Source: Daphnia pulex (Eukaryota; Arthropoda; Branchiopoda; Diplostraca; Daphniidae). Taken from it: a stretch of 64,000 nt of DNA. Below the pieces are notes generated by a model that had not been told where the DNA came from, did not search any database, and saw only the letters and a program-made list of their open reading frames with translations. Position 1 is the stretch's first letter, and every line of letters starts with the position of its first letter. The position numbers were made by a program, and so were the translations under genes. Positions 1 to 64,000 of the stretch are shown one piece after another. Where the stretch lies: NCBI RefSeq assembly GCF_021134715.1, contig NC_060018.1, positions 6,961,501 through 7,025,500 of the forward strand, in the 5' to 3' direction.

Positions 1-1777
1 AGATTCTGGCTTACGAAACAGTCAAAACTGAACCCAACCTTAAGCGTTCCAACACTAAGCGAAAATCAGAAGTTCTTTCGACTTCTCCAATTAAAAAATC
101 TAAGGTAACCGTTCTTTCTGATACCAAAAGTATTCCCTCTTCAAATTCCATTTCTCCGAAGAAAACATCGAGAAAGTCCGTGCCTTCTGCCACTCCTACT
201 CAAGTGTCGTTGGCCAAAACTCCAGCAAAACCCAAATCAACTTTGAAAAGTATTGCCGGAATAGCTAAATCCAATCGGAGCACAACCAAGAAAGGAAATG
301 AAGAAATTGAAGAAATCGCAGTAGCAGCAGAGGGGAGACCAGTTCGTTCAAGTAGGAGGGTATCGATGACGTTGGCCATGGAAGATCAAGTGGAGGCGAG
401 TTTCTTGGAGGCATTGTCACCAGAACAAAGAGTTCGAGTTGCAGAGCAGAAATGTCCATTTTGTTCCAAGCATTACGTGTATCGCAGCAACTTCAAAAGA
501 CATTTGCTCGAGGGTTGCGATACAATTGATGTCGATGAGCCATCCGTTAACCTCACTCCAACTAACAACAAGAAACCAAGTGACGATAAAATCAATAAAG
601 AAAAAAAATCTTCTGTTTCTTCAAGTTCGGTTTTAAAAGCGGAAAGAAAAGAGAAACGCCAAACAATTGAATCGGATTTAAAGAAGGTTGAAAACAAGCC
701 CCCCAAAAAGAAAAAGGCAGAAGAGATTCCGGAAGGAAAAATTAAAAAAACTGTTGAAAAGAAAAGTAATAAGACGCCTCATTCGCCTATTTCAAAGTCA
801 TCAAAGTTGCAAGAGCTAAAAAAATCAACAGAAACTCGTTCGCGGAAAGAAGCAGTCAAGTTAACTCCGTCGCCATCCAACCAGAAGGCGAAGCAAATTC
901 ACAGTAAAAAGACGCAAAATAAGATAGAAATAGCAAAACAAAATAGAAATGGAAAACCCTCGGCAAGAGAAGAAGAAAATATGAACAACGTTACTAAGGT
1001 CAGAGGCGAAGAAAATATTACGAAGAATTCTGATAAATTTGACCTTCCCAAAAGAAATGGAAGGAAACCAACTGCCGCACCAAAGTCGAAGAAATCTAAT
1101 TCGCCGTCTTTATCAGCAGATATAGTTACACTCGTAGAAGACGAAGCTGGGTGTTCTGATCAAGGTAACAACAAATCTAAAGTTAATTTTTTGCCAGATT
1201 CTAATAATTTTGATTTTAGAAGATAAAGAACTTCACAGCAATAATGGAGTTGATCATCAACTTGAAAAAACAGCCAATCAAACTCAAGGTGATGACCAAA
1301 TAGGCAAATCAACTTTTACGGAAAAAGATCGTGAACCTGAATGCAATCATCTTAAAATGGACGGTTCCAAAATATTAAATGGGAATTGTGGTTCTAATCG
1401 CGCATTACGCTCTTCAACGACATCCAAATACGATCTTAATAAGGTCAGTAATTTTTTTTTTAGAATAATGGAAACATGCACGGATTTTATTTATTGACTA
1501 TTGTTTTTATTAATTTTTGTTTGAAATCTGCAGTCACATGCCCTTGACAGACTCAAACTTGGCCAAGCACTAGACAATGCCATCAGTGAAATTTTTAAGT
1601 CCTACACTTACTTTACTAAGTATGTATATCACATTACATTACTACCACAGATATTCTAGTCTTCTAAAAATTAAATTTGATCTGTACGTAATTATATTTT
1701 TATTTGATAGGTATCCTATTCAAATACGTCGTTTGAAAAATTTGGCCCAAGCGTACCTTCAACCTACAAGCTACTAA
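1..1777 (+). CDS. lysine-rich C2HC zinc-finger protein, 5' end missing
   Basis: I do not recognise this gene. The reading frame is open from base 3, so the start lies left of the window. Exons seen: 3-1164, 1220-1443, 1534-1619 and 1711-1777, with GT-AG introns in consistent phases. One compact zinc-finger-like motif lies at about 450-530: Cys-x2-Cys, then His and Cys (CPFCSKHYVYRSNFKRHLLEGC pattern, a C2HC variant). The remainder is low-complexity Lys/Ser/Glu-rich sequence with repeated KK and SK clusters, typical of a nuclear, probably DNA- or chromatin-associated protein. The C-terminal 50 residues are better ordered, with a short helical stretch ending in LAQAYLQPTSY. The role is unknown; nuclear location is inferred from basic composition only. 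Confidence 0.7.
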
Positions 1778-2371
1778 TGTGACCCCTACTTTCCTGTTGA
1801 TTAATAGCCTATGGAATAATATTCTCTGCGGTGTGAGAGGAGTAGAAAACTAGAAACTTGTTAGTTACGACCCACGTTCTCTACCTCACTCAGCAAACGA
1901 GCAGAATCAACAAATCCTCTTGGATTAAATTTCATTCAGCTGCATGAACAATATCGTGCGTGGGTCAAATTTGTTTCAGCTATCTACCTCGTTCCCTGCC
2001 ACTCACTTTCTCTTAAACCCCATTTTTTGTTTCCTTTTTTTGTTTTTCAAATATTGTTTTTTCCTGTGTACATATAATTTTGGTTTTGTTCCGTCTTTGT
2101 CTCCGGCAATTTCCTCTTAGATAGTACGCAATGAAATGATTTTGTTTAAATCGTGATCTCTTTGCTGATTTGACTAAGAATTGAGTTTTCAGCAATAGTG
2201 ATACGCAAATACAGTTCGAACTTTTCGATGACGAAATTTTCAATTTTACGTCATTTTGAATATCGATTTTGAAACCTTGGATCTCCTACCTAACAACGTT
2301 TGAAGAAGTGTATAAATTAGCCTTTTTTTATATGATGAGTACATGTAATATTGTAATAAGTAAAACAATTG
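1778..2371. other. convergent intergenic spacer
   Basis: This spacer separates the ends of two convergent genes, the zinc-finger gene on + and peptidyl-tRNA hydrolase on -. It holds AT-rich sequence with T-runs around 2030-2060 that would serve the 3' ends on both strands. I see no coding frame of substance and no RNA gene. Confidence 0.6.
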
Positions 2372-3275
2372 TTACAACAATTTCAATTTCCCGGTAATTT
2401 CATTTACGTCGGATTCTTTCCCAAAAATTGATAAGACAGTATTCGAGCCAGGTGCCACTTGAGTGTGACCTGCATCACTCACAAGGTAGTGAAGTAAACC
2501 AGATTCTTTTGCTTTCTGCATTAAATCAAGGAGATGCTGCTTGTTTTCTCCTTTCAATGCAATCTTCCTTTCTCTATTGGAGGGGGAGAAACATTTTCAA
2601 GATTTTATAAAAGATTTATGCTGTGTAATCTACCCATGCTATGATCATTACCCATCATAGTCTTCCCAACAAGACAAGGGTCCACATTCTTTACTGTTTT
2701 CCATTTCTTTATCAATTAGCTCACGATGTAACCCCAATGCAGCATGGGCCACCTGTAGACATTACACCATATTAATATGACAATGGTAAAATTTAAATAA
2801 AATTTAAAGATTTACTTGTGCTGCTATTTTTCCCACACCCATGCCTAATTCCATGTTAACAACAAACACCATTTTGTATGGTCCATCATAATCTTCTGGC
2901 AATTCCTCATCTTCTTCTTCACTTCCAGTGTCACCATTCATGTTTTCTAGAGATACAGAACCTGTCAAACAAATTAAACAAAAAACTATCATTGAGTTTC
3001 TTCTGAATTCAAATTCTTACCTGCAAGCTTCTCTATTTCATCAACAGTGATAGGAATGTCTGGAAGAGTTAGATCAGGATGATCAAAAATCCATGTAGCT
3101 GCAATTTCTGCTGAGCTATTTCCTGTGTTGAGTAGTGCCTGTAAATTAGGATTTGTTTCAATATGGGATAACAAACACCAAAGAAGGGGAAATGGTTACG
3201 TACCCTTTCTGCAACATTTCGGGAAATTCCCATAGATAACAAGATGTCAACAAATTCTTCGTTGGGTTTCCACAT
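2372..3275 (-). CDS. PTRH2: peptidyl-tRNA hydrolase 2 with N-terminal UBA-like domain
   Basis: Five exons (3204-3275, 3021-3138, 2816-2961, 2652-2752, 2372-2573) give 212 aa with matching phases. Residues 1-60 form a UBA-like helix bundle ([17 protein letters not shown], then ALLNTGNSS and [10 protein letters not shown]). An acidic linker follows. The Pth2 fold starts at YKMVFVVN and carries the family block [10 protein letters not shown], and the C-terminal part has [14 protein letters not shown]. The Pth2 family releases peptides from stalled peptidyl-tRNA. The vertebrate mitochondrial form has a membrane anchor instead of UBA, whereas the UBA-Pth2 layout is known from invertebrates, so a cytosolic enzyme with a ubiquitin link is likely. 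The start at 3275 is the first Met in frame with the UBA-like region. Transcribed divergently from the LRR gene at 3878. Confidence 0.92.
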
Positions 3276-3877
3276 GAAGAAAATCTTTGTTAGTGTCACA
3301 GGTAGTGTGTTTTTCTTCTTGTGGTTCTTGGTGTGAAGATATCCAATACAGAATTTTAAAATCAAAATCAATTTACCAGCTATGAAATTGTGTAAGTGAA
3401 TTTCCTGTTTGCTCGATACAGACTCGACAGCCAGTACTCCACATGGTCTGGAGCAGACGAATTTTTGATTCAATCCGATTTTTTTGTTTTGACAAGAGAG
3501 CCGTCAAGCCATTGTCCGTCGCTAGTTGTCGCCACTCGCCACTGTCGTACTAAAGTCCGAAAATGAAATTTCTAAAAAAAAAAAAAAGCAAAAACTTGTG
3601 TGCATTTCCGAATTAAAAATTGTTTGTGCTTCTTTCTAAAATGGTCATTCTAAAATTACAAGGTTAGGCTTTTGAAAGTAGACTGTGGAGAGTAGGCATT
3701 ACGCAGTAGCATGAATTTGGCGCTCAGTCCATAGCAGACGAACTTGAAATGATAAACAATCGTCTGTTCAATGTGCTAGACTGCTAGGTAGTATTAAACA
3801 CGTTTTAGTTCATAGACCTAGTCTAATAAAAGAGCACTTACGAATTTGATATCATTCCAAAATACTCGTATTTCAAT
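3276..3877. promoter_or_regulatory. divergent promoter region, PTRH2 (-) / LRR gene (+)
   Basis: About 600 bp between two start codons that point away from each other. It must hold both promoters. I see no clear TATA box. A short A-run lies at 3576-3587. No coding frame is convincing; the minus-strand frame overlapping 3276-3473 is 5' leader of PTRH2. Confidence 0.5.
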
Positions 3878-6130
3878 ATGAGGAAAAGATTTTTTGTCAC
3901 TCGCCTTGAGGAGATAGCTTTCACGGCGTGTTATCGTGAAATTCTCAGTAATTTACTCCTTTGTCCTGAACATCGACCTGAAGACAGACGTGGCATGAAT
4001 TCTTATTCATCTCTTATTTCGCTTAACCCTTTCTTTTCTAGCTCAAATATTCGTGGATTTGTCAGAAGTCGCTTGAACCATCATCTTATTGGAATAATGA
4101 ATGATGATATAAGGAAAAAGTTTATTTGTGAATTCAACAGAAACTTTTATGACGCTGATCAGAAATCAGACATTTGGGTTTTCTTGGACTGTGTTCTGGA
4201 TAACAGCTTTACTGAGCTTGAAACCCATGTTGTTTTTCCAAAAACAGAGCCAAATGAAAAGTTTGTTCACAGTATTTGTAATCGCTCACCGAGTGTTGAA
4301 GTATTGAAAATGAATTTTGAAATGGTGTCAAAGTCAACACCTATGGCGAAATTGAGTCCCATTATTTCATCACTGTCATCCTTGGTTAATTTAAACAGCC
4401 TTTCACTTAATCTTCTCCACAAACACCACAGGGAATTACTGAACTGCATAGGAATTTCATGTCCAAGATTGCAACATTTCTGCATCACTGGATTTCGCAT
4501 TCTTAAGAAAGATATTCTTGCATTAATGCTTGGGGAAAAACTGAAACAGTTTCCTGAAAAAGAAATGGTTGAAGAAGAAAAAAATGTCATTTTGGAAATA
4601 TTAACTGAATACCTCAGTCCATTCTGTTTCACTCTTCAACACTTGCAACTAGAAGACCTAGAAGAGAAGAAAAAATTTCGAAAAGGCTCTGAATTCTCCG
4701 GACTTTATCCAGCTTCTGTCGCTCTGCTGTTGCGCCACATGCCGAATTTGAGGCGAATCGACCATTCTGGTTCTTCTGTCAGTTCTGCCATCAAGCTACT
4801 TCATCAAATTCCATCTGCAAATGAGACCCTTGGAAGTAATCATAAAAATATTTATGAAGCAAGCCAAGATTATACAAATCCTCGTCTTCCCTCACCATTC
4901 ATTACCAATTCACCTTTCTCTGGTAATAGTTTTGTACATTTATCATGAAAATAATATGCCATTTCAATAAGGATTTTTTAAAAGCTGCTATATCATGTAT
5001 GTGTATTTTTTTAGGTATAATCTCCCTAACCAGCATAGATTTTGTCAACATTCGGGATGAAATTCTGATGAAGGCCGTTGGTCGGATGTGTCCTCATTTA
5101 AAGGAAGTGACGTTCTCAGAATTGCTACATACTGATGCTATTTCACCCGATCAGCTATTCTCCATCTTAACAACGGAATGGCCCAAGGTGAATTGTCTTA
5201 ACATCAACTTAATTGAATTTACCAACCTTTGCTAATATTATTTATTCTTCATTTGATATGCAGGTTGAACGCGTAACTTTAATAAAAGTTTCAACGAATT
5301 ATCGCAAAGCAATTCTTCGTGCCCTCGGCGCTCAATTGTCCCAGCTCACGTTTGTCTCTTGCGAGCTGATTGATGTTGCTGATCTTATCTCTTGCGCGGA
5401 ATTGGAGGTTTTACGAATTTTCTTCTCATCCACGCTATTGTTACCAAGTGAAAATCCAGAGGAGAAGTACTTCCCTCCCGAGGCGTTCCTTCCAAAACTC
5501 AACCGTCTAGAAAGTGACATTTGCCTTAGTTCGAGATACTCGCATCTGTTTGAAGAAAAAAGTACTTTGACATATTTGGATCTCGAATGCTGTCATGTCG
5601 GTACAAAAGCTTCCACAATTTCGAACTGGAACGAAATAACAAAGAATTGGCAACGAATTCATACTTTGCACATTCGCCAGTGCACTGGACTTACGATGGC
5701 TGGAACTAAAACTCTCACTCTTCAGCTGACTAAGTTGAAAGAGCTGAGCCTCCCTAGTGGAATGTTGAATTATAAGGACGAAAGAGAAATCTCTTATGAT
5801 TTGATGAATCGCTTCAACAAGGGGCCACTGAAGATTTGTTTAAAATTTGAACGCAGCCAATCTTCCCTAATTTGTTCATATCAGGATCAGAACGGCCCAT
5901 ACGAAACTTCCGATGAAGAACTAAGCAGCGGAGATTCGGATGAATCGAGCCACGGTTTTGGCACAAGGAATGATTTGGATGCGAGGGAGGATTATGGCGG
6001 CTGGATGGATGAAATTGACGTTTTCAACGAAGATGTTGAGGACTTCTTTGAAGAATACGATGATGATGAAGATGTTGAGGACTTCTTTGAAGAAAACGAT
6101 GATGGGGAAGATGATTTTCTTAATTGGTGA
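3878..6130 (+). CDS. leucine-rich-repeat-like protein with acidic tail
   Basis: Three exons (3878-4922, 5015-5187, 5264-6130) give 694 aa. There is no signal peptide or membrane segment. From about residue 120 the protein shows irregular leucine-rich repeats of the F-box/RNI kind (LVNLNSLSLNLL, CPRLQHFCITGF, MPNLRRIDHSG, CPHLKEVTFSEL, TYLDLECC), and an F-box itself is not recognisable in the first 60 residues. The last 60 residues are strongly acidic and include a duplicated block with core DVEDFFEE, encoded by a 39-bp tandem repeat. This resembles the lineage-specific LRR families of arthropods. A substrate-adaptor role is possible but not shown. The start is the first Met of the long frame. 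Confidence 0.75.
6030..6107 (+). repeat. 39-bp tandem duplication in coding tail
   Basis: Two nearly identical 39-bp units, starting at 6030 and 6069, encode EDVEDFFEE followed by Tyr/Asn and a run of Asp. They differ at a few bases only, so the duplication is recent. It keeps frame and lengthens the acidic tail. Confidence 0.85.
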
Positions 6131-6876
6131 TGACGATCAAGATGATTGGTGAAAAGTTTTGTTGATCAATAACTTAACTTAAATTGCTGAATGATCCTTG
6201 TGTAACTAGCTTGTCATGGTTATCAGTAATGCCTTGTCTTCGTATGCGCCATGTCTTAATACATGTTAAAGCCTCATCTAAACAAAAATGCATTATTGTA
6301 ATTCCCGTAACATTAAAAAAAAATCATAATCAAGAAATAAAAAAAAAACAAATAAAAATTAGAATATGTTTTGGAATTTAGAATTTTTTACTTGTTTTGG
6401 TAACTTTTTTGTCCTTTTTTTAGGTTTTGTTTGGCTTAGTTCTATCCCTATGGTTCTATTTTTTGTTTTTAAATTTTTTTAAAAAAAGCTTCGTGAATCA
6501 TGATTAGTTTTAATGACGTACGTCAGTTTTTCATCGCTAGATGGCATGATAGCTTTCTTCTCCTCCAACCGCTTTCCTCTCCCAACTCCCACAATCCATA
6601 TTATCTACCATTCTCCAGGACCACCACAACCATACACATTTTTTGTGCGTCTTCTGATTGACCTCGTCCGACTTGACTGAGTAGAATCGAAATACTGTTT
6701 TTTTTCCTATTTAGTCTCATCGTTTGTAATTAATTGGATAGAATTTAACTGTAGTGATTATTCTCGTGTTTTTGAAGCGATTAAAGGTAAAACAGAGCCT
6801 TTAGATTTTTTGAAGTATCAATTAGAAGTTTTAATTGTGTTGAAAACTATCTTTCAGTGAAAGAGTAGACTGAAAA
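6131..6876. promoter_or_regulatory. spacer: 3' end of LRR gene and leader/promoter of LENG8
   Basis: AATAAA at 6336-6341 and a second AATAAA near 6351 are candidate polyadenylation signals of the LRR gene. The stretch from about 6500 to 6876 is pyrimidine-rich and holds the promoter and 5' leader of the LENG8 gene. A leader intron cannot be excluded because CTTTCAG occurs shortly before the start codon at 6877. No other gene is visible. Confidence 0.5.
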
Positions 6877-9800
6877 ATGGGAGATGGAACAACAAATACC
6901 TCACAGCAGCAATCCAACCAACAGCAAGCAAGTCAAGCAGGGTGGCAGCAACAATATCCAGGCTATTACAATTTCCCTACAATTCCTGGCCAATCTTACC
7001 CGTAAGTTTTTTGTTCAATTCTTCGGTTAATTTGCTTGAGCATTTGGGTTTTGGGGAAGGGAAGTACTGTGTTGATCATCATTATCAACACATCAGACTC
7101 TCTAATCCATTGTTTAAATGCCTGTAATTACATATTTTTTGCAATCTGATGTTTCTTAACTGTAAAGTGTATAGTGTGTTCATTGAAACACTTTCATGGG
7201 GCTATGGGAAATATTGTCATTCATTCTCTTAATTATTGTATTACATTTTACAGGCCATACCCATACCAAGTACCACATGGACAGATGACTTATTACCCAT
7301 ATGTAAGTACACTTTCTGTTTTTGTTTATGTATTATGTATTTTAAAATTTATACATGTCTATGATATTTTTGTAGGCATATGGTTATCCTACACCCATGC
7401 AAGGCCAGTGGATGGGGCAAGGCACTTGGAATGGGGCTGGATATCAAATGCCTCCTGTAACTTCTAGTTCAGGAAATGCTGCTGCTCCACCACCTTTGCC
7501 AAGTCTTCCACCACCCCCTCCACCACCACCTCCTCCTCCTACTCTATCAACTTCATTTGAACCACCCCCTCCAGGTTCCATTAAATTCACCATTCCTTCC
7601 AAAGGCAGTAATAAATTGCAGAAGGTTAAGCAAGAAAATAAGGCTCCTGGTCCCATCCAGGTTCCACAATACCCAACAAGCCCTCAAGTGGCAACCTCCA
7701 GTGCTCAACAGAACATCCAGAACAAATCTCCTGAGCAAACATTTTCACAAACTAAGGGTTCAGGGATGCCGGTTGATTGGCCAGATAGTCTACGTCGTTA
7801 CGTCGAGCGATGTTTTGCCATGTGCCAGTCATCTGTTGACAAAGATTTTGTTGAACTAATTCTTAAGGGGAAAATCACCTCGGCATCAAGGGAGGGGAAA
7901 GCCCTAAGCAAAGATTGGGATAATGAACCACTTCCGAATCTGTCAAGGGTAAGTTTGTTATTAATTTGAGGTTAAAACAATTTTATTCATTGTTCAATTT
8001 CAATTCTAAGGTGGAAAATGCCGTTCCAACGAGTGGAGTTGCTTCTAGTCTGAAAGCAGGGACGTCTGGATTTAACGTATCTCCCATGAAAAACGGAGTT
8101 AATATTTTAGGCTCCACAGCCGGGGGAGCTTCTGCATTCAGGATGCAGCCAAATTCTGGACAGGATATCTCTCCATTCAAAACTGCGCCGAGTAGCATAG
8201 GGATTTCAGCTGTTAAACCGGTTACTGATACTCCGTCTTTCAAGAATGGAGCAGCTAGCAATTCGAGCAATAATTCCTTTAAGACGGGAGCTTCCATACT
8301 AGGAATATCCGCTTTGAAGACATCAGTTGGAACTAAACAAAACCAAATCTCGTTTCAGTTTAAGGGACAAAGAAAGGCGCTTTACGGTACTGCACTGAGG
8401 AAGTCATCATCATCATCGTCAACCTCATCTTCTCGTTCACGAAGTCGTTCTCCCGTTGGTAGGCAACGTTCCAGCAGTCGCTCCAGGTCTCGGTCTCGAA
8501 GCCGTTCTCCCTCCCGTTCACGATTGTCTCCCACTAGTCGCTCTTCACCTGCAAAGAAACTCACCAAATCCCAGCAAAAGAAACTGAAAAAGAAGAACCA
8601 AAACCAAAAGAAGTCGTTGGGTGCCGCTGGAAAAGGTGGTTTAGGTTTGGGATCGGTCAACCGAACCGTCTTGGGTGCAAATTGGACATCTCCAGACAAA
8701 CTGCGTAAGCGTCAGGCTCGCTTCCAAGTGCCCAAGAAAACCCGGCTAACGACATTGGGTGACAGCAGCTTGTACAGGGAAGACGTTACTGGGGAAGAAG
8801 ATTGGTCGAATTTACTTATCGTTGGTACGTGTTGCGAAGTTGAGAAGCCATTTTTTAGGTTGACTGCTGCTCCTGACCCGTCGACTGTCAGACCTGTACA
8901 CATTCTGAAAAAAGCTCTTTATAAAGTAAGTTGGGTTTTTGTTCATGTTTACGTTAATTTACTTTATTATAATCGTGTTATATTTTTGTTTGTTTTCCAT
9001 GTACAGGTTAAAACATCTTGGGTTGCTAATCCTGATTACCGGTCATGTTGTGATCAAATGAAATCCATAAGACAGGATTTGACAGTACAGGGTATTCGGG
9101 ATTCCTTTACAGTTGAAGTCTACGAAACACACGCCCGTCTAGCTCTGGAGGCTGCCGACCACGAGGAATTCAATCAATGTCAGACGCAGTTAAAGGCTCT
9201 TCACCATGAATTAGGAGGAAAGAACCTACTTGAATTTACTGCCTACAGGATCCTCTACTACATTTTTACTAAGAGTACCATGGGTATGTTTTAATGATTT
9301 TTTTCGGGTGACACATTTGTTATAATTATGAATTTACAACAATAGATTTGAACACGACTATGGCCAGCTTGACTCGTGAAGAAAAGGCAGACGATTGTGT
9401 CGCTCATGCCTTAGAGGTACGTTCATCCTGGGCGTTGGCAAACTTTCGGCGTTTTTTCCGACTGTATAATCACGCTCCTCGAATGTCGGCACACTTGATG
9501 AGCTGGTTTGCCGACAGGGAGAGAAAACTTGCTTTAAAGACACTCATCAAAGCGTACGTATTGTATTTTTTTTACTTGCTAATTTTTAAGAAGTGGTCGT
9601 GCCTCATCTAACAGGGGATTTAGGCACAAAATTTCACCCCTAATTTTCCGTTTCTTTAATAATCAAGCAAAATCAAGTTATTAAGTTTATAAACGTACAA
9701 CATTACTTTCCAGGATCAACGGACGGGTTTTCTTACAATATTTTATTGTTTTTTGAAAGGGTGGTCAAAATTCTTGGAAATGCATTCTTTTTAAAGAAAA

Positions 9801-10164
9801 GTTAATTCGAATCCCTTTTACAAATTATTAGAAATTCGTAGCATTTTTTTTTTTATTATTATTTTCATGTTATGAAAAAGTTCTTGTTGTTAAATTTCTT
9901 CTGATTGAATGCATATATGCAAGATTTTGACCCTCTCATGTTGTGTCCTGTTGATACTTTGCCTGTATGTGAAATAATGGTCCTTACGCTTATACCATTA
10001 GTTATCGTCCAAATATTCCGGTGGAGTTGGTGACGACGCAACTTGGATTTCCTACGTTGGACGCTTGGTACGACTTTTCAAAGGAGCTGCCTATCGTCTA
10101 TTCTGATGATAGCAAAGCTCAGATTGATTGTAAAGCTAGTACTGCTAATTTGACTGCCTGGTGA
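6877..10164 (+). CDS. LENG8: LENG8 homologue, SAC3/GANP-domain protein
   Basis: Seven exons (6877-7001, 7254-7302, 7376-7948, 8011-8925, 9007-9283, 9346-9553, 10002-10164) give 769 aa. The order is a Gln-rich N-terminus, a proline run at about residues 95-115, a conserved helix [14 protein letters not shown], an RS-rich tract at about 380-430, a Lys-rich stretch, then the SAC3/GANP/THP3 domain from about 510 to the end. Diagnostic blocks are [41 protein letters not shown] and [16 protein letters not shown]8 is the metazoan relative of yeast Thp3, an SR-linked nuclear factor tied to splicing and mRNA export. The final coding exon lies after a 448-bp intron, longer than the others. The start is the only Met before the Gln-rich segment. 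Confidence 0.95.
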
Positions 10165-10576
10165 ATGCGATGGTTACTAGTGTTCTCTCCCGTTCAAGTT
10201 TTGTCTTAATTTGAAAAAACCTCGTTGATAACAAGCTCCACATAATTTCCTTAAGAAGCCAGCCAAAATTCCACCGAAGCAGTTAAGAAAATTCGGATAA
10301 AATGGAACTCCACAGTTATCCATGAATGAAGCTAATTTTCGACTATAGATTTGCAGCAATGTTTGAGGGGATCTGAGTTTCGATTATCCATTTATATGAA
10401 GGCTTTCACAGAATTCCGCTGTTACAAACTTACATATGACCTTTGCACGATTCTATTCAAATCGGATAGCTTGCATCTATTTAAATTCAGTCGTTATTTT
10501 CCTTCTGTGTGATACTCGAACAGTGTCGAAAATCTTTTTCATCCTTGTTGCCTAGGCCAATCTGCTTCCTTCGCAT

Positions 10577-10582
10577 AATAAA
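10577..10582 (+). terminator. polyadenylation signal, LENG8
   Basis: AATAAA about 410 bases after the LENG8 stop codon, followed by T-rich sequence. It is the first canonical hexamer after the stop and fits a moderate 3' UTR. Confidence 0.5.
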
Positions 10583-10870
10583 ATTTTTTGTCTGAATTTC
10601 TCTGGAATTATTTACTTAGTCTTTATATTTGCGTGATGAACGTTTGTAATTTGAACTCGATAAATTTACTTTAATTACGTAAAATTGTAAAATTTTGAAA
10701 GGGGAAATTCGGAAAACCAAAAAATGTCGATAAGCATAAACTGACAACAGTGTATTTGCTGTCTGTAAAACATGCTGTAAAAACTAAAAACTTGGATTGA
10801 TTCTTGATCTTGCTGTGTCCATGTGCTTAAAGCTCAAACTTGCTTGAGTACTTGTTAAGTGGTTTTTATT
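10583..10870 (+). promoter_or_regulatory. promoter/leader of the AROS-DPM2-NMRK trio
   Basis: This is the only spacer upstream of AROS and would drive the whole trio if it is polycistronic. AT-rich, without a convincing TATA box or E-box. No open frame of interest. Confidence 0.35.
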
Positions 10871-11333
10871 ATGTCGACCTCTTTATTGAAAAAAAGTTTG
10901 AAACTGTTTGAGAAAGAAGAAAAACACGACAAATCAACCAAGAAAACACCACCAAGAAACGTTAAAGGCGCCATCGGGAAAGCTATCAAGAAACAAGCGA
11001 CTGTTAAGGACCGAAAAGTTAAATCAGCAATTGATCAGTTTGTCAAGAAACATCCCAAGCAAGATAGGACTCTGGAAAACTTGGCTCTGCTAGATAAGCT
11101 GTCACAGAAAAAATCAGTCACACAGGAATCTGCAAACAAGGTTAGAATTTCAAAGATATTTCGTCTTGCAAACATTTTTAAAATACAGATTGATTTTTTT
11201 TCAGATATTTTCTTACCAGTTAAAGAAACAACGTAAAACCATTGAAAAGAAGCCGAAAGCAAAAGAACAATCCACCGTGTTTACTGAGCAAGATTTTCTT
11301 AAGTTTGAACAAGAATACTTTGTCAAGGGATAA
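10871..11333 (+). CDS. RPS19BP1: active regulator of SIRT1 / RPS19-binding protein 1
   Basis: Two exons (10871-11140 and 11205-11333) give 132 aa. The N-terminus MSTSLLKKSLKLF matches the conserved start of the AROS family and chose the start at 10871 over an upstream Met at 10859. The C-terminus STVFTEQDFLKFEQEYF is the family signature. The middle is Lys-rich. In animals AROS/RPS19BP1 is nucleolar; it binds ribosomal protein S19, works in 40S maturation and was described as a SIRT1 activator. The stop codon lies only 22 bases before the start of the next gene on the same strand. Confidence 0.9.
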
Positions 11334-11355
11334 TAAGGCTAGTAACCCACAATAC

Positions 11356-11586
11356 ATGGCTGTAGGTCATGATGTTCTAATTGGGAAAATATTGCTCTTT
11401 CTGTGTGTCATTTTTGTACTCTATTATACATTTTGGACCATTTGTCTCCCACTGTTGGAACCCAATTTCTTTGCTCATCAATATTTTCCTGACAGCTTTT
11501 ATGCCATTGGTGTTCCCTTATCTGTTCTGAGTGTGATGGTGACTGTATTATCTGTGTATGCACTTTGGCTCATGAAATTTCAATAA
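11356..11586 (+). CDS. DPM2: dolichol-phosphate mannosyltransferase subunit 2
   Basis: Single-exon frame of 76 aa with two hydrophobic helices (about residues 8-33 and 48-74), separated by a short loop LLEPNFFAHQYFPDSFYAIG. Length, the two-helix hairpin, the YYTFW motif in helix 1 and the polar loop with HxYF match DPM2, the small ER membrane subunit that stabilises the catalytic DPM1 complex making dolichol-phosphate-mannose for glycosylation and GPI anchors. Its start lies 22 bases after the AROS stop and its stop lies 11 bases before the first in-frame Met of the kinase gene. There is no room for a normal promoter or terminator between them, so it is probably expressed from a shared transcript. 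Confidence 0.8.
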   Translation: MAVGHDVLIGKILLFLCVIFVLYYTFWTICLPLLEPNFFAHQYFPDSFYAIGVPLSVLSVMVTVLSVYALWLMKFQ

Positions 11587-11597
11587 TCTTAGTCTTC

Positions 11598-12260
11598 ATG
11601 AATTCATTACAAAATCTTAGGCAAGTTGGAAGGAGAATGTTGACAGTCGGTATATCAGGTAATTACATAATTGTGTAATGCTATGCTCACATAATAATTT
11701 AAAATGTTCTTTTGCCAACAGGTGTAACATGTGGTGGTAAATCATCGATCGCCAGTCTGTTAAAGTCTACATTTCCAAGAGCAAAGTTCATATGCCAAGA
11801 CGACTTCTATTTCCCCCCCGATGAGTCGCTATCTAAAGAGCCAGGCCTCCCCAACTGGGATTCTCTTGAGAGTATCGACATGGTTTCCATGACGCGCAAA
11901 GTGAAAGAGACTATCGACGCGTATTCAAACGAAAAACTGCCAACAGAAAACCTGCTCGTTATTGACGGATTTCTCATCTTCAACTATCCTCCACTAGCTG
12001 AACTCTGCGATTTAAAGTACTTTCTGACACTTCCGTTTGAAGAGTGCCTTGCTCGTCGCCGAAGGAGGACCTCATACAACATCCCAGACCAGCCAACATA
12101 TTTCACTGAAGTAGCGTGGCCCATGTATCTTGTACATTTGAAAGAAATGCGTCAGGAAGGCTTCGCCGATCAAATCCAATATCTTGATGGGACGATTGAC
12201 ATCCAGGAAAACTTTAAACGTATCCTCAAAGATGTTCAAGCTTATCTTGATGACGTGTGA
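11598..12260 (+). CDS. NMRK1: nicotinamide riboside kinase
   Basis: Two exons (11598 or 11637 to 11658, and 11722-12260). Two in-frame Met codons exist. The second (11637) gives 186 aa starting MLTVGISG, which matches the family start just before the P-loop; the first would add 13 residues. The P-loop GVTCGGKSS, the acidic pair QDDFYFP, the substrate region IDGFLIFNYPPL, the ARRRRRTSY lid and WPMYL are family features. The enzyme phosphorylates nicotinamide riboside to NMN in NAD+ salvage. The P-loop carries GGKS, as in NMRK, and is split from MLTVGIS by the intron. Third gene of the tight trio with AROS and DPM2. Confidence 0.93.
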
Positions 12261-14429
12261 TTACAGATCCTTTCAATACAGTCATATTTTTCTTCACTGA
12301 TGCACTGAAAACTTCTGTGTTCCATGGGTTATTGTTGCAACGGCACGTGTAAACATGTCATTAAGCAGAGACGAGCTTAGGAGGAAAGTATTGAGCTTTA
12401 ACGTGCTTTCTGAAGGCAGAACACCAAAAAGTTCCACACCGGAAGTGACATCGACGAGAAACAGACACCCAAGACCCAAATAGCAAACAGCCAAGGCACG
12501 CTGCTGAGCCGAATTGTTTAAACGTGAAATCGATATATACTTACCAGCAATGACGAGCTTCCATGTGCATGTTCACAGAATCTATCACACGCTACTAAGT
12601 TCCAAAATGTGCAGAAAATGTTTCCGTTTAGCTCTTGCGATTTTGTTCACATATAAGAATTCACTTTTTGCCTGTATGCCTGTGGGCCGATTTTAAGCAG
12701 ATACATTTCAAGGGTTACATAACTCTTACATATCAAACAGATTTTTTTACGACGGGCAAAATTGAAAACAAATCGTTTGTATTTTTAGCCGTCATCCAAA
12801 GTCCAAACTAAGATTTCAGAGATACAGTGAACCGACTAATTTAAACGTGGGTTTTTGGAAACAAAATAATAGGGAAGAATTCTTCGTATATTTAGTTTTT
12901 GTTCATGGAGGGGGGGGGGGATAAAAAATACATAGAAGCGGATTTTTGTCACTAAAGAAAACTGACCAATAATCATGTTTGCAATGCATTTCAACTTTTC
13001 TTTATTAAGGCGTAGAGGAGCTTTCAGGCTCTTCTTGGTATAAGAGAAACTTTATTTAGCCTTCTGATGGTATGCTATACAAAACCAAAATAGACAAAAA
13101 AGAAATAAGAGAACACAGTACCGAAAATGACGTTTCACGATGATTTGAGCAGACTTTCGCTCTCACTCAGTGTGTTACCTCATTTACGGTCGCTCCCAGA
13201 GTATTTACCGAAAACGAATTTTTGAAAAAACATCATTTATTGAAACCCGAACCTTTTGGCTAGAATCCAGCAAATACAATTTTAGTTTTCAATCGTAAAG
13301 TATTAGTGCGGCAACCAGGTAGTACCTTTCAATATCATTATTGATTTATTGGGCTTGGAGTATTATCAAAGGGCGTAACTATTGTCAGCTATTGTTATGG
13401 GCTCGATGAATTCGACTGAGTTCGGCACTGCGCTATAATAGGGCTTAGATTTTTTTTTCTTTTTATGGTTTGGTAGATGAAGAAGGTAAAAGAAAAACTT
13501 TCGTAGTATAAAAATTTTATTAATTAAGCAACGTTTGATGTCTATAAACTTATTCTTTTCCAGTTACTTATGCTTTGCCTGACGTTTACAAAAACATGGT
13601 TTAACTAAATATTTGAAATTCAGACATGTAACTGAATCGATGTGAGCTGAATGGGATTTAATAGCGCAGCATAGAAAAGTACAGCCACTTTTCAGGTGGC
13701 AGAGCTTTGTCCGTCTGTAAAGATTACGAACAATTTTCTTGATTCTGAAATTGGGCCCAATAAAACACACGAACCTACGAAAAGGACTTCAGAGAGGCTT
13801 ACAGTATTCTTTGAACGGCAATACTTGTCAAAACTAACAAATCTTTTTCATTGTAAAGATGAGGTAGGAAACACTCAACAATCGTGTTAAACCAGATTTC
13901 ATCTAGTAGACCGTTTTTTAAAAGAATAAAATAATTTAAAAAAAGGAAGAAGGGCTCGATCTATTTGTATTAATAATGATAAAATATCTTTGGGAATTCA
14001 ATAAATTTACTGCCAGCTCGTTTTTTTTTCCTATATACACATAGATATGCAATTATGCATTTCTCTAGCTGAGAATCAGCCTTGTAATTGCGATAACCCA
14101 ATTTTTGAAAGATTACGTAAGTTGGCTTCGATCGGTCATTTTTCCGGTTTCGAAATATAAGAAAGACTTTCTCCTTTACAAAGCGTGTGCACACAAATGT
14201 CGAATGTAAAAATAAAAAAAATTAAACGTACTCGCTGTATTTGTACCCCTATTTTTAAAACAGCTTGTACGTTACAATTGATATATTTGGATTAATTTTG
14301 GGGAGAATAGTATAAATGTTTTTTGTTTTTTCTAATTTTTTTAAAATAAGCGATAAACGCAATTTTTCATTTGGTTGGCGAGTCCGATTATTTTGTTTTT
14401 TCTTTACAGTTTCGAATATGTTTTTTTGG
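12261..14429. other. intergenic spacer between NMRK and SoxE 3' ends
   Basis: About 2.2 kb between convergent genes. It includes the SoxE 3' UTR at its right end. A CACGTG lies at 12343-12348, just before a 42-codon frame on + (12355-12483, see Findings). An 11-base G tract lies at 12910-12920. Otherwise AT-rich sequence with no supported gene or RNA. Confidence 0.55.
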
Positions 14430-17400
14430 TTAGATGTAGCTAAGCCACGATTCCATGCCACCTGAAAATATGCTGGTTGTCGTCGCTCCGCTGGTCTTTG
14501 TCGCCGAAGATGTCGTCGGCACCGAGGGTAAGTAAGTCTGATGTTGCTGATAGCCGTCCACAACGTTAGGGGCGACCGAATTTCCCGCTACCGGCGAGTT
14601 GTGGCCGTAAAAATAGTGAGCAGAATTGGCGTCGACGGCCGTCGCACTTCTTGTCGTTCCAGGATGTTCCAGCTGTTGTTGCGAGACACTCATCGTTCCG
14701 CCAACAGATTGAGAACGCTTAAAAAATAAAAGAAAGTCCACCATTCTTTTTATTAATCAAAGAAACCATATTTGATGTTAATTTCCAACTACCGGTGAGT
14801 AAAGCTCCTGGTAGCTGCTGGACTGATGTTGAGCCTGTTGGCCAGCGGGACTGTTGCAGTTGCTGTTGCTGCGGCTGCTGCTGCAGCTACTGTAGGTGAA
14901 ATTCGTGCTGGCCACAGCAGCGACTGCGGCTGGCGACGGGACCGGCGAATGCAACGACGTGCAGCTCGGAGGAGATGAGACGTAAGATTGGGCGGAATCG
15001 CTTCGATCTTCGGGTGACGTCGGTTGCTGCTGCTGCTGTTGCTGCTGCGGAGGCCCGTAACCGTTGATGCTGGAATTGCCGTAGTGGTAAGTCCGCTGGA
15101 GCAAGGCCCCCACGTTGTTTGGCGTGTGAGACCACGGCAGGTAAACTCCTCCGTTTTGATGATCCAGGTAAGCGTGTTGCTCGTACATGCAATTGTTAGA
15201 GGCGACGGAGACGGGGATGGTGGAAGGGTAGCTGGAATGAGAGTAGGTGGTCGAGACGGGTACGTGGTTGTTGAACGCTCCGGTCTCAATTCCCGAAGGC
15301 ACGCCTGCAAGAGCTGAGGCATCGTGTTGAAAGTAGAGGTTGTATTCTTCTTGATCGGCAGCAGGCGCCGAGACTTCGTTGCACAACATGTCGGCACCGT
15401 TAACATTGGAATAACTTTTGCAACCCGTCTCTGAAATAGGAAATCGTTCACGTTTTAAGAAATATTTAAGTCAGCGATTGCTGAAACTTGAAATCGAATT
15501 CAATTTTGAAATCGATTGTTTCGCAACGGGTAATTTTGTTTTTGAAATTTAGGCCTATGTTTGATTTTGCTGTGAATTTCATGAAATTAGTAATTAACTG
15601 ACCTGATGTCACTCCACGACTGTTTAGCATGTGAGGGTGTTCGACGAGGCCGTCGGTCAAAGGAACCCGGCGATCTAATGTCGCAGTCGATGGCGATTGT
15701 GACGAAACAGTTGCGTGATTAGCGCTAATTTTATGACTGTTCGCTTCGATTCCTGAGGTCAATCAAAAAGGAAAAATGAAACTTGATATTGGCGATAACC
15801 GCTTTTGTTATTACGCAACCAACAGATTGCTAATAAAAGCGCTAGATTTGGCTATAGATTAATGCGTGGCTATTTCAGTACACAATAAGAGGTTGGATTA
15901 TAGTCAAATAAAATCAAAGAGGCTCACCAGTATTTCGGTTCGATGACGACGTTGGAGTTGTAGGCGAGGCCGTCCCCTTCATCACTGAGCGGGAGTGGCT
16001 CCTTAATTTACTACCGCTAGGCTTGGGTCCGGTACGAGATGAATCGCGCTCTTTTTGAATCCTTCAAATCATTTCATTTATAACACATTCAAAATTAATT
16101 CTCATCAAAATGAATGTCGCCTAAAGCTCCATTAAATCTCCTTGTAGAATCCCCCGAAAAAAAGTGACTTAACAATAAGCAAAGAAAATCGTTTCTTATT
16201 GAACGAGTTTTTATAAGTCTAAAAAAGTGCAATCAAATACAATCACCTTGTTGAAGAATGGTGATGATTCTTCAAGCGTGTTTTTGTCGCAGCGTTGACC
16301 ACGGAGCTGGCGGCGCTGCTCGACGGGGGTAAAGGCATTTGCGACGATTTGGCGCCGGCAATTTTGCGTCGCCGCGGCTGATATTTGTAATCGGGGTGCT
16401 CTTGCTTGTGAAGCTCCCGTAGCCGCTCGGCCTGTTTAACAAACGGTCTCTTGTCGTCGTCACTCAACACCCTGAGACAAATTAAAAAAACAATTTCATT
16501 AATCATTAATTAAATTTGTTTCATTTTTAATTATTTCACGGGTGTGGCTATAAGGAATTGAACCTTAGACGATGAATGGAAAAAGGTTTTATTTGCATCA
16601 GGTATTTCTGTAATATCTGAAGTGTGGACGCACAAGGACACACGTGTAAGTACTTGGGGGTGTACCTTTAATTGTTGGGACAGCTGACACTCTCCCAAGA
16701 CATCAATACGTATATGCGATAAACTATAATCAGTTCAAAAAAGAAAAACCCTTGACACCAAATTGGAATATGACCCGATGATGATTGCTGGTCGAAGTCA
16801 CGTAGGCACATACTCACATAGGCCCTATTATTTCAAAGACCATAGGAATCTGTCGACTACCTACGTGATCAAATAACCACAAACAAACGTCCTTTCATCT
16901 GCGACAGTTCCATTCGATCCACAAATACGTCTTACTCTCATATAATAGCTCCCCTTCTTTTCATTGATGCACGTGATGGAGTCTTGATTAGCCAATCGCA
17001 GTTAATTCATGAAAGAAATCATTTTTAATATCTTTCAACGCATCTTGCATCAAAACAAGATATGTACAGTTGCCTATATAGTCGCCTATCCATCTGGGAA
17101 CTTTCCAGGAAGTCCCAGAAAATTCCCCTGACCCACACACAGCCGTTGTGTAAAAGATACCACAACACAAAACGCATACAGTTTCCATAGAAATCTGTTG
17201 TCGAGTAAAAAGCTCAAGAGCTTCGGTGAAATTATGACGACGAGCCGAGTCGTTGAACGTCAACTCAAGCGTGTCGTGACCTTTTTCGGCCAGCACTTTT
17301 TTTCATTTTCTTTTTGTGTGAATACTTTTTTTTCGGTGCGGATGAGTTTCTCGGGAGATTGAAAGGGGAGTGAAAGGCGTCCCATTAGGGCGCACTTGCC

Positions 17401-20400
17401 CAGCACTTGATGCGACTCTACTTGGTAGGTCTCCGGCATCAGCTGCTGCAGTGTATAAAGAAAGAGATCGGCTGGCCGCGCCTTAAAGTCACGAAGTGCT
17501 TGCGAGGTCATCCAAGGCAAAAGATATATAGTAGTCGTCGGGGAGAGAGTTTTGAAAAGACAATAAAAGAATGTCAACCAACAGACAACACCAAAAAATG
17601 GAAAGAAAGTGTATATAGTAGGCCTGAATGGGTGTTGGTATATAGAAAACTATTGACTGTGCACTTGACCGTTGCATTGATGTTGTGTGTGTCGTACCGT
17701 CTTCTCTCTGAAAAAACATGTTCACATATTATTTGGGAATACGCCTATTGGAATGTTATTCCTGTTATTCGTTCCCTCCATTTTTCTTTTGCAGCTCTCA
17801 TCCAGCAGCAGCACATCGACTGTGTCAACAAATGACGTCCGGAATGCTGTGCTGTGACTGACTCCCGAAATGTTCCAGCATGACGTGGCTCCATAGGCTG
17901 TTGCGTGGGTTCTCCGAACATTGTTCTGCTATATACGTTTGATCTTTCCACCAACTTTTTTCTGCCTCCCAATACTTTCTGAAATTGTTGTTTTCATTTT
18001 TTGGTTGTTGTTGTTGTAATGGAAAAATAAGTAGTAGTTCATTTTTTTTAAATAAGAAATTTCAGCATATTACTGGAAATGTAAACAACACAAAAAGATG
18101 AGCGGAGAGTATAGGGTCGTGGGGTCTGATGTTTGGGACAAGTTGTCACGGGCGGTATATGTATAAACAACGGAACTCTCGACTGATTGCTGTCCAGCCC
18201 GGCTCTCTCTCTCTAGCTCCCAACCCTCGCCTATTGTATACTGGAAATGTCATTGGGTGTCGGGGCGATGAGGCGCTCGACTGTTGATGGTTGACGGTTT
18301 ACGGGTTTAGGTTACGCGAGCAACACACAGGACTCATCGGCCGACACTTTCGACCTTCGTCGTCGTTCTCTTTTTTCTTTTCCTGTCTGGATAAAATAAC
18401 GACGGAGGATAAAAAAATGTTTGGTCGTACCCTAAAGCAAGTGGAATCACATCTCTATGAGCTTGGAACGAAGTTTATCATCTCAAATCCAACTGATAAT
18501 TATCAGCAACTTTGACTTCAAAACATGTCGAAAGATTGAAACCGACAGCTTCGTGCATTGCGACACGTGCATCTTCTAGTATGTTTCCGTTTCATAATCG
18601 CTTTTCTTGTCGATTCAACTCTTTCAAAATTTGTTAGGTTTTCTATTTAGTCTATATTTTTGATGGGTGAAAAACAACTTATCGCTAGACCTTCACCCTA
18701 CACGAAATTCTCTGCTTTCCCAGTCAATATTGTGCAACATTTTCATGGTGCATTTTTGTTTGGGGAAAATTCTATATTTTTTTTTTTTAAATTCTTCCTT
18801 CTGTGTAGCAACTGTAACTGCCTTCGATATCTGTCTGGCCATTCCAGAACCTTGTTCGTTTGAAAAATGAAAATATATCCACAATGCCCCCAGAATTACA
18901 CATTGTCCATTTTATTATAAATTACATTATCTGTGGTATGAATAATTGCATACATTATAGAACTTTGCATTAATGTCATATGCGGAATTCTCGTGAATTC
19001 TTATTGGGGTCTGGCGGTAGCAGCTACAAGTAACGAATGATTCACCCAAACGTCTTTTCGGTGCAAATGTAATAAATTAACCTTCTCGGGTCGTCTCTAG
19101 GCCCGCGTTCGATGAATAGATGAGCGCTTAAAGTTATGAAATTTATTTTATAATATCAGGCCAATATCAATTACTGTAAAAAATCATCTTCGTTATTCTA
19201 AATGTAGTATATAGGCCTAGTGAGAGTATGTTGTCAGCAACTCCAACTTGATTTTGCACCACAACGGATTAAGGGTTAAATAAGCGCGATGATAGATTAA
19301 ATTGTCTATAAAGACATAATCGACTATAATCTAAGATTATAATAGCGCAGGAAGTATCGACTGAAAAAAGGGAGAAATTATGAAATTATATCGCCTTTTA
19401 GGAAAAAAAAAAAAAAAAACATTTTAAAAATACAAATTTAATTCATTTTTCTAGCCGTATTTGTTCAATACTATTTGCGTCGGGTGTATCTATACACTTG
19501 TTCAGGAAGTTGGGTTCACAACTACTGTATATCTGGTTTATCAGCTGCCGATGAGTGTTGGAGATACCGCGCCTTTTGGTATACAGCAGCCACTACATAT
19601 TAGCTATACCCGTTAGAGTCAATCGGCTGGGCCAAAGGGCTTTGATTTGAAAAAAAAGTTGGACCTTTGCATTTCATATTTGCTGTTATTATTGCTCTAG
19701 ATAGAACATGGATTGCAATCCCATGTTGATGAAGCACTACTATTCGGCTCGTGACAAAAGCCTTTTGCAATGGCCGGTGGTGCTCGTTCGGTGGCAAAGA
19801 GTGGTTCTATAGGCGGGGGAGGAGGGTGTTGCATGGCCGTCTCGGTGGGGCCGGACAAGAAGGAGGCCGGACAGCAGAAAGCGAAAGAAAAAAGGGGCGG
19901 CGGGCCACGGCGAGGGGAAAGATTAGCCGACGTGAAAAGAAGCCGCTGACGGATGCGCTTACACACACACACACGCACACGATTGGTAAACACGCAGCCA
20001 ACACACACACACACACACACACACACAGATCTGAGCCCTCCGACATCAGCAGACCTCCGCGACCCCCTGTCTTTCTTTTTCTTTCTTGTCAATATATATA
20101 TATAAACTGGGCGTTTGCATCGATTTCTGAACTCTCTCTCTCTATACATTATGTACCGCCTATATTGAGGCCCTAGAGCTCTTTCCTATCGGGCGCTATT
20201 TTCTCTGAGAGTCGTCAAAGTCAAAAAGGAGAGACAGCAGCATGTAACAGAGGATCCGGCTACTGGAATTGAATTCGAGTTGTTTCTTGTGTATAATAGT
20301 CCAGCTAGCAGCAGCTATAGTCCAGCTATAGCGCAGAAGAACCCGCTCGGTTGGAAGAAGGATGTGAGGGTGGAGTGCGCGAGACTTTTACAAATGATAT

Positions 20401-23400
20401 TCTTCTTTCGATTTGAAAGTCAGATTGCGAGCAGATTTTGTTGTATAGAAATCGGGAGCTATCGTTTTATTCGACGCTGCTGCTGCTGGGAAAATGCATC
20501 TCTCCTTTTTTATCTTCTTTTCTTTTCTTTTCTTTTTTGGTTTTTTTTTGTTGTTTGTCTTTTTGGGGTTTTTATTTTTGTTTCTTTCCTTTCCGAAACG
20601 GTAGCCAACATAATATAGCATTAGTGGCCATGCATGGAAGTAACTACTTATTGTTGATGGATATCCCCTCAACCACGCGGTCAGACCTTTTCTATCGTGT
20701 CGAATCCTTTTTTTTCTTTTTGATTTCTTTTTTTCGTTTCTATTTCATCGAAAGTCTCTCTCTCTCTCTTATTCTGTCGCTGTTGGTATTTTATAGATGA
20801 GTCGCGTCAAAGTCTCAAAGGGGTCCGTATGAGATGGGGGACGACTGAGAGAGAGAGACGACAGCATCTGAACATATCAGACGCGCCGGAGGAAAAAGAA
20901 AAAAGAAGAAAAAGAAAAAGAATAGAAGCTCTGCTGCTGCTGCCAAATAATGCTTTTAATGGAGGTCATCAGTAGCGCGATGATATGTCAGCTCCGGTTG
21001 TTCGGGAGCAGCAACATGAAAGAAGAAAAAAGAAGAAGAGCTACTACTATACAGAAAGCATTCTCATACTCAAACTTTGCCGCTACTGCTACTGCTGTCG
21101 CCGCTGTGAACGGCCACCACCGCCGCCGCCCCGGCCGGCCACACACACAACGCCATGTTCGGCCTGACTGATACATGACCATCGATGGTCGCTTGGCATG
21201 TGGCAATCAATCGAACGGACTGGATCCCTTTTGACCATCATCATTTATCGGATAGTAGCCCCCGATTTCAGTCTCTCTACCTGCTCCTGGATTCTATTAC
21301 GCTGCTACTGCCGCGGGTCAACAGCAGCAGCGGATACACACTTGCGGTCGTCGATGGATCGGCGACGTCTACTAGTATCGGAATTTCATTCCCATATGAC
21401 AGCAGACGAGTGATGGATGATGATTCGGGCGACGTTGGCTCTGAGCTGCTGGGGATTATTCCGGTTGGGAAACGAGCGCGGGGGTAGTATAGGTGGGTGG
21501 GGGGGGGGGGACGAATATCAACAGCAGAGAAAAGGCGGACGGCCACCACCACTTTACATGCGGGCGTGCGCGCCCATCCATACAAAGTGTACATGTAGCT
21601 AAATTATTACTGAAATCGGGATGTTCAGCACTGATGGGGTTTTTAAATTCGCCTGACGGCCATCCGTTTTCTATAGCGTCCATATACAAACGTGGCTTTA
21701 GAATGTTGCGTAATCATCAGTACACAGGAAGGAATTAATTATATATGGCGGGATAATGATATTTATTGACGTGTGCACGTGGATCTCATATCTGCGATCT
21801 TTCGGGTCAAAGGTTTTCTGAATTTTTGTTATTGCAGACTCGATTGATTGTTAACTATTATTTTGAACGGTTTTCAGATTGATGGCCTTTTTTACCAAAT
21901 TAAAAAAACCGACTAAATCTAAGATTTCGAGAATAATTATCGTACTTTGATCTGGGATAAACAGACTAGTCTACTGCATATCTCTATATGAATTACGACA
22001 TGAGTGAGGGGGTAGAACTCCTTTAGGTTTTTATTAAAAACTTGGGTTTTCCCTGTTTTCCTTATTCAACCATTTGGCACTTTTTAGAGATTGGAAATTG
22101 TCTCGATTTTTCTCCCGCTTTCGGGAGTGTCTGCAACTTATTTTCATAATTCAATTATTCACGCCTTTAGCTCAATTCCAAATGATAGGCCTAGATAAAG
22201 ATTCAGCCCAATTTTACAAACAATTTGCATAATCTCGTCGTATAAATCTAACTCAATCAAAATTCTAAGCGTGCGGGGTGCAGCCAAAGGCGATGCAAGT
22301 GTGAAAGTATTTTACAGGCCTTAACATAATAAATTTCGATTTGACCAGCGTTGACTCTCTGTAGGAACACACGGGTGTAAATAAAGACTGATTCCAAGTT
22401 GAATTCGTACAAAGCTCAACAAAAGATTGCAACGGCTGACCGGCCCGGCCTGGCCCGGCCAGTTGTTGTTGACATTCCAGCGGCGCCAGTATGGGCTACA
22501 GAGACACACACGGCCCGCCAAAGCCGAGCAGTCAACCGTAAGAACCAACACGCCAGAGCGGTTAATCAGCCAAACAGAACTGTTATCAAGTTCAAACAGC
22601 GCCGCTCATATATAGCCCTGCGCTGACGATCAGCCTGATTGGCTATTGTTATTACAAAAAAGCCAGACGGGCCACAGCATAGCACATCAACCCACACCCA
22701 TAGGCATTTCCCTTTCTATTTTTTGCCTACGTGATGTACTCCACACATTCGAATGAAACAAACGACGGAAAACGATTGGACATTGCACTTTGTAGCCTAA
22801 TACAATGAAGAAATTTGTCGTTTATTTTTACCTCCATAGTCGGCCGAGGGTTTTGCTCAACTCGGCGTTGTGCAACTGCGGGTACTGGTCGGCTAATTGC
22901 CGGCGAGCTTCTTGAGCCCAGACCATGAACGCGTTCATGGGTCGCTTGACGTGAGTGTCCCTCTTTTCCGGGTTAGACCTGCTGGAAATGTCAAAGGATT
23001 TATTGAAATAGTTGAGCTATAACATAGAAAGTTGCTCTAGATTGATAGGCCGGTAGCTATGCAGTCTTTAACATTGAATGAATATTCGGATTAAAGAGCA
23101 TTTAAAGGAGTCGGCGATAATATGCGTCATTAGTTCCGATTAGGTGGGAGGAGATGTATCCAATAACCCAGCAAAGATGACGTGGTCCGTATATAGTATC
23201 AGCACAATGCATGAATACTATTATTATGGTGCACCGGTATATAATGTACCGGTTAACCTTTTAGATAATCATCACGCACCTCAATCATAATGCACCAGAT
23301 GATTTTGACTATTTAATTTCAAGGGTGGCTATAAACGAATGTGCATTTTGTCACCGTAGACTATACATTGAAAGCGATTGTTTTTGTTGCACTTGTAACG

Positions 23401-24044
23401 TCTATGTGATGGTATAGCCAATATCAATAAAAATGATAAATCAGAAGATAATAAAATCAAGAAAAATATGAAACAGCGCCAGGAAAAATCACTTCAGATA
23501 AGCACTATTACAGCTTGTTACATGATGTAGCTGCATGTTCATATAACAAATAGTTTCTACATCTGACAATTGATTTCACGCTTATAACCGCAAATAGAGG
23601 CTCTTCTTTTCAGGCCTATACTCTATAATCTACCGGCCTTATATAAACTAAAATATTAAAGATAAAGATTTTGTTTGTCTTGTATCGATGCTGGTCTTAC
23701 CTGCTGGCCAGCGGGACGAGGCTCCAGTCGTAGCCCTGCAAAACCTTGGCAACGGCATTGCCAATATCCGACTTGGGTAAATGCTGCTGAGCCAGTTGCA
23801 TAATGGACGTAGCCCGGCTGCTGCTGCTGCTGTGGTGATGGTGCAGCGACGATGAACCGGCGGCCGACGAAATCACCGGCAAACTCATCTTCATTTTGAT
23901 GACCGACGCCAGTTCGGCATCCGATGGATGCTGATAGGAGCACGTATCCATCCTTGTTGACGTCAATGTCTGTCGTGTCAAAATGTCGGGGTTAAGGCTC
24001 CGGACAGACACAGCCGTTAGATAACAATCTCGGTCGAATGTCAA
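14430..24044 (-). CDS. SoxE: SoxE-group HMG-box transcription factor
   Basis: Seven exons: 23701-23951 (or to 24044), 22832-22978, 16247-16471, 15928-16061, 15603-15752, 14793-15430, 14430-14717; all phases agree, giving 610 aa from Met at 23951. An in-frame Met at 24044 would add 31 residues. The SoxE dimerisation domain precedes the HMG box ([14 protein letters not shown], about residues 60-83). The box, about residues 93-165, carries [21 protein letters not shown] and [10 protein letters not shown], the SoxE type (vertebrate SOX8/9/10, fly Sox100B). The box is interrupted after TLGRLWR by a 6.36-kb intron. The C-terminal half is rich in Ser, Pro, His and Gln with a polyQ run, consistent with transactivation. 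SoxE acts in gonad, gut and neural-type development. Confidence 0.95.
15022..15049 (-). repeat. CAG repeat coding polyglutamine in SoxE
   Basis: Interrupted CTG/TTG run on + that reads as CAG/CAA on -, coding eight Gln after GYGPP. Such runs are length-polymorphic in arthropod transcription factors. Confidence 0.8.
20001..20026. repeat. (AC)n microsatellite
   Basis: About 13 uninterrupted AC units, preceded at 19961-19980 by a shorter, interrupted AC run. Lies in the long SoxE intron. Confidence 0.95.
21499..21510 (+). repeat. G12 homopolymer
   Basis: Uninterrupted run of twelve G within a G-rich stretch (GGTGGGTGG before it). It could form a G-quadruplex; it is also a place where assemblies err. 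Confidence 0.85.
22979..23700 (-). other. first SoxE intron
   Basis: 722 bp of AT-rich intron between exon 1 and exon 2, with GTAAGA donor and CAGCAG acceptor on the minus strand. No frame or RNA seen. Confidence 0.7.
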
Positions 24045-24347
24045 TTTGGCCAGTTAATTCACAACAATAATCAAAGCCTATATAATCAATATGTAATAAT
24101 TGATGGTCTATCAAATGGGCTCATGCTGATTAAAGGACCTACTAACTGGAAACTGTCTGACGTTCAAAACTGTTGGCAATTTTTAAAAAAATGTGGAAAT
24201 CCGACGGCCGAAATTTTGGATTCACGAAAAATTTTGATTGCACAAAGGAAAATGGTGGCGGTGACTACACACACATGCGTACGTAATATTCGACAGTCAA
24301 TGCGGCTGCGTCGTCGGCACTTGCTTCCTCGAACTCTGATCTCGTTC

Positions 24348-24386
24348 GACTAACTCCCACTGCGTCGGTGCGGCCACAAGTTATAA
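24348..24386 (-). promoter_or_regulatory. candidate SoxE core promoter
   Basis: On the minus strand CTTTATAA (24379-24386) lies about 30 bases before TTAGTC (24349-24354), which fits an initiator. A CCAAT box (ATTGG on +, 24466-24470) lies roughly 85 bases further upstream, and a CCAAT in opposite orientation at about 24484. This would give a 5' UTR of 300-400 bases to the start codon. The spacing is sensible, but the motifs are short, so this is tentative. Confidence 0.35.
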
Positions 24387-27300
24387 AGGCGAAACAAGAG
24401 GGGCCGCAGCAGCAGCAGCGCGTGTGCGCGGCGTGTGTTTTGTGTATCGCCGGGAGATGGGCTCCGATTGGCTCTCGAGTCGACCAATAGGTTTCCGTCG
24501 GGTACGCGGCGACACTTTTATCGCCACATTGTGATTCCATTTCCAACACAGCAAAAATCTATTAAACTCTTTCTTATTTCATGACTAATAATAATCGGTG
24601 TTTCATTAGTATTATTTCTATTGGGTGACGGGAAATAGGTTAACATATTACATAATCAAATGGATATGGCAAATAAAAAATAATTGGTTTCATTTTCCCG
24701 AGATTCTTTTAGTCGAATTCAGCCGCAAAAAATTGAAAAGAATAATTTAGTATTTCTTGTAAGTATTCGTTTTATCGTGCTGTATGCAAATTTTGTCTTG
24801 CCTAATTATAGTTGAACTGTAACTAATTTTGAAATTGTCGTTTCTTTTGTTTTTAAAAAAGACATCAGTATATATTACTCTTAACCATTACAGTGCTATA
24901 AGATAGGCCTAAACTATAGAGAATTAATTTTTCCGTAATTTTGAATGCTAAAAATAAGTTTCTATGGCAACTTGCGTTTATACTTTTAAAGATCCCAACA
25001 GTAAATTGTTATTTCGCATAAAAGGAGAACATTTATTATAATAAATGCAAACCAATCGGGATTGCTTTTTGTTGTTTCAATACTTATGGCGGACGGATGG
25101 GCACGTCGTCTGTGGAGTACGTGCATATAATGCATTACACTACCGTCTAACTTATTTGCCCTGTTGTGGTTTGCCCTTATCAATTTGACTGGCACCGGTG
25201 GCCATACACTTTGGGTATTCTCAGTTATTTATAGGAAAACAGGGCGGTTACAAAGTTTGTTTGTTTTTTTTTGTTCTGAGCAGATCGTCGCTTTCATTTG
25301 CTGATGTGCGCGCGGCGACTGAACTCCATTCAAACGCGAGGTCACAGTGCTGATCAATCACACCGCGCACTCGACTTGTGTATTTTGTATTTATACAGCC
25401 ACTGATCACACGTCCACATGCATTTAGACAACCTTCAACTGCCCTCTGTTTCAATATTATTACTCAGACAATTATCAATTATTGCTGTGGAGGGGGGGGG
25501 GAGAAGCTATGAAAGTCCAATTTGATGGTCACTATGATGTCTCCTGACTTTATCGTTTGACACCAATTTTAGTATCCGAGGCTAGTCGGTGTTATGTGTT
25601 TTGTCTATTATTGTTCATTCCGTGTTCAAATCTATGCGAATCATTTCTCCGTTTATTCTGATGAGCTGAACTGATAATTTTTTATGTCTATATTTTAGCG
25701 TTTTATAGCTTTATGTTATACATAGATTATCAGTATACATAGCTTGGGAGGTGATTCGGTCTCTTGCAATCCTGTTCAAATCCTAAAATTTTGCAATTTT
25801 CAGATCCCCAGTATATGATCGCCTTTCTGTACTTTAATTTTCCCGAAATAAATTTTTTTTCAAAGCAGTTACATTAAAAATCTATTCGAAAAAGAAAAAA
25901 TACAGTATATCATGTAATATCACTCTGGATGAGAAACCCTTAATACTTAAGTCATTTAAAAATTGTAACCATCATTTCCGTTTTCTAACTGAGATGGAAA
26001 AATAATAAATCAAGCAACAACTAAAAACAGTTCAATCATGGTTCAATTTTATCGATAATATTTAGCCTTGCATTCACGAAACAATTATACAGGAACGAAT
26101 TGGAAAATGAATATGTTGCAAAGTGCTGGTCTAAGTCTAAAATCAGTTACGTAAGTAGGCTACGTAACGGAAAAGATTTGATAAGACAAAAATATTAACG
26201 CGACTAATTTTGTCGACGTCGCCTCGCGCTGGTTGGAGAACTGCGTTCGGAATTCACCGACATCCAGTGTCTGATTTATCTTCCAAGATAACAAAAATGC
26301 CAAAAAAGAAAAAAAAAAAGTATCTATAAGATCACACATTCGATGAGGCCTATTATATACAGGTGAAGTGTCGCCCACCGTCAGCCCAGGTATATGGCCG
26401 AGATAATATGGACGAAATCGGCTACCTGAAAAGGCTCACCGCAACCTTTTCCGCCATCCGATTACACAATAAGCCAAAAACTATATCCAAAGGAGCTAAA
26501 CTCGTCTATGAGATAATGTATAATACCGAACAAAGGCTGACGTATATTTTCCAAGATTTATTAGGCCTTTGTTATACTATTAGAATCTTATCCGTCTTAT
26601 CTGCTTTCTTGTCACACTGATGACATATAAGACAAATGAGAAATGCATTAGGTATAAAAAAAAGAAAAAGAAAAAATGATTTCATAGATCGAAAATCGAT
26701 TTCGACGGCGCTTCTCGGAAAAATCGAATATGAAATCCCGACAGCAGCAGCAGAAGACACAATAAGCGACTTTAAGGGTTTTATTCATTGATGCCAACAA
26801 ATCACACTCTGCCTAAAGCTATTGAATGTTATTGCTGGTCTTTTTTTTTTGAAAGGGCGCTACTGTATTTGGCTCTCTAGTCGTCGTCATCATCTCATCT
26901 TTCAGCAGAAAACGACGCGCAGAGCCGATGGATGGAGACGGGTGACGAGAAACAGCCGCAACATCTTCTCTCTCTCTACACGCCCATTTTCGTCTGGGTC
27001 TTTCCGCTACGCTGCGCTGATTGGTATCGACGTACGTATCTCGACTGTTGTTGTTGTTCTTGTCGCCTTGCCTCCGCATTCCGCCAAGTTCACCAACTAA
27101 TTAGCGCCGGTCCTGTGGTCGTTCCTCCGTGACAAACCAGCTACATCCCGCAACAAATTTGATTTGGGATACACAAAGGTATTATTAAAAATTAAAATGG
27201 GACTAAAAATCGACGCGATGAATTTATCCAATTGGAATGAAATGAATTGACAAGGTTTTTTCGTGGTTGGAGTCATAGGAAATTTTGGACCCTTATATTC

Positions 27301-30300
27301 CTGCTGTTATAATATTCCGATGCTCTGTGCGCTGCTATCTGGGGCGGCCAGGCCCCCATGCCGAGTCCCGTTAACTGATAGAATCGTTTTCTCTCTGTGT
27401 ATAGCCTCTCTCTACTCATCACGATGTTCCGCTTCACCGCAGGGGACACTTCAACCGACCGGCGGTATAACATCTATACAAGCGCGGTCTAGAAGATCTC
27501 AGTCCCGGAGTATTTAGAAAAGGGGGGAAAATTCAATAAAGAATCATATTAATTTAAAGAAAGAAAAAAGAAATCAGATTCAAAAACAGAAAACGGCACG
27601 GTCTTAATCTATATAGGCACGCCGTGTGTCAAAAGACTCGGGAATGTAATCTATATGGAACTATCCATTCCAAATTCACGATCGGAGAAAATTAGAAACC
27701 GCTAGTATTTGGCTGTGTACTTACATAAGATAGCAGATCTCAATTCAACGCTATCTTTTCAAAGGTTTCCCCCCTTTTTAAAAAGGAATGGTGTTTTTAA
27801 TTGGTATACATCTATATACTGAGAGAGGGGTATGGGGGGGTTGACACGGTCGGGTCGTCGCAGCCTACTAGTGTTCAGCACACACGAACTGAGAAAACAA
27901 ATCCACCCCATCTCACCCCCGCTCTATGCGCGTTATACTATATACTGCTGGTCTCTTTTTCAGCTTTCTTTAGATGTTTCTCTTCGTCCACAAACGCGGA
28001 GTCAACTTTCAAACGCACCGCCAGCCCGCCGCCGCCGTCCAGCATCCAGCACCGCGGCGGCCTTTTTTCTCGCCCCCCCCCCCTCTCTTCCTCCAAGCTT
28101 GTTTTGTTATATTATATCCTAACTTTTTTAGACCAGATACACGAGGCAAATCCTTTCGCTATAGTCGAGAGAGTCCACATAAGTTGATTGTTTTTGGGTT
28201 TCTTAATTAATTAATGACTCGAGATAAACTTTGATCGCATTATTGTGATGCCCTTGCAAGATGCTTGTAATCACACTTGTTTCCAGGAATGTTTGAACGC
28301 AATTTGATGAGCGGCGGAGTGGTGAAAATTCAAACGGTCGAAAGAGAAGAAAGGTCTTGTGGTCAAGACCACGCCCATACATACGCGCGATGCGGGAACG
28401 GCGTAATGATGGGTCACGTGGCGGAAGTTGTTATATCCTATAGATTCTTAAACTCGTTCGACCCCATTCGGCGCTGTTTAAAAATGTCCATACCATATAA
28501 CTTTCATTTCAAATTCGTTTTTTCTTTTGGGAGAGAGAGAGTTGAAAGGCTGCTCGATATTTTTCAATGTTGCGTAGGGCAAGTTCACAACTATTCGATG
28601 CGTAAGCCGAAAAACCAAAAAAAAAGTGGAATTGCCATAGATAAGATTAGCGATCGATATTTGGATAGTTTTGGGGATTTTTTCCCTTCTTCTTTATAGG
28701 ATCATATCCGCGCAGCAGCGCAAAGTGGGGGGAGATCGTGTGGCCGCTCGCTGAGCCGTCGGCTCTTTTGTGCCTCGGCCAACCTGCCGCCACCGCCGCG
28801 GACGGTGACACTGCACAGCTCAACTCGTTCCCTTCGTCTCTGTATATACATCCACAGCAGGGAGAGAGAAAAAACAAAAACCAAACCCAAAAAAAAGAAA
28901 AAAGAAAATAGAAAAAAAAAGGCCTCACAAATATTTCGACATAAAAAATACGCTTCATTGCTGATGCAATAGACATAAGGAGGAATGAGGTGTAGACAGC
29001 AGTTTTCGGGACTTTGGGTATTAGAGATTGTGGAGCGACTCGGGTCGTTGAATGGCCGAGATCTGCACGACGAACAAAAGCGATCGGCGCCGTTGAGCGG
29101 CGGTGATTTTTCACAGAAAATCTTTCCTCTCGTTGGTCGTCGCATTCTCTTATCCGGGCAGCCATCCGACATTTACCAATCAACAAGCGCAATCATTTCA
29201 GCATCGGGGCGCGCTTTAGGCTAAGAAAAAGTGTAATGTCCTCCTCCTCCTCCGTCGCCCTTTGGGAGAAACTCAAAAAAGCTCCCACGGACTGTAAGAC
29301 TAAACCGCGAGAAGAAAAGGGTCGAGTTTCTACGATTGATCATCCATCAAGTTGTTTCAAATTATTTCGTGTTTTTTGTTTTTTTTATTTTTTATTTTTT
29401 AAAAAAAAGGGGGGAGGCGCTTGAAGTTCTTTTTTTAAAAAAGAATATCACCGAGTCCACAGCGAGACATGACTAGACTGTATTTCCATTTTTCTTTTTC
29501 TTTTTCTACATCTCGGGAAGACTAAACCAATTTCGATAATAGCGATAACCCCGGCGAGAAACAAACATACCGAAATGCGCATATAGATTTCCAACGATTT
29601 CAGCACTCGCTCAAAAAACTTAAATATTCGATTTGATTAATAGACGACACGAGCTCAAATATTTCAAAACAAATTTTTGTTTCCGCATTAAAATAAGCGC
29701 GCAGTCTTTGACGATAATTTAATTGGCTTTAAACGTGCATCTCTATGAATAATATTACAAATTATACAACAATCGTCTCATTTTTATCGAAGGTATTTTT
29801 TAAAAGGTTTTAGGTTTTTTTTTGTAAGTTTTTATTACGATCGAAATTTTTCATAACGTGCCTAAAAGTGTTAATTAATTCTCGTGTTAGTATTGTAGAA
29901 TCGGCAGCCTTCTGTTGGCAACATTGGAATTTCTGCGCTGTTTTTGTTGGAGGGTAGAAAAGGGGGGAAGAAGGGGCGTGTCTGCAGATGAGTGCAAAGT
30001 AAATGTATACATATGTCCTATATTGTAATAGTAATTGTTATCTCTGGTCGGTCACAGCTGGGAGATGCGAAAAGCCGGACTGTCGTCAATCCTTTGGCCA
30101 CGCCACACGTCCAGCAGCTTTTTTGCGCCTTTGAGTTGGTCTGGAGCTGCCGCAATACGTTATGTTCCGCTACATTCCGCCCAATCCGGAAAAAGAAAAA
30201 AAAAAGATGGGGATATGAAGGAGGTTCAAGATGCGCCGCAGTCTATAGATCCGCTCGACCGCTTTGGCTCTCCAAGTGCTCTGCTGTGTGTAGCCCCCCG

Positions 30301-31285
30301 GAAACCGTCAAATGACCGCCCATAGCATGGCCGTCCGTGCTGATAAATGTACAGAGAGCTTCACGGCCCGCGACGACGACACATCATTAAGACGGCGACG
30401 GCTATAACGCCAGTGCCGAAATGTGCCGACACATTGCCCAGCTAGCACGTGGAAAAGAGAGCGACTAATAACGAAATTTTGACTTCCATTGCGCGGTAAC
30501 TTATTACGTATAACGAAAATCCGAATGCCACATTATTCGTCCCGACTGTATTTGATGTCAGCGCTTGGCGGTTGGATCATTTGAATATTAGTCACACTTC
30601 AAAGACGGCTTGATGACTCATATCGATGAATCTTTTCACCGCTTTTCACGTAGCAGATAGGGTATCTTTTAATGTTTTTGTTTTTTTCTGTTAAAGGTAT
30701 TTGTGTTCAGATGTAGATGCAACGCCATAGCACTAAAGAAACTGGTGCAATCGAACTGTAGACTATTATCTCTACTAAAGTGTGTGCAATTCATTTCTAT
30801 TTTAAAAGCTATTTTGGTGGTTGAACAAACTGTAGCAAGAAATTTTCGAATAAGTTGAAGACTCATCATCTCAAATGTTTGATCTTATCAATCTAACCAT
30901 CAATCAAGGATGTGAGAACGATTTCCGTTAACCTTATAAATTACTTCACAAAATAACAGGTTTATGAGTTGTGTCTACAGATCGCATTTATGTTATGTTT
31001 ACGTGATGTGCACGATTTAAATTACACGCGATAATTTTTTTAAGAAATTTGCTTCTCCATAATTGTATTACAATTTACCATCACAGAAAAAGCCTGTTCC
31101 AAAAACTGAATTTTCTTCTCGACTAACTATTAAATCATATGGTCACATAGTTACAAATACTGTGGATTGGGTAATTTTTTTCCAAAGAAACAAGGTGCTA
31201 TAAACAAGAGTGGTTTATGTCATGAATTATTCAAATCATAATCATACTGAGTTATTCTTCACATTGACACAATAATCACAACTTT
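24387..31285. other. 6.9-kb gene-free region upstream of SoxE
   Basis: No frame in this stretch combines length, splice sites and recognisable protein. It holds short GA/CT microsatellites (for example near 26970, 28533), G10 at 25492-25501, C11 near 28073-28083, many AT palindromes, TATCGATA at about 26049, and several GC-rich islands (26900-27100, 28010-28080, 28720-28860, 30380-30430). It separates SoxE from the TSSC4 gene. A regulatory landscape for SoxE is the likeliest use. Confidence 0.6.
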
Positions 31286-31990
31286 CTACCCATTTTTATC
31301 ATCAGTATTATGATCTTCTTCTCCATCTTCTTCTTCCAGGTGACTGAGACAGCTCTGTATTTTTGTTGTTTGTGATGAACCTTCAATGCTTGCTTTCAAC
31401 TTTCTCCTGCTCTCTTTCTGCTTTTTGGATCCAGAACCAAACTCAAATGCGGGCATAACAAGTTTCCCATCTCTGTATGTTTTGCCTTTTTCTGATCGCC
31501 CTTCAAAAGTTTTAGGTTTCTTGAACACAATTTTCCCTGAGGTATCAGCAGGCTCGTCAACATCTTCAAGTTTGCGCTTCCTGTCTTCCAGGTCCCTGAG
31601 GAATGACAATGCAGCTGCAGTGTTGGACTTGTCAGTAACATCCGAAGTTGCAGCTAAATTGTACTTAACCCATTTGTGTGGGTTTTTCTTGTGATCAGGA
31701 GTATTGGTTCTGTTTAAATGATGCTGTCTTCTTGGGGGATAGGATGACTTTTTCAATTTTGGCATGGGCCTTTTAAACATACTTTCTTCTCCCTTATAAA
31801 TCGTCACGTCGTCGTTTTTTGAATTCTCTTCATCTATCACTATGTCACACGTAGAAGAAGACAATGCCGGTATTTCTTTGTGGGCAAGTTCTACAATAGG
31901 TAAATTTCCAAAAATTGATTCCCGTCTAGCAGAAAATTCTTCATTTTGACACTGCAAAGTGAAACTGTCATTTAGCTTTTGGGGCTCCAT
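31286..31990 (-). CDS. TSSC4: TSSC4 homologue, U5 snRNP assembly factor
   Basis: A single coding exon of 234 aa from Met at 31990. The family core is present: FKRPMPKLKKS, then a conserved block NPHKWVKYNL followed by SNTAAALSFL, and GKIVFKKPKTF. Mammalian TSSC4 is an intrinsically disordered chaperone that helps assemble the U5 snRNP and the tri-snRNP, and this protein is likewise largely disordered with an acidic C-terminus. A splice acceptor just upstream (about 32046) and a GTTAGA donor near 32110 suggest a small intron in the 5' UTR. Divergent from RSL1D1; the two starts are 454 bp apart. Confidence 0.88.
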   Translation of the reverse strand: MEPQKLNDSFTLQCQNEEFSARRESIFGNLPIVELAHKEIPALSSSTCDIVIDEENSKNDDVTIYKGEESMFKRPMPKLKKSSYPPRRQHHLNRTNTPDHKKNPHKWVKYNLAATSDVTDKSNTAAALSFLRDLEDRKRKLEDVDEPADTSGKIVFKKPKTFEGRSEKGKTYRDGKLVMPAFEFGSGSKKQKESRRKLKASIEGSSQTTKIQSCLSHLEEEDGEEDHNTDDKNG

Positions 31991-32443
31991 AATTTGGAAG
32001 ATGAGCCTATCGCATACAGATATGGAATCGCGATCTCCCGAAATCTGCAAACAAAAATCCACAATAAAAGTAAAATCAAATATAAGTAGCTTAAAGTTGC
32101 TATCTAACCTGTAAAGTGAACTAGAACTTTTATTTGATTTCTTTTGGGAAAAGATATGAAACAAAAGCAGACGGATCGAAATCAAGCACTGTTGCCATTT
32201 AAAGGCAATTCCTAATTGAAAAATTCAATTTTTTTTTGGTAAAAAGTCAGGATAATTAATTTAATGAGATTATTAAGTATTATATAATTTTGTTTATTTT
32301 CAAAAATCATACTGGACTTAATGCGATGTAGTTGGTTTACTTTGATGGCATAATGGCAACACCTTCTGGCAGACGCCATAATCAAACCGAAAACACGTGG
32401 ATCACACAAACTTCATTCGTACGGGCTGAATTCAACCACCAAA
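31991..32443. promoter_or_regulatory. bidirectional promoter, TSSC4 (-) / RSL1D1 (+)
   Basis: 454 bp between two start codons in opposite directions, shared by a splicing factor and a ribosome-biogenesis gene. A 5' UTR intron of TSSC4 probably lies at its left end. The E-box listed separately lies near the RSL1D1 side. No TATA box. Confidence 0.6.
32394..32399 (+). promoter_or_regulatory. CACGTG E-box near RSL1D1 start
   Basis: Canonical palindromic E-box 45 bases before the RSL1D1 start codon. CACGTG close to the transcription start is the typical Myc/Max site of ribosome-biogenesis genes in flies. Its presence is seen; its function is inferred. Confidence 0.5.
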
Positions 32444-34376
32444 ATGGGTCTTAAAATTAAGAAGTCACCAAAGCCAGTAACAGCTACACAAAAGAAGCAA
32501 TCCGTTGCTAAGAAATCTACGGTTTCTCCAGCGAAGAAAGGAACTCAGACACCCCCTGCTGGAAAGAAAACAGAGAAAAAAAAATCTCAGAAAAAAAATG
32601 TAACCCATCCGGTTGACGTTCCATCCGAGTATGTTAATATGCAGGATCCATCGATAACTTCAAAATGTGAATTACAAAAAAGTTCGGTAAGTAAATGAAA
32701 AATATGTTGTAGTTTTCAGTTTTTGATTTTGTAAATGTTTTAGGTTGAAGCAGCTGTTAGCGCAGCTTTCAAAGCACATGAGCTAACTCTTCAGAAAACG
32801 AAAGGTGGACAACTATTTGACAGCGAACCACACCCTATAAATCTTCTTGTGTCAGCCATAAAGATTTCAAGTTCTGATCCACAACCCTTTAGAGTGTATG
32901 TTAAAAAGTTACAGGCTTAGGTATTAATTTACCAAAATTAATTTGTATTTTATTTTTTAGTAAGGTACCACATCCATTTTTGAATGATGAGTGTGACATT
33001 TGTTTGATTGTCCAAGATTTGGAAAAAGGATGGAAGGTTAATCATGAACCTACCACTCAACACTATCAAGAACTTCTTGACAGCAAAAATGTTTCTTTCA
33101 TATCTGAGGTGAGTTCTCCTACTTAATATAATTAGTTTTAACCATTACAATCAATACTTAACTGTAAAATTTAAATTTTGTTAGGTAATGCCCCTGAGAC
33201 AGTTGAGAATTGAATTTAAACCATTTGAGGCAAGAGGAAAATTTGCTAAGCGTTTTGATGTTGTATTGGTTGACAAAAGAATTGCCAAGTTTATTCCAAG
33301 ATATCTTGGTAAAGCATTTTATCAAGCTGGAAAGTATGTTATCATAATTTCGTGTTTCAAGAAGTAATATTTAATTATCTAATCATTAATTTGTATCACT
33401 TTAAGATTACCTGTGTCAATCGATATTGAAGCTGAAGATCTTTTAGCCGAAGTTAACCGAGCTCTAGCTACAAGTATGATGTCTATGTCGAATAAAGGCT
33501 CAAGTACACAGATGCAGGTTGGATTGTCAAACCAAACTGAGAAGCAAATAATCGAGAATATCATGGCAGTTTATGAAAGCATGCCAAAACATTTCCCCGG
33601 GAAATTTGAAAATATTCGGAGCTTATATATTAGATTCGGAAACAACACATGGACTGTTCCAATTTACGTCAGTTTTGGTAATTTAATTAATATTGTGCTT
33701 TGCGGAATCTGTAATATTTATTGGTTTTGGTTTAGCCACTCGAGATTCCGTTACATTGCCAGTCTCCAAGAAACGCGACGAGCCCCTGATCGACGATCTT
33801 AGCACACTTGCACCTGGTTGGAAAGTTGCTGTTTACCCTAGTGGTGAAGTTAAAAAGATTAAAGACGAAGGATACCAACATACGGATTTAGACGCTGCTA
33901 TTGAAGACATTGAAGCGCCTGAAAAGGTTTTGGAACTAGATGGCGACGAAGACATGTCTGATGCTGAAATCGACGAAAAGAAAACAGCTGCAGCCAAGAC
34001 GTCACGCAAAGCTCCCAAAAATGTGAAGAAGACGAAAAGAACAACTGAAGCATCTGATGTTGAAGACGAACCCAAAAGTCAAGATAAATCAGAAAAGATT
34101 TCAAAGAAAAAGAAAGCGAAACCAGCTGATGACAGCAGTGAAGACGAAGGCGATGCATTGGAAGAAGAGTACATGAAAGAATTAGATATTCTAGAAGAGA
34201 AAATAGTTGGAGCAAACCCTGAAGAAGGTGACGACGCTGAAGATGGTGACGACGCTGAAGATGATGTTGAAGAAGCTGTCGAAGAAGAGGTAAAGAAAGC
34301 CGATTCGAAACCTAAGCAGATCAAGAAGAAAACATTGAAAAAAATGAACATTAAGAAAAAAGCCAAACGCGCGTAA
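32444..34376 (+). CDS. RSL1D1: ribosomal L1 domain-containing protein
   Basis: Six exons (32444-32686, 32744-32895, 32961-33108, 33185-33333, 33406-33677, 33736-34376) give 534 aa in consistent phases. Residues 1-80 are Lys/Pro-rich. The L1 domain runs from about 82 to 330 (AAVSAAFKAHEL, PHPFLNDECDICLIVQD, RLGKAFYQAGKLP-type block, SVTLPVSKK). The C-terminal 170 residues alternate acidic and lysine clusters and end in KKKAKRA. RSL1D1 and its fly relatives are nucleolar and act in pre-rRNA processing; the highly charged tail fits this. The next gene, Notchless, is also a large-subunit maturation factor. Confidence 0.92.
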
Positions 34377-34424
34377 ATGCCTGTCTTTTAATTATGTTTT
34401 GTATTCCTTGAACTGCTGGACAAA

Positions 34425-34430
34425 AATAAA
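34425..34430 (+). terminator. polyadenylation signal, RSL1D1
   Basis: AATAAA 49 bases after the stop codon, giving a very short 3' UTR in line with the compact spacing to Notchless. Confidence 0.6.
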
Positions 34431-34731
34431 ATACCATGATCGGCAAGTGCTTTTGAGAATTTTAAAATTTCTTGGAGGAATTGTCAAAATTGAATCTTGA
34501 ATGATTGAATCAATGTTGCATGAATTGATTAGTCTTTCATAGTTTACGTAGTTGCCTCATTTTAATTTAACCTTGAAATATTTTAAGTCATAACAGATTT
34601 ATAAGAGTTTTCTTAGGATTCGTACACCATTCTTATTTGCTGCAATTTGTTTTTAAATTTCCGTTTCCGAATTTTTTTCGGAATGTAATTTCAAGTTCAG
34701 AAAATCACCGTTAGATGCCGAGACAGTAAAA

Positions 34732-34737
34732 CACGTG
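34732..34737 (+). promoter_or_regulatory. CACGTG E-box near Notchless start
   Basis: CACGTG within an ACACGTGT context, 23 bases before the split start codon of Notchless. Same motif and similar placing as at RSL1D1, which suggests common control by Myc-type factors. Confidence 0.5.
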
Positions 34738-34759
34738 TGTCGCTGTCGAAAAAACGAAA

Positions 34760-36744
34760 ATGTAAGTGTCCATGAGTGAGACATGTAATTTGTTTTTATG
34801 GCAACTTAAACAGATTGAAATGCATGTTCTATTCTAATATTATGTACGTATTAACAGGATTTCAAAAAGGAAGTTATCAGAGTCCGATGAAAAGGAAGAA
34901 GTTGGTCATGTTCTTGCACAGTTCAAATCCGAAAGTGGCGAACTTTTGGAGTCTCCGATTGATTTACCTCTCAATATAACTACAGCAAACTTGCAGTTGA
35001 TTTGCAATGCATTCGTTAAAAAGAGTGACGATGAAGCTACTCCCTATACATTTTTTGTTCAAGATGTAGAAGTTACAAGTAACCTTGCTGCTGCTCTCAA
35101 AAACGTAGTATTGGACAGTGAAAAAGTATTGGAAATTATCTATCAACCTCAAGCTGTTTTTCAAGTCAGAGCGGTGACTAGATGCACAAGGTAAATAAAA
35201 TAATAGCATTTATTGGTCAATAACTAATATAAATACATTTAATTTTCTAGTTCTTTACCTGGACATTCAGAAGCTGTCATTTCAGTAAGTTTCAGTCCTG
35301 ATGGGAAGCAGTTGGCTAGTGGCTCAGGTGATACCACTGTCAGATTCTGGGACTTAAATACAGAAAGTCCCTTGTTCACATGTAAAGGTAAAATAGCTTT
35401 GAAATTGCAAAAAATTTCCTGTTTTAAACAGTCACGTTTTATGCCAATATTTTATTTTACAGGACACAGACATTGGGTTCTGTGCACTGCTTGGGCCCCC
35501 AATGGACAGACTTTGGCATCAGCTTGCAAAAGTGGTGAAATTCGGTTGTGGGATGCCGCAACTGGGACACAGAAAGGCAAACCACTTGTGGGTCATAAAC
35601 AGTGGGTGACCTGGCTTGTTTGGGAACCTTTTCACTTGAACCCACAGTGCAGGAAGTTAGCAAGTTCTTCCAAAGATGGTGACGTCCGGATATGGGATGT
35701 AGTTCTTGGTACTTGTTTGATTAACCTTGCTGGTCATCAACAAGGGGTATCATGTATAAGGTGGGGTGGAACAGGACTCATATATTCCGCATCTCAGGTA
35801 ATTACAGTCGTTTTCAAAATATATACGAACCAACTCAATATTTATTTACTTAAAATTAACAAAATGTGGTTACAGGATCGGACAGTAAAAGTTTGGCGAT
35901 CTGAAGACGGAATATTATGCAGGACATTGCAAGGGCATGCTCATTGGGTCAACACATTAGCGTTGAGCACCGACTACGTTCTACGAACTGGCGCTTTCGA
36001 ACCAGCAGAATTTGGGCGCACTCAGAAAACTTTGACGCCCGAAGAAGCACAGAAAAAAGCTCTGGACCGATATAATCTAGTTCAACAAGTCGGTCCCGAA
36101 CGTTTAGTGTCTGGTTCGGACGATTTCACTCTGTTTTTATGGAATCCTGAAACAGATAAAAAGCATTTAGGTGATGTTTAAGTGGTTTGGCATGTTGTGA
36201 AGTTATTTAACACATAATTCTGATTTTCTCTGTATTTTTAGCTCGTATGACGGGTCATCAACAATTGGTTAATGACGTCAAATTTTCTCCCGATTCGAGA
36301 TTGATTGCTTCAGCCTCCTTCGACAAATCGATAAAAATCTGGGATGGAAGAACAGGCAATTTCATAACGACTCTTCGAGGTCACGTACAAGCCGTCTACC
36401 AAATTTCCTGGTCGGCCGATTCTCGGCTTCTTGTTAGCGGAAGTGCAGACTCTACTTTGAAAGGTAGGGTTTGAATTAAATGCGATATTCATTTAATTTT
36501 AGAGTTGACGCAATTTGTCTTTGTATTCAATTCTAGTTTGGAACTTGAAAACAAAAAAGTTGCATTTGGACTTGCCCGGACACGGTGATGAAGTATTTGC
36601 TGTTGATTGGAGCCCTGACTCACAACGAGTTGTTTCTGGAGGACGAGATAAAGTTCTGAAGATGTAAATTTTCGTATTCTAATTTCTATTTTTCGGTTTG
36701 TTTAATAAAAAATATTATTTACTCTTGACAGATGGCGATATTAA
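34760..36744 (+). CDS. NLE1: Notchless, WD40 ribosome-assembly factor
   Basis: Eight exons (34760-34761, 34858-35190, 35251-35387, 35463-35797, 35876-36170, 36242-36463, 36537-36663, 36732-36744) give 487 aa, nearly the length of human NLE1. The start codon is split: AT at 34760-34761, then GTAAGT, and G at 34858. The N-terminal NLE ubiquitin-like domain (VLAQFKSESGELLESP and DLPLNITTANLQ) precedes eight WD40 repeats with typical endings (TVRFWD, EIRLWD, DVRIWD, TVKVW, FLWNPE, SIKIWD, VWNL, KMWRY). NLE1 is the substrate by which the AAA protein midasin/Rea1 releases factors from pre-60S particles; in flies it was found as a modifier of Notch. The last exon codes only the final residues. Confidence 0.95.
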
Positions 36745-37671
36745 CAGAAATCTTCCAATCGATTAAGAAAAGTCTTGATTGTTGAGCATCGTTCTTTTCC
36801 GTTTATAGGACTGATCTACAATACAATGGCCATAAACAGCCAATTATTGTTAAATTCTATATTTTTATTTTATTTCCTTTCTTTCTTTTTTTTTAAAGTA
36901 GACTCCACTTTTAAATAATATGTATCCTGGCAACCTTCACCAGAACGTATTTTTTACCAGGGATGAAAGCGCAACAACACTAGTATTGTAAGTAAGTTGT
37001 GTATTCGTATATATACGAAACCTGTACTATGGGTTAATTGAATTTGAAATTCGATAAAAGTTAATTTTATTAGTCAAGTTGCAATTAAACAGGTTACAGG
37101 GCTATATATAATAAATCATGCGATTTTATAGAAGTTTTAGCGTTTTAATTGAAAAAGAAATATTCTTAATCGGCCTGGATTTCTGGAACATTATTTTCCC
37201 TATTAAAAAGGCTATAATTTTGACTTTTGACAAATAAATAATAAACAAAGAAATTTTTTTTTTTTAAATAAACAATAAGAAAAACGGTAGAATTATTATG
37301 TGATAATATACAAATGTATATCGGCTTGTCTTAGATCGTAACAGACTAACAGATAACAATGCAATCCAGACCGAAATATTGACTGATGGTAAACAGTGGC
37401 TTAAGCTGCCATGGGTGTTTTGACGTCAGAGCTGACGTACTGTCTTTACTTAATTCATGGAGGCGTGATATTATTGACTAAATACATTTGTGACAGAAGT
37501 ATTGTAGAAAGCTGGAGATTACATAGGATTGAAATAAATAATGTAGATACCAGTCATAATTCTACATGATAAAAAATGGCTCGTCAGTCTTCTATCCTGT
37601 GGTTGGGAGTTAGACGGAAACATTTTGCATTCGATACATAGTCAACGTCAACGTACATTGTATTATATCCA
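36745..37671. other. intergenic spacer Notchless to Vps62-like gene
   Basis: About 930 bp of AT-rich sequence on a boundary between two genes on the same strand. A T-run at about 36880-36895 and scattered ATAAATA words fit 3' processing of Notchless. The last 200 bases would hold the next promoter. No further gene seen. Confidence 0.5.
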
Positions 37672-39526
37672 ATGCATCAACAAGGGAAAAATATACGAAA
37701 ATGGTTTCACCTTTTCGTCTTCGTCTGTGGATTGATTGCGCATCCTTCTGAATCGATAACACCCGAAGGTAAACACACGCGTACGATGGAATTTAGTAAA
37801 ATTAAGACAATTTATTTTGTCCAAGGAATGGAATCGGGATTTTTCTCTAGCTAATCAACGTCTTATCCTACTACAGCTTATAATATATTTTTATTTATTT
37901 AGTCGAACAACTTATCCGATCGTGGTCTCCTTTGATTTGGCTACACAGCGAAGAAAGTTTTCTACCTAGCACAGTGGAGTTTTTTTTGCCCGAAGTTACA
38001 ATTCAAGATGAGGAAGGTACAATTATCCAAGACTATGTAACCCCCGAAACTCTGATTGGCGGAGAAAACAGCTCAGTGTTACACATGCAAACACGCGAAC
38101 CTTTGGGTACGACTATTTGAATAGTATTTTTATAGGTTTTAGTAATTATCTCCTATTCTATCAAATTATTCCCCATTGGGGTTGGAAATTTTACAAAGAT
38201 AGATTGCCCCGCTTGTTACAACCTGGATGTATTTTTCGGCCAGTCGATCGAGATGGGAGGCGTGCCTGTCTACACAATCTACCGCGAATACGACGATGCA
38301 TTTAATACCCTCGATGTCTCTTATTTCGCGTTTTACCCGTATAATCGTGGAAAGGATGCGTGTGTAGGTAGGGTATTTACCTATTTGATGAATATTCTTG
38401 CGTAAAAAGCTTTCCACAACTGTAAAATTCCTTATAACAAATTACAGGTGTCCCAGTTAACGGAAGTTGTGTAGGAGCAGAGAAAAATCTTGGAAATCAC
38501 GTGGGTGACTGGGAACATAATGCTCTGCGTTTTAGAGTTAGCTATTTTTACATGCGTAAAAATAAAAATAATGAAAACTAATCTTTGCAATTTCCCCTCG
38601 AAGAATGGAAAGCCGTATATGATTCACCTTAACGTTCATAGCTTCGGTGCTTATTATACTTGGAATGAAACTACAAACAATTTTCAGTTCTTTGTTGGGG
38701 AAGAAGTTCGAGCTGCGGTATGAATATCTTTTCCTTAACGTTTGTGATGCAAATGACAAATAGTTTTTTGTGGAGAGTAGGTTGGTCGGGATTACAATGA
38801 CGAACCTTCTGAAATGGAAGGAAGGTATGAACCACAGTATCCGCAAACAGTTGAACTTATTGGAACTCATCCCGTTGTGTACAGTGCTAATGGTTCACAC
38901 GGTCTCTGGGGATCAGCAGGTCTATAGATAATTTCATATTAATCTCTCGCCTTATTTTAAACGATTGTTTACCAATATTGATGTGGTATTAGATGTACAC
39001 ACTTACGTCCCTGGCCTGCCTCTTCAGGATTTCACAGACGAAGGAAAGCATATATATTCAAAAATAATCTAACAATATTGATTTTTAAAAAACTGTTAAA
39101 TGAAGTTTTTATGGACCTGCAGGAATGGCTTGGACAACGTGGGATAACCTTATTATAATTCCATGGTTGCCCAGCAATATAAGGTGTGTCCATTTTTTAT
39201 CAAATAATTTATCTTCCTACGGTTACATTCGGGTTAGTCGGGTTAAAATGATACATCATTGAGAACTAAATTATTTGTTGCAGCTATGAAGGAAATTTAA
39301 ATTGGTTAAATTTCCTCGGGGACTGGGGTAACAGCGCAGAAGGGTGTGAATACGAAATCGTGACAGGTAATAAAAAATGGAAATATGGCATAATAACATT
39401 ATCACTGAAAATTTTATTGTATTTTGTGAAATAGGTGAATGTGAACTTGGCTCGGGGCCAAGTGGTCCGAGAAGCAAAGTAGATTTCCCAGATCCGGAGC
39501 CTAAAACTTCTATGCAAAACTACTGA
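37672..39526 (+). CDS. Vps62-family (DUF946-like) secreted protein
   Basis: Ten exons (37672-37768, 37903-38106, 38203-38367, 38448-38536, 38604-38717, 38781-38919, 38993-39043, 39123-39183, 39284-39366, 39435-39526) give 364 aa. A hydrophobic segment WFHLFVFVCGLIAHP near the N-terminus looks like a signal peptide. The family blocks are SPLIWLHSEESFLPS, VSYFAFYPYNRG, HVGDWEHN, HLNVHSFG, and SHGLWGSAGLHTYV with the closing GDWGN. In the Vps62 family the GDWEH and HG motifs form a metal- or ligand-binding beta domain, whose function is poorly known. Six to eight Cys fit secretion. One intron (39044-39122) lacks a GT or GC donor; see Findings. Confidence 0.8.
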
Positions 39527-39938
39527 TGGTTACAACAGAAATTTTGAAACAGAAACTTCCTTTACACGAAGCGTTTAGACCCCACTTTACTTTGTCACCC
39601 AGCAAATGTAAAGAAAAAATATATATTTAGAACGTTAAATTTAGAACGTTAAACAATGTCTTCCGTTACTTTTTACAGCAAGCATTGGCATTTGGTTAAG
39701 AATTTTTACCACTCTGTTTTTACTGCTTTTTCTGTTTTTAAAAATGGCGCCTTGGTGCGCCCGAGTACATAAACGTTATCTGGCGTCGTTGCATTTCATT
39801 CGAAGAAGAAGAAAAAAAATAAATCAGACAACGTTCTGTTGAGTCAGTAGAGTGTTGACTGCTGTTGAGCAGAAGTGTCCGTTTTTAAAACTGTGTTTGA
39901 GTGTGGCTGTGTGTTTTGGGAAACATACTTTTTTTCCA
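39527..39938. other. spacer upstream of the RAP1-like gene
   Basis: 412 bp with the short 3' end of the Vps62-like gene (A-rich at 39610-39625) and the promoter and leader of the RAP1-like gene. No TATA box, no further gene. Confidence 0.5.
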
Positions 39939-42900
39939 ATGGCTGAGGATATAGAAATGGAAGATGAAAACTTCCTTGAACTAATATTAAGCAATCTGTT
40001 TAGAAAAGATTCAAATGGTGAGGCAATCGACTTCTATTTAAGACGAACTCGGTTAGGTCGTCAGGACAACGTAGAAAAAGAAGAAAAGTTTAAGAAACTA
40101 AAAGAACAAATTAAGGTAGTGGAATAACATTTATATAGCTAGCATGATATTATACAAAATAATTTGTTCTTGTGAAAACAGAAATGTGGAGGACATCTTG
40201 GGGAGGAACCTAGAGGTTGTCATGCCATAGAGCTTGTGTTTCCTGAATATATTACAGACATTGATGGAATCGATTCTGACCTTTTTAAAGCTGAGTACAT
40301 AGAAGAATGCATGAAGTGTGGAGATCTTCTTGATCTGGAGCAATTCAGGTAAGTGCTTCCCATGTCAAAGACAGAATAGTTGATACAACATGATTTAATG
40401 AACAAAAATTATAGGCTCGGCAAGTCACCTTATAGTTCAATCAACATCAACATGATTATGAAAGGATATGAAACATGGGACTCTGTATCAAGAACTAGGT
40501 ATTATTGATTCAAAATAGTAAAATACCCAGTACTTAAGTGTTGCTATGAAATAATGCTCTCTTTTTCCTCGTTATTTATTATAAAGTCCTCAGAAAGGCA
40601 GAAAGCTTCCAGACTTTGGATTACCTCTCCAAACCTCTCCAGAAAAATTCAAAAGCAACAACCCAGGAAAAAAGTAATAAGGAAAATTTCCCTTTTTAAA
40701 TTGCTTGATAAATTTACTTAAGAAATCTTTTCTTATAGGAGTCGCCGTGTTGAGTATTCCATTGAAGAAGATTTGGCAATCTTGAGGTTTTTGCTGGCAA
40801 ATAACTTGTATGATAAAGTAGGAGGGAACGCTACATGGAAAATAGTTCATAGAGTAGGTTTGCTCATCAAAATTAAAGCATAAAATGAAGCTTATTTTAT
40901 TTCTTGTTTTGTAGACATTTCCTAACCATTCCTATCAGTCATTACACAACCGATTTCGCCGCTTTATCCTCCCCAACCTCAAGAAATATAAAGGTCTCAC
41001 GAATAGTGAACGTAATCTTTTCAGTCGGGTTTCGTTCAGTGGTAACTCATCCGCATCTTCACCAGATAAATCCGTAGAGGTGAGCAATCAGAAACTATCG
41101 TATTTTTCTTCAAATTTAACATATGAAAGTTCAACCACGTTTCAGATCGAGAATGGTAGTATTTCGTCATGCAGTGTGAGTCCAAAGAAACCTACGACAA
41201 TTGATAAGGTCGCTTCTGTAGATGAGCAAGAATCACCTAATATTAGTCTTTCATCTGTCAGAGAAAAAATAAATCAGACAAATGAAACGGTCATAGTCGA
41301 TGAACTCATCACGAGAGGGAAAAAACATGTTTCATCGAGCAAAGTAAGTACATTTTGTCTTAGATCGATTGGTTCTTAATCTAAACTTATTTTTGATTTT
41401 CATTCGCTTTTCAGGTGGAAGAAATGGTGCATTTACAAATAACTGAGGAAATAACCAAGGAAGAGAACAATCCTCTACAAATAACTGAGGAAATAAACAA
41501 GGAAGAGAACAATCCTCTGACCCCCAGTTGTCTGGCGATGATACTAAACAATCTTTTTCGGAAGGAATCAAACGGTGACCCCATCGAATTTTATATGCGC
41601 CGAACTCGTTCTTGTCACCATGAGAACAATTTGGAATTGGAAGGCAAATGTAGTAAATTGAAAGAACAAATTGAGGTTCGTTTTACACACGATAGATATT
41701 ATTCCAGTTTTCGAGGAATTCATTTCTTATTCACATATTGTTGTTTAGAAATGCGGAGGGAATTTCGGGGAGACGCCTCATAGCTGCCACTCCATAGAAC
41801 TTGTCTTTCCTGAAGTGATTGAGGACATCGATGAAATTGATTCTGACGTTTTTAAAGCTGAATACGTAGAAGAATGCATCAAGTGTGGAGATCTTCTTGA
41901 CTTGGAAAATTTCAGGTAAGGTTGTTATTTTAAGCCTAACGATTAATTGCGCGAAATGATAAATAATAATTGTTTTTTCTAAAAATTTGTTCAGACTGGG
42001 CAAGTCACCCTATGATGGTTCAATAAACATCAATAACATATTGAAAGGACATGATTCGTGGGAAGCTGTAACACGAACCTCTCCTCGAAAAGGCAAAAAA
42101 CTACTACATTCGGGTTCATCTTCCGAAAAAGTTGAAAGTTGCTCTTCTGGAAAAAAGTTTGCTTAGTATGTCTATTTTTAGGTATTTCTGAAATAACTAT
42201 ATGAATTATTTCTTTAGGATACTTGTTGAATACTCCATCGAAGAAGATTTGGCTATTTTAAAGTGTTTGCTTTACAAAAATTTGCATGATAAAGTTGAAC
42301 GAAACACTACTTGGAAAATAGTTAATCGTGTAAGTTTAATGGAGAGATAATTTTGATTACGGGAAATAATTGTGTAATTCAAAAATGTTTTTTTTTTCTA
42401 TTTTTGTAGGAGTTTCACAAGCACTCATTGCAATCTTTACAAAATCGATTTCGCCAGTTTATTCTTCCAAATCTCGACACCTACAAGGGTTTGACGAAAA
42501 GTGAACGCAACCTTTTTAGTCGCTCGATGAATGAAAACTCACGTTCGTCCTCGTCAGAAAGAAAGAAACTGGTATTTAGTGAAGCTTAAGTAAATTTTTT
42601 ATATTGTTTGCAAATATTCTTTTTAATGATTTGCAGTCCATGAGCCAAAATGAATCCTCAACGGCTGATGAAATTAGTGATTCTGAACCGAACGTGGTAA
42701 AACTTTTTTATTTATTTTTTCGTACCTTTTAAGTTATGAATTCCACTGTGATGGTTAGGTATCGATGCCATCACCAACAAAAGTTAAGACATCATCACCG
42801 AGGGTCATAGCAGAAAGTAGTCTTTCTGGCAGCGACTTGGAAGATTTGGAATCTGTAAAATCATTGAGGGTGAGGGAAATCACCCCAAAACGCGCTGGGT

Positions 42901-45218
42901 AAGCTGATACAGAACAAATAGAGAACAGTAGTTACATCCTCTTACTTTTAAAAATTTGTCTATAAAATATTTATATTCAGAGATTTTTCTGTCGAACTGG
43001 ATAAATGTATTCTTCAATACATAATTCTCAACAAGAGATATTCTGACATATCTGGGAGGAAACTTTGGATGGATATTCAAGGATCATGTTTCAAAAGTAA
43101 AATTTAAAAAAAATTATACACTTTGTTTGTTTGTTTGTTTTTTTAATTTAAAAAACCTATTTGCATCCCCTAGCTACAGGACAGGACTGGAAATCTATTA
43201 AGCGTCGGTTTCATGACGTTATCCTAAAAGACTTAGAATCTAAGGAGTACGCTCTCGAAAAAAACGTAATTCAGAGATTCCGTTCCAATGAGTCGTCTTC
43301 CTCAAGCGAGCGGGATAGTGATATCGACGAGGACAAATTGGTGGCTACATCTTCTGTGAAACCGCAAAAATCTGTGTATGTTTTGGTAGTCTTTAATAGG
43401 AAGACATTTAACGTAATCAGTCCTGTTCATGGTTACCAGGCCCAGGTTGTACACTTTAGAAGAAGACAAGTTAATCATTGACTACATCGCCAAGACAAAC
43501 AGATACGAGGAAGTACGAGGAAAGAAGTTATGGGTTGACATCCAAGATAAGATTTTACATAGTAGGTAATTCAATTTATTATCCTTACTCCCGTTCCTTA
43601 AAATATTTTTAAATCCTAGAGTACAATCGTTCGTGGGAATCGGCTAAAAATCGTTTTCTTCGAAACATCTTTAAAAATCTGGGCAAATTTAACCTTAGTC
43701 CAGATATTGTCAAAAAGTTTAAACACGGAGCGGTTGTTGAAAGTAAATTATTCAAATTATTTTAACCACAATGAGTCTGATGATGTTTTGATTGGATTTG
43801 TAGGAAATTTAGGTGGATGTCAAGGTGGTTTTCTTGATAAAAAAAGTGAGAGAAGCGGTTCTAGTAAAAGTATTAGCACTTCTAAAATTACAAATTTAGT
43901 TACATTCTATTAATGTCCATGTATTTTTCAGAAAAAAGAAACGTAGTTGAGGTAGAATCGGAAGAGGAAGAACTTCCTAAACATCCGGCGTTAGCCACCA
44001 ACAAAATTCCAACACCGGTAATGGATATGAACATTCGTCATGTTTGAATAGTGTAAAGTTGTGCTCAATCAATTTTTCAATTTTTATTTTTTAGTCGAAG
44101 AAGCAGAAGCGTCAACTATTTAAACAGCCTGTCATCCCTCTTCCGATTGTGTTTTCTCCTCATCCTGCTCCTTCAAGAGTTAACAAAAAAGTGTGTATTT
44201 TAGAATGATATCTAGGCCAGCTCATGGTTGAAAAAGAATTAATTATAGTATTTTTTAAAATTCTTCCGAAAGCAACTTTATATTTTTTTACTTCAAAGAC
44301 AATTTTAATTGATTTCTTTATACTCGTTTAACATATTGCCTACTATTTAAATTCATTATCAATCTATTCGTAATATAGCGACAGGTTGAATCGAAACCAA
44401 ATGAAAAGAAAGAAGATTCGGAAACTGGGGTTGACAAAATGAAGTCAAAGGAAGCTGTTTCTAATCTTGCTACATCACCAACGAAACCTGACGTCCTGAC
44501 GGAAGCCGTTCCAGCTTTAGTTACTACATCTCCTGTTCCTGAAGCTTCTTCTAATTGTCCACTACCTAAACCATTGCGTTCGGCGCCTTCCGTGCAATGT
44601 TCTGTGGTGGTCAAGCGATTGACACAACAAGAATTGGAAAAATATGGTTGCAAAATCAGTTTCACCCACAAGAATTCGTCCTCTACCCACGTTCAACCAT
44701 CGCCCACGCTTCCACCCCTTGTGATTCCTCCAGGCACACTTCCGCCAGAAAGTCCAGCAACGACCTCGCGCTTTACGGTGGAGATATCTCCTTGCCTCCT
44801 TGCCGCTAGATTGAATGCTGCCGGATCATCTGTACCATCCATTGGATCAGCAAACCGTGAAACAGTATTGCTACCATTACCATCGCCTTTGTCTCGAAAA
44901 TCCATAAGGAAAAGCGACCATCCGAGATCAACGAAATCAAAAGATGACGTCGATGAAGTGTCTTCTCCTGAGGCAACAACGAGAATGTCATCGGAGGATT
45001 CACCGCTCTCAGCAACATCTTCGACGACCACAGAAGAAAATTGTAACATCTATGACGAAATAAATAATGAAGCTGACTTAGCTACTGAGGTGGATTCATC
45101 AGTGCCAACAAATCCCCGCAATCTTCCGTTTCAGACAAAAATTCCGAACGAAAATTTAGCAAGATTGATAAAAGACGACCAGTCAAGTGATGGCTACCAT
45201 ACTCCCGTCGAGGGTTAA
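39939..45218 (+). CDS. RAP1-like (TERF2IP-like) protein with duplicated BRCT-Myb modules
   Basis: Twenty-one exons, all in phase, give about 1249 aa: 39939-40115, 40182-40348, 40415-40498, 40587-40673, 40739-40853, 40915-41343, 41415-41675, 41749-41915, 41995-42156, 42218-42329, 42410-42571, 42637-42696, 42759-42898, 42981-43096, 43174-43375, 43440-43561, 43620-43742, 43804-43845, 43932-44017, 44095-44190, 44379-45218. Module 1: a RAP1-type BRCT-like domain (LFRKDSNGEAIDFYLRR; ECMKCGDLLDLEQFRLG) and a Myb domain (VEYSIEEDLAILRFLL; NATWKIVHR; QSLHNRFRRFILP). Module 2 (about residues 388-640) repeats both. Two more Myb-like domains follow (about 708-775 and 814-885). A Ser/Pro-rich tail ends the protein. 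BRCT-Myb order and motif fit the shelterin subunit RAP1; I see no RAP1 C-terminal domain. Confidence 0.75.
41433..41516 (+). repeat. 42-bp tandem repeat in the RAP1-like gene
   Basis: Two 42-bp units at 41433-41474 and 41475-41516 code LQITEEITKEENNP and LQITEEINKEENNP. They sit in the linker between the first and second BRCT-Myb modules and are nearly identical, so recent. Confidence 0.9.
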
Positions 45219-46155
45219 CTTTGTCCTCCCAATCTAAAATATTTTCCATGAATTTTTTTTTTAAATCGGCGCTCTTCATATTTCAGAAAAATACATACTT
45301 ATAACTGCATGTTTTGAAATGTGTGACAAGGGTGAAAAGTGGAGTGAAAACGTGGAAAAAAAATTGTTTAATTGTATATATTTATTTTAAATTGAAGTAT
45401 TCACCAAGGATCAATAAATTGTTTACAGTTAGGAATTTCTCACACATCTATGTCTAATTTACTGACGTTTTATTAAATTGTGGCTTTGCTGTCGATACAT
45501 CGGTTCATTCATTAATTTGAAGTTCACTCATTGAAAAACTCGCTCATTTTCGGTCTGATTTAAGTGCAAAACGCAGACAAACTTCCGTTAGAACTGGGAA
45601 GCGGTGATGTTTCCTTATCCGAAGCTCATTAAATTATCCAATTACGAATTTACTATGGAAGTGCTTATTGCAAAATAATATAGTTGGATTGCAGCTTCCT
45701 TCTCTGCTGGTTTATTGGTCATCATGACTGCAAATTTATTGTAAAGAGCTATAAGTAATGTCAGCTCTTCCATTTTGACACATCAGGAAAATGACGATTT
45801 GACGCATTGTTGCGCTTTCAATTTTGGTTGGCTTTTATTGTGTTTTCCGCATTCTTGCATTGGGTGTGTTCCGCGGTTTTTATAAAAAGGAAATCACTCA
45901 CAGTATTTTTTGTTTGAATTCACGACCACCGATTCACTAGCGGTGCGCAATTTTATTGTCAAGAAGAAATAACGCTTGTAAAAATTTCACTTCGCAAATA
46001 GCTTGTGCACTCACCATGAAGCAATAGTAATCTAAAATCACTACATAGCCGAAATATAGAGCAATCCATCATTAATGAAAACATTCAACAAAGCAGAAGG
46101 CTTACATGTAGCAAAGTTAGTAGGTATTGGTCTCTTGAATTATGATTCTCGTAAC
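45219..46155. other. convergent spacer, RAP1-like gene / receptor gene
   Basis: About 940 bp between the 3' ends of two convergent genes. AT-rich, no coding frame of note, no RNA gene seen. Confidence 0.55.
45413..45418 (+). terminator. polyadenylation signal, RAP1-like gene
   Basis: AATAAA 195 bases after the stop codon, followed by a TGTTTACAG stretch and T-rich sequence. Confidence 0.5.
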
Positions 46156-48757
46156 TCAACCTAGGAAACTTATAACGTGGAAGGCAATAAAAGAGAAGTA
46201 AATGAACAACATGATACGTTCCAAAGCTACGCTAATGTTGGTCCAAGCTTGTTTAATCTCAATTTCTTGAGATTCGCCGTCATCGTGAACAAATTGTTGC
46301 GATACTTTCTCAGTGAGCTCCTTCGCTACTAAAAGGTTATTGCTGGTGTACTATAAAAATGATATTTAAAAAATAATAATTAGTTATCGTTATAACAAAC
46401 CAGATAAAGAAAATGAGCATTGAGCAATAGTTATTATACCTTATGTGAGACCCCAAGGATAGTCCCAATACGGCCTGATAAACAGCTTCGGATGAAAGTC
46501 GGTGGCGATACTGATTTCGAAAGCCGTGTCCAGCGTAGAGAGAGAATGGTGGATAGGATGGAAGATATCACCACGACCAAAGACCCATTATAAAAGGAAA
46601 CTATCCCAATCAAATAAAATTAAAATTAAGATTTAAATACGGCAGGATAATTTGGAATTTTAAGTGAATTACCAATCAATGGCGTATTTTCATTTCCAGC
46701 CGGAAGTACCGTTTTAAAGTACAACAGGTAACCACACAATAGGGCCAAATTGAAAACTCCCACAATCAGTTTTGCATCCATCGCCGGCGGAATGAAGAAA
46801 GTTGCCAAGATTAGAACCATGATGACTAAAGAGAATAGAATAAACATTAATGCTATGCGACATAACACAAAAGGAGTAAAGGAATCAATGTATGAACCTA
46901 TGGTAGGTATAGTGATGGTCGTCGATAGAGACCTTTGAATGGTAAACTTCATGACCAACGATTGGTAGGGTTCGGTGCAGCAGTCGTATTTTTTAACTTC
47001 AACACTAACTTGCGTGGACTTAATATTCCATTCGGACATTCTTTTGTTTATCAGTTCTCTGATATCCACCTTTAAAATAATACACAATTTGAATATGAAA
47101 TTATTCTTCGGAGTATTGTATGATGATGCGCACACTGTACCGTTGTCTCATTGTTCGTTGGACTAATGTTGATTTTAAGCGCATTGTACGTCCATGAGCC
47201 AATTTTCGTTGTACATGTGACGCTATCGAACGGATAATAAGTGGCATCAGGGGTGCAGATGGAAACCATATTGCTCATGGGAACCCAAATAACGGTACCG
47301 TCGTTACTTATTAGAACATCATTCGGTGCAAAAGAACGCTCTTTGGATAGTAATCCATAGGAATTGTAAACCTTAATTTAAAAAAAATACGTATTTTAAT
47401 ATTAAAATCTGTAGTAATTAGTTAAAGTTGAAATTAGCTTGAAAGACAAATAAAATATAAATTAACTCACCTCAAAATCAGGCTTCCATATTTTCTCATT
47501 GGGCAAGTGGATGGTCGTTAGTCCTTCATATTCCGCAGGAGACCACATGAAACGAGGATCTTTCCAACTCTACAGAAACAACCAGAAGAACAAAACAATA
47601 ATTAAGCAAATCTGTAAAGCTTCTTGTTTAGCAATCTTGTTAAATGATCATGTTAAATAATCGCATTTAAACAGAACAAAAATTACGAACAACTATGATT
47701 CTTAAAATAACTTAATTGCACAACAATTTAAACTAAAAGCTTTTGAATAATTTTCATCTTTTAAAATCTTGAATAATACCATTAAAAAAAATCCGATGGC
47801 AGAGAAGCGGGATTGCAATTCATCCTAAAATAAAAAAATCGAAAAGAAAATATTTTCATTATCTTCATTCATGTATAAAAGATTTACGAAATTAAAGCTG
47901 GTAAGTCTCATTGAAAGTTCGACATTAAGCGCATCTGTGTGATTTATCACGGGCCGGATTTGATTGTTGTAAGAGCGTAGGAGATTAACGTGAAGCTTTT
48001 CAATAACGTTGAAGTATTCAGCTTCTGCAGCAGCGGATGGCTGCCATGCTAAACAGAATACAAAATTTTAATTAGATAGAATCATTTCAGTTTCGGGATT
48101 GAAAAAATTACATTCACGCAACTTTACGGAGAACTTCAATATCGTTGTATGCTACTATTAGAAATTCTTATTCTGTATGGTAAACTAAAGACAGAACTTA
48201 GAACCGATAAAAGAGTAACCGTTAAGATTATTATTATCCGCTCACGTACTAAATACATAAATTATGTTGTTATATTTAGTACACCTGAATAGCCAGCCAA
48301 GAGACGCAGCAGTTTGAAAAGTAAAGCTTAGTTACTGCTTAATGGAATTCAAATGACCTTGACACGTGCTTATAGTTTGGAGGATCTTGGGGTTTTACCA
48401 AGGGTTTTACGTGACTGGCGGTTACATTATTTACTATACTATAGTTAACAATAAAAATATGCTTCAATTGCAAAATGACGCTTCATCTATCTGCTAGTTA
48501 TTACTTAAATACTTTTTTTTCAGCGCTGATAATAGGAGTGTGGGCCTCAAAAAGTTAAAACCGTGCCGAGCGATTTTTTTTTTGTCTTTTTAAATCTACC
48601 AAAATATTAGGCTGTCCTTATAGAAATGACAAAATACACGTAAAGTGGTACTTAAATATCAATTTTGTGGAATTACTTTCAGTAAGGTGAAGCTATACTT
48701 ACTTAAAACAACGGCGAGGAATAGGCAGTGATTGATAAAGAATAGCACACGAGACAT
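46156..48757 (-). CDS. nicotinic acetylcholine receptor-like subunit
   Basis: Eight exons (48703-48757, 47888-48048, 47780-47824, 47471-47569, 47141-47371, 46673-47069, 46440-46600, 46156-46350) give 447 aa. A signal peptide (FFINHCLFLAVVLS) is followed by the ligand-binding domain with the LMSWKDPRFMW loop, IWKPDFE (WxPD motif), the 13-residue Cys-loop starting CTPDATYYPF and the vicinal cysteines YDCCTEPY of an alpha-type C loop. Four membrane helices follow: M1 (CRIALMFILFSLVIMVLIL), M2 (LIVGVFNLALLCGYLLYF), M3 (VVVISSILSTILSL) and M4 (IMLFIYFSFIAFHVISFL). The M3-M4 loop is short. The M2 border reads AMDAK rather than the usual GEK. A divergent member of the arthropod nAChR-like group; ligand unknown. 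Confidence 0.85.
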
Positions 48758-48833
48758 CCTCGTGAGAGCTCCTGTTGAACGTTGAGATTTCAATGCTGTT
48801 GGGTGAGTGAAGAGATGATGGCTGATGTCCCAG

Positions 48834-48841
48834 TTTATATA
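48834..48841 (-). promoter_or_regulatory. candidate TATA box of the receptor gene
   Basis: TATATAAA on the minus strand about 80 bases before the start codon at 48757. It leaves room for a start site some 30 bases downstream and a short leader of about 50 bases. Confidence 0.45.
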
Positions 48842-49769
48842 CTAGTACGACTGATGGCAACATAGAATTAAAAGTCAACCCAAGAGCATGGCAACAGCAA
48901 AGCAGACTTGGAAGCTGCCATCTGATTGGCGAGCTGAAAAAGGATGTTTCATCCATTTCACAACTGCGTATTTGGAACCGGATCCCTTAGTTGATTTCTA
49001 TTGAGCCCGACTTCTAGCGTCCACAATTGTATTCAACGTCATCATACTCTTCAATAGATACTACCATCAATAATGGGGCGAAACAGGGAACCCAATGAGA
49101 TTGAAAAGAACGGAACGTCTGGAAAGTCTTAGCTCTTCATCGAACAATTAGCAAACTCAACCAATACGGTTGGGCTGCTACCTTCAGTTGGTGGTAATCC
49201 ACTAATAATCCGCTCATCAAAAGTGTTACTGGGGATCCAAAAAGTGAACACATGCAGGGGCAGAATTTCGGTTGTTTTAAAAATTTTAAGTATAATATTA
49301 GACGAGGAAGGAAGGACATTAGGAACAGAACAGAACAGAACTGGAAGAGAGGGGAATCGGGGAAGGGCTAGAACGCGCAAAATGATATCAAGACAAAATC
49401 CTATCTGCACTAATTTTAATTTGAAGGGGGAAACAAAAATAGAGAACTGCTGCGCAAGAAAATATGTTAAAATCGCGTGACTCAACACTTAAAAAAGATG
49501 GTCAAATGCGAGAGGCCGACAAATATCTGTAGGCCTTATGAGGATACAACTAGTCACGTTGGAATCCGGAAATATAATGGCTGATAAACGGAAAAAGACA
49601 TTTAAATAGATCAAGGTGAATGTGTGAGTACAGATTGTGAATAAATGATATCGAACTTGTTCATTTCCTTATTTTTTTTCGGCTGATTTATCACTCGATT
49701 TCATAAACTGTCGAATCTAGTAAATAGTTGTCAGGCCAATTATCGGTCACTTAGTAGATGAAAATGAGG
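48842..49769. other. spacer between receptor promoter and Suv4-20 3' end
   Basis: About 900 bp. Contains the upstream region of the receptor gene and the 3' UTR of Suv4-20, both on the minus strand. One open frame (49129-49488, -) has no recognisable feature and I leave it out. Confidence 0.5.
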
Positions 49770-52174
49770 TCATTCAACCGAGGAAAAGTTCGTGGGAGGT
49801 AGATCGATAGTGTGCGATTCATTGCCAAATATCAGTCTTAATCGTTTAGTGGTCGGCAACACTCCCATCCGCGACGGTTCGGCGGCTACTGAAGGGGACC
49901 TACGTCTTTGTGTCCGACGCGTTCGGCTTTTGTGAGGTGGTTCCAGTTCGTTTTCAGGTTCCATTTCCAATCCTTCAACTCGAAGGACTTCATATACTGG
50001 ATGGATCATATTCTGTTGATGCAGGTGGCTACCACCCATACTACTACCAGATTCAATGACTTCGTCTAAAACAGGACTGCGCTTCATCCTAAGCGTCAGT
50101 TTGAGACGTCCGCCTGGTGACGTCATCAACGCAGGCTGGTGAGATGCAAGTTCACGAGAAGATGGCGGAGGCGGAGTAGCAGAGCGTTCTTTTCTCACCT
50201 CGGCGGGAATTTCTTTTTCTAATGCTGGCAAACTTTCCGTTTGGACTCCATTTTCGTGTTCGATATCGTTGAATTCGTAAACGTCACTCCCGCGACTGAC
50301 GCCTTCTGCTTCCGGCGTGGCAACAGGGGAGCTTACTGCAGATGATTCGGTTGGTGATGCAGTTTCAAGAGTTTTCTTGTTTCTTAAACGCATTCCAGAT
50401 CGTGCACCATCGTTACTAGCAGCGTTACTAACAGGTTCAGAATCCGCCACAACGGTAGGTTGAACCACATCAGCTGGAGCACTACGAACCGTGCGGGAAC
50501 GTAGGCTTCTCACTGTTCCAGTAGTTGGTTTCTTATCATCAACGCTGACACTAGTAACATTTTGATGCGTAGTACTTGCTATACTACTTGTTCCATTAAC
50601 TTCCTTTCCAGTTTGTAATCGTCGACGACGTTTGGCACCTACACGTGTGGTGACAGGAACTTTCGTGTCGTGGCGGCTACTAGTACTGCTACTGCTGCCA
50701 GCACTCTCTTCGCTGTTGGTTTTTCCCTCGTTACACATAGCGTAACCTTGAGCAACCAATAATTCAGCATCGTACCTGATGACCAGTAAAAAAGATTACA
50801 GTAAAACACAGTAGAAAATAATAAATTCTTTCACTAAAACTTTAAACATACCTGGTGAGGCCTTTTCGCCGGAGCTCTTTTACGTCTAGAGGTCTGGACA
50901 CAGTCTCTCTATCTTCTAATCGTACGGGAGTAGTTGCATTTCGAGAAGATGAGGAGCGACTCGTTGCTGTCGCCGCCGGCTCTTTGTCCGTCTGCTTTTT
51001 CACACGACTCAATCTTAAATGTGTTTCACGGAGGCGGTAACGCTCTTCTTTAGTGGCAGCTTCGGGAGTGTTTTTCTTATTTTTAGCAAACGCACCAGTC
51101 CCACGCCGTTCGCAAGTTTCACATTCACAGAAGCAGTTGTTGTCACCAAAAAAATCTTCGCCATAAAAACAAGTGATCTCTTCACCAGCCTCAATATCTC
51201 GCAATATTCGAACACAGGCAGTTCCACGGCCAGTGGCAACAAACTATCGAGAAAGAAATATACACAAAATTAAACATGACACATTAAAGCTGACCGAATT
51301 GCTAATTAATGGATAAAACTTGAAACCTTGCAGTTAGAACGACAATCATGATTGATAAATGCTGCTGGTCCAAGCCAAAGTTGTGCACAATTTTTGCGAC
51401 AACTGTACATTACAGAAAAATCATTTTTTCCAGGGTGCAATAGTTGAGCTTCTTCATCAGGACTCAATTCAGCTATACATCCCATTAATAAAGTAATCTG
51501 CTCATTTTTATACCTAAAATACAAAGACCATTATTTTAAGATTTTTTTCTCATTGTTATTCTACAAAATATAATATTTTTGAAATTAATAGAGAACTTGC
51601 CACTTTTTTGTAGTGCAAAGTTTTGCTCCCTTTTGTCCCTCCATAGAGTATCTGTAACAAGCTTGAATAGTGAAGCCTGCTGATTCATGGAACATCCCCA
51701 AATATCGAACAATCTAAAAATTGAGTAGCTTATTAAATGGTAGCCAACAAAATTTTTTACTGATTAAAAGTCTTACATGTTCTTTGACATTCATTTGTTG
51801 TTGCTTGTTCTTGTTAGAAAGGAAATTCCAGACATAATCACTAGATGTCAGTTGCTTGTAAGCTTTCTCATAATCTTGATGTTCAATGAAATCTATGACA
51901 GCTTGCTTTAATTCTTCTCTGTTGGCTTTGGGTGGCCTATAACTATATTACAAATGGGATAAATTGATTGAAAAAGCAATTTCAAAACACCTTCACATTA
52001 ACATAAAAGAGAGAGAGAGACAAACCGGAGATTCATCTTGTGAGTGGAGAAACCAAGAAAAGGGTCCAGAACAAGTCCAGTAGCCAAGTCATCATTCTCT
52101 GAAAGCTCTTTAGGAGTCATGCCAGATCCTTGTGAGCGAAACGCTGCTCGATTGTTTAGACTCTGGATCACCAT
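49770..52174 (-). CDS. Suv4-20: histone H4-K20 methyltransferase Suv4-20
   Basis: Six exons (52026-52174, 51777-51942, 51601-51713, 51327-51513, 50852-51243, 49770-50775) give 670 aa. The N-terminus has the family block [20 protein letters not shown]. The SET domain (about 95-235) shows [43 protein letters not shown], and [12 protein letters not shown]; the post-SET zinc site is [12 protein letters not shown]. The C-terminal part is Ser/Arg-rich and carries [15 protein letters not shown] and KRLRLIFGN, both known in the family. The enzyme di- and tri-methylates H4K20 at heterochromatin. Intron 3 starts with GC (GCAAGT). The start codon follows a splice acceptor by one base, so there is a 5' UTR exon upstream (donor at about 52360). 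Divergent from SPT2. Confidence 0.95.
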
Positions 52175-52835
52175 TCTATAAGAAAACAATAATGAAATGT
52201 AGAACAAGCATATTGCAAACAGTTTGGAATGCCAAATGCATTCATTCATCAAATATTCAAACAATATAAGCTGTCATAAATCAACAACTAGCAAATCTAA
52301 AATTACATCCATTATTAGGCCTTGAACTCTTTTGACATGGCCTTAGGGAGTATTGTGTACCTGTCAAACTCAACACATAATAGGAAAAATTTCCAAGCAA
52401 GTTTACAGATGTCCCACAAATGAATTAGAAAAGTATCGATGACTGCTGGCAAGATCGAATTATTCTTTAATTTCACAAAAGAAGAGTTAAAAAAGCGAAA
52501 ATTGATGGAGATGAAGAAAACAATTTATCCAACAACAGGACAGCGTTGCAACAAAACACTGTGTAAGTGTAAACAATATTGCCGTAACCGAAAAGCTGGT
52601 TACAACATTTAAAAATATAAATTTTAATATGAGAAAAAAGAATTTTAAATTACAAGCATTTTAAATAATATAATTTCAATTCAATCAATAGCAACGCAAA
52701 TAGTTTTGGGAGGTTATAATATCTTAGTTTCATCAACAGCAGTTTCTCTCATTCAGATTTCAGATTTGATGTGGATGTCTTGTGTGGCAGACGTCATCTG
52801 ATTTTGGGTCAAGCAGTAGTCGTGCTTTTAGTGGA
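52175..52835. promoter_or_regulatory. bidirectional promoter, Suv4-20 (-) / SPT2 (+)
   Basis: About 660 bp, with the Suv4-20 leader intron and leader exon in its left half. TATCGATG at 52434-52441 differs in one base from the DRE site (TATCGATA) that marks arthropod housekeeping promoters. No TATA box. It would drive two chromatin genes. Confidence 0.5.
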
Positions 52836-54885
52836 ATGGACTTTAGTTATTTACTAGATCTTGCAAAACAAAATGAAGAACAAGCAAAGGAAGCGGTACA
52901 TCATTTCTCACATATCTCACGTTATCCGTAATTTTACTAAAAAATTTATTAGGTTCAAGTCAAAAGATACAGTACTCAAGTATCGGCCTCGAAAAAAATT
53001 CCTCGCTCGGGGGTTCAATCTGATGGCATTCGTGCTTTCTTAGCTCGAAAAGATCATGAAGAGAAACAAAAAAGGATGGAAGAAAAGAAAAAGAAAGAGG
53101 TATTTTAATAAATAATCAAACAAAAGAATGTTCTAGAATGTTGTGTATGTTTCCAGGTATTGCTGTCGTTGCGTGCCCAGGATCGGAAGTCCAATGCTAG
53201 AGTCCAAGCTATGTTGAAAAGAACGAAAAGTGGTAACAAGGCAGTATTGGATGAAGCTAAGAATTCATTAAATACAGCTGTTACAGCTGCTGGTAAGATC
53301 CATACATTTAGTTTTCCTTTGTTAACATTATGCCAACAACATTTCTTTCTTGTACAAAGGACTTGATGTTCAACCAGATGAAGATGATTACGGCTATGTT
53401 TCCCACGAAGCATCTGCAGCATATAAAAAACTTATTGACAAGTATAGTAGCACAGATACTTCAAATGGTAACACACAAAGAGGGAGAACTCATAAAGAAT
53501 TGAGAAATGCCAAGGTAAGTTTAGAAATAATCTTTATTTTTAACACTTCCAATGTAAACCTGAAATTGCTTTAATTACAGGATAGGGTGAAAAATGCTCT
53601 TGACAAAATTGAAGAGGCAGAAGGTACACCCCATCGAAAAAAACGCATCAACAAGCCTATAATGTCAAAAGAAAAAGTTGATGAGTTATTGAAAGTTGAT
53701 AATAAGTCACGTAATAACGATAGAGATGTCTCCAAAAAGGTTCGACCCAAGGGTCTTCCACCAGAGGCCTCCCTTAGTTTTGATCAGATCTTGAAATTAG
53801 CTGCCGCAAAGCAGCACGAACCAATAAAGCTTGAAAAGAAATTGGATATTCCTGAAAAAAAAGAACCAGAATCCAATAGACTAATGACCAAGAAAGAAAA
53901 AGAAGATCTCATGAGGAGGAAAGAGGAGGAACGAGACCGTCAACTACGCAAAGAAGGAAAATTACCCCCTATTAGGCCTACTCCTGACAATTCTGCTGTA
54001 CCTGCTGTACCTGCGAAGAGTAAAGAAAAACCACCAACTAAAGTGATTCCTTCCAAAGAGCCAGTGAAAATGCCATCCTTCATGAATGGAAAAACTCTTA
54101 ACCCGACTCCTAATACGAGTTCGATCAATAAACCGATTATGCGAGCTGATGACCAAAAAAGCACTGTTGCGAAACCAAATATTGGACAGCGCCCAGGAGT
54201 CTCAAAAGTGATTCAAAATAAACCAGGGCCTCCCCAAATGAAAGGCCCACCGCCCAAGGCTCTACCACCACCTCAGTTGTCAAGAGTTCCACAAGGAAAA
54301 GGGAAAACACTCGCCAAACCTCCAGCTGGACCAAGTCGACCTTTCCCACCTTACAGAGATATTCGCCCTGTTGATCGGGGCTACAAAAGTATTCATTTTA
54401 ACATGTTTTTGGTGTCGAATTGCACGATAATATTAATTTTATCATTAAAGGGTCTATGGAAAGTGACGAAGAAGAAGATTCCGAACTGGATGACTTCATC
54501 GACGACGGTCCTGATGAAGCGGAAGATTATTCCAAGCACATTCAGGACATTTTTGGTTATAACAGGAACAGGTACGCTAACAAAAATTTTTTTTTCGTTC
54601 AGCACAGTATGTTAACAGATCATTTAATAGATACCGTATCGAGAGTGACGACGAAGATGAATGCATGGAATCGAGCTTTGCTCAGCAGATGAAAGAAGAG
54701 TGTATCAGTACCAAAATTGGTAATCAAGTTTGATTTATCGATTTTCTCAGTTCAAATTCACAAGTTCTCTTTGTTTTCTAGGTATTTTGGAAGATCTGGA
54801 ACAGGAGCGTCTATTGCGCGAAGAGGAAGAAGAAGAAAGAAAGAGAAAGGTGGCTTCTGCCAAGAGGGCCAAATCTCGCAAGTGA
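52836..54885 (+). CDS. Spty2d1: SPT2 histone chaperone homologue
   Basis: Eight exons (52836-52895, 52953-53099, 53157-53292, 53360-53514, 53581-54388, 54451-54571, 54631-54719, 54782-54885) give 539 aa. N-terminal block MDFSYLLDLAKQNEEQ; a coiled, Lys/Glu-rich middle; a Pro-rich stretch with PPPKALPPPQ; then the SPT2 C-terminal domain with the acidic DSELDDFIDDGPDE and HIQDIFGYNRNRYR, and a basic end KRAKSRK. The SPT2 domain binds H3-H4 tetramers and couples histone recycling to transcription. The last residues are a basic coil that fits DNA binding. Its neighbour Suv4-20 is also a chromatin factor. Confidence 0.92.
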
Positions 54886-55575
54886 TGACAAATCGTCAAC
54901 GACAGCATTAGTGCACTTCTACATCTATTAAATCTTAAAAAAAAAAAAAATGCTTCCGTTTTATCAGGGAACATTTCTATCTTCTGTGGTACTGTACATG
55001 GTTTAGCGATCTATTTTCTATTCCACGTCAGTCACAGAATTAAATCGTGTTTCTTTTTTCTAAAGGCGTTTTTGTTTGCTTCGCCAAAATTGTTGCTATT
55101 TTGGGATGTGAGTGGTGGAATGATTCATTATGTCACATCGAAGTTGACCGTTTTCATTCTGGGAATGACTTTTTGGTATAATTATTGTGGGCACAATGCA
55201 ATTCCTGCGGAGCAAAATCTCGGATGCGGTGTTTGTAGCCGGGAAGGCTATATAGGCCTTTGCATTTTCATAATGATGATTCCAATCACTTGTGTAATAA
55301 AATTGGTCATGAATTAAAAGTTGATTTTTTGCTTTAATTTTCTCCCTCAAACAGAAACTCGTTTTCCGACATTTGTTTATTCATAAGTCAACACTGTTAC
55401 ACAGATTTGGTCTTTGGTTAGATGATCACTTTCAAGTTTCACTGCGTCTGCGGGGGTTCATTTCAAAGCTTGTTCTTAACCAGATCTATTTGGGGTTGTC
55501 TTTTTCCCCTCGCAACTTATTTTGAATAATTAAAGGGCATCGAGTGTAGCCAACGGCTTTATTTATTTATTTATC

Positions 55576-55576
<1 letters not shown>

Positions 55577-55607
<31 letters not shown>
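55577..55607 (+). repeat. (TG)n microsatellite
   Basis: Fifteen TG units without a break, preceded by ATTT repeats at 55560-55573. Located in the spacer after SPT2. Confidence 0.95.
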
Positions 55608-55608
<1 letters not shown>

Positions 55609-55958
55609 CAAATGTCGTTTACGTTGTAATTTTGATTCAACTGGGCGCAGCCCCCGAGTACCATCTGATTTAGTTTGGTATAGATGCAAGATATTCAAAC
55701 AAGAAATAGCCGGCGCCGTATGGGGGATGTGATTGTTTAACGTCTTTTAACTATAGAGGATGAAAATTTGACGGAAAAGTAGACAGGAATATGGCAACAA
55801 TTAACATGCAAAGAGTTTGGGACGTGGGGTCTGCTAGGATTCCTCGCCCATGGAACGCCGCTACCTCCGGAACCAAACACCAGGGTTTAAAGGTGGTTCC
55901 AAGTTCCAACCAATTTTAGAACTTGTAACATGACTCAGCGTCAAGGACGGGGAGAATT

Positions 55959-55982
55959 AAAAAAAAAAAAAAAAAAAAAAAA
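55959..55982 (+). repeat. A24 homopolymer
   Basis: Long A tract directly after AGAATT. I looked for a target-site duplication or processed coding sequence to its left and found none, so I describe it as a homopolymer only. Confidence 0.85.
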
Positions 55983-57428
55983 GAAGGAATAAAAAGTCGA
56001 CATTGTAAAAAAAAAGGATAAGCAAGTATCACGAAAATATCCGAGTTTAATAAGGAGAGCAACAGGTGGGTGACTTTTACAGTTAAACAAAACTCGTTTC
56101 ACCCGAATTTTATTTATTCATAAAATACGATTATCACATTGATTTTGTCACGATTTTGTCTGTGTTTGGTTTGAACCCTATCGATCTCTATCGGATGCCA
56201 ACGGGGAAGTTTGATTTCAAAGCTTGTTCCCCAACGGATCTACTTATTGTTTCCTTCTTCCTGTTTGATTTATATTCAACGAATAATCAAGACATAATCA
56301 ATTATATAGCTTCTGGGGTAATAATACTGCGAGTTGAAATTCAAATTCATGAATTAGCCTAATGTGTATTCATAATTATTGACAACTATTTGACAGATGC
56401 AAGATATTTCTATCTCGGAAAAAATTGTGTAGCAAAAAAGTTGCATGCGTGTTGCCAAAATATATAGGGCAGGCATCCAGAGCATATGCTTGCAACAATA
56501 CATCAACACATCAACAATATAAGAACGAATAAGACTGCGTGTACCACTGGTCAACTGATTACTGATGGTCAAAGAATATTACGGTTTTTCAGAAACTCTT
56601 CTTCTGCTCATTCCCGCTCATGCCAATACCCATGTGCCGGGTGGTACAATATTTTTTTTTTCTTAGATGTTGGTCTAACACGCTTTAACATTGCGGTGTT
56701 GCATGGAGACCTATTATCCACGTCTGTATCATATTTTCTGTGTAACAGTACACATATTTTTACCGCTATGACGACGCATGCGCTTACCGAATGTCTTGAT
56801 TGAATTATGAAATCAGCTGTTACTTTGAAGTCGAAGCCGGTCTAAAATATTTCTGAATTTCAACCCATTTTATTTCCCTTATTTTTCATCACCGCTTTGG
56901 CTTGATATAAGGAAGTGTTAAACAAAGTTCAACCGCTTTTAAATAACCCGTGAGGGAAAATTGTACACCCTAACTCGAAGTTGAAATGCTTAAGTTTTTG
57001 ATGTAGGTCAACGCCCCCTTGTCCTAATTCTTGTAGGACAGCTGACCTCCAAAGAAACGGTGAGAACAAAGTTTACATTCCCTTTTCTTTTGAAAAATCT
57101 TGAAAATGTAGGATGGACTTTGGGGTCCTTCCTCATTCAGAAGGCATCCACTAGCCACTAGGGTCTATAAACCTACAGACCTACAGAGTACAGAATGTAG
57201 AGACTGGAGTCCAGTTGATCTAGTGGTGCACACATTGGTAGTCGCATGCTCGGAGGCTCTCTGGCAGTTATTTTGGATAAGAGACAAAACACAACTGGCT
57301 TTTTCTCCATCTTTGGGGTTGACAACTGACAATACAAGAATGAAGCGCAGTAGCAGATTATTTAAGTGAAATCCGTCGTGTACCATAATTGTAGCCTATA
57401 CTCCAAGCTGTGTTCAAAGTTGGTCACA

Positions 57429-59968
57429 ATGTCGCATCGTTCAGTTCAAGTTATGATATTGGCAAGTTGGATTTTCAGTGGTGCCAGTGCATCTCCAGTC
57501 TATGAACTCGGTTGGTATTTTCAATGAAACACCTTTGTAATGGCACGGTATACCTATGCAAAAACACTGTCATACTCTCTAAACCAATTTTTTGTGCTGA
57601 AATGAGAGGTTCATCAAATATCAAATTGCGCCACTTTAACCGGTTGCGGTTGAACTAGACCCACTTCTATTCTACCGTATGCCAAGTTTACCACACACCG
57701 TTACTTATTATTCAAATTTTGATTTTTCTCAGGTAATATGAGCAACCTCACAATGGATAATATCGAAAGAAATTCGCAAATATCTGTTGGCCGCGCTTTC
57801 CCGTCGGTGTCAGACATCAACCCGGAAGTCGGAACGGATTTTACCCAAGTGACGTGGGCTCATGCAGTAGACAACCGAAAGAAGCTGAGACGTGCGCTAA
57901 GAGGTAATAAGTAGTTGTCGAGCTCAAACAATTGATTAATGATGCATGCTATGCAAATTAGATCTTGGCCATCCCGTCATTCTAGTTCTTTATTCTTCTA
58001 ATAATAGTCTGCACATATTCAAAAAAAAAAGCACCTTGAATTCCTATCCAGTCCAAAAATGTCCCGCTCCATAGTTTTTTCTCATTGCGCAATTTCTTTG
58101 TATACGTATATGGGGAGGGGGGCGATTCTTGTTCAGTGGTCAGCCTGACGCTTTCTGAATTAACAAACAACTAAATATATAGTCCCTTAAGAAATACCAA
58201 TTAATACGCGACTCGAGGCGATGATGGTCATCGCAGACTATTATTGGACATTGTTCTCTGTGACTGTGAGTTCTTTACAGCACCGATAAAACGAAATCCC
58301 TTTTCCGGAAAGCAGTTGAGTTTATCTTCTTTTGTGAGCTGACGTGAGAACGGAATGCCTAGCTGGTCATACACGAGGTATACAATCATCACCACGGGGC
58401 TTTGGGCTTTCAAAGTTGACCTGTGTTCACCGAAATCTTTGACAGACTCACATTTTCTTGATTTATCCTAATTTATCCTCTGAAGCGTATTTTTGCCCAG
58501 GATGGAAATTCAGTTGGGAAACTGCCAAACCCTATCTGTTTTCGATTCCTGAGCTATTTTCGCAGTTGATAATCGGAATGTTTTTATTTATTTTTTTCAA
58601 AATTCTTGAAATTGATTAACACAATTTTATTTCCTGGTTGACACAAGGCAGTGCAATGATGCTTGAAGCAGACGTTTCGCTGGGAAAGTTGAAAAGCGAC
58701 CCGCACTCTGAAGACAGGCCAATTATGGCACACCCGCCAATTTCGGCAAGTGACTTGTCGCTTGAAGACTTTTTAGGTAACGTTTTATTTCATATCTCTC
58801 TTTATTTAAAAATAAAAACGAAGCGCAATAACAAGATGTTTAACACATATGGTGTTATTTTTACCAATAAGCGCGTAAATTGTTTAGTGTATTAATGATT
58901 GAACTTAATTTTTTCCACCTGTCGGATTGATGCTAACAGACGAAGTCCTAGACGAAGCCTATTACAAGGGAATCAAATTGGATTTTAAAAGTGTTGAAGT
59001 ACTCGAACGAGCTCTCCAGATAGTCAAAACGAGAGAACATAAAGTAAGCCATTATTGCTGATAGCTATAATAATTCCAAGTTAATTAATGAATTTTCTTT
59101 AATAATTTAAACTATACTAGATCCGGGTACCTCTTTGGTTAAACGCTGACATTATCAAAGGACCAGTGGATTCTACTTCAAATCCTATAGACGCCCAGTT
59201 ATTTCTGAGCCTTACCAAATACTACTTTCCAACTGCAGTCATCAGCGCGGGCTGGACGACAAAGTAAGTATTGCATCATTTTATGAGCTTAGCTGGAAAA
59301 GTATAAATTAATTACTTGGTTGTACAATAACTAGACTCGCCAAAGAAGGTTATTATACTCTTGATCAATGTCGGAATATGAGAGACGCCCTAATAGCAGC
59401 TCAAGTAACTGCCCCAGTAACATTTCCCGTTCGAGCCGGACTCATAGCAAATTTGGAATCTCGACAGAATATTTTATGGCTTCTGAGAGAAGTATGTTCG
59501 CAATTTGCATAACATATTAACGATACATTTAATCAATGGCGATCTTTTTTTAAAAATAATGCCTAACTTTGTCATTTGTTGTGTTTAGATACCGGGAAGT
59601 ACAGTGACAATTTGGAGTTCCTATGGCGACGAAGTTGATGTATTTGGGCTGTTGGATTTCATAGACGCGATCGGCAAAGAGTTCATTGTAAGGAATAGAT
59701 ATTTAAAATAGTTGTGTTTTCAATAAGTAACTCTGATAATGACGATGGTGGTGGTTTCATTTTTCTGCAGTACATCGACGTCCACAGCGGATTGCGTTGT
59801 CGAATGTCCCGTTACAGAGCAGCGTACTCGATGGGTGAATATCTTTTGGGTTTTGGGCGAAATAATGGACGAACTTCGTCTAATCCAAGTTTTTTTGCTT
59901 TGCTGACGTATTTGTCGTGCGCGACTTCATTCCTTCCATGGAACATCAATTCGCATAACCAGCAATAG
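57429..59968 (+). CDS. FAM151 / menorin-like protein, copy 1
   Basis: Eight exons (57429-57510, 57733-57903, 58648-58776, 58940-59043, 59121-59263, 59335-59491, 59589-59687, 59771-59968) give 360 aa. The N-terminus has a signal-type segment (VMILASWIFSGASASPV). The FAM151 domain follows with MMLEADVSLG, IMAHPPIS, YKGIKLDFKS, VPLWLNADIIKGP, AVISAGWTT, TFPVRAGL and IYIDVHSG. The fold resembles glycerophosphodiester phosphodiesterase-type TIM barrels, with the Glu-Ala-Asp and Lys-Leu-Asp residues in the catalytic places. Menorin in C. elegans shapes dendrites from the skin. The last 45 residues, after IYIDVHSG, are copy-specific and include a hydrophobic segment (FALLTYLSCATSFL), possibly a membrane or GPI signal. 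Confidence 0.87.
57904..58647 (+). other. long intron of FAM151 copy 1
   Basis: 744 bp between the signal-bearing exons and the FAM151 domain, much longer than other introns of the gene. AT-rich, with minus-strand frames at 57982-58170 and 58228-58413 that look random. It lies at the same place as the 261-bp intron of copy 2. Confidence 0.6.
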
Positions 59969-60941
59969 CGAATGAAACACGTTCAACGGCTATTTAAACG
60001 AATGGAAGTTATACAGTATTTATTATCTTTTTTTTACAACGTGAAATCAAATCAAATCTCAGCATTTTCTACAATACGTGTAAAATTGACATGGAGAACA
60101 GGCCACACTCGATTTTATTTGTGTGCCTTCAAAACGGCAGTTTTCTAGTGTCGTATACTGCATTTGAAATCGTTCGAAATATATTGCATTTAAAAATTTT
60201 ATTAATATTCATCTCAAAAATTGACCTCGTATTATTCACTTTTAGTTCTGCCGATTTTTGATAAAATTCAATTCAACACTAATATTGTTATTTTTTTGGT
60301 TGCTATCCGAAATATGGGAAGGTGATGGAACGAATAACCTTCTCCTCCAACACCTAAGGGCAAATTTTTTCCAAATTGTTTTGAAACAAGTGTGTTTTCC
60401 ACCACGGGGAATTTTTATAGGCTAACATAAATAATAATAATGAAGCCAAATTTTCTACACTCCCGGGTAGGTTCGAACAAACTTTCTTCGCCGTGGTATA
60501 TATAGCCCTAGGTTTTGGTATTCTTGAGCACAAGTAATAACGAGGGTTTGAGCTTATATCTACGTATGCGATGTTATGTGACCACGAACTTGATTTAGCT
60601 GTGGGCTAAAGAATGGCCCCCCTGGACATCCAGCCGCTTTCACTCTCTCTTTCTCTTTTGACCAATCAACTACCTGCAAACCGAATTCTAGTCATGCACA
60701 AACCGTCAGAGTAAAGAAAGTGTTTTTTCTTTTTTTTTTCACTTTATTTATTATTTTACGTTTTGAAGAAAATACCTGGTGGGTAATGGCTAGAAAGTCC
60801 TCAGTCGACTCCGAGTTGCTGGCAAAGACAGCAGCAGCTCTTGAATACAACAACGTCACTTCGTTTACAACAGCGTGATCTGCGATTGCATCGAGTACTT
60901 TGTGCACTTTCTACAATACTCTATATATGCCCTATAGTAGG
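59969..60941. other. spacer between the two FAM151 copies
   Basis: 973 bp with the 3' UTR of copy 1 and the promoter of copy 2. TATATATA at 60497-60504 is a possible TATA box about 440 bases before the start. A short (AAT)n-like stretch lies at 60427-60440. No other gene. Confidence 0.5.
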
Positions 60942-63095
60942 ATGTCGCGCTACCAATGCTCAAGTGTCACTTTTATTTGCCTGCCTTCCGTGTTGTCGAT
61001 CAAAGCGGTTGGTTGGACAATGATTTTGTTGTTTATTACTCAAGTCAAAAGCGCATCATACATCCACGGCAACGACGGAGTGACAATACCGTCAGTGGCC
61101 AAATTCTTTCCTCAAATACAATCGGATCTTTCGCGAGTCAAGTGGGGACATGGAGTCAACAGTAAGGCCCAGCTCAGCCAGACACTTCAAGGTGGGTATT
61201 TAATCATTTATTACTAATGATAACTCACTCAAAATCGCAAGTTAAATGGAAGAATTTAGGGAAATCCAAACCTAACACAATTTTTAATCATTTAAAAATT
61301 TAATTTGATTAAATAAAAACTAATTTGTGAAACTAATGAAATGTTAGTAGCGAAACGATGATTTTATTCGGTAAAGTTTCCGATTTTAGATTTCACGCGA
61401 TATTTGATGATTATAAAATTTGGAAAAAATTTTAAACGTATTTTGAAAATAGGAACTGACATGATGATTGAAGCGGATGTGTCTATGGGGATCGTAACGG
61501 GTCGCGAAGGAAAGTTTCTGCCAATCATGGCTCATCCGCCTTTTAAATCATCGGATTTGAGTTTAGAAGAATTTCTTGACACTACGCTGAGCAGCAGAAC
61601 GCCAAAGGGAATCAAGCTAGATTTCAAAGACATGGAAGCAGTCGAGTTATCACTCAGGACCATAAAAACGCGAGCTAACAAGGTATTATTTATATGTGCC
61701 GATTTATTGTCTGACAATCAAACGGCCAAATTTTATTCGTTATTATACTGACTCAGCACGGTAACTTTTATTGACTCACAAAGATTTACGCACCACTTTG
61801 GCTAAACGCGGACATTATCCAGGGGCCCGTCAATGCAACCACAAAGCCACTGGGTGAGAATTTCAACAGCCAGTACTTAAGCGCGTTTAGAAATAATTCA
61901 TTTCATTTTTACAATTCCAATTTCACTTTACATTTATTCTACTTTTCTGATTTCTCTTAAAAGCCCATGACACTGGACGTTTCGGTATATTTATAATGTT
62001 GTATAGTACAAGTGATTTCTAAATTGTAGATATTCATCATTTTCAAGAATAAAATGTTTTTTTTTTCTTTTTCAGATGCAAGGCGATTTCTGAATCTGAC
62101 AAAGAGCTACTTTCCTGATGCTGTTCTCTCCGTTGGATGGACAACCAGGTTTATTTCTTCGAATTTATTATTTATTTTTTTTTCTAGTTCCACTTAATCG
62201 TCACGCTAACTTTCCTTTCGCCTAAAAGGTATGGTCCTGATGTGTCTTCATGGCCGCTGCAGATCATCAACGAAGGTTCGTACACAATGAACCACATGAT
62301 CCAACTGCGTGATGCTCTCAGAGCGGCTCAAATCCGCCAGCCGGTGACCTTTCCCATTCGGGCTGGTTTATGTACCACGCCAGAGTCTCAGCGCAGCATT
62401 ATATGGTTACTGGAACAGGTACGCGACACTATATCCAATTCGATATAACAATATTTTTTAAAGCTGAATTTGACTTCTAACAATCAAACGTGGTCTTGCA
62501 TTTTAATATTGTGACTTGGTGCATGCAACGCATATTTGTATATGGCTATCTATAGTAGCTTTCAGTCACGGCCAAGCTGCCCATAAGGTTAGTGGGGCAA
62601 CATATGAGATGAATACCGTACATGCATAGTAATCATCATGAAATCCTGCCAAACTCTAACTTTCTCTCTAACGTGATTTGAAATAAGCCAGCCAAAGGGA
62701 AAGGATAATCTGATCCAAGGCAGCTAGTGCGTACCTATACTACCGTACCCTGTCCCAGTTCTTTTGTTTTGATTTCGATGGCAATCAGCACATCATTTCT
62801 TTTACCGCTTTCTCTGTTCTTGAGTTTAAACCTGATTATGCCAAAGTGATTACATATTAAATGTTAAATCACGCGAAAAATGTAAATTTCTCATTTCGAC
62901 GAATATGGTATGATGAGATAACGAGTCCTTTTATAGGTTGAAGACAGCACGCTGACCATTTGGAGTGGACCGTTCGACACTGTCGACGTGCCCGGACTAA
63001 TGAAACTCATTAAACACGTTGGCACGAAAAGAATTTACATCGACGTCTCCAGCGGCCTCCTCTGTGAAATTCAGCATTTCAACGATCGTTATTAG
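60942..63095 (+). CDS. FAM151 / menorin-like protein, copy 2
   Basis: Six exons (60942-61191, 61453-61682, 61784-61853, 62076-62148, 62229-62418, 62937-63095) give 323 aa from Met at 60942. A later in-frame Met at 61020 would start a compact signal peptide MILLFITQVKSAS and may be the true start. The domain has MMIEADVSMG, IMAHPPFK, PKGIKLDFKD, APLWLNADIIQGP, AVLSVGWTT, TFPIRAGL and IYIDVSSG. Compared with copy 1 it keeps an insertion after GWTTR (YGPDVSSWPLQI) and ends soon after the last strand, without the extra tail. Intron positions at the domain start and before the AP/VPLWLNADI block are shared, so the two genes are a tandem duplication. Confidence 0.87.
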
Positions 63096-63282
63096 CTTGT
63101 CATCGTGGCTAAATAGGAAAAGCTTTTGCATTATGCAATCGCCTCTAAGAAAAAAATAGAGTCAAGTCTGAGCTGCGCAACGACTTGCCAATGTAGAGCC
63201 TACCTTGCCGTGCAATAAGCTTTATAATCGTGTTGTAATGAAACGTCTGTAAGAACACCGCCAGTTCGCCTTGCGATTTTAT

Positions 63283-63288
63283 AATAAA
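63283..63288 (+). terminator. polyadenylation signal, FAM151 copy 2
   Basis: AATAAA 188 bases after the stop codon, followed by TGTCGTTTTGTGG, a GT-rich downstream element. Confidence 0.6.
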
Positions 63289-63595
63289 TGTCGTTTTGTG
63301 GCATTTAACAAAGCCACAACTTTTTGAAAATCTCTTGTGCTTTTCTTTTTATACGATTAATAATTATCAATGGTCTTTTGGTGAATTAAGATTTTTTTTT
63401 ACATTTCCGGTATATAAATGATTCGATTCAAACCGACGTACCGGTACTCAAAATGTTGACGTTGCATAAACTTTATTCAACACATCAAATTACTCGTGGA
63501 GGAACTTAAAACGCAACTCAGAGTAGGCCTACTTTAATTTCTTGACTATGTTGGGAAACTTGTTGGAAACCTTTTTGAATTCTATAAATTCTATC

Positions 63596-63603
63596 TATAT
63601 AAA
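63596..63603 (+). promoter_or_regulatory. TATA box of the right-edge gene
   Basis: TATATAAA about 230 bases before the start codon of the partial gene at 63827. The predicted start site would be near 63627, within or next to the X-box palindrome. Confidence 0.45.
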
Positions 63604-63623
63604 CGCCCGTAGCCAAAAGTCCC

Positions 63624-63636
63624 GTTGCTAGGCAAC
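63624..63636 (+). promoter_or_regulatory. X-box-like palindrome
   Basis: GTTGCTAGGCAAC is a perfect inverted repeat of two RFX half-sites with a one-base spacer. RFX factors bind such X-boxes near the start sites of cilium genes in animals. Its placement just after the TATA box supports function. Confidence 0.5.
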
Positions 63637-63826
63637 ATCGAGCGTGCGAGTTATCACAACATTGCCACCCAACCCTTAGTCACCATACTGCAGCTGAACA
63701 ATTTTCAAACTTTATTCGGTTCCCAACTTCCCAACAAGACTTTTTCTTTGGTTTCTTTGGTTCAACGAAACATATTGACGTGCTCATATTCTCAATCATT
63801 TTTGACGTCATCTCTTCCAAGTTTTA

Positions 63827-64000
63827 ATGCGTCAGTCTCGATCTGCTACTCTAAAAGTAAGTTAAAAGTACAAAATAAAAAGAAAGAATCAATTCTATCT
63901 TTTGAATAAAATGTACTAATGTATCTTATTAATCTGACTGTCAAGTAATTTAAACTTTAACTAAAAAAAAAGATGCTGCTAGATAAAGCTCCCAATGACC
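63827..64000 (+). CDS. first exons of a gene cut by the right edge
   Basis: A start codon at 63827 opens a short coding exon MRQSRSATLK that ends at a good donor (GTAAGT at 63857). A possible acceptor (AAG at 63970-63972) leads to MLLDKAPND up to the window end. The frame is consistent across the intron, but the acceptor is A-rich and poor in pyrimidines. Too little is visible to name the family. The upstream X-box hints at a ciliary role, which is inference. Confidence 0.4.

Follow-up and report, generated by a model that had tools for sequence, protein, structure and literature searches.

In mammals, TRF2 carries the shelterin subunit RAP1 via the RCT, and the RAP1 BRCT domain on KU70 blocks LIG4, as described in the excerpted text of PMC12221994. 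According to the same excerpts, the Myb domain of mammalian RAP1 contacts the adjoining 10 bp through an arm, R133, this arm is required for the RAP1 footprint beside DNA-PK, and RAP1 fused to a TTAGGG-binding domain forms the footprint without TRF2. Budding yeast Rap1, in contrast, uses two Mybs to contact duplex telomere DNA directly (excerpted text of PMC4416457). RAP1 thus reaches chromosome ends directly in budding yeast and through TRF2 in mammals.

The gene studied here lies at 39939..45218 on the + strand of the window, the whole 64,000-nt stretch of DNA that was analysed. Joining its 21 exons in a hand-drawn splice model yields an open protein of 1255 aa, in which Pfam finds the domain order BRCT-Myb-BRCT-Myb-Myb-Myb. 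Its coding model, domains and flanking signal are as follows.

39939..45218, + strand: complete coding model of 1255 aa in 21 exons (splice model; GT-AG in 20/20 introns)
39975..40498, + strand: BRCT copy 1, exons 1-3, aa ~13-142 (BRCT_2 4.2e-07, 30.6 bits)
40746..40995, + strand: Myb 1, exons 5-6, aa 175-237 (Myb_Rap1 9.1e-10, 39.3 bits)
41344..41414, + strand: intron 6, between modules 1 and 2 (71 nt, GTAAGT...TTTTCAG; contains an in-frame stop but no AATAAA)
41532..42076, + strand: BRCT copy 2, exons 7-9, aa 393-523 (BRCT_2 5e-08, 33.6 bits)
42222..42490, + strand: Myb 2, exons 10-11, aa 552-614 (Myb_Rap1 9e-05, 23.3 bits)
42981..43247, + strand: Myb 3, exons 14-15, aa ~708-771 (Myb_Rap1 0.015, 16.2 bits)
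43441..43693, + strand: Myb 4, exons 16-17, aa 815-879 (Myb_Rap1 7.6e-09, 36.3 bits)
43694..45215, + strand: C-terminal tail, from the last part of exon 17 through exon 21 (RCT not detected)
45413..45418, + strand: candidate polyadenylation signal AATAAA, 3' of the stop (pattern scan)

Similar to human and vertebrate RAP1 (TERF2IP), the protein begins with an N-terminal BRCT followed by a Rap1-type Myb, and human RAP1 is its sole clear relative in the PDB. However, the domain counts differ: human RAP1 carries a single BRCT, a single Myb and an RCT, against two, four and none detected, respectively, in the window protein. Budding yeast Rap1 likewise combines a BRCT with more than one Myb, and the yeast Myb pair contacts duplex DNA directly; it differs in having one BRCT, two Mybs and an RCT (excerpted text of PMC4416457). 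The C. elegans proteins TEBP-1 and TEBP-2 resemble the window protein in carrying several RAP1-like Myb/homeodomains each, the third of which binds telomeric DNA, whereas a BRCT is mentioned 0 times in the main text of PMC8113555. The artificial Teb1-RAP1 fusion is comparable in that an added domain tethers RAP1 to duplex telomere DNA and gives a TRF2-free footprint, but it is engineered, joining the DNA-binding domain of fission yeast Teb1 to human RAP1 with its one BRCT and one Myb (excerpted text of PMC12221994).

Pfam matched the joined protein to Myb_Rap1 (PF08914) with an E-value of 3e-25 in four stretches and to BRCT_2 (PF16589) with 8.8e-15 in two, stretches being listed at a lenient threshold of E<=5 each. 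When single cut-outs were searched, both BRCTs, Myb 1 and Myb 4 scored above the curated cut-offs (27.3 bits for BRCT_2 and 27.1 bits for Myb_Rap1), and Myb 2 and Myb 3 below. The score of Myb 3 against Myb 1, 2 or 4 or the human Myb was reached by 0 of 500 shuffles. When Myb 2 was compared with just the human Myb, 1 of 500 shuffles reached the score; with this one reservation, the shuffle tests lead us to reject chance similarity. In searches of 177,635 PDB sequences, human RAP1 was the top match of the joined protein (E 3.1e-04; next non-RAP1 match 0.82), of the two-module profile (3.5e-05; next 0.28) and of the four-Myb profile (1fex, 3.1e-07; next 0.072), the profiles being alignments of the protein's own repeats. 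Yeast RAP1 entries also appeared weakly among the four-Myb matches (E 2.2-3.1), and none of the 9 matches of this profile at E<=10 was a TEBP chain, which would bear on a relation to TEBP only if the PDB copy searched includes a TEBP structure. Searched by itself at E<=10, BRCT 1 matched a single entry, that of the human RAP1 BRCT, with an E-value of 0.26 that is not significant on its own. The identical Pfam search of human RAP1 recovered Myb_Rap1, BRCT_2 and Rap1_C in a single stretch each, the layout that a preliminary description of the locus, made from the sequence alone, had given for animal RAP1 proteins. That description had also proposed two BRCT-plus-Myb modules in RAP1 order with two further Myb-like domains 3' of them. 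The curated families and the PDB comparisons bear out both the RAP1-type assignment and this arrangement in the Pfam run on the joined protein that the description had called for, Myb 3 scoring below the cut-off when taken alone. On these comparisons, the gene product descends from the shelterin subunit RAP1, specifically from its N-terminal half with the BRCT and the Myb. Because no RCT was detected, we class it as RAP1-derived and not as canonical RAP1.

Alignment of the two BRCT-Myb copies establishes an internal duplication at the sequence level. The copies share 158 of 231 aligned residues (68%), with an alignment score of 780 against a mean of 34.9 and a maximum of 59 in 200 shuffles, in keeping with the long near-identical protein stretches described earlier; Myb 1 and Myb 2 by themselves are identical at 50 of 68 aligned positions. 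The claim that the copies have common intron positions and exon sizes holds for exons 2 and 8 (167 nt each, phases 0 and 2 in both) and for exons 5 and 10 (115 and 112 nt, phases 2 and 0 in both), but copy 1 is interrupted by one additional intron, which separates exons 3 and 4 and has no counterpart in copy 2. Exons 6 and 11 have a matching start in phase 0. Three methods gave a dN of 0.19-0.21 and a dS of 0.74-2.07 between the copies, and 32 of the 52 comparable fourfold sites agree. Therefore, the duplication looks old and both copies show constraint at the protein level, and the coding dS disfavours a recent duplication. When the four pairs of corresponding introns were compared, the observed score was reached by 115, 28, 6 and 0 of 300 shuffles each, such that two pairs are no better than chance and two are better. 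Shared splice signals and T-rich runs may account for the latter, and a degree of ancient homology between the introns, or an earlier gene conversion between the modules, might also contribute. Mybs 3 and 4 have the same residue at 23 of 58 aligned positions and share intron phases 2 and 1, so a second, tandem duplication likely lies behind them. Their inner intron is offset by about 4 nt relative to its counterpart in Mybs 1 and 2, as judged by eye and depending on gap placement.

The C-terminal tail was searched for an RCT in several ways. Pfam Rap1_C, which detects the human RCT at 5e-15 as a positive control, had no match at E<=5 in the joined protein, in the last exon or in the parts of the three + strand frames covered by a partial search of 43700-46500, in agreement with the preliminary description, in which no RCT had been visible. 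No Pfam family was found in the last exon. Direct alignment to the human RCT was at shuffle level, its score being reached by 178 of 500 shuffles for the tail and by 125 of 200 for the whole protein. An AlphaFold run on the last exon alone gave a mean pLDDT of 42.9, with helices only at 83-88 and 139-147; as a single-sequence prediction of low confidence it is weak evidence, compatible with a fold that forms, for instance, on binding. The long tail is probably disordered, and an RCT diverged beneath the detection limit is possible within it. The protein would then be a conventional RAP1 that depends on TRF, with an RCT too diverged for sequence detection and a duplication that does no more than add avidity. 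The length of the tail and the AlphaFold result leave room for this alternative, whereas the sensitivity of Rap1_C on the human protein and the shuffle-level alignment speak against it, and we regard it as somewhat unlikely.

The residues and charges bearing on DNA and KU contact were also compared with human RAP1. R175 of Myb 1 aligns opposite R133, for which a counterpart is missing by eye from Mybs 2, 3 and 4. Myb 1 and Myb 4 have the highest net positive charge (+6 each, compared with +2 for each of Mybs 2 and 3 and +3 for the human fragment). These features, the charge of Mybs 1 and 4 and the R133 equivalent of Myb 1, favour direct DNA binding. Both BRCTs are acidic overall, with net charges of -5 and -11. 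Among the KU-contact residues K39, R40 and R55, just R40 aligns with a basic residue of BRCT 1, beside an uncertain gap, and the alignment of BRCT 2 to human RAP1 stops short of all three positions. The KU-contact residues thus seem mostly not kept. The basic patch retained at one of three positions in BRCT 1, the acidic BRCTs and the three Mybs unmatched at R133 count against a KU step.

Based on these comparisons, we propose, with about even confidence, that the protein is a duplicated, self-bound multi-Myb derivative of RAP1 that carries no detected RCT and presents two BRCT heads to partners, possibly including KU. DNA binding, telomere location and BRCT partners are the inferred parts of this best explanation. 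Internal duplications would have given rise, from the N-terminal half of RAP1, to the BRCT-Myb-BRCT-Myb-Myb-Myb order with its long tail. Several Mybs would most likely hold the protein directly on duplex, probably telomeric, DNA, much as two Mybs do for yeast Rap1; direct binding seems most likely because the RAP1 head is doubled, extra Mybs are present and an RCT is undetected. This direct contact would replace delivery through the TRF2-RCT contact. The two BRCT domains might display partner-binding surfaces, possibly to KU, and such a BRCT-KU contact might keep end joining off chromosome ends.

Four Mybs and a disordered tail would also suit a transcription factor, and yeast Rap1 also acts as a general transcription factor (excerpted text of PMC9498494). 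A RAP1 descendant might have been co-opted for work away from telomeres, for example in transcription control. However, nothing found is specific to such a job, and the constraint on both copies indicates that they are used, not for which purpose; we consider this reading unlikely. The self-bound RAP1 derivative might also take a more elaborate form, that of a double-headed and self-sufficient end protector. In this form, added Mybs with direct reading of duplex telomere DNA would have taken the place of a lost TRF-binding RCT, the two BRCT-Myb heads of a single chain could block end joining at two KU-bound ends simultaneously, and one polypeptide would do the work of TRF2 plus RAP1. We think this version quite doubtful.

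The search of a portion of the open-access literature turned up no RAP1 described as having two BRCTs and four Mybs, so that, as far as this portion goes, the layout is undescribed, as the preliminary description had supposed. Searches with the two-module alignment gave 599 pattern matches in viral contigs and 287 in prokaryote genome contigs, with 0 relatives among either, as expected for an animal gene, the animal origin being suggested by the gene content. Short introns, GC content and gene content together are reminiscent of a branchiopod crustacean such as Daphnia. An animal RAP1 relative with four Mybs and no detected RCT would offer a natural experiment on how the direct and the TRF2-mediated route are exchanged for one another, and would test whether TRF2 is required in the first place for RAP1 to block end joining. 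In a 2015 study of Daphnia telomeres, the POT1 homologue is the only Daphnia shelterin part named in the excerpted text (PMC4427308). If the locus is crustacean, its product would be a candidate duplex telomere protein to set beside that homologue.

The gene model was assembled manually, guided by splice signals and open frames. The start ATG at 39939 and the stop TAA ending at 45218 agree with the earlier coordinates. All 20 introns are GT-AG; 19 of them measure 58-88 nt and the last 188 nt, with a median of 67 nt. In a retention test, 18 of the 20 introns contained an in-frame stop, and the remaining two, of 73 and 64 nt, would cause a frameshift. The GC content is 0.406 in exons and 0.256 in introns, the window averaging about 0.39. 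Intron 6, across which the two modules are linked, resembles the other introns in length and splice sites and upholds the earlier view of a single gene. Further AATAAA motifs lie within the coding model, one of them at 41268 in exon 6 by pattern scan, and early polyadenylation there is conceivable. That two neighbouring RAP1-like genes were wrongly merged is highly improbable: an in-frame ATG lies close to the exon 7 start (by eye) and exon 6 holds the AATAAA just mentioned, but the gap between exons 6 and 7 is just 71 nt with canonical splice sites and the reading frame stays open across 21 exons.

Two smaller features of these exons were seen by eye. The stretch 41081-41146 within exon 6 is 66 nt long, open and a multiple of three, starts with GTGAGC and ends with TTTCAG, and could be an optional intron. 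Exon 7 contains a near-perfect 42-nt direct repeat at 41433-41516, immediately 5' of BRCT copy 2, whose copies encode LQITEEI(T/N)KEENNP.

Across the window, tRNA and Rfam searches had no matches, and the doubled telomere words TTAGG and TTAGGG (both strands) and TTAGGC (one strand) were absent. The upstream neighbour at 38000-39526 looks like what we take to be a zinc carboxypeptidase, one piece of which (38136-38402) had no Pfam match. Downstream on the - strand, 46629-47377 looks like a divergent Cys-loop receptor, and its part 46629-47147 had no Pfam match. A SET-domain end at 50845-51243 on the - strand (Pfam SET 6.3e-04, 20.6 bits, just under the 22.4 cut-off) resembles, we presume, SUV4-20. 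A WD40 protein lies at 34838-36471, with WD40 repeats by Pfam at 35243-36178, and it looks like Notchless (NLE1). A Menorin (FAM151) domain was found at 61362-61748 (Pfam 4.8e-26), and a similar stretch was seen by eye near 58620.
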